A stretch of DNA of 43,337 nucleotides. Source: Candidatus Faecousia excrementipullorum (GTDB lineage: Bacteria > Bacillota > Clostridia > Oscillospirales > Oscillospiraceae). The position numbers and the translations under genes are program-made. How positions within the stretch are numbered: position 1 is the stretch's first letter; every line of letters begins with the position of its first letter. Location: positions 1 to 43,337 of the forward strand of contig DVGG01000016.1 of NCBI GenBank assembly GCA_018712825.1, written 5' to 3'. The notes under the pieces are model-generated. The model was not told the origin of the DNA and did no database searches. It saw nothing but the letters and a program-made list of their open reading frames with translations. Of the stretch, positions 1 to 43,337 are shown piece by piece.

Positions 1-63
1 AAAAGCTGGCTGCCGCGGAGCGGGATGGCTGTGTTCCCACGGAATTGATGCCCCGCTGTCCAA
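1..63. other. Non-rRNA sequence abutting the 16S fragment
   Basis: Reading the 16S gene leftwards, the match to the conserved 5' domain stops after the bases that read ACGATCAGTA on the minus strand (position 64). The expected continuation (GCC, then GGACTGAGAGG) is absent. The 63 bases here are unrelated to 16S. On the plus strand one frame is open and reads KLAAAERDGCVPTELMPRCP, which loosely recalls the region before a CxxC zinc site in Sir2-type deacetylases; this is a guess, because other frames are open too. A chimeric contig end is the simplest explanation. Confidence 0.7.
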
Positions 64-349
<286 letters not shown>

Positions 350-547
350 TTGTATCTTAAAGCCTTGCGGCCTTAAAATCAATGTTTTGAATAATCTGCT
401 CTTAGCATTTATTACTCAAGAATTTTCGTTGGCTGTTTTTTCGCTTACGCTTAAACAATCCATTAATTGTCCAAGGTGTTTTGTTCGTCTTTGCGTTATT
501 CAATTTACAAGGTACAACTTATCGCTCCCTTGCGGGTTAGCTTGCTT
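350..547 (-). other. 16S rRNA leader region
   Basis: This is the untranslated leader between rrn promoter P2 and the 16S 5' end. It is AT-rich and holds a small hairpin (GCCGCAAGGC) just ahead of the mature end. No protein-coding gene is credible here. A short open frame on the plus strand has no RBS and runs through the promoters. Confidence 0.6.
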
Positions 548-576
548 ATTCTATCACAGAAGCTTTCCTTTGTCAA
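548..576 (-). promoter_or_regulatory. rrn promoter P2
   Basis: On the minus strand: -35 TTGACA (576-571), 17-bp spacer, -10 TAGAAT (553-548). It is near-consensus sigma-A and points towards the 16S gene. Confidence 0.85.
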
Positions 577-676
577 GAACTTTTTTCATCTTTTTTCAAG
601 ATTTTTTTCGTTCTTTTCATCCGCAGGTTAACTTTCTGATCTCTTTCGCTCACTCCCTTGCGGAAGCAGCTTGCAT

Positions 677-705
677 ATAATACCACCCCGGTTTCCATTT
701 GTCAA
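677..705 (-). promoter_or_regulatory. rrn promoter P1
   Basis: On the minus strand: -35 TTGACA (705-700), 17-bp spacer, -10 TATTAT (682-677). Together with P2 it forms the tandem promoter pair typical of rRNA operons. It starts just after the terminator that closes the CBS gene. Confidence 0.85.
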
Positions 706-747
706 GGATTATTTTTGCTTTTTTTCAAAAATTTTTGCAGGCCTTGA

Positions 748-781
748 AAAAGCTGGAAATCCCTCCGGTTTTCCAGCTTTT
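748..781 (-). terminator. Terminator after the CBS-domain gene
   Basis: Inverted repeat with an 11-bp stem (AAAAGCTGGAA / TTCCAGCTTTT), followed on the minus strand by a T-run. It lies 9 bases past the CBS stop codon and insulates the rRNA promoters from upstream transcription. Confidence 0.85.
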
Positions 782-790
782 CCCGAACTT

Positions 791-1222
791 TTACTCTCCC
801 TGGGTGATGCCGCTGGTGATGTCTGCCAGGGCATCCGCCGCATCCATGACGCTCTCATCCCGGGCTGCCAGATCCCCCAGGCTTACCATGCCACGGAGCT
901 TTCCGGCCTCCACCACCGGCAGCCGCCGCACCTGCTTCCGACCCATATAATGGGCCGCCACCCCCGCCTCCATATCCGGGGCTACCGTCAGCACCCGGCC
1001 GGTCATCACCTCTTCCACCCGGGTATTGCCGGGGGTCTTGCCGGTGGCCAGGCACCGGGTCACCAGGTCCCGGTCCGTCACCAGGCCGCAAAGGGTGCCG
1101 TCAGCCTTACACACCGGCAAAATTCCGATATTGTACCGGGCCAGCACCCGGGCCGCCACCTCCACCGACTCTCCCTTCCGGACGGAAATGGCAGGTGTTG
1201 ACATAATCTGTTCCACTTTCAT
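791..1222 (-). CDS. CBS-domain-pair protein
   Basis: A 143-residue cytoplasmic protein made of two CBS motifs and little else: one at about residues 7-65 (starting IMSTPAISV, containing GLVTDRDLVTR) and one at about 73-128 (EVMTGRVLTV, GMVSLGDLA). CBS pairs (Bateman modules) usually bind adenosyl nucleotides such as AMP, ATP or SAM and act as energy or ionic-strength sensors; the ligand and partner here are unknown. The start is the ATG at 1222, with AAAGGAGG 7 bases upstream; a longer frame reaching 1315 would run through the glyS terminator and is unlikely. The SD lies inside a short CCCTCC/GGAGGG hairpin, so initiation may be structure-controlled. It follows glyS but is separated from it by a terminator. 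Stand-alone CBS pairs are common in Clostridia. Confidence 0.88.
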   Translation of the reverse strand: MKVEQIMSTPAISVRKGESVEVAARVLARYNIGILPVCKADGTLCGLVTDRDLVTRCLATGKTPGNTRVEEVMTGRVLTVAPDMEAGVAAHYMGRKQVRRLPVVEAGKLRGMVSLGDLAARDESVMDAADALADITSGITQGE

Positions 1223-1228
1223 GGAAAT

Positions 1229-1243
1229 CCCTCCTTTGGAGGG
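1229..1243 (-). promoter_or_regulatory. Hairpin that hides the CBS-gene RBS
   Basis: On the minus strand CCCTCC-AAA-GGAGGG forms a 6-bp stem with a 3-nt loop, and the right arm is the Shine-Dalgarno of the CBS gene. It is seen directly; a role in regulating translation is inferred. Confidence 0.5.
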
Positions 1244-1270
1244 GAGTATGCCCGGATTTTTCCAAAAGTA

Positions 1271-1298
1271 TACCCCCTTCCCAAACAGGAAGGGGGTA
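1271..1298 (-). terminator. Terminator after glyS
   Basis: Perfect 11-bp inverted repeat (TACCCCCTTCC / GGAAGGGGGTA) with a 6-nt loop, five bases past the glyS stop codon. On the minus strand only a short interrupted T-run (ATACTTTTGG) follows, so readthrough into the CBS gene is possible. Confidence 0.75.
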
Positions 1299-1302
1299 AT
1301 CT

Positions 1303-2730
1303 TTAGAAGCGGCACTTCTCCGCAATATAGGCTTTCAGCTCGCTGATGGGGATGCGCACCTGCTCCATGGTGTCCCGATCCCGGACGGTGACGCAGTTGT
1401 CGGCGGGGCTGTTCTCATCGCCCACGGTCTGGAAGTCCACGGTGATGCACAGGGGGGTGCCGATTTCGTCCTCCCGGCGGTAACGCTTGCCGATGGAGCC
1501 GGCATCGTCGAAGTCCACCATAAAGTCCTTCCGCAGCTCCCGGTAGATCTCCTCTGCCTTGGGAGAGAGCTTTTTGCTCAGGGGCAGCACAGCGGCCTTG
1601 AAGGGTGCCAGAGCCGGATGGAGCCGCAGCACGGTGCGGATGTCCGGGTTGCCCTTCTTGTCCTGGCCCACCACTTCCTCATCGTAGGCCTCGCACAGGA
1701 AGGCCAGAGCCACCCGGTCGCAGCCCAGGGAGGGCTCAATGACATAGGGGATATAGTGCTCCCCCTTCTCCTGGTCGAAGTACTCCAGGCTCTTGCCGCT
1801 GGCCTCCTGATGGCGGCCCAGGTCGTAGTTGGTACGGTCGGCAATGCCCCACAGCTCGCCCCAGCCGCCGCCGAAGGGGAACTGGTACTCGATGTCCGTG
1901 GTAGCCCGGGAGTAGAAGGCCAGCTCTGCCGGCTCATGGTCCCGCAGCCGCAGGCTCTCTTCCTTGATGCCCAGGCTCAGGAGCCAATTCTTGCAGAAGT
2001 CCTTCCAGTAGGCGAACCATTCCAGGTCGGTGCCGGGCTGGCAGAAGAATTCGCACTCCATCTGCTCAAACTCCCGGGTACGGAAGGTGAAGTTGCCGGG
2101 GGTAATCTCGTTCCGGAAGGCCTTGCCCACCTGGCACACGCCGAAGGGAAGCTTCTTCCGGGTGGTACGCTGAATGTTGGCGAAGTTCACGAAAATGCCC
2201 TGGGCAGTCTCCGGCCGCAGGTAGCAGGTGGAGGCGCTGTCCTCGGTGACGCCGATTTTGGTCTGGAACATGAGGTTGAACTTCCGGATGGAGGTGAAAT
2301 GGTGCTTGCCGCAGTTGGGGCAGACCACGTCCTCGTGCTCTGCGATGAAGGCGTCCATCTCCTCAAAGCTCATGGCGTCCACATTCACGCCCTGTCCGGA
2401 GGGAGCGGCCTCGATGAGCTTGTCCGCCCGCTGCCGGGCGCCGCAGCCCTTGCAGTCCACCAGGGGGTCAGAGAAGCTGCCCACGTGGCCGGTGGTAATC
2501 CAGGTCTGGGGATTCATAAGGATTGCCGCATCCAGTCCCACATTATAGTCAGACTCCTGCACAAACTTCTTCAGCCATGCCTTTTTCACGTTGTTCTTGA
2601 ACTCCACACCCAGAGGGCCGTAGTCCCAGGCGTTGGCCAGGCCGCCGTAAATCTCGGAGCCGGCGTAGACGAAGCCGCGGTTTTTGCACAGGTTTACAAT
2701 CATATCCAGGGTCTTTTCGCTGTTTTTCAT
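1303..2730 (-). CDS. glyS: Glycine--tRNA ligase (single-chain, alpha2 type)
   Basis: This class II aminoacyl-tRNA synthetase of 475 residues charges tRNA-Gly. It is the eukaryote/archaea-like dimeric form, not the alpha2beta2 GlyQ/GlyS form. Visible features are an N-terminal catalytic start ([20 protein letters not shown]), a zinc-knuckle insertion with C93, C96, C137 and C140, motif 2 around residues 196-225 (GKAFRNEI, then [11 protein letters not shown]), motif 3 with [11 protein letters not shown], and a C-terminal anticodon-binding domain. The start ATG at 2730 has GTGGAGG eight bases upstream. It has its own promoter, whose -35 overlaps the end of the plsC-like gene. No T-box leader fits in the short upstream gap, so tRNA-sensing control is not seen. 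Confidence 0.97.
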
Positions 2731-2763
2731 AGTTCATCCTCCACTTTGGGATAATTTGTTCTT

Positions 2764-2792
2764 ATTATATCGGGGTATAAGCCCAAAATCAA
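2764..2792 (-). promoter_or_regulatory. Promoter of glyS
   Basis: On the minus strand: -35 TTGATT (2792-2787), 17-bp spacer, -10 TATAAT (2769-2764). The -35 overlaps the stop codon of the upstream acyltransferase gene. Confidence 0.8.
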
Positions 2793-3634
2793 GATTCTTC
2801 TCCGGACTGGAGCACATTTTCCGGCCCCAGATCCTGGGCCATCATGTGGTGCACCAGGTTGCCGATGTCCACCGTCGTCAGGCCCTTCTGGGCCTCGGGG
2901 TAGAGGATTCCCACCAGGTGGAGGTGGACATGGGTTTTCTTCAGCCGGGCTGCGTTGCGGAACACCTGCTGGGTGTTTTGCAGGGTGCAGACCACAATGG
3001 GCACCTGGGCCTTCTGGGCAATCTTGAACACCCCGTTGCGGAAGGGATGGAGCTTGCCGTCCAGGCTGGTGTAGCCCTCCGGGAACACGGCGATGGAGGC
3101 CTTATCCTCCTTGATGATGTTGATGCAGTTGATGATGGTTTTCAGGGCCTCCCGGTCGTTTTCCCGGTTGATGGACTGGCACAGAATCTTGTGCATCAGC
3201 TTGCCCACCAGGAACAGCCGTTCATTTTCCCGCTTGGTGATAAAGGCCAGCTGGCTGTTGGCAAAGCTGCCAATGAGAATCACCGGGTCCATCACGCTCA
3301 GATGGTTGCACACCAGCAGGAATCTGCCCTTTTTCAGCATGGTTTCCAGGCCGTCGGTGTGCAGCTCCACCCGCAGCACCGGCTTGGCAGCAATGGCCAC
3401 GGCGGTAATCAGGCGGCGGTAGAAGGTACTGTCCTCCTGCTGGGGCTTTTTGGGGTCCACGCACCAGGCCAGCACCACCAGCAGCAAAAAGAGCCCCAGC
3501 CACAGTCCCAGGGCAACGCCAACGAAGCTCACCGGCAGCACCCAGAGCCATTGCAGCGACAAAAAGCTTCCGGTTGCGGCGGTCACAATCAGCCCCGCCA
3601 CCAGAGCCAGGGCAAAAATACCAGAAAATAGCAT
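2789..3634 (-). CDS. PlsC-like 1-acyl-glycerol-3-phosphate acyltransferase family protein
   Basis: A 281-residue membrane acyltransferase. The N-terminus has two hydrophobic segments (about residues 3-22 and 28-58), followed by an LPLAT domain with the catalytic H-x4-D motif at H111-D116 (NHLSVMD) and the FPEG substrate motif at 184-187. Family members transfer acyl groups to lysophosphatidate. Its place at the end of an aminotransferase/phosphoglycosyl-transferase operon also allows acylation of a glycan or glycolipid; which is true cannot be read from sequence. The start ATG at 3634 has GGAGG seven bases upstream and lies 16 bases after the sugar-transferase stop. No terminator follows, so some readthrough into glyS is possible. 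Confidence 0.88.
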   Translation of the reverse strand: MLFSGIFALALVAGLIVTAATGSFLSLQWLWVLPVSFVGVALGLWLGLFLLLVVLAWCVDPKKPQQEDSTFYRRLITAVAIAAKPVLRVELHTDGLETMLKKGRFLLVCNHLSVMDPVILIGSFANSQLAFITKRENERLFLVGKLMHKILCQSINRENDREALKTIINCINIIKEDKASIAVFPEGYTSLDGKLHPFRNGVFKIAQKAQVPIVVCTLQNTQQVFRNAARLKKTHVHLHLVGILYPEAQKGLTTVDIGNLVHHMMAQDLGPENVLQSGEES

Positions 3635-3650
3635 TGTCTTTCCTCCAAAA

Positions 3651-4352
3651 TCAGGAATGGGTGTATTCTTTCCCCAGCATTGCCAGGAAGGTCATGCCCA
3701 TAATTTTGATGTCCTTAAAAAAGCCGAAGCTGCGGATGCCCTCTAAGTTATAGCGCATCTTTCCCGGAAGAATCTTCTCCACATAGACCCGGTCTGAATC
3801 CTCCGCGCCATTCAGCAGCCGCTCCTCATCCTTATAATAAATACTGGTGAGGCTGGTAACCCCCGCCGGCAGCAGGAAGGTGGCCAGCATCTCCGGGGTG
3901 TAGCTGGCGGCATACTTGGGAACCTCCGGCCGGGTGCCCACGAAGGTCATGGTGCCCCGGAACACATCCAGAAGCTGCCCGATTTCATCCAGCCGGCACT
4001 TGCGGATGACCCTTCCCACCCGGGTAATCCGGCTGTCGCCCCCCACCGTCACCTGGGAGCCTTTGTCCGCCCCCTGAACCATGGTGCGGAACTTGAAAAT
4101 CCGAAAGGGCTTGCCGTACTGGGTCAGCCGCACCTGGCGGTAGAACACCGGCCCGGGGGAGTCCAGCTTGATGACAACCGCCAGCACCAGAAACACCGGG
4201 GACAGAAGCACCAGCATCACCGCCGACACTCCAATGTCAAACAGCCGCTTGCACAGAAGGCTTCCTCGCTTCTTGGAAAGAATGTCATAGTATTCCCGCA
4301 CCTGAGGGGTCTGCATGGCTGCCGGCAAGGCCTCCCATTTTACAAGCCGCAT
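3651..4352 (-). CDS. Sugar transferase (monotopic phosphoglycosyl transferase)
   Basis: A 233-residue bacterial sugar transferase (Pfam Bac_transf; PglC/WcaJ-type catalytic core). Such enzymes move a phospho-sugar from a UDP-sugar to undecaprenyl phosphate and so start glycan assembly at the cytoplasmic face. Seen here: a re-entrant hydrophobic helix at about 41-62, the DSPGPVFYRQ motif, FKFRTM, the catalytic Asp-Glu pair D122-E123, and FVGTRPE near 137-143. The short length means only the catalytic domain, without the four-helix N-terminus of WbaP/WcaJ. The start ATG at 4352 has AAAGGAG upstream and overlaps the end of the DegT gene by 13 bases, so translation is probably coupled. The sugar is unknown; the DegT partner suggests an amino sugar. 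Confidence 0.92.
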   Translation of the reverse strand: MRLVKWEALPAAMQTPQVREYYDILSKKRGSLLCKRLFDIGVSAVMLVLLSPVFLVLAVVIKLDSPGPVFYRQVRLTQYGKPFRIFKFRTMVQGADKGSQVTVGGDSRITRVGRVIRKCRLDEIGQLLDVFRGTMTFVGTRPEVPKYAASYTPEMLATFLLPAGVTSLTSIYYKDEERLLNGAEDSDRVYVEKILPGKMRYNLEGIRSFGFFKDIKIMGMTFLAMLGKEYTHS

Positions 4353-5554
4353 GGCAGATACTCCTTTACAATCCGGCAGAAATGCTCCACCAGGTACTGA
4401 GCCTGAACATCTGTCAGGCAGGTGTGCAGGGGCAGGGTAATCTCCCGGGCAAAGTGGCTGTAGGCGTTGGGGAAATCCTGAATGTCAAAGCCCAGATTCT
4501 TGTAAGCCGTGAGCAGGGGCAAGGGCTTGTAGTGGACGTTGGCGGCAATCCCCGCCTCTGCCAGCTTCACAATGATCTCCTGCCGCTGCTGGGGGGTAAT
4601 GCCGGGAATCCGGGTAATATACAGGTGGCCGGAGCTTTCATAGCTTTCCGTATAGTGGGGCAGCACCTCCACCCCCAGGGGCCGGAAGGCGGCATCGTAC
4701 CGGGCAATCAAATCTTTTCTTCTTGCCAGCAGGGCGTCATACCGCTCCAGCTGGGCAAGACCGATGGCAGCCATGATGTCCGTCATGTTGCACTTGTACC
4801 AGGGGCCCAGCACATCGTACTCCCAGGCCCCCAGTTGGGTCTTGGCCAGGGCATCCTTGGACTGACCGTGCAGGCTCAGAAGCTGCAATTTGTGGTAAAT
4901 CTCCTCATCGGACACACCGGGGAAGGTTCTCCAGGTGAGGGCGCCCCCTTCTGCGGTGGTGAGATTCTTCACCGCATGGAAGCTGAAGCTGGTAAAGTCC
5001 CCGATACTTCCCACCGGGCGGCCTTCCCACACTGCGCCAAAAGCGTGGGCCGCATCCACGTTCACGCTGATGCGCCCCAGAGCCTCCTGCAAAGGGCTGT
5101 TGGGACGGAACAGGCTGCGCTTTCTTTCCACAATCTCAAAAATCCGCCGGTAGTCACAGGGGACGCCTGCCAAATCCACCGGGATAATGACCTTGGTCTT
5201 TTCCGTGATGGCCTTTTCCAGGGCATCATAGTCCATCTGGAGGCTGTCCTTCCGGCAGTCCACCATCACCAGCTTCGCCCCCACATGGCACACCACCGAT
5301 GCGGTGGCGGTATAGGTATAGGCCGGTACAATTACCTCATCCCCCGGGCCCACTTCCAGCAGCCGCAGGGCCATCTCGCCGCAGGCGGTCTGGGAATTGA
5401 GGCACACCGCCATAGGGGTGCCGCACCGGGCGGCAATTCTCCGTTCAAATTCCTTGGTTTTGGGGCCGGTGGTAATCCAGCCGGAGAGGATGGCCTCCGC
5501 CGCCGCCTGGGCCTCCGCCTGGGTCATATCCGGGGGAGAAAAAGAAATTTTCAT
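4340..5554 (-). CDS. DegT/DnrJ/EryC1/StrS family aminotransferase
   Basis: A PLP-dependent sugar aminotransferase of 404 residues. The family converts keto-sugar nucleotides to amino sugars. Visible motifs are SGWITTGPKTKEFE near the N-terminus, DAAHAFGA (the Asp that contacts the PLP pyridine nitrogen, about residue 167), and FSFHAVKNLTTAEGG with the Schiff-base Lys near residue 196. I chose the ATG at 5554 because GGAG sits nine bases upstream and the family's conserved N-terminus begins there (MKISFSPPD); the ATG at 5569 is an alternative that adds five residues. It has a strong promoter of its own. The 4,6-dehydratase that would make its substrate is not in this window. Confidence 0.92.
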   Translation of the reverse strand: MKISFSPPDMTQAEAQAAAEAILSGWITTGPKTKEFERRIAARCGTPMAVCLNSQTACGEMALRLLEVGPGDEVIVPAYTYTATASVVCHVGAKLVMVDCRKDSLQMDYDALEKAITEKTKVIIPVDLAGVPCDYRRIFEIVERKRSLFRPNSPLQEALGRISVNVDAAHAFGAVWEGRPVGSIGDFTSFSFHAVKNLTTAEGGALTWRTFPGVSDEEIYHKLQLLSLHGQSKDALAKTQLGAWEYDVLGPWYKCNMTDIMAAIGLAQLERYDALLARRKDLIARYDAAFRPLGVEVLPHYTESYESSGHLYITRIPGITPQQRQEIIVKLAEAGIAANVHYKPLPLLTAYKNLGFDIQDFPNAYSHFAREITLPLHTCLTDVQAQYLVEHFCRIVKEYLPCGL

Positions 5555-5620
5555 ATTCACTATCTCCATTTCCTGTCCTTCCGGTCATCCCAACGCCGGA
5601 AGGCAGACATATGTCAGAAT

Positions 5621-5649
5621 ATTATATCGCAGCATGGGAAAAAATGCAA
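5621..5649 (-). promoter_or_regulatory. Promoter of the DegT-sugar transferase-acyltransferase unit
   Basis: On the minus strand: -35 TTGCAT (5649-5644), 17-bp spacer, -10 TATAAT (5626-5621). It lies after the glf terminator, so DegT, the sugar transferase and the acyltransferase form a separate transcription unit. Confidence 0.8.
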
Positions 5650-5686
5650 GCAGACAGGCACAAACCGCCACAATTTTGCAGCAAAA

Positions 5687-5710
5687 CCCCGCAGCAAACT
5701 TGCTGCGGGG
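5687..5710 (-). terminator. Terminator after glf
   Basis: An 11-base palindromic arm pair (CCCCGCAGCAA / TTGCTGCGGGG), followed on the minus strand by TTTTGC. It starts 6 bases beyond the glf stop codon and closes the galactofuranose operon. Confidence 0.85.
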
Positions 5711-5716
5711 CTTTCC

Positions 5717-6838
5717 TCAGACAGATTCCTTCTCAAACCGCTCCATAGCGGAGAGGATGACGGCATCCATGTCGTAGTACTTGTACTCGCCCAGGCGGCC
5801 GCCGAAGATGATGTTGGGCTCCCGGTCTGCAAGAGCCTTGTACTTTCCGTACAGCTCCCCGTTTACCTGGTCGTTTACCGGGTAGTAGGGCTCGTCACCG
5901 GGCTTCCACTCGGAGCTGTATTCCCGGCTGATGATGGTCTTGGGCACATCGTTGCCATTGTCGTCCTTGCCGAACTGGAACCACTTGTGCTCAATGATTC
6001 GGGTGAAGGGGGTCTCCCGGTCGGTGTAATTCACCGCAGCATTGCCCTGGAAGTTGGGGCTGTCCAGAGTCTCCGTCTCAAACCGGACGGAGCGGTACTG
6101 GAGGTAACCCAGCTGATAGCCAAAGTAGGCGTCGATGGGACCGGTGTAGACCACCTTCTCCGCCAGGGCGTCCAGCTCCTCCTTGTGCTCCAGATAGTCA
6201 GTGTTCAGGCGCACCTCGATGCCCTCCAGCATGTTGGCAACCATCTTGGTATAGCCGCCCATGGGGATGCCCTGATAGAGGGCATTGAAGTAGTTGTTGT
6301 CAAAGGTCAGACGCACCGGCAGCCGCTTGATGATGAAAGCGGGCAAGTCCTTGCAGTCCCGGCCCCACTGCTTCTCCGTGTAGCCCTTGATGAGCTTCTC
6401 GTAAATGTCCCGGCCCACCAGAGAGATGGCCTGCTCCTCCAGGTTCCGGGGCTCGCCGGTAATCTCCCGGCGCTGCTGGGCAATCTTGGCCTCCGCCTCC
6501 TGGGGGGTGACCACACCCCACATCTTGTTGAAGGTATACATATTGAAGGGCATGGAGTACAGCTCACCCTTGTAATTGGCTACCGGGGAGTTGGTGAAGC
6601 GGTTAAACTCCGCAAAGTCCTGCAAAAAGTCCCAGACCTTCTTGCTGTTGGTGTGGAAGATATGGGCACCGTACTGGTGGACATGGATGCCCTCCTCCAG
6701 ATAGGTGTAGACATTGCCTGCAATGTGGTTCTTCTTTTCCACCACCAGGCACTTCTTCCCGGCCTTCTTGGCCAGGTTGGCAAACACCGCGCTGTAAAGA
6801 CCGGCGCCTACAAAAAGATAATCGTATTGCTTAGACAA
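5717..6838 (-). CDS. glf: UDP-galactopyranose mutase
   Basis: A flavoenzyme of 373 residues that interconverts UDP-galactopyranose and UDP-galactofuranose; it works only with reduced FAD. The FAD-binding fold is at the N-terminus (YLFVGAGLYSAVFA, then VVEKKNHIAGN), followed by HQYGAHIFHT, GYTEKQWG and a conserved C-terminal FGGRLGEYKYYDMD. The start is a TTG at 6838, one base after the stop of the preceding gene, with GGAGGT eight bases upstream; that RBS lies inside the last codons of the upstream gene. Longer frames starting at ATGs inside the upstream gene have no better RBS. Its neighbours (GlfT2-like transferase, redox/pyruvyl-transferase fusion) point to a galactofuranose-containing surface glycan. 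Confidence 0.95.
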   Translation of the reverse strand: MSKQYDYLFVGAGLYSAVFANLAKKAGKKCLVVEKKNHIAGNVYTYLEEGIHVHQYGAHIFHTNSKKVWDFLQDFAEFNRFTNSPVANYKGELYSMPFNMYTFNKMWGVVTPQEAEAKIAQQRREITGEPRNLEEQAISLVGRDIYEKLIKGYTEKQWGRDCKDLPAFIIKRLPVRLTFDNNYFNALYQGIPMGGYTKMVANMLEGIEVRLNTDYLEHKEELDALAEKVVYTGPIDAYFGYQLGYLQYRSVRFETETLDSPNFQGNAAVNYTDRETPFTRIIEHKWFQFGKDDNGNDVPKTIISREYSSEWKPGDEPYYPVNDQVNGELYGKYKALADREPNIIFGGRLGEYKYYDMDAVILSAMERFEKESV

Positions 6839-6839
6839 A

Positions 6840-9215
6840 TCAGCGTACCTCCATTCTGCTGTCATAGCACGGGAATGCGCAATGAGAATCCACCTTTTTC
6901 GGGGAGAAAAGCACATCGTGTAGCCATGTTTTGGATCTCACTCTTTCCTTTTCCAGAATCTCATACACAGGCTCATAATCAACCGGCTCCAAAAACGCAG
7001 GATTTCCTACAATCTCACTGGCATCCGTAACAAATCGATGATTCAAATGGAACAGATTTACCAAAGACTCAAACCGGGATAACCCCCGCCCCTTGTTGCC
7101 GATGCCCACAAACGGACGCCCGAAAACAATGGCGAAACTCATACCATGGCAGGAATCGGTAATCAGATATTCGCAGTTTTTGATATAATACAACCAGTCC
7201 TCCACCTGAACATTCTCGGGAATTTCTCCCATGCCCATGGCAGCCTGCTTATTCTTGGCAAAATCCCAGGGAGTACCATCCAGCAGATTGATTACCTTTA
7301 TCCCCATCTGCTGAGAAATCCACTTGACCGCTTCTTTCTTCTCATTAGAATAGTCCAGGATATATGTGCAAATATACTTTTCATCCTTATCCGGGCGGTT
7401 ATTGGCAGCAGCCTTTTCCGTCAACTCATCAAAAATCTCACGGTCGGCAGCAAAAACAGGGTCCAGAACCTGGACAGCGTCCACCCCATAAACGTCCTTG
7501 CAGATTTTTACACCGTCCGCCTCACGCACACCAATGCCATCAAACCGGGACATATACTCAGAAATCGTTGCACGCTCTGTAATTCCGCTAAAGTCTGCGG
7601 CATGTCCGAAAGAGGCTGCATAGGTTATTTTTTTCTTGTTGGCATCTGCGAAATCAAAATAGTAAGCCATACCGAAAGATTTGTTGATTCCACGGTTCAA
7701 GACCTGATCGCTGCCCAAGACAAAAGCATCCACATGTGCGTTTAGCTGGTGATGATCTCTGAGATTTCTTCTTCTGCTGATTTCATAATGCTCCTCAGCA
7801 AACCGTCGGGAATGGGTATACCCCAATTCCGGGTCATTGGGATATACCAATGGTTTATCAATCATCAGGACAGACAAGCCAAAGCTGCGGATAATCTCGT
7901 GAAGCGCATAATAGGTGGCAATACTGCCGTAGTTACAGCCAAACCACACACCCATAATACCCACATCGAACTTAGCCTTCGTTGCATATTCAAAAGCCTT
8001 GTCCAAGCTGGCTCCCATGTTAATCATGTCAAAATAGCGTCTATGAGCAGGATTGGTTTTGAAAGAGTGATTATACGGCTGACCATGGGTCAGAATATAC
8101 TCAGTGTCCACTCTTTCCAAAAGCTTAAGATCTTTTCTGATTATTTCCAGCAGCTTTTTCCCTTTTTCGCTGTTTACAGAAACAATGGAAGTACCCTTTT
8201 GGTCATCAAAATTACGCTTTAATGCACCCGCTCCCCAGAAATCCGCCAGAGTCAAATCTCCCTGACGGGGGATTTTAGCAAAAAGGCAATGTCCGCAGGA
8301 TTTTCTCAGCGATACAAAAGGTTGAAATGCTTTGTAGTAGGGGTCTGTTACCTTGGATTTTCTATACACCCCGCCGTCTTTGTACTGAACAGTCATGCCG
8401 GCAGTCCAACCAAAATGCGCTTTCTCCCGGAAGCTGATATGGGCAATCTCATGTCCGGCGTGTTCCTCTTTCAAATACTTTTCAAAAAGCTTCGGGGATG
8501 GGCTTCCATGGCACATTAAATCCAACGTATAAAGATTGTCGGTGTCAATTTTCTTGCCATTCAAATATGCATACAATCCGGCAACCTGACAGCCGCAGCC
8601 GCAGAACAAGACCAACTTCTGCTGCTTTAGCAATTCGCCTATCTGGGTGTATGCCGTATTCGTATCACTTTGCACATACTTGGACTCACGCAGCTTCGGC
8701 ATATCTTCTTCCGACGAGACGATCGTGTGCTTTAGCACAAAATTCTCATCAAAAGCCGCACCGCACACATAACCACCATTTGCCAAAACATAGGAGGAAA
8801 CCAGAGAGAAAATACCGCCGGAGGAACTTTTCGCTCTTACCTCATCAGAACCCATTGCTGCATAGCACACAGGCTTATCCCAATTGGGATATTGGGGATT
8901 CATCACCGGGCATTGCCGGGCACACAGCCCGCAATTTACACACTTATCCTCATGGACAACCGGAGCCAGAAAGCCCTCCCGGTCAAATTCCATGGTAATG
9001 GCCTGTGTGGGACAGACATTGCTGCAAGCGCCGCAGCCGGTGCAGTATTCCGGCTTCAGGTCCGCTACGGTTTTAGGGGGGGTAATCCGGGTAATACATA
9101 CCGGCTCCTCTTCCTGCTTTTGTGCAGCAGCTTGGGGGGCGGCAGGTTTCCCCGGAAACAGGACCCGCTTTGCTTCCGCCAGGCGGCGGACATACTTGTT
9201 CTGTCTCAGATTCAT
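6840..9215 (-). CDS. Fusion: ferredoxin/F420H2-dehydrogenase beta-like domain + polysaccharide pyruvyl transferase
   Basis: A 791-residue two-part protein. Residues ~55-105 form a 2x[4Fe-4S] ferredoxin module (C58, C61, C64, C68 and C92, C95, C98, C102). Residues ~115-395 match the coenzyme F420 hydrogenase/dehydrogenase beta family (SSSGGIFS, FREKAHFGW, SCGHCLFAK, ADFWGAG). Residues ~416-720 match polysaccharide pyruvyl transferases (DVGIMGVWFGCNYGSIATYY; VLGSDQVLNR; TDSCHGMSFAIVFGRPFVGIGNKG). Pyruvyl transferases add a pyruvate ketal from PEP to sugars; the redox domain's substrate is unknown. The usual GTPCQ-like loop reads CGCGCQ (205-210), giving extra cysteines. ATG at 9215 overlaps the GlfT2 stop (ATGA), and its end carries the glf RBS, so the three are translationally coupled. 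The region is visibly AT-richer than flanking genes, hinting at transfer. Confidence 0.9.
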   Translation of the reverse strand: MNLRQNKYVRRLAEAKRVLFPGKPAAPQAAAQKQEEEPVCITRITPPKTVADLKPEYCTGCGACSNVCPTQAITMEFDREGFLAPVVHEDKCVNCGLCARQCPVMNPQYPNWDKPVCYAAMGSDEVRAKSSSGGIFSLVSSYVLANGGYVCGAAFDENFVLKHTIVSSEEDMPKLRESKYVQSDTNTAYTQIGELLKQQKLVLFCGCGCQVAGLYAYLNGKKIDTDNLYTLDLMCHGSPSPKLFEKYLKEEHAGHEIAHISFREKAHFGWTAGMTVQYKDGGVYRKSKVTDPYYKAFQPFVSLRKSCGHCLFAKIPRQGDLTLADFWGAGALKRNFDDQKGTSIVSVNSEKGKKLLEIIRKDLKLLERVDTEYILTHGQPYNHSFKTNPAHRRYFDMINMGASLDKAFEYATKAKFDVGIMGVWFGCNYGSIATYYALHEIIRSFGLSVLMIDKPLVYPNDPELGYTHSRRFAEEHYEISRRRNLRDHHQLNAHVDAFVLGSDQVLNRGINKSFGMAYYFDFADANKKKITYAASFGHAADFSGITERATISEYMSRFDGIGVREADGVKICKDVYGVDAVQVLDPVFAADREIFDELTEKAAANNRPDKDEKYICTYILDYSNEKKEAVKWISQQMGIKVINLLDGTPWDFAKNKQAAMGMGEIPENVQVEDWLYYIKNCEYLITDSCHGMSFAIVFGRPFVGIGNKGRGLSRFESLVNLFHLNHRFVTDASEIVGNPAFLEPVDYEPVYEILEKERVRSKTWLHDVLFSPKKVDSHCAFPCYDSRMEVR

Positions 9216-11041
9216 AGATGCAAATACTCCTCCCAGAATTCATTGGAAACCATGGTAGAAAATGCTTCCCGATATGCCTGTTCCACGGCAGCATGATTCT
9301 TCTTGTAATTTCTCATTACGCCTACATACCGCTTTATCAGCGCAAAGCACCGCTTTCTGTTAATGGTACGCTCACAGGCAGACCGTTCAAAGGGATTCAC
9401 CGCAATCAGCTTTTTACGCCAGAAGTTCTTTCCGGGGACAAAGAACCAGTCAAAAGCAATTACCTCCGGCCATCCTCTGAGCATAAAATTGGGCACCAGA
9501 TGACCGTTGATGGTGGCAATATAAATGAGCTTTTGCAGCTTGTTCATTCGCTTGTAGGAATAGGGGTCGGCATTGTTCAGGTCATATGCTGCCGGCATAT
9601 TCTGGAAGGGAATCAGCTTGTCATTCATCGCACCGTGGGCTTTGATGGATGCCTCGCCGTTGAGGGTTTCCAGGAACTGAGGGCCCTTCAGATAATCCTC
9701 AATGGAATCCAGAATCTGGGAGGCATTGTTGTAGGAGAAGCGGGTGATCTCCTTCCAGAACATAGGCTTCAGCCGGGCAAGGAAATCCACATCCTGGCAG
9801 ATTCCGCTGGCGGCCTGGATAATCAGGCTGTTTCTATGCACCTGATACAGTTCCATAGCTGCATTAAACTTTCCGGCAAAGCCCACGTGCCAGACACTGA
9901 TTCCGTTCATGGTCAGGAACTGGGCATGATTACGCAGGCTGAACTCCACATCATCTCCCCGGACGAACAGCGGCAGGGGCAGACCATTCTTCTCAATGGC
10001 GGTGGTGGGGATACAGCAGAACCACCAGCCGGCGTAACAGTGCTCCTGCTGCCGCTTTGCCATCTCCTCATTACGGAGCAGGTTGTCCAGCCACCGCATA
10101 TCCATTCTGTCCTTCAGCGGGCCGTAGGAACCCTCCTCAATGTGGACATATCCCACATCCTCATACTGGGTTTCTCGGTTGTCATAATCAAACATGGCGC
10201 CGCTGACAAAGTGGTTTTCAAATTCCGGCCGAAGAATCCGCAGCAGGAAATAGGTGCGGAACAGGCTTTCGCTCATCAGCAGAATGTCGTCGTCCATCAG
10301 CAGCACATGGGTAGGCCGCTTGGGCATTTTGAGAGATTCCATCATGCCTCTGGCATAGCCGCCGGAACCGCCTACATTGGCATTGGGATGAATCTTGATG
10401 CCCGGACACTCCAATTCCGCCGGATTCAGGGTACGGCCATTGTCCACAATGTTTACGAAGATATGATCTTTCAGTTCACTGCCCTCGCAAAGCACATCCC
10501 GTTTCAGATTCGCTATATTTTTCTTGATATAGGATTCCTTCTTGAATGTGGTAGAAGCAATGGAAATATAGATGTCCCGAACATGGGCAGCCTCCACCTC
10601 GGTGCTATAGCTGCCGCCATACAAGGAAAAGTCCTCCAGTGCAGTGATTTCAAAGCCCAGAAGGATGCTGTCTGTCTCCGGCAGGGCGATAGTAGCCTGG
10701 GTGCGCTCTTTGGACACCAGGCTCTGCCGCAGCAGCAGCTCCCGGTTGACATTCTTGGAATTTTTATAAAAACCAAAAATCTCCACCGTTGCCTTGCCGC
10801 TAAAATCCAGATTCAAAAAGAATTTCTCACCGTAAGTCTTTGTCTTCCAGCTCTCCAGCTGCAAGCAGTTGAAATAGGTGGCAAAATCTACCATGCAGTA
10901 TTTCTTGATGATATGGCAGTTCTTTCCTGCATCCACAATCATTCTCTGATTTTTGTGCATTAAGTCTCCATAGCCTCTGAAATTCGCATCGGCGTTTCCG
11001 ACCAAAATGAGATTTTGAATTTTAACCTGTATTTTCTCCAT
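9212..11041 (-). CDS. GlfT2-like galactofuranosyltransferase
   Basis: A 609-residue glycosyltransferase resembling mycobacterial GlfT2, which polymerises galactofuranose from UDP-Galf. The N-terminal ~155 residues look like its beta-rich domain. The GT-A core follows, with FVNIVDNG near 195-202, the NVGGSGGYARGM motif (222-233), the metal-binding DDD at 250-252, an aromatic WWF at 339-341, and the base-containing RGDDVEFSLR at 361-370 with a downstream His near 385. The ATG at 11041 has AAAGGAG about 13 bases upstream, somewhat far. It follows the GT2 gene by 61 bases and overlaps the next gene by four (ATGA). With glf two genes downstream, a galactofuranan product is likely; the acceptor and linkage are unknown. 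Confidence 0.9.
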   Translation of the reverse strand: MEKIQVKIQNLILVGNADANFRGYGDLMHKNQRMIVDAGKNCHIIKKYCMVDFATYFNCLQLESWKTKTYGEKFFLNLDFSGKATVEIFGFYKNSKNVNRELLLRQSLVSKERTQATIALPETDSILLGFEITALEDFSLYGGSYSTEVEAAHVRDIYISIASTTFKKESYIKKNIANLKRDVLCEGSELKDHIFVNIVDNGRTLNPAELECPGIKIHPNANVGGSGGYARGMMESLKMPKRPTHVLLMDDDILLMSESLFRTYFLLRILRPEFENHFVSGAMFDYDNRETQYEDVGYVHIEEGSYGPLKDRMDMRWLDNLLRNEEMAKRQQEHCYAGWWFCCIPTTAIEKNGLPLPLFVRGDDVEFSLRNHAQFLTMNGISVWHVGFAGKFNAAMELYQVHRNSLIIQAASGICQDVDFLARLKPMFWKEITRFSYNNASQILDSIEDYLKGPQFLETLNGEASIKAHGAMNDKLIPFQNMPAAYDLNNADPYSYKRMNKLQKLIYIATINGHLVPNFMLRGWPEVIAFDWFFVPGKNFWRKKLIAVNPFERSACERTINRKRCFALIKRYVGVMRNYKKNHAAVEQAYREAFSTMVSNEFWEEYLHL

Positions 11042-11102
11042 AAGAATTTTTAGTCTCCTTTGTTGGCAGGAATATAATATTCCGTCTGTTCTTTCAAAAA
11101 GC

Positions 11103-12128
11103 TCACTGAAAATCGTGATTTCCTCTGAGTTTATTGTAGAGCCTGCTGTCAAGCACGGCTTCAAACTGCCGCCGGGTAATGTGCAGGCGGCTCATGACCT
11201 GAAAGATTTTGTATTTTCCCTGAATCTGCCGGTAGTTTTCCGGGAAGGGGGTGCGAAGGGCCTCCACCGCTTTTTCTGCCAGGGCTCTTCCCTGGGCCTT
11301 GTCCGGGCAGACCAGTAAGGCCGTAGTCAGGTAGCTCATTAAAAGCCCCTGGGCTTTGGCGGCGGCGTAGTCCCGGCCTGCTCCCGGGGGGAGCTTCTCC
11401 CCTTCTGTCAGAAGGCGATTGAGCACCGCCTCCACGTGGGAGATGCGCTTCAGCTGGTTGGCATCGGACACGCTCTGGTTCCCATCCCCGATCCGGTACA
11501 CATACAGGAAAATATCCAGAGGGGTCACCGTTTCTGCGTGGCAGCAGGGGAAGGTGGCAAACTCGTGGTCCTCGTAGAAAATATGCTCCGAGAGCTTGAG
11601 CCCCATCCGGTGGTAAAAGTCCGTCCGGTAGGCAATGCCGTGGAAGGTCAGGGCCCGGTCAAAGTCCCCCCAGCGGCCCATCACATCCTCCAGAGTCATA
11701 GCCTTTCCGAAGGTCTCCGGGTAGCACCGCCAGGCTTTTTCCTCCCCGGTGGTGATGTTCACCGTCCGGTAGTGGGTCAGCACCACGTCGCTTTCACACT
11801 TTTCCAACGCCTTTACAAAGGCCGGAAGGCTCCGGCTTTCTACCCAGTCGTCGGCGTCAATCACCTTCAGGTACTTGCCCTGGGCGGCGGCGCAGCCGGT
11901 ATTGAGGGCGCCTCCGTGGCCCAGATTCTTCTGGGTGATGAGGCGAACCGTGCCGGGATACTGCCCGCAAAAGCGGAGGGCAATCTTCTCCGTGGCATCA
12001 GTAGAGCCGTCGTTTACCACAATGATTTCCAGGGCGGGAAGAACAGAAGGCTCCAACATACTGGAAATGCATTTTTCCAGGTAGGCTTCGCTGTTATAGG
12101 CGGGGATGACAAAGGATAACAGTTTCAA
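11103..12128 (-). CDS. Family 2 glycosyltransferase
   Basis: A 341-residue GT-A glycosyltransferase. The N-terminal domain is classical: LSFVIPAYNSEAYLEKCISS, VVNDGSTDAT, a GGALNTG loop and VIDADDWV with the DXD-type motif. The C-terminal third is family-specific and has no recognisable domain. It transfers a sugar from an unidentified nucleotide-sugar onto the growing surface glycan. The start is a TTG at 12128 with GGAGGT nine bases upstream. It is the first gene of the galactofuranose operon. Its leader contains two further copies of the same RBS-TTG arrangement (see repeat at 12133-12229). Confidence 0.92.
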   Translation of the reverse strand: MKLLSFVIPAYNSEAYLEKCISSMLEPSVLPALEIIVVNDGSTDATEKIALRFCGQYPGTVRLITQKNLGHGGALNTGCAAAQGKYLKVIDADDWVESRSLPAFVKALEKCESDVVLTHYRTVNITTGEEKAWRCYPETFGKAMTLEDVMGRWGDFDRALTFHGIAYRTDFYHRMGLKLSEHIFYEDHEFATFPCCHAETVTPLDIFLYVYRIGDGNQSVSDANQLKRISHVEAVLNRLLTEGEKLPPGAGRDYAAAKAQGLLMSYLTTALLVCPDKAQGRALAEKAVEALRTPFPENYRQIQGKYKIFQVMSRLHITRRQFEAVLDSRLYNKLRGNHDFQ

Positions 12129-12132
12129 TTCT

Positions 12133-12229
12133 CTCAGACCTCCAAAGGCAATCCCTCAGACCCCCGCACCGCCATCTTCCCGGCGGCGGAGGCAATGATT
12201 TCATAAACAAAGGGTCAAATTCTCAGACC
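12133..12229 (-). repeat. Triplicated GGTCTGAG-N-TTG initiation motif in the operon leader
   Basis: The octamer GGTCTGAG occurs three times on the minus strand (12229-12222, 12162-12155, 12140-12133), each preceded by a G-rich SD-like stretch and each followed within a few bases by TTG. The third copy is the true RBS and start of the GT2 gene. The first two could start mini-peptides MTLCL (12218-12201) and MPLEV (12151-12134); the second one's stop codon sits inside the GT2 RBS region. They could be translational decoys, a leader-peptide device or a simple duplication. Confidence 0.55.
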
Positions 12230-12236
12230 CCAAAGT

Positions 12237-12266
12237 AGTATACCACAAAATACCCCCAAAAAGCAA
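12237..12266 (-). promoter_or_regulatory. Promoter of the galactofuranose operon
   Basis: On the minus strand: -35 TTGCTT (12266-12261), 18-bp spacer, extended -10 TGGTATACT (TATACT at 12242-12237). The -35 is weak; the extended -10 compensates. The leader is about 100 nt long. Confidence 0.65.
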
Positions 12267-12392
12267 CCGTATTTCCGAATAACCGGGAAATTGAAAAATT
12301 TTTGGCAATTATTTCCCGGAGGCTTCTCTTTCCTCCCCCCTTTTTCCGGGGATTACACAAAAACTTTACTTACATTTCACCCATTATGACTG

Positions 12393-12407
12393 TTTCCCCG
12401 GGGGAAA
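12393..12407 (+). promoter_or_regulatory. Palindromic operator candidate at the ppx promoter
   Basis: TTTCCCC-G-GGGGAAA is a perfect 7-bp dyad placed directly upstream of the -10 of ppx-ppk (extended TGCTATACT, TATACT at 12414-12419). Upstream, three TT/TCAC-like hexamers recur every 11 bp (TTTACT, TTCACC, TGACTG between about 12365 and 12392), reminiscent of Pho-type direct repeats. No good -35 is seen, which fits an activated promoter. The regulator is unknown. Confidence 0.5.
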
Positions 12408-12452
12408 TTGTGCTATACTAAAGTGTAAAACATATAAAAACAGGAGGCTACC

Positions 12453-13349
12453 ATGACACACGCGATCATTGACATTGGCTCCAACTCCATGCGGCTTACG
12501 GTCTATCAGGTGGAGAATCACACCTTCAAAATTTTATTCAAGGAAAAAATTATGGCAGGCCTGGCAGGCTTCGTGGAAAACGGATACCTGACCCAGGCGG
12601 GGATTTACCGGGCCCGGGACGCCCTGCAGGAGTTCGGCAACGTTTTGTCCCTGCTGGATCTGCGGGATCGGGTCCACGTGCTGGCCACCGCCTCCCTGCG
12701 GAACATCCGCAACACCCGGGAAACGGTGGAGTTTCTCACCCGGCAGACCGGCTTCTCCATTGACGTCATCTCCGGCAAGGAGGAGGCGGTCTACGGCTAT
12801 CGGGGTGCCATGTACCAGTTTGCCGTATCGGAAGGGGCGTTCCTGGACATCGGCGGCGCCAGCACGGAAATCACCATCTTCCGGGACGGTCAGGTGCAGA
12901 CGGCGGAGAGCTGCCCCGTAGGCTCCCTCCTTCTCTACAAAAACTGCGTAAAGAAAATCCTCCCCGGTTCCGGCTCCCGGAAGCGGATTGAAGAAATGAT
13001 TGCAGGAGCCATCCCCCAGGAGCTTCTTTCCCGCCTGCCCTCCCATGCCCAGCTCATCTGCATGGGCGGCACCTGCCGGGCGGTGGGGAAGCTGGCAAGA
13101 AAGCTGAACCTCATGGACTCGGAGATTCCCAGCCTGAGCCTTTCCCAGCTGGACAAGGTGGGTCAGCTCCTTCTGGGAGAGGAAAAGCTGGCAGCGGATA
13201 CCATTTTGCAGGTGGACCCGGTGCGGATTCACACCATCGTCCCGGGCTATCTCGTTTTGTCCCACATTGCCCACGCCCTGAAACCGGAGCAGCTGCTCAT
13301 CAGTGACTACGGCGTCCGGGAAGGGTACCTGGCGGAAAAGGTGCTGTAA
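12453..13349 (+). CDS. ppx: Exopolyphosphatase / Ppx-GppA family phosphatase
   Basis: A 298-residue ASKHA-fold hydrolase of polyphosphate and/or pppGpp. Seen: the N-terminal phosphate-binding loop IIDIGSNSMRL (residues 5-15), GKEEAVYGYRG near 107-117, and the second loop DIGGASTEI near 130. It ends after the two catalytic subdomains, without the C-terminal HD-like helical domain of longer Ppx proteins; this short form is common in Firmicutes and actinobacteria. The start ATG at 12453 has AGGAGG upstream. Its stop overlaps the ppk start by one base (TAATG), so the two opposing activities, breakdown and synthesis of polyphosphate, are made together. Confidence 0.93.
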   Translation: MTHAIIDIGSNSMRLTVYQVENHTFKILFKEKIMAGLAGFVENGYLTQAGIYRARDALQEFGNVLSLLDLRDRVHVLATASLRNIRNTRETVEFLTRQTGFSIDVISGKEEAVYGYRGAMYQFAVSEGAFLDIGGASTEITIFRDGQVQTAESCPVGSLLLYKNCVKKILPGSGSRKRIEEMIAGAIPQELLSRLPSHAQLICMGGTCRAVGKLARKLNLMDSEIPSLSLSQLDKVGQLLLGEEKLAADTILQVDPVRIHTIVPGYLVLSHIAHALKPEQLLISDYGVREGYLAEKVL

Positions 13350-15457
13350 TGGAAAACTATCTCTATACCCAAAACCGGGAGTTCAGCTGGCTTCGCTTCA
13401 ACCAGCGGGTGCTGGAAGAGGCGGCTGACCCCTCCCTGCCGCCTCTGGAGCGGCTGAAATTCGTATCCATCTTCTCCTCCAACTTAGACGAGTTTTTCAT
13501 GGTGCGCTCAGGCAGTCTCTTTGACATTGCAGCCATGGAGCCGAATCAGGTGGACAACAAAAGCGGCCTGACCCCCCAGCAGCAGCTGATGGGCATCTAC
13601 CAGATGACCGCCGCCCTTGTGGGTCAGAAAGAGCAGGTCTATGGGGAGGTCTGCCGGAGCCTGGAGGTGCAGGGAATCGCCGATGTGCCCTTCTCCGCCC
13701 TCTCCAAGCAGGAGGCAGACTACGCCCGGGGCGTCTTCCGGGACCAGATTCTCCCGGTGCTCTCCCCCCAGATCGTGGACAGCCGCCACCCCACCCCCCA
13801 TTTCGGAAACAAACAGCTGTATATTGCCTCCCTGGTAAAGAGCAAGCACGACAAGTCCTCCATGGCCTTTACCCCGGTGCCGGAGGTACTGCCCAAGGTG
13901 GTGATGCTTCCCGGCAGCACCCGGTTCATCCGCACGGAGAACCTGATTCTCCACTTCGCCTCCGCCCTCTACGGCAACTACACCCCGGTGGAGAGCTGCA
14001 TCTTTGCCGTGACCCGGAACGCCGATGTGCAGTTTGACTCAGATAAATTCGAGGACGCCGAGGAGGACTACCGGATTCACGTGAAGAAGCTGCTGAAAAA
14101 GCGCCGGAGCCTGGCGATTCTGCGGCTGGAGCTGAACGCCCCCGTGTCCCCCTCCTTCCGGAAGGAGCTTCTGAAATTCATCCCCGTGGAGGAGCACCAG
14201 ATTTACACCGATACCACCCCCTTGCAGATGGGCTACGTCTTCGGGCTTCTGAAGCTGCTGCCGGAGTCAGCCGCCCAGGCCCTGTCCTATCCGCCCCACA
14301 CCCCCCAGTGGCCGGAGGGTCTGAGCCGGGAAGCTTCCATGATTTCCCAGATTCTGCAAAAGGACCGGTGCCTGTTCTTCCCCTTCCACTGCGTGGACCC
14401 CTTTATCCGGCTTCTCAATGAAGCCGCCGACGACCCCCAGGTGGTGTCGGTGAAAATCACCATCTACCGGCTGGCCTCCTCCTCCAAAATCGTAAGAGCC
14501 CTGTGCCACGCCGCCGAAAAGGGCAAGGAAGTGGTGGTGCTCATGGAGCTGCGGGCCAGATTCGACGAGGAGAACAACATCGCCTGGTCGGAGATGCTGG
14601 AAGAGGCCGGGTGCAAGGTGATTTACGGCATGGAAAACTACAAATGCCACAGCAAAATTTGCCTGATTACCCGGCAAAAGAAGGGAAAATTCCAGTACAT
14701 CACCCAGATTGGCACGGGAAACTACAACGAAAAAACCAACGCCATGTATACGGATCTGAGCCTCATGACCGCCGACCCGGAAATCGGCGCCGATGCCACC
14801 GCCTTCTTCCAGAATATGCTGGTGGGAAATGTGGAGGGCAGCTACCGGCGGCTGCTGGTGGCTCCCAACGGCATCCGCCAGACCCTTTTCGCCCTCATCG
14901 ACCGGGAGATTGCCAAGGGTGACCGGGGCTATATCTGCATCAAGGTCAATTCCATCACCCACCGGGGAATGATCGACAAGCTGGCAGAGGCCTCCCGGGC
15001 GGGGGTGAAAGTCCAGCTCATCGTCCGGGGCATCTGCTGCATTCGCCCCGGAATCCAGGGCAACACCCAGAACATCACCGTCACCAGCATCGTGGGACGG
15101 TACCTGGAACACGCCCGGATTTACTGCTTCGGAAAAGGAGAGGAGCAGGTGTTTTACATCTCCTCCGCAGATCTCATGACCCGGAACCTGTGCCGCCGGG
15201 TGGAGATTGCCTGCCCGGTGACAGACCCGGCTATCCGCCGGGCTCTGGGGTATATTCTGCGCACCCAGCTCTCCGACACCGCCAAGGCAAGCCTGCTGCA
15301 GCCCGACGGCACCTACCTGCGGAAAAACGGCCAGCCTCCCATAGACAGCCAGGCGGTATTCTCCCAGACCCCCTTCCCTCCGGAAAAGCCTGTGGCTCCC
15401 GGGAAGCCCCTGGGGCTTCTGGGGCGGCTTCTCCGGCGGAAAACCGGCTCCTCTTGA
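13349..15457 (+). CDS. ppk1: Polyphosphate kinase 1
   Basis: A 702-residue PPK1 that makes polyphosphate from ATP. The N-domain (RELSWLRFNQRVLEEA-type start; here EFSWLRFNQRVLEEA, then SNLDEFFMVR), the middle domain and two phospholipase-D-like catalytic domains are complete. The phosphorylated histidine is H434 in YKCHSKICL. The second catalytic-site histidine of E. coli PPK (H454, in AHIGTGN) is replaced by Q453 in ITQIGTGNYNEKT. The C-terminal tail is proline-rich and poorly conserved. No separate RBS gap exists: the ATG overlaps the ppx stop, implying translational coupling. Confidence 0.96.
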   Translation: MENYLYTQNREFSWLRFNQRVLEEAADPSLPPLERLKFVSIFSSNLDEFFMVRSGSLFDIAAMEPNQVDNKSGLTPQQQLMGIYQMTAALVGQKEQVYGEVCRSLEVQGIADVPFSALSKQEADYARGVFRDQILPVLSPQIVDSRHPTPHFGNKQLYIASLVKSKHDKSSMAFTPVPEVLPKVVMLPGSTRFIRTENLILHFASALYGNYTPVESCIFAVTRNADVQFDSDKFEDAEEDYRIHVKKLLKKRRSLAILRLELNAPVSPSFRKELLKFIPVEEHQIYTDTTPLQMGYVFGLLKLLPESAAQALSYPPHTPQWPEGLSREASMISQILQKDRCLFFPFHCVDPFIRLLNEAADDPQVVSVKITIYRLASSSKIVRALCHAAEKGKEVVVLMELRARFDEENNIAWSEMLEEAGCKVIYGMENYKCHSKICLITRQKKGKFQYITQIGTGNYNEKTNAMYTDLSLMTADPEIGADATAFFQNMLVGNVEGSYRRLLVAPNGIRQTLFALIDREIAKGDRGYICIKVNSITHRGMIDKLAEASRAGVKVQLIVRGICCIRPGIQGNTQNITVTSIVGRYLEHARIYCFGKGEEQVFYISSADLMTRNLCRRVEIACPVTDPAIRRALGYILRTQLSDTAKASLLQPDGTYLRKNGQPPIDSQAVFSQTPFPPEKPVAPGKPLGLLGRLLRRKTGSS

Positions 15458-15482
15458 TTCTTTTTTCCCATTGGTGTATACT
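15454..15482 (+). promoter_or_regulatory. Promoter of the SDR gene
   Basis: -35 TTGATT (15454-15459, overlapping the ppk stop), 17-bp spacer, -10 TATACT (15477-15482). Confidence 0.75.
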
Positions 15483-15522
15483 CTTGGGGAAAAATCCCAG
15501 GGAAATGAAGTGAGTATATACC
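15473..15522 (+). promoter_or_regulatory. Dyad spanning the SDR leader
   Basis: GGTGTATACTC (15473-15483) and GAGTATATACC (15512-15522) form an 11-bp inverted repeat with one mismatch. The left arm covers the -10 element and the right arm ends one base before the start codon. It could be two operator half-sites. The RBS nearby (GAAGTGAG) is weak. Confidence 0.45.
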
Positions 15523-15523
15523 T

Positions 15524-16318
15524 ATGGAAAAGAAAATAGCCATTGTCACAGGGGGCAGCTCCGGCATCGGCCGGGCAACCGCCGCAGCCCTTGCCCGGGC
15601 AGGCTGCCTGGTTTATGAGTTCAGCCGCCGGGAGATTCCCCAGGAGGGGGTAAGGCACCTGGGGGTGGATGTGACCCGGGAGGATGCGGTGCAGGATGCC
15701 GTGAACCAGATTCTGTCCCAGCAGGGACGCATTGACATTGTGGTAAACTGCGCCGGCTTCGGCATCTCCGGCGCTGTGGAATTTACGGAGCCGGAGGCCG
15801 CCAAAAGTCAGTTTGACGTGAATTTCTTCGGCTGCGTCACCGTGAACCGGGCGGTGCTGCCCATTCTCCGCCGGCAGGGCGGGGGACGGATTCTGCTCAT
15901 CAGCTCTGTTGCCGCCTCCGCCCACATCCCCTTCCAGGCCTACTACTCCGCCTCCAAGGCGGCCCTGGAATCCTATGCCTGTGCCCTTGCCAACGAGGTG
16001 CGGCCCTTCCACATCGCCGTCACCGCCGTGGCCCTGGGGGACATTGCCACCGGCTTTACCCAGGCCCGGCAAAAATCCTTTGCAGGAGACGATGTATACG
16101 GCGGCAGAATCGGAAGAAGCGTTGCCGGTATGGAGCGGGACGAGGAAAAGGGAATGTCCCCGGAGTTTGTGGGCAGAGAAATTGCCAAAATCGCCATGAA
16201 GCCCAAGGGAAAGCCCCTTTGCACCGTGGGTTTCACCTACAAATTCCTCAATCTTCTGTGCAAATACCTTCCCTGCCGTCTGCGCAGCTTCATCGTCTAC
16301 CAGCTCTACGCCCGGTAA
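15524..16318 (+). CDS. Short-chain dehydrogenase/reductase (SDR)
   Basis: A 264-residue classical SDR. The NAD(P)-binding motif TGGSSGIGRATA (TGxxxGxG) is at about residues 9-20, the NCAGFG motif near 83-88, the catalytic Ser in ISSVAASA near 127 and the YxxxK motif in YYSASKAALESY near 142-146. The substrate is unknown; SDRs reduce or oxidise alcohols and ketones on sugars, lipids and cofactors. The C-terminal ~30 residues are hydrophobic and basic (FLNLLCKYLPCRLRSF), suggesting membrane association, as in some lipid-acting SDRs. It has its own promoter and is closed by a strong terminator, so it is monocistronic. Confidence 0.9.
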   Translation: MEKKIAIVTGGSSGIGRATAAALARAGCLVYEFSRREIPQEGVRHLGVDVTREDAVQDAVNQILSQQGRIDIVVNCAGFGISGAVEFTEPEAAKSQFDVNFFGCVTVNRAVLPILRRQGGGRILLISSVAASAHIPFQAYYSASKAALESYACALANEVRPFHIAVTAVALGDIATGFTQARQKSFAGDDVYGGRIGRSVAGMERDEEKGMSPEFVGREIAKIAMKPKGKPLCTVGFTYKFLNLLCKYLPCRLRSFIVYQLYAR

Positions 16319-16320
16319 AC

Positions 16321-16371
16321 AACACAGCCCACCCCTGTCCTTCTGGGGTACAGGTTTGGGCTGTGTTTTTT
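16321..16371 (+). terminator. Terminator after the SDR gene
   Basis: Stem AACACAGCCCA (16321-16331) / TGGGCTGTGTT (16357-16367) followed by TTTT. An inner CCCCTGT...ACAGG pairing extends the structure. Confidence 0.9.
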
Positions 16372-16372
16372 C

Positions 16373-16400
16373 TTTACTTTGGGGATTTCTGATGTATACT
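16373..16400 (+). promoter_or_regulatory. Promoter of the chromate-transporter pair
   Basis: -35 TTTACT (16373-16378), 16-bp spacer, -10 TATACT (16395-16400), right after the SDR terminator. Confidence 0.65.
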
Positions 16401-16426
16401 AAACCCAGAGAAAAGGAGGGGTATCT

Positions 16427-16996
16427 TTGAATAGAACAAGTAAAGGAAAGCTCCTGTGGCAGCTGTTTTCCTCCATGTTGTACCTCAGCGCCTTCACCTT
16501 CGGGGGAGGCTATGTGATCATTACTCTGATGAAAAACAAATTTGTGGACAAATACCACTGGCTGGAAGAGACGGAAATGCTGGATCTCACCGCCCTGGCC
16601 CAGTCCGCCCCGGGAGCCATTGCGGTAAACGCCTCTATTTTGGTAGGCTGGCGGCTGGCAGGCCTTGTGGGGATGCTTACCGCCGTGATTGCCACGGTGC
16701 TGCCGCCCCTTCTGGTGCTGTCGGTAATCTCCCTGTTCTACGCCGCCTTTGCCGCCAACCCCTATGTCAATCTGGTGCTGGCGGGGATGCAGGCGGGGGT
16801 GGCCGCGGTAATCTTTGACGTGGTGGCAAGCCTTGCCCGGGATATTTTCAAAACCGGGGATTGGCTCTACATTCTTCTGATGGTGCTGGCCTTCGCCGCT
16901 TCCTTCTATATCAATGTGGTATACATTATCCTGATTGCCGCCGCTGTGGGGATTGCCCAGGGGCTGATTCTGGGGAAGAAGGAGGGAAAGCTATGA
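16427..16996 (+). CDS. Chromate transporter, N-half type subunit
   Basis: A 189-residue integral membrane protein of the CHR (chromate ion transporter) superfamily, short-chain type. About five or six hydrophobic segments are visible. The family signature FTFGGGYVIITLM is at about residues 20-32 and the AQSAPGAIAVNASILVGWR block at about 58-76. Short-chain CHR proteins usually work as pairs in opposite membrane orientation; the partner gene overlaps by four bases (ATGA). The start is TTG at 16427 with AAGGAGG upstream. Biological substrate in gut anaerobes is uncertain; chromate or sulfate-like oxyanions are known for characterised members. Confidence 0.9.
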   Translation: MNRTSKGKLLWQLFSSMLYLSAFTFGGGYVIITLMKNKFVDKYHWLEETEMLDLTALAQSAPGAIAVNASILVGWRLAGLVGMLTAVIATVLPPLLVLSVISLFYAAFAANPYVNLVLAGMQAGVAAVIFDVVASLARDIFKTGDWLYILLMVLAFAASFYINVVYIILIAAAVGIAQGLILGKKEGKL

Positions 16997-17535
16997 TTTA
17001 CTTGCAGCTTTTCTTAAGCTTTCTGCAAATCGGCCTGTTTTCCATCGGCGGCGGCTATGCCGCCATGCCCCTGATTCAGGCCCAGGTGGTCACCGCCCAC
17101 AGCTGGCTCACCATGGAGGAGTTTTCCCACCTGGTGACCATCTCCCAGATGACCCCCGGCCCCATCGCCATCAACGGCGCCACCTTCGTGGGGATGCAGA
17201 TTGCAGGCTTCCCCGGAGCTTTGGCCGCCACATTGGGGTGTGTTGCCCCTTCCATCGTGCTGGTGTCGGTGCTGGCCTGGGTGTACTACCGGTACAAGAC
17301 CCTGTCTTTACTCCAGCGGGTGCTGGGGTGCCTGCGTCCTGCGGTGGTGGCCCTCATTGCCGCCGCCGGGGTATCCATTTTCCTGGAGGTGATGGGAAGC
17401 CCCTCCGCCCTCAATCCGGTGGGCATTGTTTTGACCCTGGCAGGCTTCGTGGCCCTGCGGAAGTGGAGGCTCAGCCCGGTGCTGGTGATGGTGCTTTGCG
17501 GCCTTTTGAACCTTGCCTGGGGACTGGCGGTATAA
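16993..17535 (+). CDS. Chromate transporter, C-half type subunit
   Basis: A 180-residue partner of the preceding short-chain CHR protein. It carries the matching signature FSIGGGYAAMPLI at about residues 16-28 and SQMTPGPIAINGATFVGMQ at about 52-70, with hydrophobic helices to the C-terminus. The start ATG at 16993 (GGAGGG upstream) overlaps the stop of the first half, so the two are translated together. A longer in-frame extension to 16861 lies inside the first gene and has no RBS. A terminator follows directly. Confidence 0.9.
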   Translation: MIYLQLFLSFLQIGLFSIGGGYAAMPLIQAQVVTAHSWLTMEEFSHLVTISQMTPGPIAINGATFVGMQIAGFPGALAATLGCVAPSIVLVSVLAWVYYRYKTLSLLQRVLGCLRPAVVALIAAAGVSIFLEVMGSPSALNPVGIVLTLAGFVALRKWRLSPVLVMVLCGLLNLAWGLAV

Positions 17536-17538
17536 AAT

Positions 17539-17570
17539 GCAAAAACCGCAGGTCAAGCCTGCGGTTTTGC
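17539..17570 (+). terminator. Terminator after the chromate-transporter pair
   Basis: GCAAAAACCGCAGG (17539-17552) pairs with CCTGCGGTTTTGC (17558-17570). It carries T-rich and A-rich flanks and may work in both directions. Confidence 0.85.
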
Positions 17571-17707
17571 ACAAAAAAGAAGAGAGGAAAATGAAAAAGA
17601 GGAAAACGAAATATTGAATCTTCGTAACTATATGGTACCCCATAGATTTTAAGAAAAAAAGGGGATAGTTTTTAAGTTTGTATTAAGTTCTGAATATGTG
17701 GATAAAA
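17571..17707. other. AT-rich gap with one DnaA-box match
   Basis: A 137-bp AT-rich stretch with no credible gene. It contains one perfect DnaA-box sequence, TGTGGATAA at 17697-17705, which also forms part of the T-run of the neighbouring terminator. No cluster of boxes is present, so an origin is not supported. Confidence 0.4.
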
Positions 17708-17734
17708 AAACCGCCCCGAGTATTCCCGGGACGG
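17708..17734 (-). terminator. Terminator after the HPr-like gene
   Basis: On the minus strand CCGTCCCG (17734-17727) pairs with CGGGGCGG (17718-17711), followed by a run of seven T. It starts about 17 bases past the HPr-like stop codon. Confidence 0.8.
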
Positions 17735-17751
17735 GCTACGAAGAGCCGAAG

Positions 17752-17988
17752 CTAATTGGGGAGGAAGGCTTGCAGCCGCTGCAAAAAGGCTTGCAGCTCC
17801 TCCTGGGAGCAATCCACCCATACCTTCTGGGGAAAGCGGTAGTCCAGGCTGAACATCCCCATAAAGTCTTTGCCGTCAATGCGTTGGGATTCATTTCCCA
17901 CGGTCACCTGAAAGGGGCAGGTGCAGGCAATGTTCACAAACTCCTGCACATCCTGCAGGGAATGAAGCTGGATGGTAAATTCTCTCAT
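17752..17988 (-). CDS. HPr-like protein lacking the active-site histidine
   Basis: A 78-residue HPr-fold protein. HPr is the small phosphocarrier of the PTS; its active loop is GxHARPA and its regulatory site is Ser46 in the K-S-x-M-G motif. Here the active loop is replaced by LHSLQDVQEF, so PTS phosphotransfer by His15 is not expected. The regulatory helix reads GKDFMGMFSLD, with Asp exactly where Ser46 should be, which could mimic a permanently phosphorylated state. The start ATG at 17988 has AGGAG seven bases upstream; a longer frame to 18066 would begin inside the promoter. It is monocistronic with its own promoter and terminator. Short HPr relatives are common in Clostridia and mostly uncharacterised. 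Confidence 0.82.
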   Translation of the reverse strand: MREFTIQLHSLQDVQEFVNIACTCPFQVTVGNESQRIDGKDFMGMFSLDYRFPQKVWVDCSQEELQAFLQRLQAFLPN

Positions 17989-18068
17989 ACGGCAACTCCT
18001 GTGCTGTACAAAACCTGTTTTTTGGTTTATAATAGGCTGGCTGCCTGGGGCACAGGCGACTGACATAA

Positions 18069-18096
18069 ATTATAGCAAATTTAATTTTATTCGCAA
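18069..18096 (-). promoter_or_regulatory. Promoter of the HPr-like gene
   Basis: On the minus strand: -35 TTGCGA (18096-18091), 16-bp spacer, extended -10 TGCTATAAT (TATAAT at 18074-18069). Confidence 0.75.
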
Positions 18097-18153
18097 TACA
18101 CAAATTTTACGATTTTACTAAATACTCTATTCATAAATTGGTGGTAATCACAA

Positions 18154-19440
18154 ATGACATTTGGCTTTTATACCTTGGGCTGCAAGGTGAATCAATACGA
18201 AACCCAGGCCATGGAGCAGCTGCTCCGGGAAATGGGCCACGAAATCCGCGCCTTCCAGGAGCCCTGCGACGGCTATATCATCAACACCTGCTCCGTCACC
18301 GCCGTGGCGGACCGGAAGAACCGAACCATCATCCGCCGCTGCCGCCGGGAGCACCCGCAGAGCATCATCGGCGTCTGCGGCTGCTACAGCCAGCACGAGG
18401 CCGGTGCCCTGGAGCCTCTGGGGGTGGACGTGGTGGGGGGCAGCAGCCAGCGGCAGGAATTTCTGGAGCAGATGATCCTGGCTCTGGAGAAGAAGCAGCC
18501 CCATCCGGTGCTGGACAACCCCATGGGCCGCCGGAGCTTTGAGGTGCTCCCCGCCGGAGGTCTGGAGGGCCGCACCCGGGCCATGGTGAAGGTGCAGGAC
18601 GGCTGCGTGAATTTCTGCACCTACTGCATCATTCCCTATACCAGAGGGCCGGTGCGCTCTGCCCCTTTGTCTTTGGCAGTGGAGCAGGCAAAGGAGCTTC
18701 AAGGCCAGGGCTACCGGGAATTGGTGATTACCGGCATTGAAATTGCCTCCTGGGGGGTGGATTTGCCGGGGAAGCCTCCGGTCACGGAGCTGATTGAAGG
18801 GATTTGCCGGGCGGTGCCGGAAATGCGGGTGCGGCTGGGCTCTCTGGAGCCCCGGATTGTGACGGAGGACTTCTGCCGTCGCCTTCAGGCCCTTCCCAAC
18901 CTGTGTCCCCAGTTCCACCTGTCCCTCCAATCCGGCTGCGACACGGTGCTCCAGCGGATGCATCGGAAGTACGATACCGCCCGGTATTTGCAGAGCGTAA
19001 ACCTGCTGAAAGCCCACTTCCCCGGCTGCGCCATCACCACGGATCTGATTGTGGCCTTCCCCGGAGAGACAGCGGCGGAATTTGCCCAAAGCCTTGCCTT
19101 CATTCAGGAATGTGGCTTCGCCGATATGCACATCTTCCCCTACTCCCGCCGCCCCGGCACCCCGGCGGACAAAATGCCCGGGCAGCTGCCCAACGCGGTC
19201 AAGGAGGAGCGGAGCCGGGAAGCCATCCAGGTGGCAGAGGAAATGTCCCTTGCTTACCGGAAGGCTATGGAAGGCACCGTGATGCCGGTGCTGTTTGAGG
19301 AAGCCGAGGGAGAATACTACACCGGCCACGCACCAAATTATGTAAAGTTCTACGTTCCGGGGGAGGATTTACACAACACCATCCGTCAGGTTCTCGTGGC
19401 AGCTCCCTACCGGGACGGGGTTCTGGGAGAGCTTTTGTAA
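18154..19440 (+). CDS. mtaB: tRNA (t6A37) methylthiotransferase MtaB
   Basis: A 428-residue radical-SAM methylthiotransferase that turns t6A into ms2t6A at position 37 of tRNAs reading ANN codons. The N-terminal MTTase domain supplies three cysteines for one [4Fe-4S] cluster (C10 in TLGCKVNQYE, C46 in NTCSVT, C77 in CGCYSQ). The radical-SAM cluster is C151-x3-C155-x2-C158 (GCVNFCTYCIIP). The YTLGCKVNQYET start and the single-copy length fit MtaB rather than MiaB. A C-terminal TRAM-like segment follows. The start ATG at 18154 has only a GGTGG-type RBS, so expression may be modest. Confidence 0.94.
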   Translation: MTFGFYTLGCKVNQYETQAMEQLLREMGHEIRAFQEPCDGYIINTCSVTAVADRKNRTIIRRCRREHPQSIIGVCGCYSQHEAGALEPLGVDVVGGSSQRQEFLEQMILALEKKQPHPVLDNPMGRRSFEVLPAGGLEGRTRAMVKVQDGCVNFCTYCIIPYTRGPVRSAPLSLAVEQAKELQGQGYRELVITGIEIASWGVDLPGKPPVTELIEGICRAVPEMRVRLGSLEPRIVTEDFCRRLQALPNLCPQFHLSLQSGCDTVLQRMHRKYDTARYLQSVNLLKAHFPGCAITTDLIVAFPGETAAEFAQSLAFIQECGFADMHIFPYSRRPGTPADKMPGQLPNAVKEERSREAIQVAEEMSLAYRKAMEGTVMPVLFEEAEGEYYTGHAPNYVKFYVPGEDLHNTIRQVLVAAPYRDGVLGELL

Positions 19441-19445
19441 GGCGT

Positions 19446-19498
19446 TTGCAAAAAATTTAATATTTTTGCAAGACAAAGGCGCTTTTCTGTGCTATACT
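19446..19498 (+). promoter_or_regulatory. Dyad and promoter ahead of the DUF3810-rsmG pair
   Basis: A perfect 9-bp inverted repeat (TTGCAAAAA 19446-19454 / TTTTTGCAA 19463-19471) lies just after mtaB. It may be a weak terminator or an operator. An extended -10 TGCTATACT (TATACT at 19493-19498) follows, with a possible -35 AAGACA 17 bases upstream. Confidence 0.5.
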
Positions 19499-19538
19499 AT
19501 AAACTGATATTCTATGTTCACTGAAGGAGGCGTTTCCT

Positions 19539-20618
19539 TTGAAATATTGGCGAGGTTACTTAGTGGCGCTGCTGCTGTTTCTGGGTGCCTGGGGACTGAA
19601 TCTGTTTGCATCCTCCCATCAGGCGCTGATGGATACCTTTTACCCCTATGTGACCCGTCTGCTGCTGGACTCTCTGGGTCAGTGGAGCGGCGGCGTGGAC
19701 TTCTGCCTGTGGCAGCTGCTGCTTCTGGCCTTTGTGGTAGCGGTGCTGGCAGCGGTGGTGCTGATGTTTATACTCCGGTGGAACCCCATTCAGGTGGCCG
19801 GCTGGGTGCTGGCGGTGGTGGCTCTCGTAAACCTGCTGAACACCGGCCTGTACGGTCTGAATCAGTACACCGGTTCCATCGCTGACGATTTGCGTCTGCC
19901 CAACGAGCCCTATGCGGTGACGGATCTGCAAACCGCCGTCACCTACTTCCGGGACAAGGCCAACGAGCTGTCCTCCGCCGGAAGCCAGGCTTCGGATTTT
20001 CAGGATTTGGCAGAGAAGGCCGCAGACGGCTTCTACGTCATGGTCTATGAGCGCTCCGCCTCGGTGCTGGCAGGCAGCCGGCAGCCGGTGAAGGAGCTGG
20101 GCTGGGCGGATTACTACACCGGCAAGGGGGTCACCGGCGTCACCGTGGGCCTGACCGGCGAGGCCGCCGTCAATCCCAATGTGCCCCAGGCTATGCTGCC
20201 CTTTGCCATCTGCCGGGAGATGGCCCACAGAATGTGCATCGTCACCCCGGAGAACTCCGCCTTTGCGGCATTTCTCACCTGCGAGGCCAACCCGGATGCC
20301 CGGTTCCGTTACGCCGGATTCCTGGCGGCCTATGACTACTGCCTCCGGGCTCTGGAGAGCTTCGGCACCAGCAGCGCCCAGCAGATTATCCAGCAGGTGA
20401 CCTCCGGTGCCAACACCCAGGTGACCCAGGATCTGGAGAGCTACCGCAGCTTCCTGAAGGAGGCTCCGGCGGAGGCGGACACGGTGTGCAACCTGCTGGT
20501 GAACTGGCACATTCAGTACGTGGTGCTGCCCAGCCAGGCAGAAGAGCCTCCCCTCTTTGACCCCACCGACGAAACCCAGGTGGATCTGAGCGGAATCCGT
20601 TCCGCTCCTGCCCAATGA
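19539..20618 (+). CDS. DUF3810-like membrane protein with a degenerate metalloprotease site
   Basis: A 359-residue protein with an N-terminal membrane helix (about 5-24), two more at about 55-80 and 84-105, then an extracytoplasmic domain. The order matches DUF3810 proteins, which usually carry an HExxH zinc motif followed by E-D-E-A-N-F. Here these read REMAH (226-230) and PENSAF (237-242), so the first His and the third-ligand Glu are missing; the rest (AAFLTCEANPDARFRYAG) keeps the family pattern. A non-catalytic role is inferred. The start is TTG at 19539 with AAGGAGG upstream. Its stop overlaps the rsmG start (ATGA), so the pair is co-translated. The function of DUF3810 is not established. 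Confidence 0.78.
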   Translation: MKYWRGYLVALLLFLGAWGLNLFASSHQALMDTFYPYVTRLLLDSLGQWSGGVDFCLWQLLLLAFVVAVLAAVVLMFILRWNPIQVAGWVLAVVALVNLLNTGLYGLNQYTGSIADDLRLPNEPYAVTDLQTAVTYFRDKANELSSAGSQASDFQDLAEKAADGFYVMVYERSASVLAGSRQPVKELGWADYYTGKGVTGVTVGLTGEAAVNPNVPQAMLPFAICREMAHRMCIVTPENSAFAAFLTCEANPDARFRYAGFLAAYDYCLRALESFGTSSAQQIIQQVTSGANTQVTQDLESYRSFLKEAPAEADTVCNLLVNWHIQYVVLPSQAEEPPLFDPTDETQVDLSGIRSAPAQ

Positions 20619-21310
20619 TGACAGAGGCCCTGGCAACAGGGCTCCAGGAGCTGGGCCTTGACCTGGAGGCACCGGTGCAGCAGCAGCTGTGCCGCTTCGC
20701 CCAGGCGGTTCTGGACCAGAACCAGGTGATGAACCTCACCGCCATCACAGACCCCGACCAGGTGGCAAGGCTTCACCTGGTGGACAGCCTGACGGTGCTG
20801 AAAACCATGGATCTGGCGGGAAAGCGGGTAATCGACGTGGGCTGCGGCGCCGGGTTTCCCGGCGTGCCCCTGAAAATCGCCTGCCCCCGGATGGAGCTGA
20901 CCCTGCTGGACTCCCTGGGAAAGCGGGTAAAATGGCTGCAATCCATTTTACCCCAGCTGGGTGTGGAGGCCCGGTGCGTGGCAGCCCGGGCAGAAGAAGC
21001 GGTAAGCACCTGCCGGGAGTCCTACGACATCGCCACCAGCCGTGCCGTGGCAAGGCTGAATATCCTGCTGGAGCTCACCGCTCCCTTTGTGAAGGTAGGC
21101 GGCTATGTGCTGGCCATGAAGGGCACCGCCGCCCGTGAGGAGCTGGCAGAGGCGAAAAACGCCGTAAGCCGCCTGGGATTGCAGGTGGAGAAAATTCAGG
21201 AGTTCCCCATGGGAGACACCTCCCACGGCGTCATCGTCCTGAAAAAGGTAAAACCCACCCCGCCCCAGTACCCCCGCCGCTACGCCAAAATCAAGCAAAG
21301 TCCCCTGTAA
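20615..21310 (+). CDS. rsmG: 16S rRNA (guanine-527 N7)-methyltransferase
   Basis: A 231-residue SAM-dependent methyltransferase that modifies G527 of 16S rRNA (RsmG/GidB). The SAM-binding motif IDVGCGAGFPGVPLKI is at about residues 71-86, with LLDSLGKRVKWL following and ATSRAVARL near 142-150. The length is normal. The ATG at 20615 overlaps the previous stop by four bases; a second ATG at 20618 is possible. In many Firmicutes rsmG follows mnmE-mnmG near the origin; here it sits behind a DUF3810 gene and is convergent with the yidC-jag operon, whose end is 354 bases away. Confidence 0.95.
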   Translation: MMTEALATGLQELGLDLEAPVQQQLCRFAQAVLDQNQVMNLTAITDPDQVARLHLVDSLTVLKTMDLAGKRVIDVGCGAGFPGVPLKIACPRMELTLLDSLGKRVKWLQSILPQLGVEARCVAARAEEAVSTCRESYDIATSRAVARLNILLELTAPFVKVGGYVLAMKGTAAREELAEAKNAVSRLGLQVEKIQEFPMGDTSHGVIVLKKVKPTPPQYPRRYAKIKQSPL

Positions 21311-21355
21311 CAAACCAACGCCCCTGTTGCAAAACAGAAGGCTGGATAGCGGACG

Positions 21356-21398
21356 AAAAGGAGGGAAATCCCCACAAAACGGGGTTTTCCCTCCTTTT
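21356..21398 (+). terminator. Terminator after rsmG
   Basis: A long stem (AAAAGGAGGGAAA plus CCCC, pairing with GGGG plus TTTCCCTCCTTTT), followed by TA. About 17 pairs are interrupted by a single mismatch. Confidence 0.9.
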
Positions 21399-21482
21399 TA
21401 ATGCCTATAATAGGATGATATGGGCAGCTTCTTCCTGTCACAAGCACATTCCATCAGTACACGCACCCGCCATAGCTCCCTC

Positions 21483-21526
21483 TGTCTTGGGGCTGCGCCC
21501 CAAGACACCTCCCGACCGTCGGGAGG
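21483..21526. repeat. Back-to-back palindromes (REP-like intergenic element)
   Basis: TGTCTTGGGGC-TGC-GCCCCAAGACA (21483-21507) is directly followed by CCTCCCGAC-C-GTCGGGAGG (21508-21526). Both are perfect stems. Neither is followed by a T-run, so they are not simple terminators. The design resembles palindromic intergenic repeats of gut Firmicutes; copy number elsewhere is unknown. Confidence 0.6.
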
Positions 21527-21579
21527 TATTCACGGAAGCCTTCTGCAAAATAACACTACCCATCAGATTAAGAAAATAA

Positions 21580-21617
21580 GGGTCTGTTGCAAGGCTCGAA
21601 TTTTGCAGCAGACCCTT
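21580..21617 (+). terminator. Second terminator-like hairpin after rsmG
   Basis: GGGTCTGTTGC pairs with GCAGCAGACCC (one G-T pair), followed by TTTTAT. It may be a backup terminator for plus-strand transcription. Confidence 0.6.
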
Positions 21618-21631
21618 TTATACAGCAAAAT

Positions 21632-21656
21632 CCCGGATGGCCATTGACCATCCGGG
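21632..21656 (-). terminator. Terminator after jag
   Basis: CCCGGATGG (21632-21640) pairs with CCATCCGGG (21648-21656). On the minus strand a TTTT run follows. It lies 8 bases past the jag stop codon. Confidence 0.8.
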
Positions 21657-21664
21657 GTTTCCGA

Positions 21665-22555
21665 TTATCTTACGTATTCAATGACCACCCGGCGGTTGGG
21701 CTCGGTGCCCACGGAGTGGGTGGTAATCCGGTCCATGTCCTGTAAGGTGGCGTGAACCAGGTGGCGCTCATAGGCGTTCATGGGCTCCAGGGTGGTGCGG
21801 CGGTGAGCCTTCAGCACCTGCTGAGCCTTCTTCCGGGCATACCGCCGGAGGGATTCCTCCCGCTTCTGCCGGTAGTCCTCTGCGTCCACGCTGATGCGGA
21901 TATGTCCGTCCACGCTCCGGTTCACGGAGTAGTTGCACAGGTGCTGCAGCGCATCCAGGGTGTCGCCCCGGCGGCCAATCAGGTAGCCCAGATCCTCGCC
22001 GGTGAGCTCCACCCGGTAGGAATCCTCCCCATCCTTCCAGGCATGGGGGACGGCGGCAGAGCCCATATGCTCCAGCAGGCCCTTCAGGAATACCTCAATC
22101 TTCTCCTCCACGGAGCCGGGGGCGGCGGGCACAAACTCCCGGGGCGCCTTGGGGGCTTCCACCTTGGGCTCCTTGGGAGCCTGGGGAGCTTCCACCTTGG
22201 AGGCCTTGGGCGGCTTGGGGGCCTCTGCCTTCTGGGGCTTGGGAGCCTCAGGCTTCTTTACCTCCTGCTTGGGCACTTCCTGCTGGGGAACCTGGGGCTT
22301 CTGCACCGGGGCAGCGGCCTTGGGCTTGGAGCGGGAGGCGGAGGACAGGGCGGACTTGGGAGCCTGGGGGGCGGGGTCCGGAGCCTCGTAGGTCACCTGC
22401 ACCTTGGCAGGCTGGGCGCCGAAGCCCAAAAAGCCGGACTTGGCCTGGGCCAGCACCTGAACGGAAACGCTGTCCCGATCCAGACCCAGCTGGGTCAGGG
22501 CAGACGCAATGGCAAGCTCAATGGTCTTGCCGGTAGCAACAAGGGTTTTTTCCAT
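21665..22555 (-). CDS. khpB: RNA-binding protein KhpB (Jag)
   Basis: A 296-residue RNA-binding protein. The N-terminal Jag-N domain (about 1-55, VATGKTIELAIASALTQL) is followed by a long low-complexity linker of Ala, Pro, Lys and Glu (about 65-147), built from recurring K-x-E-A-P units. A KH domain follows with the RNA-contacting GxxG loop in LIGRRGDTLDALQHL, then a C-terminal R3H domain (ERHLVHATLQD). KhpB works with KhpA in several Firmicutes, affecting cell elongation and division. The start ATG at 22555 lies three bases after the yidC stop. The linker is the part most likely to vary between strains. Confidence 0.93.
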   Translation of the reverse strand: MEKTLVATGKTIELAIASALTQLGLDRDSVSVQVLAQAKSGFLGFGAQPAKVQVTYEAPDPAPQAPKSALSSASRSKPKAAAPVQKPQVPQQEVPKQEVKKPEAPKPQKAEAPKPPKASKVEAPQAPKEPKVEAPKAPREFVPAAPGSVEEKIEVFLKGLLEHMGSAAVPHAWKDGEDSYRVELTGEDLGYLIGRRGDTLDALQHLCNYSVNRSVDGHIRISVDAEDYRQKREESLRRYARKKAQQVLKAHRRTTLEPMNAYERHLVHATLQDMDRITTHSVGTEPNRRVVIEYVR

Positions 22556-22558
22556 GGC

Positions 22559-23794
22559 TTAATCCTCTCTGTGATAGCGGTTGGGGTCATATGCCCGGCC
22601 CTTGCAGTAGGGACGGCTGGGGATTCCGGAAAGGGAGGTATCCTTCTTCTCCGGCTCGTCCAGAATAATGCCCCGCTTGGCGGCATACTCCCGCTGGGCA
22701 GCGGCCTTGGCAGCGGCTTCCTCCCGCTGCTGTGCCTTCTGCAGCTTCTTCTTGCTGGTGTTCTCGGTGATGCCGTCGGGGTTCTCCGCCCGCTTCTGGG
22801 CACGGAGCCGCTCCTTCTCCATCTCCAGCCGTTCCTCTTCCAGAGCACGCTTCAGACGCTCGGCGTCCTCTGCATCGTAAATCTTCCGATACCTGGCGGT
22901 GAGGTAGGCATCGCTGACGGTGGAGACAACACCCTGAATGAACCAGTACAGGCTCAGGGCCGCAGGGACGGTAAAGCCAATCCACAGGGTCATGAGGGGC
23001 ATGATATACATCATGGTCTTGTTGGTCTTGTTCATCTGGGATTCCTTGGCAGCTTCCTGGTCCTGGATGCCCTTCTCGTTGGTGACGAGAGAGTTGTTCA
23101 TCTTCTGCATCACGAACATGCTCACAAACTGAGAGGCAACAGACAGCACAGGCATGAGAAGCAGGCCCCAGTTGGCCCAGCCGAAGTTGTCCCAGTTCCA
23201 GATGGCAATGTTGGGAATCCTGGCCAGGTCAATGCCCAGGAACTGGAAGTTCAGACCCTCCAGGGTCTGGGGATTGGAAACAATGCCCTTGAGTTCCTCT
23301 GCGAACTGGGGAAGCAAGGGAGCGGCCAGCATCTGCTCATAATACAGGTTGCCGCTGTTCACCAGGTCGGGCATAGCCTCCTTGATGGTGTTCATAATGG
23401 CGGAGGTAGTCTCCATGCTTTCGTGGAGCATGTAGATAATGGGCTGCCGGACAACGGAGTAAAGGGGCAGCAGCACCAGAAGGGGCAGCAGGCTCCACAG
23501 GCAGCCGCCGGTCATGGACACGCCTTCCTTCTTGTAAAGCTCCTGGATGGCCGTGTTCATTTTCTGCTGATCGTTGGCGTACTTCTCCCGGATGAGGTTC
23601 ATCTGGGGGGTAAGCCGGGACATTTTCATGGTGCTTTTCTTACCCTTGGCAGAGGCAGGCATCAGCACCAGCTTCACCAGAATGGCAAAGAGAATCAGGG
23701 CAAGGCCATAGCTGGAGGTGAGCTGATACAGCCAGCCCAGCAGATAACCAAAGGGAATGGTAATCAGGTCAGATAGTTGGAATGCAAGAATCAT
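22559..23794 (-). CDS. yidC: Membrane protein insertase YidC
   Basis: A 411-residue YidC/Oxa1 insertase that folds and inserts membrane proteins with or without SecYEG. It starts directly with hydrophobic segments and has no lipobox cysteine, unlike Bacillus SpoIIIJ. The core has the conserved hydrophilic-groove arginine in YSVVRQPIIYML, a coiled cytoplasmic loop after helix 1 (KGKKSTMKMSRLTPQM) and a helix with LWIGFTVPAALSLYWF. The last ~110 residues form a highly charged, coiled-coil-prone tail (ALEEERLEMEKERLRAQKR), which may contact ribosomes. It sits between yidD and jag in the usual order. Confidence 0.96.
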   Translation of the reverse strand: MILAFQLSDLITIPFGYLLGWLYQLTSSYGLALILFAILVKLVLMPASAKGKKSTMKMSRLTPQMNLIREKYANDQQKMNTAIQELYKKEGVSMTGGCLWSLLPLLVLLPLYSVVRQPIIYMLHESMETTSAIMNTIKEAMPDLVNSGNLYYEQMLAAPLLPQFAEELKGIVSNPQTLEGLNFQFLGIDLARIPNIAIWNWDNFGWANWGLLLMPVLSVASQFVSMFVMQKMNNSLVTNEKGIQDQEAAKESQMNKTNKTMMYIMPLMTLWIGFTVPAALSLYWFIQGVVSTVSDAYLTARYRKIYDAEDAERLKRALEEERLEMEKERLRAQKRAENPDGITENTSKKKLQKAQQREEAAAKAAAQREYAAKRGIILDEPEKKDTSLSGIPSRPYCKGRAYDPNRYHRED

Positions 23795-23806
23795 TTCGTT
23801 TCCTCC

Positions 23807-24019
23807 TCAGGGAACGGGGTCGTAGGGGTCGCCCTTATAGAAGGGATGGCAGCGCAGAAGCCGCCGCAGGGCCAAATAACCGCCCTTCAAAGCCCCGTAC
23901 TTGTTGATGGCTTCGTAAGCGTATTGGGAACAGGTAGGAATGAATCGGCACCGAGGGGGGCAATAGGGAGAGATGCCCCGGCGATAAAACCGGATGGCAG
24001 CCAGCAGCAGCTTTTTCAT
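23807..24019 (-). CDS. yidD: Membrane protein insertion efficiency factor YidD
   Basis: A 70-residue amphipathic protein of the YidD family. The conserved block [19 protein letters not shown] (three cysteines) and [21 protein letters not shown] at the end are intact. It helps YidC-dependent insertion, though its exact role is not settled. Its ATG overlaps the rnpA stop by four bases (ATGA). Confidence 0.96.
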
Positions 24020-24360
24020 GCTTCCTCCCGCCGGAGAAGCCCGGCTCTTTCACACAAAGAAAGGTAGCTCTGGGTGAGCTTCCGGAAATCGGCGCCGATG
24101 CACCGGCTCCGGGCTACCACCACAATGTCCCAGCCGGGGGTGAACCGTTCCTCGTTGAGGCGGTACACTTCCCGCAGACGGCGGCGGACACGGTTGCGCA
24201 CCACCGCATGACCCAGCTTCTTGCTGACGGTGATGCCCACCCGGTTGATTCCCAGGGAATTTTTCCGGGCGTACAGGACTAAATACCCGTTGCCCTGACC
24301 GGAGGTGTGGTACAGCCGCCGGAAAATGTGGTTGAGCTTTAAGGCACAGGAATATTTCAT
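24016..24360 (-). CDS. rnpA: Ribonuclease P protein component
   Basis: A 114-residue basic protein that binds the catalytic RNase P RNA and helps remove 5' leaders from pre-tRNAs. The RNR motif [16 protein letters not shown] lies near residues 53-68. The start ATG at 24360 has GGGAGGG upstream. A strong hairpin between rpmH and rnpA probably lowers rnpA expression relative to L34. The RNase P RNA gene itself is not in the window. Confidence 0.95.
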
Positions 24361-24381
24361 GGTTTTCCCTCCCGGGGTGCA

Positions 24382-24419
24382 ATAAAAAGGGAGCGGGGCG
24401 AATTTGCCATTCGCCCCGC
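24382..24419 (-). terminator. Attenuating terminator between rpmH and rnpA
   Basis: GCGGGGCGAA (24393-24402) pairs with TTCGCCCCGC (24410-24419). On the minus strand TCCCTTTTTATT follows. Partial termination would explain excess L34 over RNase P protein. Confidence 0.7.
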
Positions 24420-24480
24420 ATGGACTCCCGTTTCGCTATGAGCGAGTATACACTTGCGTCGCCCGCTTGCGGCTGCCAGA

Positions 24481-24615
24481 TCAGGCAGACAGAACCTTGC
24501 GGCCCTTGGCACGGCGGCGGGCAAGAACCTTCCGGCCGTTGGAAGTAGCCATTCTCTGCCGGAAACCGTGAACCTTGGAACGGTGACGGCGGCTGGGCTG
24601 ATAGGTACGCTTCAT
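24481..24615 (-). CDS. rpmH: 50S ribosomal protein L34
   Basis: A 44-residue, very basic protein: [18 protein letters not shown] at the start, then [19 protein letters not shown], ending KVLSA. This is the full length of L34. The ATG at 24615 has AGGAGGTG eight bases upstream. It is driven by a near-consensus promoter and followed by an attenuating hairpin before rnpA. In most bacteria dnaA lies divergently upstream; here rqcH occupies that place. Confidence 0.97.
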
Positions 24616-24706
24616 GGGTGGACACCTCCTGTCAAATCACTTATGCTCGACAGCCGGAGGGCTGCAGCAACACAGAATTTCTGACTGTACATAGTCATAC
24701 CCCTAC

Positions 24707-24735
24707 ATTATAACGGGAAAACCCACCAAGGTCAA
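24707..24735 (-). promoter_or_regulatory. Promoter of rpmH
   Basis: On the minus strand: -35 TTGACC (24735-24730), 17-bp spacer, -10 TATAAT (24712-24707). It is one of the strongest-looking promoters in the window, and its -35 starts nine bases past the rqcH stop. Confidence 0.9.
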
Positions 24736-24743
24736 CAGTTATT

Positions 24744-26516
24744 TTAACTTTTTTCCGGGTTTTGACCATTTTTCCCCTGGGCATTCAGGGGGTCCACCAC
24801 AATATCCTTGTAGGGATTGGCCAGCACCGTCCGATAGGTGTGGTAAATCACCATGCCGGGCTTGCCCCCGGGGGTCTTTTTCACCTGCTTTACGGGGGTC
24901 ACATCCACCGGCACATTCTGACCGTTCCGGGCCTCTGAATAGTAGGCCGCCAGCTGAGCCGCCTGGGTGACAGTGTCGTCATCCGGGGTGGTGCCGCCGC
25001 AGGAGATAATCACATGGCTGCCGTGAACCTTCTGGGCGTGGAGCCACAGGTCGTCCTTCCGGGCGGCCTTGAAGGTCAGCTCCTCGTTCTGCCGGTTGTT
25101 CCGGCCCACATAAATGGGGAAGCCTTCTGTGGATTCAAAACGCATGGGGGCAAGCTTTTTGGCTTTCATCCGCTTTTTCCCGGCGTCGGGCCGGACATAG
25201 CCCCCGGCCTGGAGCTCCTGGCGGATTTCCTCCAGGGCAGCATCGGAATCCGCCCGGCTCAGCTCCTCCAGTACGCTTTGAAGATATGCCTTTTCCACCT
25301 TTCCCAGCTCCAGCTGATGGGTCAGCTCCTTCTGGGCGTTTTTCATCCGGGTGTAATCCTTATAATACTTGGCGGCGTTCTCCTGGGGGGACAGCAAGGG
25401 AGACAGGGACACGGTAATGACCTTCATGTCCGGGTCGTAGAAGTCCTCCACCTCCACCTGGGTCTGGCCCTTTTTCATCCGGTGGATGTTGGCGGTGAGG
25501 ATGTCCCCCAGCTGCCGCAGCCGCTCCCGGTCATAGGTGGCCGCCAGCTCCTTCTCCTGGATGGCCATTTTCCGGGTCACCCGCTGGGCAAGATTCTGCA
25601 AGGTTTTCCGCAGGCTCTGGGTTTTCTGACCCATGGCGTCCTGCTGCTCCCGCAGCACATAGGCCATGTCCAGCAGCTCGCCAAAGGACTCCGCCTTCTG
25701 ACAAGACCCATACTGGTAGATGGGACAGAAGGCAAACTGCTTGGGGTTCCCCTGGGCATCCGGGGTGTACCAAGGCTCCGGGTTTGTGAGATACCGGGAG
25801 AAAAAGTCAGAAAGAGAAGAAGACAGAGCCTCTTTGTCCGCCCCTTCCAGCCGGGCCTCCGTATCCCCGGCGGCGTACAGCGCCGCCTCCCGGCACACTA
25901 AGGCAGATAGTCCTCCCAGATTGTCCATCAGCCGCTGGGACAGCAAATCCGCCCCGGAAGCGGTGAGGATTTGAAGATAATCCCCCTGGGTCAGCGCCGC
26001 CGGGTCACGCTTTTCCACCGGCTCCGGCAGCTGGTAGTAAAGCCCGGGAAGGGCCGGGCGTTTGATGGCTCCGTCAATGCCGATGCGCCGCAGGCAGTCC
26101 AGAATCCTGCCGTCCTGTCCCAGAAGATAGAGATTGCAGGTTCTGCCCATAAGCTCCGCCGTCAGCCGCTTCTGGGTAGGGTCTCCCAGCTCGTCGGTGC
26201 AGGCGAAGGTGAAGGTGACGCACCGCTCCATGGGAAGCTGGGAGACTTCCTCCAGCCTGGCTCCCAGCAGGTGCTTCCGCAGAAGCATACAGAACATGGG
26301 CGGCTCCTGGGGATTTTCCGGGCTGGTCTGGGTGAGGTACAGCCGGGGAGCTGCCGGGTTGGGAGCCAGCAGCAGCTTATAGCGTCCCGTCTGGCCTTTC
26401 AGAAGCAGAATCACCTGGTCCCTTCCCGGCTGGTAGATTTTCTCCACCCGGGCGCCCAGGGTTTTCTCCCGGATTTCCTTTAAGACCGCCGTCAGAAAAT
26501 ATGCGTCAAATGCCAT
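24744..26516 (-). CDS. rqcH: Rqc2 homologue RqcH (NFACT family)
   Basis: A 590-residue NFACT protein, often annotated as fibronectin-binding protein. In bacteria RqcH binds stalled 50S subunits and adds C-terminal alanine tails that mark the nascent chain for degradation. The NFACT-N domain is at about 1-200 (AFDAYFLTAVLKEI; RVEKIYQPGRDQVILLL), a long coiled coil at about 280-430, and the NFACT-R domain at about 450-570 (FPIYVGRNNRQNEELTF, KDDLWLHAQKVHGSHVII). Its start overlaps the end of mrnC by 11 bases, so the two are coupled. Confidence 0.94.
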   Translation of the reverse strand: MAFDAYFLTAVLKEIREKTLGARVEKIYQPGRDQVILLLKGQTGRYKLLLAPNPAAPRLYLTQTSPENPQEPPMFCMLLRKHLLGARLEEVSQLPMERCVTFTFACTDELGDPTQKRLTAELMGRTCNLYLLGQDGRILDCLRRIGIDGAIKRPALPGLYYQLPEPVEKRDPAALTQGDYLQILTASGADLLSQRLMDNLGGLSALVCREAALYAAGDTEARLEGADKEALSSSLSDFFSRYLTNPEPWYTPDAQGNPKQFAFCPIYQYGSCQKAESFGELLDMAYVLREQQDAMGQKTQSLRKTLQNLAQRVTRKMAIQEKELAATYDRERLRQLGDILTANIHRMKKGQTQVEVEDFYDPDMKVITVSLSPLLSPQENAAKYYKDYTRMKNAQKELTHQLELGKVEKAYLQSVLEELSRADSDAALEEIRQELQAGGYVRPDAGKKRMKAKKLAPMRFESTEGFPIYVGRNNRQNEELTFKAARKDDLWLHAQKVHGSHVIISCGGTTPDDDTVTQAAQLAAYYSEARNGQNVPVDVTPVKQVKKTPGGKPGMVIYHTYRTVLANPYKDIVVDPLNAQGKNGQNPEKS

Positions 26517-26931
26517 GGTTTTCCTCCTTCAGGGCCTCCAGCCCCAAGAAAAACAGCTCGTTCAGCCGCTGGGTTCTTCCCAGCAGGTACAGCGCCCCAA
26601 AGAGGGCTTCCAGCCCGGTAGCCCTTGCGTACTCTGCCCGGCTGGCAGCCTTGGGGGCAGCGTGGGTGTGGGCGTTCTTTCCCCGGCGGTAGAAGGCCAG
26701 CTCCTCCTCCGTCAGATGGGGAAGCAAGGCCTCCGCCACCGCCGCCTGGGTGCCGGCCTTCACCAGGCCCACCGTGTCCCGGTGGAGCCGCAGCACCGTT
26801 TTCTCCCCCTGGCAGCACAGATAGCTCCGGCACAAAAGCTCATATACCCCGTCCCCCATATGGGCCAGCCCCAGGTTGGAGATGGCATTCACCTGCTGGG
26901 GGGTAAACTGCAATGCAAAAAGATTTTCCAT
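26506..26931 (-). CDS. mrnC: Mini-ribonuclease 3
   Basis: A 141-residue RNase III-fold nuclease without the double-stranded RNA-binding domain. In Bacillus it matures 23S rRNA ends. The catalytic Asp is D27 in LAHMGDGVYELL and the second acidic residue E108 is in GLEALFGALYLLGR. A basic loop (RRGKNAHTH) lies between them. The start ATG at 26931 lies about 30 bases downstream of its promoter. In Bacillus mrnC follows cysS; here it pairs with rqcH. Confidence 0.93.
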   Translation of the reverse strand: MENLFALQFTPQQVNAISNLGLAHMGDGVYELLCRSYLCCQGEKTVLRLHRDTVGLVKAGTQAAVAEALLPHLTEEELAFYRRGKNAHTHAAPKAASRAEYARATGLEALFGALYLLGRTQRLNELFFLGLEALKEENHGI

Positions 26932-26964
26932 AGGTTTGCCTCAACTTAAAGTTTATCAGGTTTC

Positions 26965-26993
26965 ATAGTAGCAGATTTTTTTCCCGCTGTCAA
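26965..26993 (-). promoter_or_regulatory. Promoter of mrnC-rqcH
   Basis: On the minus strand: -35 TTGACA (26993-26988), 17-bp spacer, -10 TACTAT (26970-26965). Confidence 0.8.
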
Positions 26994-27032
26994 ACCGGCT
27001 GTAAACAAACCGTAAATTTTCCCGGAAAATAG

Positions 27033-27060
27033 TTGAAAAGTCGCCAAATTACCCTATAAT
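27033..27060 (+). promoter_or_regulatory. Promoter of the zinc-ribbon membrane protein gene
   Basis: -35 TTGAAA (27033-27038), 16-bp spacer, -10 TATAAT (27055-27060). It is divergent from the mrnC promoter. Confidence 0.75.
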
Positions 27061-27092
27061 ATATAAAAACGATTTATTAGGGATGGGATTTT

Positions 27093-27491
27093 ATGAAAAC
27101 TTCCGGATTCTTTCAGCGGCTGAGCCAGAGCCTCCAGCGCTTCATGGCAGGCCGCTATGGGACGGATAAGCTGAATCTGACCATACTCATCACCGGTGTG
27201 GTCACCAGCATCTTGTCCTCCCTCATGCCCTGGGTGGGCGTGAAGCTGATTTTGTTGTTTTTATCCTACATTCTGCTGTTTCTGGCAATTTTCCGCACCT
27301 TTTCCCGGAACACCTACCGGCGATACGAGGAAAACCGGAAATTTTTAATGTTCTTCCAGCGGCTCCGGGACCGGGATCACCGGTATTTTTACTGCCCCCG
27401 CTGCCGCCAGCAGGTGCGCGTCCCCCGGGGCAAAGGCACCATCGCCATCACCTGCCCCAAATGCCGGGAAAAGTTTATAAAGAAAACCTGA
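27093..27491 (+). CDS. Small membrane protein with C-terminal zinc ribbon
   Basis: A 132-residue protein not assigned to a named family. Two hydrophobic helices (about 28-46 and 50-68) are followed by a basic cytoplasmic stretch (RNTYRRYEENRKF) and a zinc ribbon with C101-x2-C104 and C121-x2-C124 (CPRCRQQVRV ... CPKCREKF). The ribbon resembles the short rubredoxin-like knuckles found in many Firmicutes membrane proteins. The RBS (GGGATGGGA) is weak. It is monocistronic; downstream lies a repeat-rich gap. The role is unknown. Confidence 0.8.
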   Translation: MKTSGFFQRLSQSLQRFMAGRYGTDKLNLTILITGVVTSILSSLMPWVGVKLILLFLSYILLFLAIFRTFSRNTYRRYEENRKFLMFFQRLRDRDHRYFYCPRCRQQVRVPRGKGTIAITCPKCREKFIKKT

Positions 27492-27840
27492 CCGGCGGCG
27501 AGTCACCGCGGACAATGCGCACGCCGGGGTGCCCCCGGTGGCAATGCGCACGGGAATCTTTTACAAATCGTTACTGCCCCTCCAGTGCCCGGTATCGGCG
27601 GCCCGTCCAAAGCCCCCCTTGTCAAAGGGGGGTGCCTCGGCTTGCCGAGGCGGGGGGATTCCCCAGGCGAAGCCTGGGAACTTCTTACCTATTACCTATT
27701 CACTATTCACTAAAATGCTTTCCCTTTTCCACATAGGTTGGTACTTTGAAGAAGTGCCAACTGTGAATCCCTCAGTCACGCCTGTGGCGTGCCAGCTCCC
27801 ACAGGCCGGGAGCCTTTGAGGTGTACCGACTCCCACGGGT
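27492..27840. repeat. Composite intergenic repeat region
   Basis: About 350 bp of non-coding, highly palindromic DNA. It holds an 11-bp direct repeat CAATGCGCACG (27513-27523 and 27542-27552) flanking a CCGGGG/CCCCGG stem, then CCCCCTT/AAGGGGG-type, GCCTCGGC/GCCGAGGC and CCCAGGC/GCCTGGG hairpins, a block of near-identical heptads (ACCTATT, ACCTATT, CACTATT) around 27687-27710, a GTTGGTACTT/AAGTGCCAAC hairpin near 27736-27760 and further GC-rich dyads. It looks like stacked REP/MITE-type elements of gut Firmicutes. Open frames inside it are by-products of the repeats. Confidence 0.65.
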
Positions 27841-27888
27841 CGCTTTCAAGTCAAAACATAATCTTATCAATAACAGGAGGAATTTACC

Positions 27889-28635
27889 ATGCTGCATACA
27901 CCCACTCCCCATATCAGCGCCAAGCCCGGGGACTTTGGCAAGACCGTTCTCATGCCCGGCGATCCCCTGCGGGCTAAGTTCATCGCAGAAACTTTCCTGG
28001 AAAACCCGGTGCTGGTGAACAATGTCCGGGGCGTTCAGGGTCACACCGGCACCTATAAGGGGGTAAAGGTCTCCGTCATGGCCTCCGGCATGGGCATGCC
28101 CGCCATCGGCATCTACTCCCATGAGCTCTTTAACGGCTACGGCGTGGAGAACATCATCCGGGTAGGCTCCGCCGGCGCCATTCAGGAGAATATCGACCTG
28201 TACGACCTGGTGCTGGCCCAGGGTGCCTGCACCGACTCCAACTGGGCTGCCCAGTTCCACCTCCCCGGCACCTTTGCCCCCATTGCCGACTTCCAGCTTC
28301 TTTCCGAGGCAGTCAAGGCAGCGGAGAACATCGGCGCCACCTACCACGTAGGCAACGTGAACTCCTCTGATGTGTTCTACGGCGACCATGTGGGTGTGCC
28401 CGAGGGCCTGGGCAGTGTCTACGGCCTGAAAAAGATGGGCGTTATGGCTCTGGAAATGGAGGCTGCCGCCCTGTATATGAACGCCGCCCGGTACGGCAAG
28501 CGTGCCCTGTGCATCTGCACCATCTCTGACCATGTGCTCAAGGGTACGGAAACCACCTCCCAGGAACGGCAGACCGCCTTCACCACCATGATGCGGGTGG
28601 CGCTGGATGTGGCTGTTGCCATGGAGAACAAGTAA
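27889..28635 (+). CDS. deoD: Purine-nucleoside phosphorylase (DeoD type)
   Basis: A 248-residue hexameric-type PNP that splits purine (deoxy)nucleosides with phosphate into base and (deoxy)ribose-1-phosphate. Seen: the phosphate-binding GDPLRAK motif at about 24-30, RVGSAGA near 101-107, EMEAAALY near 188-195 and the catalytic Asp in ISDHVLKG near 215. The start ATG at 27889 has AGGAGG upstream. It heads a salvage cluster with deoB and cdd, but a terminator-like hairpin separates it from deoB. No clear promoter is seen; transcription may start within the repeat region upstream. Confidence 0.96.
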   Translation: MLHTPTPHISAKPGDFGKTVLMPGDPLRAKFIAETFLENPVLVNNVRGVQGHTGTYKGVKVSVMASGMGMPAIGIYSHELFNGYGVENIIRVGSAGAIQENIDLYDLVLAQGACTDSNWAAQFHLPGTFAPIADFQLLSEAVKAAENIGATYHVGNVNSSDVFYGDHVGVPEGLGSVYGLKKMGVMALEMEAAALYMNAARYGKRALCICTISDHVLKGTETTSQERQTAFTTMMRVALDVAVAMENK

Positions 28636-28644
28636 GAAACCGGG

Positions 28645-28676
28645 AAAGAGGCGTTTTGTACGCCTCTTTCTTTTTT
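28645..28676 (+). terminator. Terminator between deoD and deoB
   Basis: AAAGAGGCG (28645-28653) and CGCCTCTTT (28661-28669) with a 7-nt loop, followed by CTTTTTT. It would make deoD expression exceed that of deoB-cdd unless readthrough is regulated. Confidence 0.85.
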
Positions 28677-28695
28677 CGGATAAGGAGTATTTTTT

Positions 28696-29859
28696 ATGAA
28701 GCGTGTATTTTTAATTGTATTGGACTCCTTTGGCATCGGCGCCATGCCCGATGCTCCCGCCTTTGGAGATGTGGGGGTAAACACCCTGGCCTCCTGCGCC
28801 ACCTCCCCCAGGCTCTCCATTCCCAATATGCTGAAAGCCGGTCTTGGCAACATTGACGGCGTTTCCGCTGTGCCGGCAGAAGCCGCTCCCACCGGAGCCT
28901 ATGCCCGGCTGACGGAAGCCTCCATGGGCAAGGACACCACCATCGGCCACTGGGAGATTGCAGGTCTTGTTTCCGAGAGTCCCCTCCCCACCTACCCCAA
29001 CGGCTTCCCTGAGGAGGTTCTGGCTCCCTTCCGGGAGGCCACCGGCAGAGGGGTTCTGGCCAACGCCCCCTGGTCCGGCACGGAGGTTATCGAGAAGTAC
29101 GGCGCAGAGCACATGGCAACCGGTGACCTGATTGTCTATACCTCCGCCGACTCCGTGTTCCAGATTGCCGCCCACGAGGACATTGTACCCCCGGAGCAGC
29201 TGTACGAATACTGCCGGATTGCCCGGAAGATTCTTCAGGGGAAGCACGGCGTAGGCCGGGTCATCGCCCGTCCCTTCGTAGGCAAGCCCGGCAGCTTCCA
29301 GCGCACCGCCAACCGCCATGACTTCTCTCTGGAGCCCCCGGCAGAAACCCTGCTGGATGCCATCAAGGCTGCGGGGCTGGACTCCATCGGCGTAGGCAAG
29401 ATTTATGATATCTTCGCCGGACGGGGCACCACGGAGCACGTGTATAACAAGAGCAACGCCGACGGCATGGCCCATACTGATGATTTCGCCGCCCAGGACT
29501 TCTGCGGACTGTGCTTCGTGAATCTGGTGGACTTTGATATGCAGTACGGCCACCGGCGGAACATTGACGGCTACGCCAACGCCCTGACGGAGTTTGACAC
29601 CTGGCTGGGCCGGTTCCTTCCCAAGCTGGGGCCGGAGGACCTGGTGATGATCACCGCCGACCACGGCTGTGACCCGGGCTACGCCGCCACCACCGACCAC
29701 ACCCGGGAGTATGTGCCCCTGCTGGTGCTGGGCAAGCAGGTCAAACCGGTGAATCTGGGCACCCGGAAGAGCTTCTCCGACATTGCCGCCACGGTGGCAG
29801 AGCTGCTGGACGTGAAGTACACCACCCCGGGCAAGAGCTTTGCCCAGGAAATTCTCTGA
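28696..29859 (+). CDS. deoB: Phosphopentomutase
   Basis: A 387-residue alkaline-phosphatase-superfamily enzyme that turns (deoxy)ribose-1-phosphate into the 5-phosphate, the next step after DeoD. The metal-binding start VLDSFGIGAMPDA (about 7-19), the phospho-acceptor Thr in GKDTTIGHWE (near 80-89), and the C-terminal ADHGCDPGYAATTDHTREYVP metal site are intact. The start ATG at 28696 has AAGGAG upstream. deoC (deoxyribose-phosphate aldolase) is absent here. cdd follows after 15 bases. Confidence 0.96.
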   Translation: MKRVFLIVLDSFGIGAMPDAPAFGDVGVNTLASCATSPRLSIPNMLKAGLGNIDGVSAVPAEAAPTGAYARLTEASMGKDTTIGHWEIAGLVSESPLPTYPNGFPEEVLAPFREATGRGVLANAPWSGTEVIEKYGAEHMATGDLIVYTSADSVFQIAAHEDIVPPEQLYEYCRIARKILQGKHGVGRVIARPFVGKPGSFQRTANRHDFSLEPPAETLLDAIKAAGLDSIGVGKIYDIFAGRGTTEHVYNKSNADGMAHTDDFAAQDFCGLCFVNLVDFDMQYGHRRNIDGYANALTEFDTWLGRFLPKLGPEDLVMITADHGCDPGYAATTDHTREYVPLLVLGKQVKPVNLGTRKSFSDIAATVAELLDVKYTTPGKSFAQEIL

Positions 29860-29874
29860 AAAGGAGGAAAAGGG

Positions 29875-30288
29875 ATGACCCCCGAAAAACTGATGGAGCT
29901 GGCCAAGGAGGCCATGACCCACGCCTATGTGCCCTACTCCGGCTATAAAGTGGGCGCCGCTTTGCTGTGCGCCGACGGCACGGTATACCAGGGCTGCAAC
30001 ATGGAAAACGCCGCCTACTCTCCTACGGTCTGCGCCGAGCGCACCGCCTTCTTCAAGGCCGTGTATGACGGCCACCGGGATTTTACCGCCATCGCAGTCT
30101 GCGGCGGCAAGGACGGCATTCTTTCCGGAATGTTCCCCCCCTGTGGCGTGTGCCGGCAGGTGATGGCAGAGTTCTGCAAGGAGGACTTCCGTATCTATAT
30201 GGCGGACGGTCCGGAAAAAATCCAAAGCTGCACCCTGGCAGAGCTGCTGCCTTATGGTTTTTCTGCCGGAAAATACATGGATATGTAA
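29875..30288 (+). CDS. cdd: Cytidine deaminase
   Basis: A 137-residue homotetrameric-type enzyme that deaminates cytidine and deoxycytidine to (deoxy)uridine. The catalytic zinc site is C53-A-E55 and P89-C90-x2-C93 (FPPCGVCRQVM). The N-terminal PYSGYKVGAAL motif binds substrate. The ATG at 29875 has AAGGAGG upstream, 15 bases after deoB, so they are co-transcribed. It would feed uridine into a pyrimidine phosphorylase not seen in this window. Confidence 0.96.
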   Translation: MTPEKLMELAKEAMTHAYVPYSGYKVGAALLCADGTVYQGCNMENAAYSPTVCAERTAFFKAVYDGHRDFTAIAVCGGKDGILSGMFPPCGVCRQVMAEFCKEDFRIYMADGPEKIQSCTLAELLPYGFSAGKYMDM

Positions 30289-30310
30289 AAACCTCATAGT
30301 AAATTTTACA

Positions 30311-30356
30311 AAAATCAAGAAAAGTAGTTGATTTTTACCTAAAGATGTGCGAGAAT
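30311..30356 (+). promoter_or_regulatory. Promoter and operator of the BMP lipoprotein gene
   Basis: -35 TTGATT (30328-30333), 17-bp spacer, -10 GAGAAT (30351-30356). The -35 forms the right arm of a perfect 8-bp palindrome, AAAATCAA (30311-30318) and TTGATTTT (30328-30335) with a 9-nt centre: a typical repressor-site layout. Confidence 0.55.
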
Positions 30357-30360
30357 AGTG

Positions 30361-30380
30361 TCGGTGCCCCCCGGCACCGA
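30361..30380 (+). promoter_or_regulatory. 5'-end hairpin of the BMP transcript
   Basis: TCGGTGCC-CCCC-GGCACCGA is a perfect 8-bp stem with a 4-nt loop, starting about five bases downstream of the -10 element. It would sit at the 5' end of the mRNA and could stabilise it. No T-run follows. Confidence 0.6.
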
Positions 30381-30406
30381 CTACATAAAAAATGGAGGAA
30401 AATCAA

Positions 30407-31615
30407 ATGAAGAAGATTCTGGCATTTTTGCTGGCTGCTCTGATGGTTGTCGGTCTGTTCGCCGGTTGTGCACCCGCAGACAACGATGACACCACCAAGG
30501 CTCCCGATTCTACCACTGCTCCTGAAGGTGAGACCACCCAGGGCGGCGACAGCACCGAGCCCACTGAGACTCCCGCGCTGAGCGCCGACGACATCCCCGA
30601 CGAGATGACCTCCGAGGATGGCAAGTATCAGATCGCTTTCGTTACTGACGTGGGCCAGCTGAAGGACAAGTCCTTCAACCAGGGCACCTTCGACGGCGTG
30701 AAGCTGTACGCTGCCGAGGCCGGCAAGTCCTACAAGTACTATCAGCCCGCCGGCGGCAATGAGGCCACCGACGACGACCGTTACGACGCCATGAAGCTGG
30801 CTGCCGATAACGGCGCTGAAGTGGTTGTCTGCGCAGGCTTTATGCAGGAAAAGGCTCTGGCGAAGGCCGCCGAGGAGTTCCCCGATGTCAAGTTCGTGTT
30901 CATTGACGGCTGGGCGATGGGCCGTACCAATGTGGCGGGCATTAACTTCCAGGAAGAGCAGTGCGGCTACCTGGCCGGCTACGCTGCCGTGAAGGAAGGC
31001 TACACCAAGCTGGGCTTCTCCGGCGGCGGCGGCGGCACCAACGCTGCTTGCAACCGTTACGGCTATGGCTTCGTGCAGGGCGTCGATGCTGCTGCCAAGG
31101 AGCTGGGCGTAAAGGTTGAGATGAACTACTCCTGGCTGTACGGTTCCAACTTCTCCGCTTCCAACGAGCTGCAGACCATGGCTGCCGGCTGGTATCAGAC
31201 CGGTACCGAGGTCATCTTCGCCTGCGGCGGCGCTATGTTCCAGTCCATCTCCGCTGCTGCCTCCGCTGAGGACGGCGCCGTCATCGGCGTGGACGTTGAC
31301 CAGTCCTACGAGTCCCCCGCCGTTATCACCTCCGCTATGAAGGGCATCGGCGAGGCTGCTATGCAGGCTCTGAAGGCTGCTGAGACCGAGGAGAGCTGGA
31401 ATGCCTTCATCGGCGACGGCACGACTTCCATCACCCTGGGCGCCAAGGACAACGCTGTGGGTCTGCCCACCGCCACCTGGTCCCTGGAAGGCTGGAGCGT
31501 CGAGGAGTACGAGGCTATGCTGGCTGACATCGTTGCCGGTAAGATCACCATCGACAACGCCGATGTTCCCGAGCCCGCTTCCACCGAGAACGTCACTGTG
31601 AACATTGTAAAGTAA
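30407..31615 (+). CDS. BMP family nucleoside-binding lipoprotein
   Basis: A 402-residue substrate-binding lipoprotein of the BMP/PnrA family. The lipobox LFAGC places the lipidated cysteine at residue 21. A Thr/Glu/Pro-rich spacer of about 45 residues follows, then a two-lobed binding domain starting YQIAFVTDVGQLKDKSFNQGTFDG, which is the family signature. Family members with a matching ABC system bind purine or other nucleosides. The start ATG at 30407 has GGAGG upstream; an ATG at 30392 overlaps the RBS and is not used. Frequent GCT, TCC and GGC codons and the strong terminator suggest high expression compared with the transporter genes downstream. Likely specificity is nucleosides, from the deoD-deoB-cdd context. 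Confidence 0.94.
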   Translation: MKKILAFLLAALMVVGLFAGCAPADNDDTTKAPDSTTAPEGETTQGGDSTEPTETPALSADDIPDEMTSEDGKYQIAFVTDVGQLKDKSFNQGTFDGVKLYAAEAGKSYKYYQPAGGNEATDDDRYDAMKLAADNGAEVVVCAGFMQEKALAKAAEEFPDVKFVFIDGWAMGRTNVAGINFQEEQCGYLAGYAAVKEGYTKLGFSGGGGGTNAACNRYGYGFVQGVDAAAKELGVKVEMNYSWLYGSNFSASNELQTMAAGWYQTGTEVIFACGGAMFQSISAAASAEDGAVIGVDVDQSYESPAVITSAMKGIGEAAMQALKAAETEESWNAFIGDGTTSITLGAKDNAVGLPTATWSLEGWSVEEYEAMLADIVAGKITIDNADVPEPASTENVTVNIVK

Positions 31616-31632
31616 TTTCCCCATAACCCCTT

Positions 31633-31667
31633 ACCGGCACAGCTTCGGCTGTGCCGGTATTTTTTTG
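31633..31667 (+). terminator. Terminator after the BMP lipoprotein gene
   Basis: ACCGGCACAGC-TTCG-GCTGTGCCGGT: an 11-bp perfect stem with a tetraloop, followed by TATTTTTTT. It separates the abundant binding protein from its transporter genes. Confidence 0.92.
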
Positions 31668-31770
31668 TTTTTGGGTGTACTTTTTCTCCCCAATAACGGC
31701 CAATATAGGGACCGAAACTTCATATTTTAGACATAAAATTGTTTTTTCGTCACAATTTATCAATATTTTC

Positions 31771-31799
31771 TTGCAATTCTTTCGTTGGTAATGTATAAT
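31771..31799 (+). promoter_or_regulatory. Promoter of the nucleoside ABC transporter genes
   Basis: -35 TTGCAA (31771-31776), 17-bp spacer, -10 TATAAT (31794-31799). Confidence 0.8.
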
Positions 31800-31845
31800 T
31801 ATCGTATGCGGAAATGTGCATAATCTGGGAAGGAGGACAACCACG

Positions 31846-33390
31846 ATGGATTCAGAATACATTATTGAAATGCTGAATATCCGAAAAGAATTTCCGGGCA
31901 TTGTAGCCAATGACGATATTACGCTGCAGCTGCGCCGGGGTGAGATCCACGCCCTGCTGGGAGAAAACGGCGCCGGTAAGTCCACGCTTATGTCTGTGCT
32001 GTTCGGTCTGTATCAGCCGGAGGCAGGAGAAATCAGAAAGAACGGCCAGACGGTCAGGATTCACAACCCCAACGACGCCACCGCTTTGCACATTGGCATG
32101 GTGCACCAGCACTTCAAGCTGGTGGATGTGTTTACCGTCCTGGACAATATTATCCTGGGTGCGGAGGATACCAAGCTGGGCTTCCTGCAAAAGAAGGTCG
32201 CCCGGAAGAAGGTTCAGGAGCTGTCGGAGAAGTACAAGCTCCAGGTGGACCTGGACGCCAAGGTGGAGGACATCACCGTGGGTATGCAGCAGCGTACCGA
32301 AATTCTGAAAATGCTCTACCGGGACAATGAGATCCTGATTTTTGACGAGCCCACCGCCGTGCTCACCCCTCAGGAAATTGACGAGCTGATGGAGATTATG
32401 CGGGGCTTTGCCAAGGAAGGCAAGTCCATCCTCTTCATTACCCACAAGCTCAATGAGATTATGGCGGTGGCGGACCGGTGTACCGTTCTGCGGAAGGGTA
32501 AATGCGTCGGCACCGTCAACATTGCCGACACCAATCAGCAGGAGCTGTCCAACATGATGGTGGGCCGTCCGGTGCAGCTGCAGGTGGAGAAGATGCCTGC
32601 AAAGCCCGGCGATGTGATCCTGGATGTGCAGAACCTGACGGTTCACGCCAAAAACAGCAAGAAAAACGCTGTCCACGATGTGTCCTTCCAGGTTCGCGGG
32701 GGAGAGATCGTGTGTATTGCCGGTATTGACGGCAACGGTCAGTCGGAACTGGTATACGGCCTGACCGGTCTGGAAAAGACCGCCGGCGGTCACGTTACCC
32801 TCTGCGGCAAGGACATCTCCAAGGCCAGCGTCCACAAGCGCAGCGAGGCGGGCATGAGCCATATCCCCGAGGACCGGCACAAGCACGGCCTGGTGCTGGA
32901 CGACACCCTGGAAAACAACATTGTACTCCAATCCTTCCAGGAGCCCCGGTTCCAGAAGCTGGGCTTCATCAAGAAGGACGCTGTGCGCCAGTACGCCCAG
33001 AAGATTATCGACCAGTACGATGTCCGCAGCGGCCAGGGCCCGGTGACCGTCGCCCGGAGTATGTCCGGCGGTAACCAGCAGAAGGCCATCATCGGCCGGG
33101 AAGTGGACCGGGGTCTGCCTCTGCTGATTGCGGTCCAGCCCACCCGTGGTCTGGACGTGGGTGCCATCGAGTACATCCACAAGCAGCTGGTTGCCCAGCG
33201 GGATGAGGGCAAGGCGGTACTGCTGGTATCCCTGGAGCTGGACGAGGTTATGAACCTGTCCGACCGGATTCTGGTTATGTATGAGGGGGAGATTGTGGGC
33301 GAGTTTGACCCCAAGACGACCACCGTACAGGAGCTGGGCCTTTACATGGCGGGCGCCAAGCGTGACGGAAAAGGAGGAGCCCAGGCATGA
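31846..33390 (+). CDS. Nucleoside ABC transporter ATP-binding protein
   Basis: A 514-residue protein with two fused ABC domains, of the sugar/nucleoside (RbsA-like) class. The first domain has Walker A GENGAGKST (39-47) and Walker B ILIFDEPTAVL. The second has a degenerate Walker A (GIDGNGQSE), a good signature MSGGNQQK and a degenerate Walker B (LLIAVQPTRGLD). This asymmetry is normal for the class. The start ATG at 31846 has AAGGAGG nine bases upstream. The stop overlaps the first permease gene by four bases (ATGA). Confidence 0.94.
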   Translation: MDSEYIIEMLNIRKEFPGIVANDDITLQLRRGEIHALLGENGAGKSTLMSVLFGLYQPEAGEIRKNGQTVRIHNPNDATALHIGMVHQHFKLVDVFTVLDNIILGAEDTKLGFLQKKVARKKVQELSEKYKLQVDLDAKVEDITVGMQQRTEILKMLYRDNEILIFDEPTAVLTPQEIDELMEIMRGFAKEGKSILFITHKLNEIMAVADRCTVLRKGKCVGTVNIADTNQQELSNMMVGRPVQLQVEKMPAKPGDVILDVQNLTVHAKNSKKNAVHDVSFQVRGGEIVCIAGIDGNGQSELVYGLTGLEKTAGGHVTLCGKDISKASVHKRSEAGMSHIPEDRHKHGLVLDDTLENNIVLQSFQEPRFQKLGFIKKDAVRQYAQKIIDQYDVRSGQGPVTVARSMSGGNQQKAIIGREVDRGLPLLIAVQPTRGLDVGAIEYIHKQLVAQRDEGKAVLLVSLELDEVMNLSDRILVMYEGEIVGEFDPKTTTVQELGLYMAGAKRDGKGGAQA

Positions 33391-34625
33391 AAAACAAACT
33401 TTCAGACATTTATGGGAAAGACGGCACGAAAAAGGTACTGGCTTCCCTGATCTCCATCCTGGTAGGCCTGTTTGTAGGTACCATTATTGTGGTGATTGTG
33501 GGCCTGACCAAGGATACCATCACCCCCAGCGGTATTTGGGATGGTGTGCGGCTGATTTTCGCCGGCATCTTCTCCACCGGACGGGATGCTGCCGGTAATC
33601 TTTCCTGGGGATACAATCCTCAGTCCGTGGGCAATATGCTCTTCCGTGCCACGCCCCTGATTATGACCGGCCTTTCTGTGGCAGTTGCCTACAAAACCGG
33701 CCTGTTCAACATCGGTGCCCCCGGCCAGTACCTGATGGGTACCATGGCCTCTTTGATGATTGCCCTGGGTATCCCCTCCGAAGTGGTGCCTGCAGGAATC
33801 ATCTGGGTTCTGGCTTTCCTGGGCGGCTGCCTGGCCGGCGCTCTGTGGGGCTGCATCCCCGGCCTGCTGAAAGCACTGCTGAACATCAACGAGGTTCTGG
33901 CCTGTATCATGACCAACTGGCTGGCTGCCAACCTGGTCACCTGGGCCTTTGACGTGAGCAACTTCAAGAACATGGTGGAAAACACCAAGGCTGGCTACAT
34001 CTACAAGACCACCTTCAACGGTGTGGAAACCCCCAAGCTGGGACTGGATAAGATCTTCCCCGGCTCCCAGGTCAATGGCGGCATTCTCATTGCCATCGTA
34101 ATCGCCATTGCCATGTATATCCTCATCAACAAGACCACCCTGGGCTACCAGCTGAAGGCCTGCGGCTCCAACCGCCATGCCGCCCGGTATGCCGGCATCA
34201 ATGACAAGCGGAACATCGTTCTGTCCATGGCCATTGCCGGTGCCCTGTCCGGCGGCGGCGCTGCCCTGTACTGGCTGGCCGGCAACACCGAGTTCTACTG
34301 GTCCACCTACCAGTCCCTCCCCGCCATCGGCTTCAACGGCATCCCCGTGGCCCTGCTGGCAGTGTGTAACCCCATCGGCGTCATCTTCACCGGCAGCTTC
34401 ATGGCTATGCTGGACATTGTGGGTCAGCAGCTCACCGGCTACACCGCCTACAACGAGTATATTACCGATGTAATCATTGCGGTGATTGTGTATCTGAGTG
34501 CATTCTCCCTGGTCATCCGCATGGCTCTGACCAGAAAGCCCAAGGCCAGGAAAGAGAAGATTGAAACGAAGCCTGTGGCAGAGAAGAAACCGGATTCCCA
34601 GGCGGAAGGAGGCGAGGAAGCATGA
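33387..34625 (+). CDS. Nucleoside ABC transporter permease 1
   Basis: A 412-residue membrane protein with about eight to ten hydrophobic segments, of the BPD_transp_2 (branched-chain/sugar/nucleoside) permease family. Recognisable family stretches are the GLFNIGAPGQYLMG block and LKACGSNRHAARYAGIN, the cytoplasmic coupling region. The last ~35 residues are charged (KPKARKEKIETKPVAEKK). The ATG overlaps the ATPase stop, and its own stop overlaps permease 2. It forms the translocation pore with permease 2. Confidence 0.93.
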   Translation: MKNKLSDIYGKDGTKKVLASLISILVGLFVGTIIVVIVGLTKDTITPSGIWDGVRLIFAGIFSTGRDAAGNLSWGYNPQSVGNMLFRATPLIMTGLSVAVAYKTGLFNIGAPGQYLMGTMASLMIALGIPSEVVPAGIIWVLAFLGGCLAGALWGCIPGLLKALLNINEVLACIMTNWLAANLVTWAFDVSNFKNMVENTKAGYIYKTTFNGVETPKLGLDKIFPGSQVNGGILIAIVIAIAMYILINKTTLGYQLKACGSNRHAARYAGINDKRNIVLSMAIAGALSGGGAALYWLAGNTEFYWSTYQSLPAIGFNGIPVALLAVCNPIGVIFTGSFMAMLDIVGQQLTGYTAYNEYITDVIIAVIVYLSAFSLVIRMALTRKPKARKEKIETKPVAEKKPDSQAEGGEEA

Positions 34626-35653
34626 CATTTCTGATTCAGCAAACCTTACTGTATGCGGTTCCGCTTATGATTGTGGCTTTGGCCGGTGTATTCGCTGAAC
34701 GCAGCGGTATCATCAACCTGGCCCTGGAAGGTATTATGATTTTCGGTGCCTTCATCGGTGTGCTGTTTGTTCACAGCATGCAGAACCTGGAGGTATTCAC
34801 CACCGCCGCCCGGGAGGGTGACTGGCTCACCCTGCAGGGTCTGGAGCTGTTGGCAATGGTGGTAGCAGCGATTATGGGCGCCATTTTCTCCCTGCTTCTG
34901 TCCTTTGCCTCCATCAACCTCCGGGCTGACCAGACCATCGGCGGTACTGCTCTGAACCTGTTGGCTCCGGCTCTGGTGCTGTTCCTCATCCGGGTGCTGG
35001 CAAACCAGAACACCCTGCAGATGCAGACCGGCGACGCCGCCTCCTGGTTCATGATCAAGAAGTCCACCTTCGGCGTGAAGAAGTCCGTGGATTGGGGCTT
35101 CTTCGGGGAGACCTTCCTGAATAAGGTATACATTGCCACTTATATCTGCATCATCATCTTCATTGTGCTGGCCATTATCCTGTATAAGACCAAGTTCGGT
35201 CTGCGGCTCCGTTCCTGTGGTGAGAATCCCCAGGCAGCTGACAGCCTGGGCATCAATGTGTATAAGATGCGGTATATCGGCACCACCATCTCCGGCGCTC
35301 TGGCCGGTATGGGCGGCTTTGTCTACTCCCTGACCACTGCCAACTGCACCGCCAACGGTGACGTGGCTGGCTTCGGCTTCCTGGCTCTGGCAGTTATGAT
35401 TTTCGGTAACTGGAAGCCTCTGAACATCGCCGGCGCATCCCTGCTCTTCGGCCTGTTCAAGTGTATTGCCGCAGCCTACAGCTCCATCGACATCAACGGC
35501 GACGGTGTGTACTGGCTGGCAGAAATTGGCATCAGCTCCCATCTGTACCGGATGCTCCCCTACCTGGTTACCCTGGTGGTTCTGGCCTTCACTTCCAAGA
35601 AGTCCCGGGCACCCAAGGCAGAGGGTATCCCCTACGACAAAGGCTCCCGATAA
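34622..35653 (+). CDS. Nucleoside ABC transporter permease 2
   Basis: A 343-residue membrane protein of the same permease family as its upstream neighbour. It begins with a helix, then AERSGIINLALEGIMIFGAF, a hallmark of the nucleoside/BMP-associated permeases, and contains LRLRSCGENPQAADSLGIN, matching the coupling region of permease 1. Start ATG 34622 overlaps the previous stop (ATGA). A bidirectional terminator follows. Confidence 0.93.
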   Translation: MTFLIQQTLLYAVPLMIVALAGVFAERSGIINLALEGIMIFGAFIGVLFVHSMQNLEVFTTAAREGDWLTLQGLELLAMVVAAIMGAIFSLLLSFASINLRADQTIGGTALNLLAPALVLFLIRVLANQNTLQMQTGDAASWFMIKKSTFGVKKSVDWGFFGETFLNKVYIATYICIIIFIVLAIILYKTKFGLRLRSCGENPQAADSLGINVYKMRYIGTTISGALAGMGGFVYSLTTANCTANGDVAGFGFLALAVMIFGNWKPLNIAGASLLFGLFKCIAAAYSSIDINGDGVYWLAEIGISSHLYRMLPYLVTLVVLAFTSKKSRAPKAEGIPYDKGSR

Positions 35654-35659
35654 TATGCA

Positions 35660-35690
35660 AAAAGGGCATCTCAAATTGAGATGCCCTTTT
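35660..35690. terminator. Bidirectional terminator
   Basis: AAAAGGGCATCTCAA pairs with TTGAGATGCCCTTTT. It serves permease 2 on the plus strand and the ferritin-like gene on the minus strand. Confidence 0.9.
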
Positions 35691-35710
35691 CCTTTTGGAG
35701 TCTGCATAAA

Positions 35711-36166
35711 CTACACCTTATGGGTGAGTCTTCCGATGATTTCCAGAATTTGGCTGCAAACCTCCCGCTCCTGCTGGGCAAGACGCAAAAATACCTGGCC
35801 GTACTCCGGGTCGGCACCTCTGGCTTCGTACTCTGCAAGGCAGCGCATCTTGTTGCCGTAGCACCGGCGCAGGGTCACCTCCACCGGCTCCTCCTGGGGC
35901 GGCAGGCTTTTGGCGCTGTAATGCTTGCCGGTGGCCAGGGTGTAAATCCCCTTGAGGCAGGCGGTATGGGACTGGCACTGGGTGAAAAGGTTGTGGAGCT
36001 GTGTCCCCTCCCGTCCTCCCAGCCGCCGGGACAGATATAAGTAGGTGGCAGCCTCCTGCCATTGCAGGGCAATCAGGCCCTTGAGACTCTCCGGGTCAAA
36101 CAGAGCCGCCGGCTCCTTCACCCGCTGCCACACCTGGGCAAATGCATCATTGGGTTTGGTTTTCAT
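35711..36166 (-). CDS. Ferritin-like four-helix protein
   Basis: A 151-residue, all-helical protein with the spacing of ferritin-like or rubrerythrin-like domains (helices at about 26-50, 55-80, 93-115, 118-147). Helix 1 keeps QWQEAATYLYLSRRL with a candidate ligand E38. The other iron ligands are poor: helix 2 reads QCQSH instead of an E-x-x-H pattern, and helix 4 reads EREV where ExxH is usual. A diiron centre is therefore doubtful. The start ATG at 36166 has AAGGAG upstream. It is divergent from lexA. The family assignment is by pattern only, not by a close relative I recognise. Confidence 0.65.
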   Translation of the reverse strand: MKTKPNDAFAQVWQRVKEPAALFDPESLKGLIALQWQEAATYLYLSRRLGGREGTQLHNLFTQCQSHTACLKGIYTLATGKHYSAKSLPPQEEPVEVTLRRCYGNKMRCLAEYEARGADPEYGQVFLRLAQQEREVCSQILEIIGRLTHKV

Positions 36167-36278
36167 ATTCTGCTCACTCCTTCCGGCATCCAGTATACCC
36201 CGTCGGTCAAGGGAAAAAACCGGGGTTTTTGTCGAAAAAAATACCGGAAACCCCCTTTTCTTTCTCGCTCATTTGTGC

Positions 36279-36284
36279 TATAAT
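36279..36284 (+). promoter_or_regulatory. Extended -10 of the lexA promoter
   Basis: TGCTATAAT (TATAAT at 36279-36284) with no good -35. No GAAC-N4-GTTC SOS box is seen between it and the divergent gene, although LexA genes usually regulate themselves. Confidence 0.6.
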
Positions 36285-36311
36285 GGCCAAAAAGGAAAGG
36301 AGGCGCCGCCT

Positions 36312-36887
36312 ATGCCCAAGACAAACCCCAGAGAAGAACAGGTTTTGAACTTTATCCGGGAATTTTCGGCGGAAAACGGCTATGCCCCGTCCATCCGGGA
36401 GATTTGCGCCGGGGTGGGGCTGCGCTCCACCGCCTCCGTAAACTACCACCTGAAAAATTTGCAGCAGAAGGGACTGCTCACCCTGGGGGAGAAGGGCCGC
36501 AAGCGTGCCATCGCCGCTCCCCAGCGCCCGGGGCAGATTCCCCTCATCGGCACCGTCACCGCCGGCCTCCCTATCCTGGCTCTGGAGAACCGGGAGGGCA
36601 CCATCAGCTGGGACGGGGATCCCACTTGCTTTGCCCTCCGGGTCCGGGGGGACAGCATGATAAACGCCGGGATTTTCTCCGGGGATGTGGTGGTAGTCCG
36701 CCCCCAGCCCACCGCCGACGACGGTCAGATTGTGGTGGCCCGGCTGGAGGATGAGGCCACCGTCAAGCGCCTGCGCCGCCACGACGGGCAAATCTGGCTC
36801 ATGCCGGAAAACGAGGCCTACGCCCCCATCGACGGCACCTACGCCCAGATTGTGGGTGTGGTAAAGGCCCTGGTTCGGGAATATTGA
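36312..36887 (+). CDS. lexA: LexA repressor
   Basis: A 191-residue SOS repressor. The winged-helix DNA-binding domain is at about 1-65 (EEQVLNFIREFSAENGYAPSIREI; STASVNYHLKNL) and the S24 peptidase domain follows. The self-cleavage site is A84-G85 (TVTAGLP), the nucleophile S115 (GDSMINAG) and the general base K152 (EATVKRL). RecA-ssDNA triggers autocleavage. The start ATG at 36312 has AAAGGAGG upstream; the much longer open frame to 36045 has no support. It is monocistronic, closed by a strong terminator. Confidence 0.97.
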   Translation: MPKTNPREEQVLNFIREFSAENGYAPSIREICAGVGLRSTASVNYHLKNLQQKGLLTLGEKGRKRAIAAPQRPGQIPLIGTVTAGLPILALENREGTISWDGDPTCFALRVRGDSMINAGIFSGDVVVVRPQPTADDGQIVVARLEDEATVKRLRRHDGQIWLMPENEAYAPIDGTYAQIVGVVKALVREY

Positions 36888-36890
36888 GCA

Positions 36891-36926
36891 AACAGCCGAA
36901 GGAATAAATTCCTTCGGCTGTTTTTT
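36891..36926 (+). terminator. Terminator after lexA
   Basis: AACAGCCGAAGGAA-TAAA-TTCCTTCGGCTGTT, a 14-bp perfect stem followed by TTTT. Confidence 0.93.
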
Positions 36927-37004
36927 GCCTGTTTGTACCTTTCTGCCCCACAGTTGGGAGAAAAAATTCACATTTTTCCCATAGCGTATCCCGGGAAGGT
37001 GTGG

Positions 37005-37010
37005 TATAAT
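37005..37010 (+). promoter_or_regulatory. Extended -10 of the U32-maf-mre operon
   Basis: TGGTATAAT (TATAAT at 37005-37010) without a clear -35. It may serve the whole U32-maf-mreC-mreD-mrdA series, since no terminator is seen inside it. Confidence 0.6.
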
Positions 37011-37044
37011 GTTTTTAAGTATACCATATTGGGAGCGTATTGCT

Positions 37045-39126
37045 ATGCTGGAATTGTTAGCCCCGGCTGGGTCCATGGAATCCCTCCGGGCCGCCGTCCA
37101 GAACGGCGCCAATGCCGTTTATCTGGGCTGCGGTATCTATAACGCCCGCCAGGGCGCAAAAAACTTCACCCCCCAGGCACTGACCGAGGCGGTGAAGTAC
37201 TGCCATGTCCGGGATGTGGCAGTCCACCTTACTTTGAATACTCTGGTGTCTGACAAGGAGACCCAGGAGCTTGTCCAACTGATTCGCCATGCCGCCCAGA
37301 GCGGTGTGGATGCCTTTATCGTGCAGGATCTGGGGGTAGTGCGGCTGTGCCGTCAGATTGCCCCCCACATCCCCATCCACGGCTCCACCCAGATGACCAT
37401 TCACTCCCTGCCGGGGGTGCTCCTTTGCGCCGCCTGGGGATTGAGCCGGGTGGTGCTCAGCCGGGAGCTGAGCCGGGAGGAGATTCGCTACATCTGCCAG
37501 AACTCCCCCATTGAAATCGAGGTATTTGGCCATGGCGCTCTGTGTATGTGCTATTCCGGTCAGTGCTACCTCTCCGCCGCCATCGGCGGCCGCTCCGGCA
37601 ACCGGGGACGGTGCGCCCAGCCCTGCCGCCAGAGCTACGGCTACGGCCGTTGGCAGAATCAGTACCCCCTGAGCCTGAAGGACAGCTGTCTGGTGCGGGA
37701 GCTGAAGGAGCTGGAACAGATGGGCGTTGCCTCCTTGAAGCTGGAGGGACGGATGAAGCGGCCTGAGTATGTGGCGGCGGTCACCGGAATTTACCGGAAG
37801 GCCCTGGATACCCACATGGTCACCCGGGACATGGAAAAGACCCTGCTGGATGCCTTCAACCGCCAGGGCTTTACCCAGGGCTATTACGACGGCAATTTGG
37901 GCGGAGAAATGTTCGGCGTCCGGGAGGACACCCGGGAAAATGCCGCCTTTTTCAAGGAACTGCGCCAGACCTATGAAACCGGGGAAACCCCTCTGGTTCC
38001 CATCCGCTTTCAGGCGGTGGTTCGCCCCGGCCTTACCCAGCTGACGGTGATTGACCCCCAGAACCGGGTCTGCACCGCCCAGGGCCCTGCCCCGGAGACA
38101 GCTCGGGTTGCGGAGCTGACAAAAGAGGTGCTTATCGCCCGGCTGACCAAGACCGGGGGCACCCCCTACCGTTGTGTGGAAGCAGCGGTGGAGATTGAGC
38201 CGGGACTGTCCCTCTCCGCCTCCGCCATCAACGGTCTGCGGCGGGACGTGCTGAACCAGCTTACTGCCCTGCGGGCCCGGCGGGATGTGCCGGCTCTGGG
38301 CCGTCCGGAGCGGATTCCCAACTATCGCACCCCCCAGGAGCCCCCGGCCTACAACATCCAGGTGACCACCAAAGACCAGATTACCGGCAGACTCCTGAAA
38401 ATGCAGCCGAACCTTCTTTATGTGCCCCTGCACCTGCTGACGGAGGACGCCGCCTTTACCCGGGACTTGGTGAAAAAAGTGCGGGTATGCCCGGTGCTTC
38501 CCAGAGTGGTTCACGACGGCGAGCTGGCCCGGCTGAAGGAGCAGCTGCGGAGCCTGCGGGCTCTGGGCATCCGGGAGGCCTTGGTGGGAAATCTGGGGTT
38601 GCTTCTTCCGGTGCGGGAGTGCGGAATGCATCCCCGGGGGGACTTTGGTCTTAACATCTACAATTCCGCGGCCCTGCAATCCATCCGGGAGATGGAACTG
38701 CGGTCCCAGTGCCTGAGCTTTGAAATGACCCTGCCCCAGATTCGGGACGCCAAAAAGGGACTGCCCTGCGAGATTCTGGCCTATGGGCGGCTGCCTCTCA
38801 TGATTACGGAAAACTGCCTCATCCGGGGCCGCACCGGTCAGTGCACCTGCCACTTAGGCTCTGCCAAGCTGGTGGACAAGACCGGCAGCGAATTTCCCGT
38901 AATCCGGGACGGCAACACCTGCCGCAGCGTCCTGCTCAACGGCAAGAAACTCTACTGGCTGGACCGGCAGGAGGATCTGGCACGGCTGGGCCTGTGGGCC
39001 GTGCGGCTGTACTTTACCACAGAGAATCCCCAGGAGGTTGACCGGGTGCTGTCCGCCTGCCGCAGCGGCGAGGCCATGGACCCGGGTTCCTGCACCAGAG
39101 GGCTGTACCTCCGGGGTCTGCAATAA
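37045..39126 (+). CDS. U32 family protein (RlhA/TrhP type RNA hydroxylation factor)
   Basis: A 693-residue protein of the peptidase U32 family. Despite the name, relatives RlhA and TrhP act in hydroxylation of 23S rRNA C2501 and of tRNA U34. The TIM-barrel-like core starts MLELLAPAGSMESLRAAVQNGA and contains the family signature EVFGHGALCMCYSGQCYLS with nearby cysteines (GRCAQPCR), likely iron-sulfur ligands. The C-terminal half matches the DUF3656 extension and ends with a small domain containing CLIRGRTGQCTCHLG. The start at 37045 follows GGGAG; an upstream ATG at 37009 overlaps the -10 element. Which RNA it modifies cannot be told from sequence. Confidence 0.88.
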   Translation: MLELLAPAGSMESLRAAVQNGANAVYLGCGIYNARQGAKNFTPQALTEAVKYCHVRDVAVHLTLNTLVSDKETQELVQLIRHAAQSGVDAFIVQDLGVVRLCRQIAPHIPIHGSTQMTIHSLPGVLLCAAWGLSRVVLSRELSREEIRYICQNSPIEIEVFGHGALCMCYSGQCYLSAAIGGRSGNRGRCAQPCRQSYGYGRWQNQYPLSLKDSCLVRELKELEQMGVASLKLEGRMKRPEYVAAVTGIYRKALDTHMVTRDMEKTLLDAFNRQGFTQGYYDGNLGGEMFGVREDTRENAAFFKELRQTYETGETPLVPIRFQAVVRPGLTQLTVIDPQNRVCTAQGPAPETARVAELTKEVLIARLTKTGGTPYRCVEAAVEIEPGLSLSASAINGLRRDVLNQLTALRARRDVPALGRPERIPNYRTPQEPPAYNIQVTTKDQITGRLLKMQPNLLYVPLHLLTEDAAFTRDLVKKVRVCPVLPRVVHDGELARLKEQLRSLRALGIREALVGNLGLLLPVRECGMHPRGDFGLNIYNSAALQSIREMELRSQCLSFEMTLPQIRDAKKGLPCEILAYGRLPLMITENCLIRGRTGQCTCHLGSAKLVDKTGSEFPVIRDGNTCRSVLLNGKKLYWLDRQEDLARLGLWAVRLYFTTENPQEVDRVLSACRSGEAMDPGSCTRGLYLRGLQ

Positions 39127-39138
39127 AAGGAGCGAACC

Positions 39139-39714
39139 ATGAAGTGTATTTTAGCGTCCCAGTCTCCCCGACGTCGGGAGCTGATGGAACATTTGGATAT
39201 TCCCTTCACCGTGTGTCCTGCGGACATTGATGAAACCATGGATTTGTCCCGGGACCCCCGGCAGGAGGTTGCCCGGGTAAGCCTCCATAAGGCCAGAGCC
39301 GTCCCCGCAGAGCCCCAGGATGTGGTCATCGGAGCGGACACCATTGTGGTGTGCGACGGCCGGGTGCTGGGTAAGCCCCACTCCCCCCAGGAGGCGGAGG
39401 AAATGCTCCGGCTCCTCTCCGGCAGAACCCATGAGGTGATGACGGGCTTAAGCGTTATTCGGGGCAGCCGGGAAAAGGTGCTGACCCAGGTGACCAAAAT
39501 CCGCTTCCGGCAGCTGTCGGACAGGGAGATTTCCCGGTATGTAGCCGGGGGCGAGCCCATGGACAAGGCGGGTGCCTACGGAATCCAGGGCGGCGCTGCT
39601 CTGTTTGTGGAGGAGATTCAGGGAGATTACTTTAATGTGGTGGGGCTTCCCCTGTGCCCGTTGGGGCAGATTCTGGAGGAGTTGGCCCCGGAGCTTTGGG
39701 AGGCACAGCCATGA
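39139..39714 (+). CDS. maf: Maf-type nucleotide pyrophosphatase
   Basis: A 191-residue house-cleaning enzyme of the Maf family that hydrolyses dTTP, UTP or modified nucleotides to the monophosphate. Seen: LASQSPRRRELM at the start, VIGADTIVVCDG with the catalytic Asp region, and DKAGAYGIQGGAALFVE near the C-terminus. The pattern fits the dTTP/UTP (YhdE) subgroup, but subgroup assignment is only moderate. The ATG has AAGGAG upstream, 12 bases after the U32 gene. Its stop overlaps the mreC start (ATGA). A maf gene next to mreBCD is a common arrangement. Confidence 0.94.
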   Translation: MKCILASQSPRRRELMEHLDIPFTVCPADIDETMDLSRDPRQEVARVSLHKARAVPAEPQDVVIGADTIVVCDGRVLGKPHSPQEAEEMLRLLSGRTHEVMTGLSVIRGSREKVLTQVTKIRFRQLSDREISRYVAGGEPMDKAGAYGIQGGAALFVEEIQGDYFNVVGLPLCPLGQILEELAPELWEAQP

Positions 39715-40541
39715 GACATTTCTTTACCACCAAAATCAAGATTGTACTGCTGGCGGCGGTGCTGATTGCCGCCGTGTCCGCTGTGGTGCTGAGCCTGACA
39801 GGCAACAGCTACCCCAGCACCGTTGTTCAGGGCATTCTGGCCCCTCTCCGGGCGGGTGCCACCCACCTGACCGCCCAGGCGGAGAAGCTTTATGACTATA
39901 TTTTCTCCTACGAGTCATTGCTGGCGGAAAACGAAGCCCTCAAGGAGCAGCTGAGCCAGATGGAGGACCAGGCCCGGCAGGCTGCCGCCCTCACCAAGGA
40001 AAATCAGGCCCTCCGGGATGCCCTGGAGCTGAAACAAAATAACGAAGGCTACAAGATGGTGGATGGCTACATCATCTCCTGGAGTTCCAACGACTGGAGC
40101 AGCACCTTCACCATCAACCAGGGCACCAACGCAGGCATTGCCGAAGGCATGTGCGCCATCACCGCCAACGGCGAGGTGGTGGGTCTGGTGACCGAGGTGG
40201 GGAGCAACTATGCGGTAATCAAAACCGTGCTGGACTCCTCCCTGGAAATCAGCGCCACCATCGTATCCTCCGGCTACAACGGCATGGTGAAGGGCGGCTA
40301 CTCTACCGACCACCCGGATTTGCTGCGGATGAACTACCTCCCCAGCTCCGCCACCATCCGAAACAACGACCAGGTGGTGACCACCGGTTCCACCGTCTAT
40401 CCCCGGAACCTGATTCTGGGCTATGTGGTGGACGCAGGCTTTGACGATACGGGCGTTGCCAAGTACGCCCTGCTGGAGCCCGCCGCCGACATCGGTGCTT
40501 TGGACCAGATTTTCATTATCACCGAATATAACGTGGAGTAA
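39711..40541 (+). CDS. mreC: Rod shape-determining protein MreC
   Basis: A 276-residue single-span membrane protein that links the cytoskeleton to peptidoglycan synthases. The membrane helix is at about 10-30 (IVLLAAVLIAAVSAVVLSL), a coiled coil at about 62-105, and two beta domains follow (GTNAGIAEGMCAITANGEVVGLV is typical of MreC). The start ATG overlaps the maf stop by four bases. mreB is not adjacent and must lie elsewhere. Confidence 0.94.
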   Translation: MRHFFTTKIKIVLLAAVLIAAVSAVVLSLTGNSYPSTVVQGILAPLRAGATHLTAQAEKLYDYIFSYESLLAENEALKEQLSQMEDQARQAAALTKENQALRDALELKQNNEGYKMVDGYIISWSSNDWSSTFTINQGTNAGIAEGMCAITANGEVVGLVTEVGSNYAVIKTVLDSSLEISATIVSSGYNGMVKGGYSTDHPDLLRMNYLPSSATIRNNDQVVTTGSTVYPRNLILGYVVDAGFDDTGVAKYALLEPAADIGALDQIFIITEYNVE

Positions 40542-40546
40542 GTCCC

Positions 40547-41128
40547 ATGAAGAAGAAAAAAAACGAATTCAAAAAGGATAAGCTGGAAGCCCCATGGCTC
40601 AGCCGGCTGTACCTGACCCAGAAGCAGCGCCGGGCCTTCTACACCTGGGCGCTGATGGCGCTTCTGCTTCTGGTGATTTCGGTTTTGCAGGATGTGGTGC
40701 TTTGCCGGCTGCGGATTTATGACGCCGCTACGGATCTGGTGCCCTGTGTGATTTTCCTCATTGCCATCATCGAAGGTTCCCAGAACGGCAGTGTCTTTGC
40801 CCTGTGCGCCGGGATGTTCTACCAGTTTTCCGGCTCCGCCCCGGGAGGCTACACCCTGGTACTGGTTACCGCCATTGCCATCGGCGCCGCCATCTTCCGC
40901 CAGAGCTACCTGCAAAAGAGCTTCGGCGCCGCCCTGCTGACCACAGGTCTGGCGGTTTTTGCTTATGAGCTTCTGAACTTTGCCCTGGGCTGGGCCACCG
41001 GCCTGACCGTCTTCAGCCGGCTTCCCGGCTTCCTCATCACCGCAGTGCTGACCCTTGTGGCTGTGCCGCTTTTGTACCCTGTTGTCCTGTCTATTGCAGC
41101 CATAGGAGGAGATATATGGAAAGAATAA
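40547..41128 (+). CDS. mreD: Rod shape-determining protein MreD
   Basis: A 193-residue integral membrane protein. After a lysine-rich N-terminus (MKKKKNEFKKDK) come about five hydrophobic helices, starting near residue 33. MreD sequences are poorly conserved; the assignment rests on helix pattern, length and position between mreC and the PBP2 gene. GGAG lies upstream of the ATG at 40547. Its end overlaps the next gene by 13 bases. Confidence 0.85.
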   Translation: MKKKKNEFKKDKLEAPWLSRLYLTQKQRRAFYTWALMALLLLVISVLQDVVLCRLRIYDAATDLVPCVIFLIAIIEGSQNGSVFALCAGMFYQFSGSAPGGYTLVLVTAIAIGAAIFRQSYLQKSFGAALLTTGLAVFAYELLNFALGWATGLTVFSRLPGFLITAVLTLVAVPLLYPVVLSIAAIGGDIWKE

Positions 41129-43212
41129 CCCGTTTTCGTGCCGGTATTGTGCTGCTGCTGTTCGTAGCTTTGATTGGATTTTATATTTACCGCCTGTATG
41201 ACGAGCAGATTATCAAAACCGGCGGCGGCAGCATCAGCAACGAAACCACTTTCACCACCCTGACCCGGGTAAAAGCCGCCCGGGGTGAAATTCTGGACCG
41301 GAACGGCAACGTTCTGGTGAGCAACCGGGCCAGCTATGACCTGGTGATTAACCACTATGTGCTGGTGTCCGCCAAAGGCACCAACGATTATCTGTACCAG
41401 CTGGTAAAGCTGTGCCAGGAGCTGGGCATCGCGTATAACGAGCACTTCCCCATCTCCCAGGAGCGGCCCTTTACCTACACCTTGGAGGAGTATAACTCCG
41501 CCTACCAGGGGTATTTTCAGGAATATCTGAAATATATGGACGGTCTGGACTCGGATATCACCGCCCCCCTGCTGATTGAAACCCTCCGGGAGGTTTACGG
41601 CCTGCCGGCGGAGTGGTCCGATGAGGACGCCCGGCTGGTCATTGGCCTGCGGTATGAGCTGGCCCTGCGTAACTGCGTCCCCTCCATGGCAAACTATGTG
41701 TTCCTTAACGACGTGAGCCAGGAGGAGATGGCAGCCATCGGAGAGCTGAACATCCCCGGCATGAACGTGGAAGCCTCCACCGTCCGGGAATATCAGACGG
41801 AATATGCCGCCCATATTCTGGGCTTTGTAGGCGCCATGTCCGCCGAGCAGTGGGAGTACTACAAGCAGTTCGAGGAGTACTCCATGGACGCCCAGGTGGG
41901 GCAGGCAGGCTTTGAGGCGGCCTTTGAGGAGTATCTCCACGGCGTGGACGGCTGGCGTATGGACACGGTGAACCAGGACGGAACCCTGGTTTCCTCGGAA
42001 TATCTGGTGGAGCCCAAGGCCGGCTCCAACGTCCAGGTAACCATTGACATCGTTCTCCAGGGCATTGCGGAGGAATCTTTGGCCCGGCACATGGAGGAGC
42101 TGCGGAACAACGAAAACCCCAATGCGGACGGCGCAGACGCAGAAGGTGCCGCCGTGGTGGCCATGGACCCCAATACCGGGCAGGTGCTGGTGTGCGCCAG
42201 CTACCCCACCTATGACCCGGCTACCTATTTTGAGAACTACAACGAGATCCTGAAAGATCCCCTGACCCCCCTGTTCAACCGGGCTCTGGATGCCACCTAC
42301 CCCCCCGGCTCCGCATACAAGCCTGTGATGGTGGTAGCGGCCATTGACTCCGGCCTGATCAACTCCGCCACCCTCATTGAGGACAAGGGTATTTTTGACC
42401 CGGACAACAGCCCGGACAACAAGTACAAAGACTTCGAACCCACCTGTCTGACCTATGCGCTTCTGGGCTATGCCCACGGGGAAATCAACGCCGCTCAGGC
42501 TTTGAAGGTATCCTGCAACTACTTCTTCTATGAGCTGGGCGACCGGATCAAGCTGTCCATCATGGACAACACCGGCAAGATGATGGGCCTGGGAGAGTCC
42601 ACCGGCATTGAGCTGCCGGAATCCACCGGCCACCGGGCCAATGCAGAGACCAAGGCAGAGCTGTTTGAAGGAGAAGACGGCAGCTGGTACCAGGGCGACC
42701 AGATTCTGGCAGCCATCGGTCAGTCGGAGCATCGGTTCACCCCCATGCAGCTGTGCGTATATGTCTCCACTCTGGCCACCCAGGGAGACCGGTACCGGGC
42801 AACCTTCCTGAACCGGATCGTATCCTCTGATAACCGGAGCCTTCTGAAGGAGAGCCAGGTGGAGCTTATGAGCCATCTGGACATCTCTGATGAGGCCTAT
42901 ATGTCCTATATGCAGGGTATGTGCATGGTTACCCAGGAGTCGGGCGGTACTGCCTATTCCGTTTTCCGGGACTACCCCATCCAGGTGGCAGGCAAGACCG
43001 GTACGGCAGAAACGGACAAGGAAGGCAAATCCGACAACGGTTCCTTCATCTGCTTTGCCCCGGCCTACGACCCGGAAATCGCCATTTCCGTGTACGGCGA
43101 ACAGGCCGGTCACGGTGTCTCTGTGACTGTCGTAGCCAAGGACATCCTGGACTCTTATTTTGAAGTAGGGGCTCCTGCAGATGTGAACAGCTACGAAAAC
43201 AAGTTAAGCTAA
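41116..43212 (+). CDS. mrdA: Penicillin-binding protein 2 (elongasome transpeptidase)
   Basis: A 698-residue class B PBP, the cross-linking enzyme of side-wall peptidoglycan synthesis. The N-terminal membrane anchor is at about 9-26. The pedestal domain starts ARGEILDRNGNVLVSN. The transpeptidase motifs are S399-A-Y-K402 (PPGSAYKP), S466-C-N468 and K627-T-G (GKTGTAE). The start ATG at 41116 has AGGAGG upstream and overlaps mreD. All motifs are intact. A weak terminator-like hairpin follows within 100 bases. Confidence 0.95.
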   Translation: MERITRFRAGIVLLLFVALIGFYIYRLYDEQIIKTGGGSISNETTFTTLTRVKAARGEILDRNGNVLVSNRASYDLVINHYVLVSAKGTNDYLYQLVKLCQELGIAYNEHFPISQERPFTYTLEEYNSAYQGYFQEYLKYMDGLDSDITAPLLIETLREVYGLPAEWSDEDARLVIGLRYELALRNCVPSMANYVFLNDVSQEEMAAIGELNIPGMNVEASTVREYQTEYAAHILGFVGAMSAEQWEYYKQFEEYSMDAQVGQAGFEAAFEEYLHGVDGWRMDTVNQDGTLVSSEYLVEPKAGSNVQVTIDIVLQGIAEESLARHMEELRNNENPNADGADAEGAAVVAMDPNTGQVLVCASYPTYDPATYFENYNEILKDPLTPLFNRALDATYPPGSAYKPVMVVAAIDSGLINSATLIEDKGIFDPDNSPDNKYKDFEPTCLTYALLGYAHGEINAAQALKVSCNYFFYELGDRIKLSIMDNTGKMMGLGESTGIELPESTGHRANAETKAELFEGEDGSWYQGDQILAAIGQSEHRFTPMQLCVYVSTLATQGDRYRATFLNRIVSSDNRSLLKESQVELMSHLDISDEAYMSYMQGMCMVTQESGGTAYSVFRDYPIQVAGKTGTAETDKEGKSDNGSFICFAPAYDPEIAISVYGEQAGHGVSVTVVAKDILDSYFEVGAPADVNSYENKLS

Positions 43213-43276
43213 GGAATCTCTGAACAAATCGTCTGCGGCTGGAAAGCTTATCTTTTTCGCCAGCCATGCAGAATGA

Positions 43277-43320
43277 AAAACAGGAAATACATACAGTATT
43301 CCCCTGTTTTCCATTCTTTT
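43277..43320 (+). terminator. Possible terminator after mrdA
   Basis: AAAACAGG and CCTGTTTT with inner AATAC/GTATT pairing, followed by CCATTCTTTT. The T-run is imperfect, so readthrough beyond the window is possible. Confidence 0.5.
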
Positions 43321-43337
43321 GTCTGACAAAAAATCTC

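What the first reader, a model, noticed from the sequence alone, without database searches (positions are those of the whole stretch)
6840..9215. Iron-sulfur/F420-dehydrogenase-like domain fused to a polysaccharide pyruvyl transferase
One 791-residue chain joins a 2x[4Fe-4S] ferredoxin module, an FrhB-like redox domain and a pyruvyl-transferase domain. In clostridial glycan loci these are usually thought of as neighbouring separate genes. The redox domain's normal GTPCQ-like loop is changed to CGCGCQ, adding cysteines. A redox step tied to sugar pyruvylation has no known biochemistry that I can name.
Basis: partly seen in the sequence, partly recalled or inferred. Interest (0 to 1): 0.72.

Follow-up and report, generated by a model that had tools for sequence, protein, structure and literature searches.

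The report
One-protein maker of lactate-decorated sugars
A bacterium fuses two enzyme modules, one that probably attaches a pyruvate-like group to a surface sugar and one that probably reduces it to lactate, much as two separate enzymes do when cells build their walls.

Summary
One uninterrupted 791-residue chain carries a 2x[4Fe-4S] ferredoxin, an FrhB-type flavin module and a PF04230 "polysaccharide pyruvyl transferase" (PSPT) domain. It is no assembly accident: 38 ORFs with both domains turned up, 20 FrhB-first and 18 PSPT-first, plus a split two-gene version of the window's cassette.

That redox tied to pyruvylation has no known biochemistry is not right. PSPTs of the same subfamily are fused to or near three different flavin-reductase families, FrhB, nitroreductase and MurB, and close PSPT relatives carry different ones. 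MurB's known job is reducing an enolpyruvyl ether to a lactyl ether. The E. coli O124/O164 cluster holds wzx-FrhB-PSPT; a lactyl-ether glucose is reported in Shigella dysenteriae, and the link between the two is partly recalled.

Best reading: a single-chain sugar lactyl-ether synthase, MurA/MurB-like in logic, lying between a GlfT2-like galactofuranosyltransferase and glf. No product has been shown. "Two genes" for glucolactilic acid are in print (title seen only), so I call it a new variant of a known kind. In the CGCGCQ loop only the last Cys is conserved.

The parts
6840..9215 (-). Fusion gene: ferredoxin + FrhB-type flavin reductase + PSPT domain, 791 aa
   Evidence: relatives spanning both halves
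8904..9053 (-). 2x[4Fe-4S] ferredoxin domain (residues 55-104; Cys 58, 61, 64, 68, 92, 95, 98, 102)
   Evidence: Pfam Fer4/Fer4_7; Cys conservation
8658..8864 (-). FrhB_FdhB_N (residues 118-186)
8124..8615 (-). FrhB_FdhB_C (residues 201-364) with Cys 209, 235, 307, 310, likely ligands of an FrhB-type [4Fe-4S] cluster (inferred)
8586..8603 (-). CGCGCQ loop (residues 205-210), a local variant of the usual G-[TC]-P-C-Q
7092..7934 (-). PSPT domain PF04230 (residues 428-708), proposed enolpyruvyl-transfer half
7146..7154 (-). S688-C689-H690, at the place of the PEP-contacting R337-L338-H339 of Pvg1p; R564 at the place of Pvg1p R217
5717..6916 (-). glf, UDP-galactopyranose mutase (the listed ORF start is probably too early; it overlaps the end of the fusion gene)
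   Evidence: TIGR00031 414.3 bits, cut-off 303.75
9212..11164 (-). GlfT2-like galactofuranosyltransferase
   Evidence: Glft2_N 25.6 bits, just under its cut-off 26.1; PDB 4fix E=2.8e-27
11103..12128 (-). Family 2 glycosyltransferase
   Evidence: PF00535 6e-32
4340..5569 (-). DegT/DnrJ/EryC1 sugar aminotransferase
   Evidence: 1e-89
3651..4352 (-). Bacterial sugar transferase (initiating phosphoglycosyltransferase type)
   Evidence: PF02397 1e-49

Best explanation
The protein is most likely a single-chain sugar lactyl-ether (1-carboxyethyl ether) synthase for a galactofuranose-containing surface polysaccharide. Inferred steps: the PSPT half takes PEP and a sugar hydroxyl, releases phosphate and leaves an enolpyruvyl ether (or its oxocarbenium equivalent) instead of closing a cyclic ketal. 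Electrons from a low-potential donor, probably ferredoxin, enter the 2x[4Fe-4S] domain, pass through the FrhB-type [4Fe-4S] cluster to a flavin, and the reduced flavin delivers a hydride to the enolpyruvyl group, giving a stable lactyl ether. The logic is that of MurA plus MurB, done by other protein families on another sugar. Shown by sequence: the intact fusion, both domain orders and split forms, the presence of nitroreductase or MurB in place of FrhB next to related PSPTs, and the glf/GlfT2-like context. Inferred: the chemistry, the electron donor, the flavin, the acceptor sugar and the stereochemistry.
For: (1) Gene-fusion evidence: among 115 loci, picked largely by similarity to the window protein, 38 ORFs hold both domains, 20 FrhB-first and 18 PSPT-first. 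In 72 same-order genomes, 16 of 25 above-cut-off FrhB loci have an above-cut-off PSPT in the same ORF or within about 5 kb (17 with one sub-cut-off match) (counted by eye). (2) Different reductases in one slot: PSPT fused to MurB (FAD_binding_4 + MurB_C) in Paracoccus aestuarii (S. aureus MurB 1hsk E=1.3e-47; TIGR00179 146.3 bits over cut-off 144.5). PSPT fused to nitroreductase in Gemmobacter and P. alcaliphilus. PSPT near MurB-like genes in Cetobacterium, Novosphingobium and L. brevis. PSPT near nitroreductase in an E. coli plasmid, L. plantarum and Allorhizobium. (3) Swaps between related PSPTs: MurB-fused L103 and nitroreductase-fused L148 are 68% identical over 500 aligned positions and then no longer align; L155 (MurB-like) and L157 (nitroreductase) 53%; L101 (FrhB) and L097 (nitroreductase) 99%. 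On the tree nitroreductase needs 7 changes for 7 rows and MurB 4 for 4. (4) Product context: E. coli O124/O164 clusters hold wzx-FrhB-PSPT, with glf in the one read that far; 4-O-[(R)-1-carboxyethyl]-D-glucose is reported from Shigella dysenteriae (PMC10609480, passages). In the Klebsiella capsule survey, pyruvyl-transfer genes in capsules without pyruvate occur in K8, K22, K37 and K66, and one F420-hydrogenase-type and two nitroreductase genes are listed (PMC4616057). [quoted passage not shown] (5) Subfamily marker: in the 72-genome sample, S/T-x-H PSPTs have FrhB in the ORF or within 5 kb in 12 of 13 and R/K-x-H PSPTs in 0 of 41.
Against: No product, cofactor or activity has been measured. 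FrhB family members reduce varied substrates, and 8 of 25 FrhB loci in the 72-genome sample have no PSPT match nearby. Eight of 95 S/T/F-x-H PSPTs have none of the four sought partners nearby, 2 of those beside a radical SAM gene; another 8 pair with a ThDP enzyme. Of the 7 with nitroreductase, one lies 4.7 kb from it and one beside a fragment only. One of 41 R/K-x-H PSPTs also has a nitroreductase-type gene within 5 kb (L171). A second FrhB-linked PSPT clade has R-T-H (5 of 7 with FrhB in the sample), so a Ser at that place is not required for pairing with FrhB. The R-to-S change is a subfamily marker: most R-x-H rows fall in one clade, so 12/13 against 0/41 is not many independent events. 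That O124 has the lactyl ether and O164 lacks it, and that K22, K37 and K66 carry lactyl groups, is recalled. The Shigella boydii paper was not readable, so whether its two genes are FrhB and PSPT is unknown. The structure model was unusable (pLDDT 45.6).
Confidence: 0.74

Rival explanations
1. Ordinary ketal pyruvyltransferase with a redox appendage: the PSPT half makes a cyclic pyruvate ketal (for instance on galactofuranose, as in Klebsiella K12) and the FrhB half senses redox state or is accessory.
For: PF04230 is named for ketal pyruvylation; 5,6-pyruvyl-Galf occurs in Klebsiella K12 together with a pyruvyl-transferase gene and glf (PMC4616057); the R217 and H339 equivalents of Pvg1p are kept.
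Against: Would not explain why FrhB is replaced by MurB or nitroreductase beside related PSPTs, nor why the ketal enzyme WcaK keeps R-L-H with no such partner in the 12 kb read.
Confidence: 0.12
2. The FrhB half reduces the flavin of the neighbouring UDP-galactopyranose mutase (glf), which needs reduced FAD; the PSPT half acts separately on galactofuranose.
For: glf lies within 6 kb of 12 of 20 FrhB-first fusions, often in the order GlfT2-like, fusion, glf; glf is also in the E. coli O124/O164 cluster and beside the MurB-fused Paracoccus PSPT.
Against: glf is near 0 of 18 PSPT-first fusions, and among the loci with unfused PSPTs only 7 regions hold a glf match, so it cannot be the general function.
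Confidence: 0.05
3. The pair builds another PEP-derived substituent: the enolpyruvyl ether is made as proposed, but the reductase acts on a different, later intermediate.
For: The same PSPT subfamily also pairs with MenD-like ThDP enzymes and dehydrogenases, so enolpyruvyl ethers may be a branch point.
Against: No ThDP enzyme is among the cassette genes scanned in the window; the MurB cases point to simple reduction.
Confidence: 0.09

Closest known systems
MurA/MurB (peptidoglycan: PEP enolpyruvyl transfer, then flavin reduction to the lactyl ether of MurNAc)
   Same: Proposed two-step logic; a MurB domain stands in for FrhB next to PSPTs of this subfamily
   Different: No MurA-family domain among the Pfam hits of this protein; FrhB and MurB match different Pfam families; the acceptor is presumably a polysaccharide sugar; one fused chain; Fe-S electron input
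E. coli O124/O164 wzx-FrhB-PSPT pair
   Same: Same two families as adjacent genes, glf in the cluster
   Different: Two separate proteins; FrhB lacks the four Cys of one ferredoxin cluster; PSPT annotated as two pieces in 3 of 5 genomes
Ketal pyruvyltransferases CsaB, WcaK, Pvg1p
   Same: PF04230 family; R217 and H339 equivalents of Pvg1p kept
   Different: The R337 equivalent is Ser here; FrhB partner; different clade from the WcaK and R-L-H rows on the tree (Pvg1p and characterised CsaB were not in the tree)
FrhB/FpoF/Fsr/HCAR flavin reductases
   Same: FrhB_N/C plus ferredoxin; detectable by profile in 8riu, 7npa, 3zfs and 5dqr
   Different: Far below the NCBIfam cut-offs for F420 enzymes (41.3 bits against 475 for FpoF); no evidence of F420 use

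Membership tests
PF04230 polysaccharide pyruvyl transferase | Profile match over curated cut-off | tested here: met
   95.7 bits, cut-off 25.3
PF04230 polysaccharide pyruvyl transferase | Ketal-type PEP pocket R-L-H (Pvg1p R337-L338-H339) | tested here: not met
   S688-C689-H690 in the window; WcaK and Pvg1p have RLH
PF04230 polysaccharide pyruvyl transferase | PEP-dependent pyruvyl ketal formation | not testable with these tools
   needs enzymology
FrhB/FdhB flavin reductase | FrhB_N and FrhB_C profile matches | tested here: met
   27.4 and 77.2 bits over cut-offs 22 and 23.3
FrhB/FdhB flavin reductase | Four conserved FrhB-type cysteines | tested here: met
   C209, C235, C307, C310: Cys in 90 of 90 rows with letters there, 13 of 103 rows gapped; that they are cluster ligands is inferred
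FrhB/FdhB flavin reductase | F420 specificity (NCBIfam F420 models) | tested here: not met
   FpoF model 41.3 bits against cut-off 475
MurA/MurB-type lactyl-ether synthesis (works like) | Reductase partner able to reduce enolpyruvyl ethers | tested here: inconclusive
   MurB partners relatives of this PSPT; the activity of the FrhB half is untested
MurA/MurB-type lactyl-ether synthesis (works like) | Homology to MurA | tested here: not met
   no MurA-family match among the Pfam hits of the protein

The most novel reading that the evidence does not exclude
A large clade of PF04230 proteins, the window protein included, marked by S/T-x-H (typically TDSFHG) where ketal enzymes have R-L-H, are not ketal pyruvyltransferases but sugar enolpyruvyltransferases. 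They would be a second enolpyruvyl-transfer family besides MurA, whose product is passed to interchangeable partners: FrhB, MurB or nitroreductase to give lactyl ethers, and MenD-like ThDP enzyme plus dehydrogenase to give longer ethers such as 2,4-dihydroxypentanoic acid.
Probability: 0.55. Interest if true: 0.86.

Novelty: new variant of a known kind. Interest (0 to 1): 0.7.

Why it matters
Lactyl ethers decorate bacterial O antigens and capsules, yet none of my ten library searches listed an enzymological study of their synthesis (long listings were cut). If the reading is true, one fused gene gives a compact system to test it in vitro, the family name "polysaccharide pyruvyl transferase" splits into two predictable chemistries, and genomes can be read for lactate versus pyruvate decoration.

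Tried and rejected
Structure: AlphaFold2 with the window protein and its four permitted relatives gave pLDDT 45.6, pTM 0.35; no fold search was run on it. The CGCGCQ loop as a functional change: rejected. UGM flavin reduction as the general role: rejected. Viral contigs: no relative. E. coli DNA search with the Klebsiella plasmid pair: no match. The first ORF caller lost some fused genes (for example in L046 and L059); six-frame translations replaced it. A PSPT profile set seeded also with WcaK and a CsaB-like protein drifted to 229 hits and was dropped for the window-seeded profile. The first R-L-H comparison used 4.5-kb windows; wider ones were fetched before the sample was counted. In some searches the label "fused" was also given where two genes overlap by one base (L129), so fused counts are taken.

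Rows dropped and limits: the 72-genome sample is every fourth handle, except that G094 and G162, which had no match, were left out. The sample count covers 61 of the 62 above-cut-off PSPT places; G150:C79 (L115) was left out by an oversight (it is RLH with no partner in its 3.3-kb contig). Some contigs are short, so partners can be missed. Duplicate O124 loci L100 and L106 were left out of the motif counts. Of 30 listed plasmid places (80 records in all) 20 were fetched: FrhB partner in 6, nitroreductase 5 (one of them 4.7 kb away), MurB-like 4, ThDP 1, none in 4 (partners called in 76, 83, 94, 103, 110, 118).

Literature: ten searches, some with cut listings. No listed title or abstract start linked PSPT with FrhB or MurB to lactyl ethers; the 2006 Shigella boydii title was met as a reference entry.

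Full report
OBSERVATION. The ORF at 6840-9215 (-) is intact, 791 aa. Pfam places Fer4-type repeats within 55-104, FrhB_FdhB_N at 118-186, FrhB_FdhB_C at 201-364 and PS_pyruv_trans at 428-708, each over its curated cut-off. The genome (1.96 Mb, 78 contigs) has one match to each of PF04230 and PF04432, both here. Four named MAG relatives (titles: Oscillospiraceae, Ruminiclostridium twice, Clostridia) encode the same chain at 49-67% identity. Matches spanning both halves occur at 16 or more places in 14 of 295 same-order genomes, the window included. A frameshift or missed stop in this assembly is therefore not a reasonable cause of the fusion.

ARCHITECTURES. I fetched neighbourhoods, mostly of relatives of the window protein, and searched six-frame translations of 115 loci. 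Thirty-eight ORFs hold both domains: 20 FrhB-first and 18 PSPT-first; some come from near relatives, so they are not 38 independent fusions. One same-order genome has the window's cassette with the fusion split in two (GlfT2-like, FrhB, PSPT, glf; L051). A 1641-aa protein adds two GT2 domains (L052). Fusion in both orders plus adjacency is the usual sign of two steps of one task. In 72 same-order genomes (every fourth handle, two left out), 16 of 25 above-cut-off FrhB loci have an above-cut-off PSPT in the same ORF or within about 5 kb, 17 with one sub-cut-off match; 8 have none.

LOCAL CONTEXT. On the same strand: GT2 (11103-12128), GlfT2-like transferase (9212-11164; PDB 4fix E=2.8e-27), the fusion, glf (5717-6916), a DegT aminotransferase and a sugar transferase. 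In L003 the cassette also holds an ABC-2 permease and an ABC ATPase, which suggests ABC-dependent export there. glf is within 6 kb of 12 of 20 FrhB-first fusions (3 of the 8 others lie within 2.3 kb of an edge of the stretch read) and 0 of 18 PSPT-first fusions. Seven other regions with unfused PSPTs hold a glf match, among them L051, E. coli O124/O164 and the MurB-fused Paracoccus locus L103. Galactofuranose is thus a frequent companion of the window's subgroup but not part of the general function.

WHAT THE REDOX HALF IS FOR. A tblastn search of plasmids (80 records with a match, 30 listed) and the neighbourhoods of 20 of those 30 gave a pattern. Partners of the PSPT were FrhB (6), nitroreductase (5), MurB-like (4), a ThDP enzyme (1) and none (4) (partners called in 76, 83, 94, 103, 110, 118). 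Two nitroreductase cases and one MurB case are single-chain fusions. The MurB domain of Paracoccus aestuarii pAES7 matches S. aureus MurB at 1.3e-47 and just passes the TIGR00179 cut-off (146.3 against 144.5); the L. brevis one passes it too (162.3), while the Cetobacterium and Novosphingobium ones fall below it (130.5, 124.2), and the last shows no MurB_C match in Pfam. Related PSPTs carry different reductases: L103 (MurB) and L148 (nitroreductase) are 68% identical over 500 aligned positions and then no longer align; L155 (MurB-like) and L157 (nitroreductase) 53%; L101 (FrhB) and L097 (nitroreductase) 99%. On a 144-row tree (quick IQ-TREE, SH-aLRT, several long branches flagged) nitroreductase needs 7 changes for 7 rows and MurB 4 for 4. 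Of the 7 nitroreductase rows, L171 is an R-x-H protein whose neighbour may be incidental, and L097 11995 is 4.7 kb from its nitroreductase. Three different flavin-reductase families therefore occupy one slot. From established knowledge, MurB reduces an enolpyruvyl ether to a lactyl ether; the simplest common task is that reduction.

LINK TO A KNOWN PRODUCT. Five of 5,426 E. coli genomes hold wzx-FrhB-PSPT annotated as O124/O164. The PSPT is annotated as one gene in 2 and in two pieces in 3; I read three of the five, so intact copies exist. glf follows in the one read that far. DebRoy 2016 (PMC4732683, passages) gives O124 and O164 as 98-99.9% identical clusters with occasional cross-reaction. 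PMC10609480 (passages) reports 4-O-[(R)-1-carboxyethyl]-D-glucose in a Shigella dysenteriae O antigen; that this is type 3 and equals O124, and that O164 lacks it, I recall. A reference title names E. coli O164 as cross-reacting with S. dysenteriae type 3. Pan 2015 (PMC4616057, passages and section 5) found pyruvyl-transfer genes in 4 of 46 pyruvate-free Klebsiella types (K8, K22, K37, K66) and lists one F420-hydrogenase-type and two nitroreductase genes; which types hold them was not seen, and that K22, K37 and K66 carry lactyl groups is recalled. PMC11048683 (passage) mentions O-lactyl groups in Klebsiella capsules; PMC6856556 (passages) prints "O-lactose", which may mean the same. [quoted passage not shown] only the title was seen.

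ACTIVE SITE. A profile of 10 PSPTs finds Pvg1p (5ax7) at 9e-9; its ITDRLHAH stretch aligns with VtdsfHgt, and its R217 with an invariant Arg. PMC6801904 section 50 names R217, R337, L338 and H339 as modelled PEP contacts. The window keeps R564 and H690 but has S688 and C689. Over all rows, S/T/F-x-H PSPTs (95) have FrhB fused or nearby in 68, ThDP 8, nitroreductase 7, MurB 4 and none 8; R/K-x-H PSPTs (44) have FrhB 1, nitroreductase 1, none 42; an R-T-H clade (13) has FrhB 11, none 2; 2 rows have a gap there. These loci were chosen largely by similarity to the query, so the less biased figure is the 72-genome sample (61 of its 62 above-cut-off PSPTs): FrhB in 12 of 13, 0 of 41 and 5 of 7 respectively, with one nitroreductase among the 41 (Fisher p=3.8e-11 for the first two). 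Because most R-x-H rows are one clade, I read this as a subfamily marker and not as proof of chemistry.

REDOX CENTRES. Cys 209, 235, 307 and 310 are Cys in 90 of 90 rows with letters there and align with Cys in F420-enzyme structures. The ferredoxin octet is nearly universal in that alignment (each Cys in 86-94 of 92-94 rows). The partners from Pseudomonadota keep Cys 58, 61, 64 and 102 but lack 68, 92, 95 and 98, the set expected for the second cluster: L096, L102 and L105 at all four, L098 at three with a gap at the fourth, L101 at three with Cys 98 kept. The CGCGCQ loop is a local variant.

CONCLUSION. Best reading (0.74): a one-chain sugar lactyl-ether synthase. Ketal formation with an accessory redox domain (0.12), another end product (0.09) and UGM flavin reduction (0.05) are less likely. 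Against the reading: no product was measured, orphan FrhB genes exist, some S-x-H PSPTs lack any partner, an R-T-H clade also pairs with FrhB, and the structure model failed. The fusion is a new variant; the interchangeable-reductase pattern looks general and was not met in the ten searches listed under Tried and rejected.

Noticed in passing
L053 196-2973, L054 9908-12694, L139 2578-4302, L152 8706-10445: The same PSPT subfamily is fused to or near ThDP enzymes that are MenD-like where tested (TIGR00173 best hit for L139 and L152, 157 and 163 bits, below its cut-off 244), with SDR or epimerase genes nearby in several. A Stetter-type acetyl addition to an enolpyruvyl ether, then ketone reduction, would give ether-linked 2,4-dihydroxypentanoic acid, a substituent reported in Providencia (PMC10609480 passage).
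   Followed up: partly
L118 9613-11897; L141 9253-11580: Two S-x-H PSPTs lie directly beside a radical SAM-type gene instead of a flavin reductase; the L118 neighbour is confirmed as Radical_SAM/SPASM by Pfam, the L141 one only by similarity to it.
   Followed up: no
L096 341-6268; L097 16314-20589; L101 6725-14798: Small Klebsiella and E. coli plasmids carry flippase, reductase, PSPT and glycosyltransferase cassettes; L101 holds an FrhB version and, beside another PSPT, a nitroreductase fragment.
   Followed up: partly
L096 1849-3279, L098 10043-11467, L101 12164-13534, L102 7695-10751, L105 2501-3883: FrhB partners in Pseudomonadota have lost three or all four of the cysteines expected for the second ferredoxin cluster.
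   Followed up: partly
L121 8688-9893, L122 7008-8210; L087 9515-10633, L088 9475-10605: In two genomes (G054, G110) an R-T-H PSPT and an FrhB gene exist but lie on different contigs.
   Followed up: no
window 12453-15457: Exopolyphosphatase and polyphosphate kinase genes lie next to the glycan cluster on the opposite strand.
   Followed up: no
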